Source: Oscillospiraceae bacterium (GTDB lineage: Bacteria > Bacillota > Clostridia > Oscillospirales > Oscillospiraceae). Taken from it: DNA of 9,206 nucleotides. The notes below the pieces were generated by a model that was given only the letters and a program-made list of their open reading frames with translations, had not been told where the DNA came from and made no database searches. The translations under genes were made by a program, and so were the position numbers. This document shows positions 1 through 9,206 of this stretch, one piece after another (position 1 is the stretch's first letter; the number at the start of each line of letters is the position of its first letter). Location: positions 1 to 9,206 of the forward strand of contig JAGCMI010000036.1 of the NCBI GenBank assembly GCA_017646545.1. Direction: 5' to 3'.

Positions 1-1
1 C

Positions 2-1093
2 ATCCTCGCCCAGCTTGATCTTGCGGGTATGGACCTTCAAAGTGTCCAATCTGCCCTGGAAATTGGGTTCATCCACAATGATCTGCCGATCGAAACGGCC
101 GGGACGCAGCAACGCCTTATCCAGAATTTCGGGCCGGTTGGTAGCTGCCAGACACACGATGCCCTTGTTGGAGTCGAAGCCGTCGAATTCGCCCAGCAGC
201 TGGTTCAGAGTCTGGTCATTGTAGCCCAGACGGGAATCTCTGCGGTGACCCACAGCGTCAATTTCGTCAATGAAAATGATGCAGGGAGCCACCTTGGCAG
301 CCTGCTGGAACAGGCTGCGGACACGGCTGGCGCCCACGCCCACGAACATTTCTTCAAAGTCGGAGCCGGAGATGGAGAAGAAGGGGACACCTGCTTCGCC
401 TGCCACGGCCTTGGCAAGCAATGTCTTACCGGTACCGGGGGAGCCGACCAACAGCGCGCCCTTGGGCAGCTTTGCGCCGATTTCGGCATATTTCTGGGGA
501 TTGTGGAGGAAATCAATGATCTCCTGCAGGCTTTCCTTGGCTTCATCCTGACCGGCCACATCCTTGAAGGTGATGCCGGTCTGCTTTTCCATATAGACCT
601 TGGCCTTGTTGTCGCCCATGCCACCGGCAGCACCCATGCGTCGGGTGACGAGGCTCATCACCAGCATCAAACCGCCGATCATCAGCACGTAGGAGAGGAT
701 CATCATAATGAAGGAATTATCCTCCACGATCTTCTCGCTGCCATCGACACCCATTTCATGCAGCCGCTCCAGCAGACCCATATGGTCACCGGTGGGCAGG
801 CCCGTATAGCAGGCACGGCGCTCGTTAGAAGGCTTTTCTGCCTCCTCTTTGGTCATATAGTAGATCCGGTCAGAGTGGATCTCCACCTCGGAGAGGTTTC
901 CTGCCTCCATCTCGGTCAAAAATTCCGAGAAGGTCTTCAGCTCATACTTGCTGGCGTTGATGGAGTTATAAATGCCGGTTGCCAGCAGCACCACCGCCAC
1001 GGCAATCAGCAGCATGGTAAAGACCCGGCCGCGGGGTTTCTTACTGTCGGGATTGTTGTTATTTTTGGAAGAATCGTTGCGATTGGGTTCCAC
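2..1093 (-). CDS. ftsH: FtsH-type ATP-dependent zinc metalloprotease, N-terminal part (runs off left edge)
   Basis: FtsH is a membrane-anchored AAA+ protease that unfolds and degrades membrane and regulatory proteins. The 364 visible residues show a short basic, Asn-rich N terminus, a membrane segment at about 23-41, a short extracytoplasmic domain (42-127), a second membrane segment at 128-149, then the AAA+ module. Walker A GPPGTGKT is at 217-224, the pore loop F-V-G at 250-252, Walker B IIFIDE at 272-277, and the second region of homology begins ATNRPE at 317-322 with arginine-finger candidates R330 and R333. The zinc-site HExxH and protease domain lie outside the window, so protease activity is assumed from the family. 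The start is GTG at 1093-1091, preceded by AAGGAGG at 1110-1104 with 10 bases between; a second GTG at 1100-1098 is out of frame. It is transcribed divergently from rlmB. The linker after Walker B reads [10 protein letters not shown], a variant of the usual E-R-E-Q-T-L-N-Q. Confidence 0.93.
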
Positions 1094-1136
1094 GGAACAC
1101 TCGCCTCCTTAACATACTTTCAATTCTATTTTGGGT

Positions 1137-1165
1137 ATCATAGCATATTTTCCGCCTTCTGGCAA
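1137..1165 (-). promoter_or_regulatory. sigma-A-type promoter of ftsH
   Basis: Read on the minus strand, TTGCCA (1165-1160) and TATGAT (1142-1137) are separated by 17 bases. Each box differs from consensus by one position. The expected transcription start is near 1130, giving a leader of about 37 bases before the GTG start. No CIRCE-type heat-shock element is visible. Confidence 0.75.
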
Positions 1166-1166
1166 T

Positions 1167-1196
1167 GAAAGTTTCCTATTTGTGTAGTAAACTTTC
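1167..1196. repeat. perfect 8-bp inverted repeat between divergent promoters
   Basis: GAAAGTTT (1167-1174) and AAACTTTC (1189-1196) are exact reverse complements around a 14-base AT-rich spacer. The repeat starts one base beyond the ftsH -35 box and lies about 60 bases upstream of the rlmB -35. No T-tract follows either arm, so an operator is more plausible than a terminator. An arm of 8 bases in AT-rich DNA could be chance. Confidence 0.45.
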
Positions 1197-1259
1197 TGTT
1201 AATTTCCTCCGGTGGGAAAAATAAATGGCATTTCTGCCGAAAAGAGGGAAAAATACTGG

Positions 1260-1288
1260 TTGAGAAACGAGCCTATTTCTGTTACAAT
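1260..1288 (+). promoter_or_regulatory. sigma-A-type promoter of the rlmB operon
   Basis: TTGAGA (1260-1265) and TACAAT (1283-1288) are separated by 17 bases, and TGT directly before the -10 gives an extended -10 match. The predicted start near 1295 leaves a short leader of about 30 bases carrying GGAG at 1311-1314. Confidence 0.75.
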
Positions 1289-1324
1289 GAAAAAAACTAT
1301 TTGCAGAATTGGAGTGCAGAAATT

Positions 1325-2170
1325 ATGAAAGAAGAACGCCGCCGTCCCAACGGCAATTTCCGCCCGGAACGCCCTGAAAAGAAGGAGCGCCCCGTGCGTA
1401 CCGCATACGAGGTTCGTCCCGAACCCAAGGAAGAGGTAGAAGGTCAGCTGGAGGGCAGAAATGCGCTGCAGGAGGCCCTGCGCGCCGGCCGCACCATTGA
1501 CAAGGTATTTATTGCAGCCGGTGATACCGACCGCGCCCTGCAGCGTCTGGCTGCGGAGGCAAAGGATGCCGGTGCTGTGGTGGTGCCGGTGGATCGCCGC
1601 AAGCTGGACAATATGAGCTTCACTCGCTCCCATCAGGGTGTCATCGCCCTGACCGCCGCCCACGAGTATTCCACCATTGATGAGATTTTGCAGGAGGCTG
1701 CCGCCCGTGGCGAAGATGCCCTCATCGTCATCTGCGACGAACTGACGGATCCTCACAATCTGGGTGCCATCCTGCGTACGGCCGAATGTGCCGGTGCGCA
1801 CGGTGTCATTATCCCCAAGCGCCGCAGCGTGGGTCTGACCGCTACTGTGGCAAAGGCTGCTGCCGGCGCCATGGAGTATATGAAGGTGGTGCGTGTCACC
1901 AATATCAACAGCGCCATCGCAGAACTGAAGGAAAAGGGCGTGTGGGTATTCGGCACCGCAGCGGAAGGTTCCGTGCCCATGTACAAGGCCAATCTGGCTG
2001 TGCCTGCCGCCATCGTCATCGGCAACGAAGGTGATGGCATGAGCCCGCTGGTGCGGAAAAACTGCGATGTGATGGTGCATATTCCCATGAAGGGTAAGAT
2101 CTCTTCTCTCAATGCGTCCAATGCCGCATCCATCTTGCTGTATGAGGCGGTGCGTCAGCGGCTTGGCTGA
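1325..2170 (+). CDS. rlmB: 23S rRNA (guanosine-2'-O-)-methyltransferase RlmB, TrmH/SPOUT family
   Basis: This SPOUT-fold enzyme transfers a methyl group from S-adenosylmethionine to a ribose 2'-OH in RNA; the closest family is RlmB/YacO, which modifies 23S rRNA. The 281-residue protein has a basic, disordered N-terminal stretch (1-38) and then a substrate-binding domain opening G-R-N-A at 44-47. The catalytic domain carries all three SPOUT motifs: motif 1 DPHNLGAILRTAE (142-154, with N145 and R151), motif 2 VIGNEGDGM (231-239), and motif 3 beginning IPMKGKISSLNASNAA (253-268), which builds the cofactor-binding knot. I chose ATG 1325 because GGAG lies 10 bases upstream; an in-frame TTG at 1301 is only about six bases from the predicted transcription start and has no ribosome binding site. 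It is the first gene of a unit with the membrane protein 25 bases downstream. The exact RNA target cannot be read from sequence; TrmH-type tRNA or another rRNA position is the alternative. Confidence 0.93.
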   Translation: MKEERRRPNGNFRPERPEKKERPVRTAYEVRPEPKEEVEGQLEGRNALQEALRAGRTIDKVFIAAGDTDRALQRLAAEAKDAGAVVVPVDRRKLDNMSFTRSHQGVIALTAAHEYSTIDEILQEAAARGEDALIVICDELTDPHNLGAILRTAECAGAHGVIIPKRRSVGLTATVAKAAAGAMEYMKVVRVTNINSAIAELKEKGVWVFGTAAEGSVPMYKANLAVPAAIVIGNEGDGMSPLVRKNCDVMVHIPMKGKISSLNASNAASILLYEAVRQRLG

Positions 2171-2195
2171 TTTTCAGAAAAAAGGAGGGTCGTCC

Positions 2196-4280
2196 GTGAA
2201 AGAGGATACCAAGGAATATACGCTGGACGACCTGGAAGATATCATCCGGGAGTACAGCTCCCAACGATTGCCGGATCTGGAGGAACCGCTGCCGGAGGAA
2301 ACACCCTCTGACAAGGGGGACACCATCCGCCTGGGGAAAATGGCGGCTGATACTGTCCGGCTGGGAAAGCAGGAGAGCGACACCATTCGCCTGGGGGGCA
2401 AGGAAGAAAAGCCGGGGGATACCGTTCGCCTGGACAAGGCGGGAAAGCCGGTGCAGAAAAAACCGGCGCAGGATACAAAGCCCTTGCCGGATCCGGACGA
2501 TGATGTGCGGATCTTCCATTCCACCGCCCGTCCCGTGAAAAAGGACACGGTGCCTTATTCTGCCAAATGGGAGCCGGAGTATGATTCCCCCATGGGCAAC
2601 TTCACACCCCAGGAGCCCATTGCATTTCCTGCCAAGAACCGTCCCCAGATATTAAAAGAAAAGCTGGAAAAAGGACCGCAGCAGCGGTACCAGGAACTGA
2701 GCAAAACCGGCCTTGGCCGCCTGCATGCAGGGATGCTGCTGAATCTGTTTTTGTTTCTGGCATCATCTGCCACAGCGATGCTGTATTACAAGGTGGATAT
2801 CCAGCGCCTGCAGCTGATGGTGGTGGGGCAATTGCTGATCTTGCTGCTGTCAGCGCTGGTGGGCGCTAAGCTGCTGCTGGATGGAATCAAGGATCTGTAT
2901 CAGCGCCGGTTCCACATGAGCGGTTTGCTGGTGGTCAGCTTCTTTTTGTGCTGTTTCGATGGCTTGCTCTGCCTCAGCGGCCGCAGCCTGCCCTTCAGCT
3001 CCGTCTTTGTTATGCAGATGCTGATGGCGCAATGGGCCGAATGTCAAAAAAGACAGACGGAAATGAGCCAGATGGATACCCTGCGGAAAGCCTCCGATCT
3101 GACTGCGGTGGTAAAAACACCGGCGTTCTACAAAAACTGCCCGGCCTATCACACGGTGGAGGGACATCCGGAGGATTTTCTGGATCATTATAACCAGGAT
3201 GTGGGGCCTCAAAAGCTGCTGTGCCGCTATGCCTTGGGCGCGGTGATTTTGGGCGGTGTGCTGGCGTTTATCTGCATGATCCTCCACGGCTTTGCCATGG
3301 GCATCCGGGTGTATGCGGCTGCGCTGCTGGCAGCAATGCCCGCCAGCGTTTTTGTGGGCATTGAGCGCCCCATGGCCATTTTGGAAAGACGAATGCACAA
3401 GCTGGGCACCGTGCTTTGCGGTTGGCGCGGCTTGCAGAATATTGAAAAACAAGGCTATTATCCCCTGGGACACAAGGATCTGTTCCCGGAAAATCATGTC
3501 AAACTCAATGGCATGCGCTTTTACGGAGAGCGGAATTTAAATACCATTGTGTCCTATGTGGCAGCCTTGATGGCGGCCGATGGCGGCTCTTTGGCAGGAC
3601 CTTTCGAGCAACTGCGGTCTTCCCGCAATGCCCGGGTCTGCCGGGTGGAGGATTTGACCAGTTATCCCGATGGTGTGGGCGGTCAGATCGACGGACTGTC
3701 TGTCATTGCCGGCACTTTGGAATTTATGGAAAATATGGGTGTGGTGCTGCCCGATGGCGCCCGAATCCCCCATGCGGTATATGCCGCGGTGAACCAGAGC
3801 CTTTGCGCGGTGTTTGCCGTCAGCTTTACCCGTTCCAAATCCTCTGCTTCCGGTCTGCGTACTTTGTGTGACAGCAGCCATGTGCGCCCCATTTTGGTGG
3901 ATTGCGACTTTGCCCTGACCGGGGCATTTTTGGAGCAGAAGCTGGGGGTGGACATTCACAGAATGCAATTTCCCGACAGTATGACCCGCATGAAACTCTC
4001 CCAGAAAAAGCCTGCGGAAAACGCACCGGCCATTGCGCTGGTGACCCGGGGCGGTCTGGCGCAAAAAGCCTATGCGGTTACCGGCGGTGCGGCATTGCGC
4101 TCTGCCTGGCGGGCAGGCGCTGCGGTGCATATTCTGGGCGGTAGCATCGGATTTTTGGCGGTGGCCATTCTGGCGTTGCAGGGCTCATTGTTCTTGCTGA
4201 CCCCATATAATCTGCTGCTGTATGGCTGCGTGTGGATGATTCCGGGTCTGCTGGTGACGGAATGGACCAGAAGTGTTTAA
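2196..4280 (+). CDS. membrane protein of unknown function resembling a catalytically dead P-type ATPase
   Basis: I do not recognise a named family. The 694-residue protein has an acidic, low-complexity N terminus (1-170) containing four D-T-[IV]-R-L repeats. Hydrophobic segments follow at about 178-198, 203-228, 241-261, 264-280, 344-366 and 368-388, then a soluble region (about 395-640) and two more segments at 643-663 and 667-688. That order matches an eight-helix P1B-type ATPase. AAMPAS (379-384) sits where such pumps have the membrane CPC motif. GHKDLFPE (425-432) falls at the DKTGT phosphorylation site, and a G-V-G-G stretch (493-496) falls where the nucleotide-binding domain has a Gly motif. 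DKTGT, TGES and GDGxND are all absent, and the region between helices 4 and 5 is only about 60 residues, too short for a full actuator domain. Translation starts at GTG 2196, with GGAGG at 2184-2188 and 7 bases between. An upstream in-frame ATG at 2112 lies inside rlmB and lacks such a site. It is co-transcribed with rlmB. The P-type ancestry is my inference from layout. Confidence 0.6.
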   Translation: MKEDTKEYTLDDLEDIIREYSSQRLPDLEEPLPEETPSDKGDTIRLGKMAADTVRLGKQESDTIRLGGKEEKPGDTVRLDKAGKPVQKKPAQDTKPLPDPDDDVRIFHSTARPVKKDTVPYSAKWEPEYDSPMGNFTPQEPIAFPAKNRPQILKEKLEKGPQQRYQELSKTGLGRLHAGMLLNLFLFLASSATAMLYYKVDIQRLQLMVVGQLLILLLSALVGAKLLLDGIKDLYQRRFHMSGLLVVSFFLCCFDGLLCLSGRSLPFSSVFVMQMLMAQWAECQKRQTEMSQMDTLRKASDLTAVVKTPAFYKNCPAYHTVEGHPEDFLDHYNQDVGPQKLLCRYALGAVILGGVLAFICMILHGFAMGIRVYAAALLAAMPASVFVGIERPMAILERRMHKLGTVLCGWRGLQNIEKQGYYPLGHKDLFPENHVKLNGMRFYGERNLNTIVSYVAALMAADGGSLAGPFEQLRSSRNARVCRVEDLTSYPDGVGGQIDGLSVIAGTLEFMENMGVVLPDGARIPHAVYAAVNQSLCAVFAVSFTRSKSSASGLRTLCDSSHVRPILVDCDFALTGAFLEQKLGVDIHRMQFPDSMTRMKLSQKKPAENAPAIALVTRGGLAQKAYAVTGGAALRSAWRAGAAVHILGGSIGFLAVAILALQGSLFLLTPYNLLLYGCVWMIPGLLVTEWTRSV
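2319..2438 (+). repeat. four D-T-[IV]-R-L repeats in the membrane protein
   Basis: Residues 42-81 of the membrane protein hold DTIRLGK, DTVRLGK, DTIRLGG and DTVRLDK, starting at residues 42, 52, 62 and 75, so the period is 10, 10 and 13 residues. The DNA copies differ at several synonymous positions (ATC, GTC, ATT and GTT for the third residue), so the peptide looks conserved rather than freshly duplicated. The segment precedes the first membrane helix and would lie in the cytoplasm under the P-type topology. Confidence 0.8.
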
Positions 4281-4285
4281 GTATG

Positions 4286-4321
4286 AAAAAGGAGCACGGC
4301 AAAAGCCGTGCTCTTTTTTTA
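4286..4321. terminator. intrinsic terminator between converging units, probably bidirectional
   Basis: GAGCACGGC (4292-4300), loop AAAA, and GCCGTGCTC (4305-4313) form a perfect 9-bp GC-rich stem followed by seven T residues (4314-4320) on the plus strand. On the minus strand the same stem is followed by five T residues (4290-4286). It closes the rlmB unit 11 bases after its stop and can also stop transcription of the ABC operon coming from the other side. Confidence 0.92.
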
Positions 4322-4573
4322 TTTACTTTGCGCCAGCAGCCAATGGTAACTCTGGCTGTCAGGGGAGAGGGAGAGCAGATAAGTGCCGAGGGCAGTTTGC
4401 ATTTCCATGCGGATGCCGTCACGATAGGAATCTTCAAAGGTGGCAAGACCGTTTTCAAAATCCATCCACAGCAGGGGCAGGAAACTCTTGAAATCGCCGG
4501 TATCTACAATCACATCCAGTTCTTTGCAGTGCAGCAGCTCGGTGGCCTCGATCAGCTTTTCCAGGGAGGCAAA
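4319..4573 (-). pseudogene. 84-codon in-frame continuation of the ABC permease beyond its TAA
   Basis: Directly after the permease TAA (4576-4574) the same frame stays open for 84 codons to a TAA at 4321-4319, right at the terminator. The codons look like those of the neighbours: leucine is mostly CTG and third positions are GC-rich. The peptide is soluble and plausible, opening FASLEKLIEATELLHCKELD. Its first possible start, GTG at 4513, has no clear ribosome binding site, so I do not think it is an independent gene. The likeliest reading is the C terminus of a 668-residue permease, cut off by a nonsense change such as CAA to TAA. A sequencing or assembly error, or stop-codon readthrough, would give the same picture. 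Confidence 0.7.
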
Positions 4574-6325
4574 TTAGGTCTGCAGCGGATTCATCGCCTT
4601 GTATTCCTCAATCCACTGATTCAAATGGGGGGCATCCTTGCTGAAATACAGGACGCGGTACTGATAGTTCGTCAGCCGGTATTCAATCACGCCCACATCC
4701 AGATATTTATCAAAAAATTCCGGGCTTCTGTAGATATACCCCTCCAGGGCATCTGCCCATAGCGCGTTTAGCAAGGAGCCGTACATCTCTTCCGGCAGTT
4801 TGTCGATGCCGTCTAAGAAAAGGTAATCGATCTGGTAGATTAGATTTTCCACGGAGGCAGCGCCTAAGAGGTATTCCGGGTTCAGCAGATACTGCTGCAG
4901 GCGGCTGCGGGCCTGCCCATTGTAGTAGATGCGGTAGGTGCGGCTGACGGTGTTGCCGTTTTTCAGCTTGTACAGGATGGTGAAATAGCCGCCGTCATGG
5001 TTGTCGGAGTGCTTATTTTCTTCCATCATGAGGCGATGGATGTCGCAAATGTTGGCGATATCGGCAGGATCGGTCACTTCTATCTCTGGTTCCCAGCTGA
5101 TGTGGTTAAGGTTCAATTGATAGTCGCTGAGGCGGCCTTCATAGAGATACACCTTTTCCACCCGTTCTGCCTTGGGCACCCGACGGGAGATGCCCACGGG
5201 GTCGACCCATGTCAGCAGCAGGCTGAGAATCACCGCGCCATACAAAAGGCCCATGCCCGCAAAGCTTTTGCGACCGAAGACCCGGATGGTGCGCTCCAGC
5301 AGCATTTTGCCGGTGAAATGGCCGATGGCGGTGCCGATGACGAAGAAAACGAATCCGGTGGAATTATCACCCATGGCTTCGCCCAACATAAACAGAAAAG
5401 CCCCAAGACAAAGGCTGTAAATGGTGAGGAAAATGGGCTTCATGGGCTTGAAAGCCATGAAATCGCCCGCCCGTTCCAAATCTCTGCGGCGGTAGAGCAC
5501 CAGACCCAGCGCCAGCAGCACGATGCCGATGCCGGCAAGAATCCACAGATACCACCACTGACCACCCAGACCTTGGAAAACATAGTCGTGGGGACCGTCA
5601 TATTCAAAGTAATAACTGGTCGGGTATTTGACATCATTGCAGGGGCAGGTGGACGGATGATGGACGGTAAAGAAATCGTCCAGACCGGATAGGTTTACCA
5701 AGGGGCAGAAATAATGGAATACGGAGGTGTTGTTGCGCACACCGGGCAGCAGCGGCAGATAAATGGTATTTACAAACCAATTGACGATCAGCGCAAGGAA
5801 ATTCACCAGACCATAGATGGCGGTGGCGGCAAAGCGGTTGCCGGTGGCCATCATGCAAACTGCCGCAAGGGCAAAGAAGAACAGATAATGCAGCGCTATA
5901 CCGCCGAAGCAAAGCAGTCCCATGAACCAGAACTTGCCCATAAAGGGCATGAGCGTCAGGGCAATCACCAGCGTGGGGGCAAGACCCATCCAAAGACCGG
6001 AAGTCACATGGCTCACATACCAGCTTTCACGCCGCAGAGGCAGGGCGTGAAGGCCGTAGCACAGACGGGTGTTGTGCAGGTCGCCAAACACCAGCTGGGC
6101 GCAGAGGAAGCCGTAAATGCCGCTGAAAATGCCCATGGGGCCGATGATGTCGTTTAGATTTCTGGCCAGTCGGTAGGCCTGGGTGCCGTAATAGACATCG
6201 TAAAACCCGGAGGCGGTGTGCATCATGAGCAGACCGCCGATGAGATACAAAGCCCAAAGGGGGAAGAACCGGGTCAGATCTTTTTTGAGGACGGTCTTAT
6301 CAAAGAACGATGTTCTTAACTTCAT
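4574..6325 (-). CDS. ABC transporter permease with large extracytoplasmic C-terminal domain, probably truncated
   Basis: This is the membrane subunit of the ABC system encoded upstream. The 583 residues show about nine hydrophobic segments (near 20-37, 60-80, 108-128, 132-155, 165-190, 255-277, 297-317, 322-340 and 355-373). Basic stretches at 97-99, 278-285 and 341-352 fall on the cytoplasmic side, which places the loop 191-254 and everything after 374 outside the membrane. The outer loop holds H222, H223, C227 and C229. The hydrophilic C-terminal domain (from 374) recalls the large extracellular domains of permeases found beside YtrA-type regulators and may match the DUF6449 group, but I cannot check this. 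Translation starts at ATG 6325, which overlaps the ATPase gene by 26 bases, with GGGAGGTG just upstream; translational coupling is likely. The reading frame ends at a TAA, after which 84 more coding-like codons follow. The substrate is unknown. Confidence 0.82.
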   Translation of the reverse strand: MKLRTSFFDKTVLKKDLTRFFPLWALYLIGGLLMMHTASGFYDVYYGTQAYRLARNLNDIIGPMGIFSGIYGFLCAQLVFGDLHNTRLCYGLHALPLRRESWYVSHVTSGLWMGLAPTLVIALTLMPFMGKFWFMGLLCFGGIALHYLFFFALAAVCMMATGNRFAATAIYGLVNFLALIVNWFVNTIYLPLLPGVRNNTSVFHYFCPLVNLSGLDDFFTVHHPSTCPCNDVKYPTSYYFEYDGPHDYVFQGLGGQWWYLWILAGIGIVLLALGLVLYRRRDLERAGDFMAFKPMKPIFLTIYSLCLGAFLFMLGEAMGDNSTGFVFFVIGTAIGHFTGKMLLERTIRVFGRKSFAGMGLLYGAVILSLLLTWVDPVGISRRVPKAERVEKVYLYEGRLSDYQLNLNHISWEPEIEVTDPADIANICDIHRLMMEENKHSDNHDGGYFTILYKLKNGNTVSRTYRIYYNGQARSRLQQYLLNPEYLLGAASVENLIYQIDYLFLDGIDKLPEEMYGSLLNALWADALEGYIYRSPEFFDKYLDVGVIEYRLTNYQYRVLYFSKDAPHLNQWIEEYKAMNPLQT

Positions 6326-7181
6326 AGTTCACACCTCCCAGTTCGTAAATAAAGATCTCTTCCAGAGAAAGGGGCAGAAGGTCGAAATAGACGGGATTGG
6401 TCTGCTGCACCACGGAACGCACCTGCTCCATGGAGCCCCGGAGGATCAGGGTCTTGAGGCGACCGGAGCTGGTTTCATGGAGAATGTCCAAGCCTTCCGG
6501 CACATCGCCCACCAGCTGCAGCTTGGTGACGGAGCCCTGCATATCGGCAAGACTTCTCTCCAACAGGATGCGGCCGGAATCCATGATGCCCACATGGTCG
6601 CACACATCTTCCAATTCTCTCAAATTGTGGCTGGAAACCAGCACCGTGGTCTGCCGCTGGGCCACATCGGAAAGCAGCAAACTCCACACCTGACGGCGCA
6701 TGACGGGATCCAAGCCGTCCACCGGCTCGTCGAGGATCATCACATCCGGGCGGCAGCACAACGCCAAGTGGAAGGCGGCCTGCTTCTGCATGCCCTTACT
6801 GAAGCGGCGGATGGGACTTTTCTTGGGCAATTGGAATACTTCATACAGCCGCTGGAACAGGTCATCGTCAAATTGGGGATAAATGCCCTTGTAGAATTTT
6901 CGCATCTCCTCTAGTGTGGCAGAGGGGAAGTAGAAAATATCATCGGGGATATAGGCCATGCGGGATTTGATGGCGGGGTTTTCGTAAATGGGCAGACCCT
7001 CCATGGTCACTTCGCCGCTGTCCTGCCGGTAGATGCCGGTGAGGTGGCGGATGGCGGTGCTCTTGCCGGCACCGTTGGGGCCGACGAGACCGTAAACGGC
7101 ACCCTTGGGCACGGTGAGGGTCAGATCGTCCAATGCCTTGAAGCGGTCAAAGCATTTGGTGACATGTTTCATTTCAAGCAT
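6300..7181 (-). CDS. ABC transporter ATP-binding protein (YtrB/CcmA-like)
   Basis: This cytoplasmic nucleotide-binding subunit powers the adjacent permease. In its 293 residues Walker A GPNGAGKST is at 34-42, the signature region RFSKGMQKQ at 126-134 (a divergent form of LSGGQ), Walker B VMILDEP at 147-153, the D-loop GLDP at 156-159 and the H-loop histidine at 185. The usual Q-loop glutamine is replaced by the sequence AYIPDD (76-81), as often seen in export or multidrug-type ATPases with a YLPE-like motif. Residues from about 215 form a C-terminal extension of the CcmA type. ATG 7181 follows the gntR stop by one base, and its ribosome binding site AAGGAGGT is formed by the last codons of gntR. 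No other promoter is visible, so expression should follow the GntR-controlled promoter. Efflux or an envelope-stress role is inferred from the YtrAB-like arrangement. Confidence 0.92.
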   Translation of the reverse strand: MLEMKHVTKCFDRFKALDDLTLTVPKGAVYGLVGPNGAGKSTAIRHLTGIYRQDSGEVTMEGLPIYENPAIKSRMAYIPDDIFYFPSATLEEMRKFYKGIYPQFDDDLFQRLYEVFQLPKKSPIRRFSKGMQKQAAFHLALCCRPDVMILDEPVDGLDPVMRRQVWSLLLSDVAQRQTTVLVSSHNLRELEDVCDHVGIMDSGRILLERSLADMQGSVTKLQLVGDVPEGLDILHETSSGRLKTLILRGSMEQVRSVVQQTNPVYFDLLPLSLEEIFIYELGGVNYEVKNIVL

Positions 7182-7182
7182 C

Positions 7183-7536
7183 TTACTTACCTCCTTCTTG
7201 CAGGCGCAGGATCAGTTCTTCCCGGCTGATGCCGGCCTCCAGCAGACTTTTCGTCAGCTTGTCAAAGGATTCCAGCAGATCCTGCTGGGGATTGGCGTCC
7301 GGAATGCTGTGGACAAAGCAGCCCTTGCCCGGCACGGTGGCGATCCAGCCGGCGCTTTCCAGTTCCCGGTAAGCCCGCTGGATGGTGTTGGGGTTGATGG
7401 TGAGTGTGGTGGCCAGTTCCCGGACGCTGGGCAGCTTGTCGCCAATCTGCAGCACCCCGGAACGGATCTGATCCCGGAAGCCGTCCACGATCTGGGTATA
7501 GATGGGTCGGGCATCCCGGTAGTCAAGATGTACCAT
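7183..7536 (-). CDS. GntR-family transcriptional regulator, YtrA-like
   Basis: This short 117-residue regulator has a winged helix-turn-helix at about 9-77. The family signature is clear in PIYTQIVDGFRDQIRSG (11-27), LPSVRELA (35-42) and the recognition-helix region NPNTIQRAYRELE (48-60), followed by the wing around 66-76. The C-terminal part (about 85-117) is only a short helical stretch, as in the YtrA subfamily, which lacks a large ligand-binding domain and usually represses its own ABC operon. I chose ATG 7536 because AAGGAGGG lies 6 bases upstream; a longer frame opening at GTG 7599 would begin upstream of the predicted transcription start. It is the first gene of the operon, and a palindrome at its promoter is the likely binding site. 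The inducer is unknown; cell-wall-active compounds are the precedent from B. subtilis YtrA. Confidence 0.93.
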   Translation of the reverse strand: MVHLDYRDARPIYTQIVDGFRDQIRSGVLQIGDKLPSVRELATTLTINPNTIQRAYRELESAGWIATVPGKGCFVHSIPDANPQQDLLESFDKLTKSLLEAGISREELILRLQEGGK

Positions 7537-7568
7537 AACAGTCCCTCCTTGTGTATGAAGTGTATCAA

Positions 7569-7582
7569 CTGTACTAGTACAG
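7569..7582. promoter_or_regulatory. probable GntR operator, 14-bp perfect palindrome
   Basis: CTGTACTAGTACAG is a perfect palindrome lying two bases downstream of the gntR -10 box and covering the expected transcription start, an ideal place for repression. A wider pair, GTGTATGA (7551-7558) and TCATACAC (7586-7593), surrounds it, and a further GTGTAT lies at 7560-7565. Binding by the GntR protein encoded next door is inferred from position and symmetry. Confidence 0.7.
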
Positions 7583-7584
7583 AT

Positions 7585-7613
7585 ATCATACACTACCATG
7601 CGGTGCTTGTCAA
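7585..7613 (-). promoter_or_regulatory. sigma-A promoter of the gntR-ABC operon
   Basis: On the minus strand a consensus TTGACA (7613-7608) and TATGAT (7590-7585) are separated by exactly 17 bases. The start is expected near 7578, inside the palindrome. A promoter this strong suits an operon that is kept off by a repressor. Confidence 0.85.
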
Positions 7614-7664
7614 TAGGAGTGATTCAAATTCCTAATTCACCGAGCGATAAACAAAATTTACAGT

Positions 7665-7692
7665 AAAAAGGGGAGAGCCTTGCGGCTCTCCC
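7665..7692 (-). terminator. intrinsic terminator of the PatB-like gene
   Basis: On the minus strand a perfect 9-bp stem GGGAGAGCC / GGCTCTCCC (7692-7684 and 7679-7671, loop GCAA) is followed by C and five T residues (7669-7665). It starts 15 bases after the stop codon of the PatB-like gene and separates that transcript from the gntR promoter. Confidence 0.9.
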
Positions 7693-7707
7693 GTTGATTT
7701 TATTCCC

Positions 7708-8892
7708 TTAAACGGCGGACAGACTATTGACCGCATTCAGCAGGCGCTCCATAGCCTCCTCCACCACGCTGCGGGGGCAGGCCAGAACCACTCTCTGGAA
7801 CAGGGCAGAACATTCACCGAAGATACTGCCGGTGTCCAACCAGATGCGCGCCTTGTGGAGAATCAGATCATCCAGCTGCTGCTTCGTCAGTCCCAGACCG
7901 GTGCAATCCAGCCAAGCCACATAAGTGCCTTCCGGCTCTACCAGCTTGATTTGAGGCAGCTTCTCCTGCAAGAATGCCCGGACATAGGCAAGATTTCCCT
8001 GCATATAGGCCTTGCATTCTTCCAGCCATGCCTCGCCGCCGTTGTAGGCAGCCTTGCATGCCACAAAACCCAGCATATTGGGTTCCCGGATAGCGGCAGA
8101 TTCCAGCTTTGCCTTGAAAGCGGCTCTGAGCTGCTCACCGGGGATGAAGATGTTGGAAGTCCGCAGACCGGCAAGGTTAAAACTCTTACTGGGGGAGGTG
8201 CAGACCACGGTGTTATCTTCCAGCTGGGGGCAAGCCTTCAGGAAGGGGGTGTGGGGATGACCGGGGAAGGCGAAGTCGCTGTGCAGTTCATCGGAAACCA
8301 CGGTCAGATTGTACTTCTCTGCCAGAGCGCCCACGGCTTGCAGTTCTTCTGCCGTCCACACACGACCCACGGGATTGTGGGGATTGCACAGCAGCAGAAG
8401 TTTCACATTGTTGTCGCGAATCTTCTGCTCCATGTCCTCAAAATTCATGGTGTAGCGGCCGTTTTCGTAATTGAGGTGATTTTCCACCAGATGACGGTTG
8501 TTCAGCCGAATGACATCATAGAAGGGGTAGTACACGGGGGGCATCACCAGCACGCTGTCGCCCTCTTTCGTGGCGGCGCGGACGGTGGCAGCCAGAGCGG
8601 TGTCGGAGCCGGGGGTGTGCATCATCCACTCTCGCTTCACTTCCCAGCCATGATGGCGCAGAAACCAGCCGCGGACAGCTTCAAAATAGCTTTCGTCCGG
8701 CAGGCTGTAGCCGAAAATGCCGAATTCCACCGCGTCCCGTAGGGCATCCTGCACGCACTGGGGCGCGCGGAAGTCCATATCTGCCACCCACATGGCAAGG
8801 GTGTCCATGGGATAGCCGTTTCTGGGGATGGAATCAAATTTGGTGCAGGCCGTTCCGAAACGGTCAATTTTCTCGTCAAAAATCTGCTTCAT
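7708..8892 (-). CDS. patB: MalY/PatB-family PLP-dependent C-S lyase (cystathionine beta-lyase-like) or aminotransferase
   Basis: Members of this fold-type I family use pyridoxal phosphate and often cleave the C-S bond of cystathionine or cysteine conjugates, giving homocysteine or a thiol plus pyruvate and ammonia. The 394-residue length is normal. The N terminus has the family signature MWVADMDF (34-41) and FGYSLPDESYF (60-70). Further motifs are CNPHNPVGR (169-177), SDELHSDF (200-207) with cofactor-ring contacts, TSPSKSFNLAGL (232-243) with the Schiff-base lysine K236, and ACPR ending at R374, expected to bind the substrate carboxylate. The usual glycine-rich FGxxGxGF-R segment is altered to F-G-E-C-S-A-L-F-Q-R. 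ATG 8892 has only a weak ribosome binding site (GAGATGAG). It has its own promoter and terminator, so it is monocistronic. Substrate choice within the family cannot be read from sequence, so an aminotransferase role remains possible. Confidence 0.88.
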   Translation of the reverse strand: MKQIFDEKIDRFGTACTKFDSIPRNGYPMDTLAMWVADMDFRAPQCVQDALRDAVEFGIFGYSLPDESYFEAVRGWFLRHHGWEVKREWMMHTPGSDTALAATVRAATKEGDSVLVMPPVYYPFYDVIRLNNRHLVENHLNYENGRYTMNFEDMEQKIRDNNVKLLLLCNPHNPVGRVWTAEELQAVGALAEKYNLTVVSDELHSDFAFPGHPHTPFLKACPQLEDNTVVCTSPSKSFNLAGLRTSNIFIPGEQLRAAFKAKLESAAIREPNMLGFVACKAAYNGGEAWLEECKAYMQGNLAYVRAFLQEKLPQIKLVEPEGTYVAWLDCTGLGLTKQQLDDLILHKARIWLDTGSIFGECSALFQRVVLACPRSVVEEAMERLLNAVNSLSAV

Positions 8893-8932
8893 ATCTCATC
8901 TCTGCTTTCTGCGGTGTGCTTTATTATTCATT

Positions 8933-8962
8933 ATGGTACAGTAAAATATCCGCGTTTGTCAA
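8933..8962 (-). promoter_or_regulatory. probable promoter of the PatB-like gene
   Basis: On the minus strand a consensus TTGACA (8962-8957) is followed after 18 bases by TACCAT (8938-8933), a 4-of-6 match to the -10 box. A CATAAT three bases further on fits the -10 better but would make the spacer 21 bases. The -35 box sits inside an inverted repeat arm. Confidence 0.5.
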
Positions 8963-8980
8963 CATAAAAATATTGACAAA
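8955..8980. repeat. 8-bp inverted repeat over the patB -35 box, candidate operator
   Basis: TTTGTCAA (8955-8962) and TTGACAAA (8973-8980) are exact reverse complements around a 10-base AT-only or nearly AT-only spacer. One arm contains the -35 box of the PatB-like gene. The other arm also reads TTGACA on the plus strand, but no -10 box lies 16-18 bases beyond it, so the symmetry is not explained by two divergent promoters. Confidence 0.5.
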
Positions 8981-9008
8981 GCGACCACTTTCGACGGCGG
9001 CGGTTTTC

Positions 9009-9037
9009 TTGACATTGGACCCAAAGGCTTTTATAAT
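9009..9037 (+). promoter_or_regulatory. perfect consensus sigma-A promoter of the flavin oxidoreductase gene
   Basis: TTGACA (9009-9014) and TATAAT (9032-9037) match the consensus at all 12 positions with a 17-base spacer. Transcription should start near 9044, leaving a leader of about 58 bases before the ATG with no convincing riboswitch or attenuator fold. Confidence 0.9.
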
Positions 9038-9101
9038 ACAAGGTAGAAAAAGGGAATTTTTCCTTACTTTTCCACACCAATATAAAGGAGTGCAAATTAA
9101 A

Positions 9102-9206
9102 ATGGATGCAAAATACCAGTCCCTGTTTACCCCGTGGCGCGTGGGTAATGTGGAGATCAAGAACCGCATCGTCATGTGCCCCATGGGCGGCACCAGTCTG
9201 TTCGGC
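9102..9206 (+). CDS. Old Yellow Enzyme-family NADH:flavin oxidoreductase, N-terminal 35 residues (runs off right edge)
   Basis: The family reduces activated C=C bonds (enoates, enones, 2,4-dienoyl-CoA) using FMN, often with an added FAD/NAD and iron-sulfur domain in anaerobes. Only the first 35 residues are visible. LFTPWRVGNVEIKNRIVMCP (8-27) matches the conserved start of the FMN-binding barrel, L-F-x-P-x-x-[IV]-G-N-x-x-[IL]-K-N-R-I-x-x-x-P. The following M-G-G-T-S is the strand end where substrate and FMN contacts normally lie. The ATG at 9102 has AGGAG at 9086-9090, 11 bases upstream. It is divergent from the PatB-like gene and has its own very strong promoter. The substrate and domain composition cannot be judged from this fragment. 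Confidence 0.85.
   Translation, partial: MDAKYQSLFTPWRVGNVEIKNRIVMCPMGGTSLFG

Follow-up and report, generated by a model that had tools for sequence, protein, structure and literature searches.

A probable P1B-type ATPase pseudoenzyme encoded behind rlmB in the order Oscillospirales

The window, that is, the whole stretch of 9,206 nucleotides that was analysed, encodes a membrane protein that is almost certainly a pseudoenzyme of the P-type ATPase superfamily, as it combines a homologous fold with the family-wide absence of the catalytic motifs and with purifying selection. Because the protein is P1B-like in fold and profile and lacks these motifs, it likely neither hydrolyses ATP nor acts as a pump, and a role as a membrane-anchored scaffold or sensor is favoured, with a probability of roughly 0.6. 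The first-pass annotation of this DNA had proposed an ancient pump turned into a non-hydrolysing membrane protein, a view supported by the match to P1B profiles, the loss of motifs, the selection acting on the gene, its presence throughout the order and its place behind rlmB.

The open reading frame, its GTG start and its stop codon are located as annotated earlier (Table 1), and the start codon lies 25 bases past the end of rlmB (2170). The promoter, rlmB, the pseudo-ATPase gene and the terminator may together constitute one unit in the window; the promoter is weakly indicated, since the consensus scan returned 3 sites against 1.9 expected in shuffles. On the minus strand, the window also contains an apparent FtsH-like protease gene (2-1093), which extends out of the window, and a gene for a PatB-family C-S lyase (7708-8892; TIGR04350, E 1.3e-128). 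A 583-residue protein, which appears from its sequence to be membrane-bound and matched nothing in Pfam or NCBIfam, is encoded at 4574-6325 (-). The adjoining genes, 6300-7181 (-) and 7183-7599 (-), code for an ABC ATPase similar to PmtA and a GntR regulator similar to PmtR, both scoring under the cut-offs of these models, and the 583-residue protein is probably an unannotated ABC permease.

Table 1. Features of the rlmB and pseudo-ATPase region (positions in the window)
Feature	Position	Strand	Basis or remark
Putative sigma-70-like promoter TTGAGA-17-TACAAT, ahead of rlmB and the pseudo-ATPase gene	1260..1288	+	consensus scan, 10/12 matches
rlmB, 23S rRNA (guanosine-2251) 2'-O-methyltransferase	1325..2170	+	TIGR00186, E 2.1e-70
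Ribosome-binding-like AGGAGGG	2183..2189	+	sequence reading; 6 bases ahead of GTG
Pseudo-P1B-ATPase gene	2196..4280	+	694 residues, GTG start
N-terminal short helix LDDLEDIIREY, residues 10-20	2223..2255	+	low-confidence tail of model
Four DT[VI]RL repeats, low-confidence N-terminal tail	2319..2432	+	partly resemble Ser/Thr-kinase acceptor sites
Membrane helices 1-4, residues 174-299	2715..3092	+	model
Actuator-region remnant, two strands, no TGES, residues 300-336	3093..3203	+	model and family alignment
Membrane helices 5-6 and following stalk, residues 337-403	3204..3404	+	model
AMPAS at CPC metal site	3333..3347	+	profile alignment, family alignment
GHKDLFP at DKTGTLT phosphorylation site, residues 425-431	3468..3488	+	gapless alignment
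N-domain fold, residues 433-545	3492..3830	+	
Rest of P domain, GDGxND absent, residues 546-620	3831..4055	+	model and alignments
VDCD at LTGD site, Asp kept, Thr lost	3897..3908	+	alignment
Membrane helices 7-8, residues 621-694	4056..4277	+	model
Intrinsic terminator directly past the stop codon	4285..4320	+	-24.5 kcal/mol, z -8.7; also scan match

Single-sequence searches of Pfam, NCBIfam and the PDB with the 694-residue protein returned no useful match. A search of 5.8 billion proteins, in which 7998 candidates were scored, yielded 677 homologues at E <= 1e-3; among the 120 of them that were listed, seven were named, all seven as 'hypothetical protein'. The first sign of kinship was a match of residues 461-592 to an intact P1B pump of the window's own genome (E 2.4e-4), which gave E 3e-6 in a pairwise BLASTP comparison. 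Two family alignments were used, A3, comprising 40 members from across the order, and the narrower A1. In hhalign, A3 matched the profile of 27 intact P1B ATPases of related genomes with a probability of 99.8% and E 1.1e-29 over 485 columns, and matched seven non-P1B P-type ATPases far more weakly (E 1.1e-6); the controls gave E 0.034 for the reversed P1B profile and E >= 0.34 for 20 column-shuffled profiles. The A1 profile reached E 1.2e-10 against P1B and 0.0013 against other P-types, and the 30 A1 members that were scanned singly gave weak P1B matches, TIGR01511 being matched by six (best E 1.9e-4) and CopA by three (best E 1.3e-5). Profile comparison, of the kind proposed in the first-pass annotation, thus leads to P1B ATPases, and homology at the level of sequence profiles is established.

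When 391 genomes of the class were searched with the A3 profile, 365 gave a match at E <= 1e-5. Of the 18 genomes of the order in this sample, 17 matched at E 1.9e-95 or better, and the remaining one, G390, gave only a pump-level match (E 1.9e-17). Outside the order the best match was E 8.3e-38; the 13 best such matches were fetched, and all 13 carry DKTGT, GDGxND, TGE[SPA] and CPC, so that the profile of the pseudo-ATPase family recognises real pumps. Between the P1B types, profile comparison favoured copper (E 3.8e-31 vs 2.7e-21 for zinc), and a tree of the helix 6/N/P region grouped the family with the zinc type (support 1.0; 37 of the 242 members used); the same tree recovered the pseudo-ATPases as a single clade with a support of only 0.59.

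The eight segments that had been read in a 4+2+2 order are present as helices in the AlphaFold2 model, where helices 1-4 occupy residues 174-199, 202-222, 241-262 and 268-297, helices 5-6 residues 337-364 and 366-380, and helices 7-8 residues 621-662 and 670-693. Plain hydropathy at a threshold of >= 1.4 detected seven of the eight, missing 268-297, and produced one false peak, located in the N domain. The structure prediction called for at the outset does carry an N/P headpiece between helices 6 and 7, which together with the eight helices gives the modelled protein the P1B fold; the membrane helices are predicted to hold this headpiece in the cytosol.

A total of 263 members were collected, of which 242 are unique, and it is over this set that the fate of each catalytic motif was followed. 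P382 aligned with the proline of CPC, in agreement with the earlier placing of AAMPAS at that site. No member has CPC; among the matches listed, SPC, TPC or CPH occur in eight, all far downstream of the helix 6 metal site. The R391-P392 pair, assigned to the T-P position, is indeed there, but it lies two residues beyond T-P in the profile alignment. The segment GHKDLFP, which had been placed near DKTGT, aligned without a gap, column for column, on DKTGTLT, and therefore G425 replaces the phosphorylated Asp. DKTG is found at the phosphorylation site in 0/242 members, occurring only in the N-terminal tails of two. The DLFP that follows is conserved among homologues, a point the first-pass annotation had left to be checked (D428 in 222, L429 in 218, F430 in 221 and P431 in 235 of 242).

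The DGVGGQIDG stretch was identified as a segment of the N domain and VDCD as the LTGD segment. Of the 242 members, 239 retain the LTGD Asp (D571), and some nearer relatives, such as P0059 and P0064, still read TGD. TGES is absent from all 242 members outside one N-terminal tail, and the stretch past helix 4, at the actuator site, has a median length of 39 residues (range 37-62); the actuator region is thus cut, as had been claimed, but to about 40 residues rather than 60. At the GDGxND site, the profile alignment of the window has a gap of about 30 residues, but by length TRGGLA (617-622) could fall on the motif, which is absent under either placement. The statement that the window retains no catalytic motif holds, but the wider family has not lost everything to the same degree: an Asp survives at position 425 or 426 in 31 of 36 distant members. 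It may be that the other catalytic parts degenerated first and this Asp only later.

With an Asp still present at the phosphorylation position or next to it in these distant members, some chemistry there may be possible, and the family could be read as residual HAD-type phosphohydrolases whose P domain, with the D-x-D-[LI]-[FY]-P seen in many members, went back to phosphatase chemistry. Position 426 is Asp in 127 of the 242 members, and 117 of the 242 have DxD at 426/428, which resembles HAD motif I. The first of the two residues, however, is His in 78 members, including the window (H426, hence H-x-D), GDGxND is missing in 242/242, and the LTGD Thr position (column 569) carries Thr in only 71, so that a phosphohydrolase appears very unlikely.

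The principal rival to a scaffold or sensor role of the kind favoured here is a channel for the passive flow of ions or metals, or a metal sensor, in which the membrane half would bind or conduct an ion without ATP. A possible ligand site is present in helix 3, where C252, D255 and C259 (window 2949-2972) form a Cys-Asp-Cys pattern with spacings of 3 and 4; this C-x2-D-x3-C could be a new site in the wider clade of the window. Of 205 near members, 187 have all three residues, and conservation in the membrane helices equals that in the headpiece. Against it stand the absence of CPC from every member and the distribution of the pattern, which appears in only 1 of the 37 sequences of the distant set, that one (L178) being probably the window's own copy. 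A channel or metal sensor is on balance unlikely, yet less so than any other alternative.

The absence of the catalytic motifs would also fit a decaying pseudogene or an assembly or frame artefact, and two distant members have disrupted frames, one split into 565+180 residues (L137:1421-3648, +) and one starting late (L033). However, the frame is open, without internal stops, in all 37 genomes of the genus, and 677 homologues exist. NG86 dN/dS was 0.016-0.15 in 12 pairs without overlap, taken from 64 pairs that share 80-99.5% identity, and 0-0.12 for the headpiece over 190 codons in the 11 pairs where it was measurable. Headpiece and membrane part are equally conserved (mean top-residue frequency 0.55-0.61 and 0.54-0.63, respectively). 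Judged by dN/dS and conservation, neither a pseudogene nor a frame error is tenable, and the probability of either is close to negligible.

In a search of 60 related genomes with A1, 48 matched, namely all 37 of the genus, among them the window's own genome, and 11 of the 23 that belong to other families of the order. TIGR00186, the rlmB model, was matched in 60/60 genomes, in 59 over its cut-off; at loci L135 and L139 longer antisense reading frames had displaced rlmB from the list of open reading frames, and its place was taken from this match. Apparent absence from 12 of the 23 genomes outside the genus reflected a limit of sensitivity, since the region behind rlmB holds a divergent member in all 11 where it could be read (E 2.4e-54 to 5.6e-89); in the twelfth, G040, rlmB is at the contig end. 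The named carriers are metagenome-assembled genomes, most of them labelled Oscillospiraceae and many bearing sample names that refer to animal guts.

Altogether 112 loci were fetched, and 108 of them have at least 400 upstream bases. In 107 of the 108 the pseudo-ATPase gene is preceded by rlmB in the same orientation, within 200 bases in 106 and at 1106 bases in L033, and the conservation of this neighbourhood among homologues, which had been put forward as a check, is thereby confirmed. The one exception, L029:1637-5284 (+) in genome G037, stands apart from rlmB and follows obg (Pfam), likewise a large-subunit gene, which is preceded by apparent genes for L21 and L27. In 27 of the 96 loci with room for it, e.g. 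L140:514-2565 (-), an EF-G paralogue follows in the same orientation less than 3 kb downstream, and a LepA gene occurs at locus L148. These counts are not independent, as most loci share recent ancestry, and simple inheritance may account for the gene order behind rlmB. The neighbours rlmB, the EF-G paralogue at some loci and obg at one weakly suggest a link with translation or with assembly of the 50S subunit at the membrane.

The neighbourhood also bears on whether the protein joins an intact P1B pump of its own cell as a regulatory dead partner, or pseudo-subunit. Regulation of live enzymes by dead partners is a common arrangement, and PF00122 matches to P-type ATPases over the cut-off were found in all 15 genomes checked. 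A pump-like DKTGT frame, however, is found in the flanks of only 1 of 128 fetched loci (L124; median locus 9.2 kb), which speaks against a local pump partner, and the genes identified as recurring next to it are rlmB and those of translation GTPases. Such a partnership seems very unlikely.

The long N-terminal tail carries, near its start, a short helix whose motif is shared by 189 of 205 near members; 17 of the 37 distant sequences have a looser version of it. Searched as a DNA pattern in 10 genomes, the motif gave 8 sites, 6 of them in the pseudo-ATPase gene by position. The strict repeat motif [DE]T[VI][RP][LFIM] occurs on average 1.31 times per tail in the 205 near members, against 0.004 in shuffles, and is present in 154 of them. 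In the distant set it is found in 1 of 37, and as this one is L178, the window's own gene, in 0 of 36. Missing from 51 near and all 36 distant members, the repeats cannot therefore be the core function. In the window's own genome, the DNA pattern for D-T-[VIM]-[RS]-[LF] had 8 sites, as did the reversed control, with 4 of the 8 in the pseudo-ATPase gene. In the portion of the source available (PMC7164672), PknA-dependent Thr sites are enriched in an acidic residue at -1, Pro at +2 and Leu/Val at +3; by that account the repeats of the window agree at -1 and +3, with Arg in place of Pro at +2.

Going by this resemblance of motifs, DT[VI]RL may be a Ser/Thr-kinase substrate read by FHA domains. 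FHA proteins were detected in all 12 genomes of the genus with a completeness of at least 90%, but not in the window's own genome, which is 62% complete. Of the best FHA matches, one for each of the 12 genomes, 11 appear to end in a SEDS-like sequence, and the two proteins scanned with Pfam both matched FHA and FTSW_RODA_SPOVE. FHA proteins of about 580 residues with a SEDS (FtsW/RodA)-like end are recurrent in the window's genus (L216-L224, L226, L227). FHA proteins also occur without tail repeats in 8 of 21 distant genomes; co-occurrence does not track the repeats and was rejected as support for the tail model.

For the favoured scaffold or sensor, the conserved headpiece would bind a partner protein or a small ligand in place of the phosphoenzyme cycle, and the long N-terminal tail would recruit or release partners. 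In the genus of the window, phosphorylation of the DT[VI]RL repeats on Ser/Thr could control or tune this partner step. A more specific proposal, to which only long odds can be given, is an order-wide membrane docking hub, derived from a metal pump, in which the dead headpiece would hold a translation or 50S-assembly factor at the membrane. In the window's genus a Ser/Thr kinase would switch this hub through the DT[VI]RL tail, read by the FHA domain of an FHA-FtsW/RodA (SEDS) cell-wall polymerase, tying protein synthesis to wall growth; a factor of this kind is named because of the company the gene keeps, namely rlmB, EF-G paralogues or obg.

To our knowledge, P-type ATPases have been studied almost entirely as pumps. 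Searches of open-access literature turned up no bacterial P-type pseudoenzyme family; within the literature searched, the retention of the fold across an order with the catalytic set discarded would make this an undescribed family of this kind. It offers a natural test of what the N/P headpiece is capable of without ATP chemistry. Moreover, a conserved, unannotated gene behind rlmB is now defined by a profile and by motifs and can be recognised in other genomes of the order.

Among known systems, the P1B (CPx) ATPases, such as Legionella CopA (4bbj), ATP7B and ZntA, share with the family the profile, the 4+2+2 plan and the fold of the N/P headpiece. Unlike them, the family lacks DKTGT, TGES, GDGxND and CPC at their sites and has an actuator region of about 40 residues, a long low-confidence N-terminal tail and a place behind rlmB. 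KdpB and the P2-type ATPases share the superfamily fold at a lower structural Z than P1B; KdpB was compared by structure alone, and the seven non-P1B P-types by profile (1.1e-6 vs 1.1e-29 for P1B). The HAD-superfamily phosphatases resemble the 117 members that read DxD at the motif I position, but the window has neither this DxD nor the acidic pair of motif IV, which in P-type ATPases is GDGxND and here is TRGG or a gap, and GDGxND is missing from all 242 members. The nearest precedent found is the degenerate P4-ATPase domain of the apicomplexan guanylate cyclase PfGC-beta, as far as the accessible part of the source describes it (PMC6592433). That domain is eukaryotic, of the P4 class and fused to a cyclase, whereas the present proteins are bacterial, derive from the P1B class and stand alone, and they occur throughout the order in synteny with rlmB.
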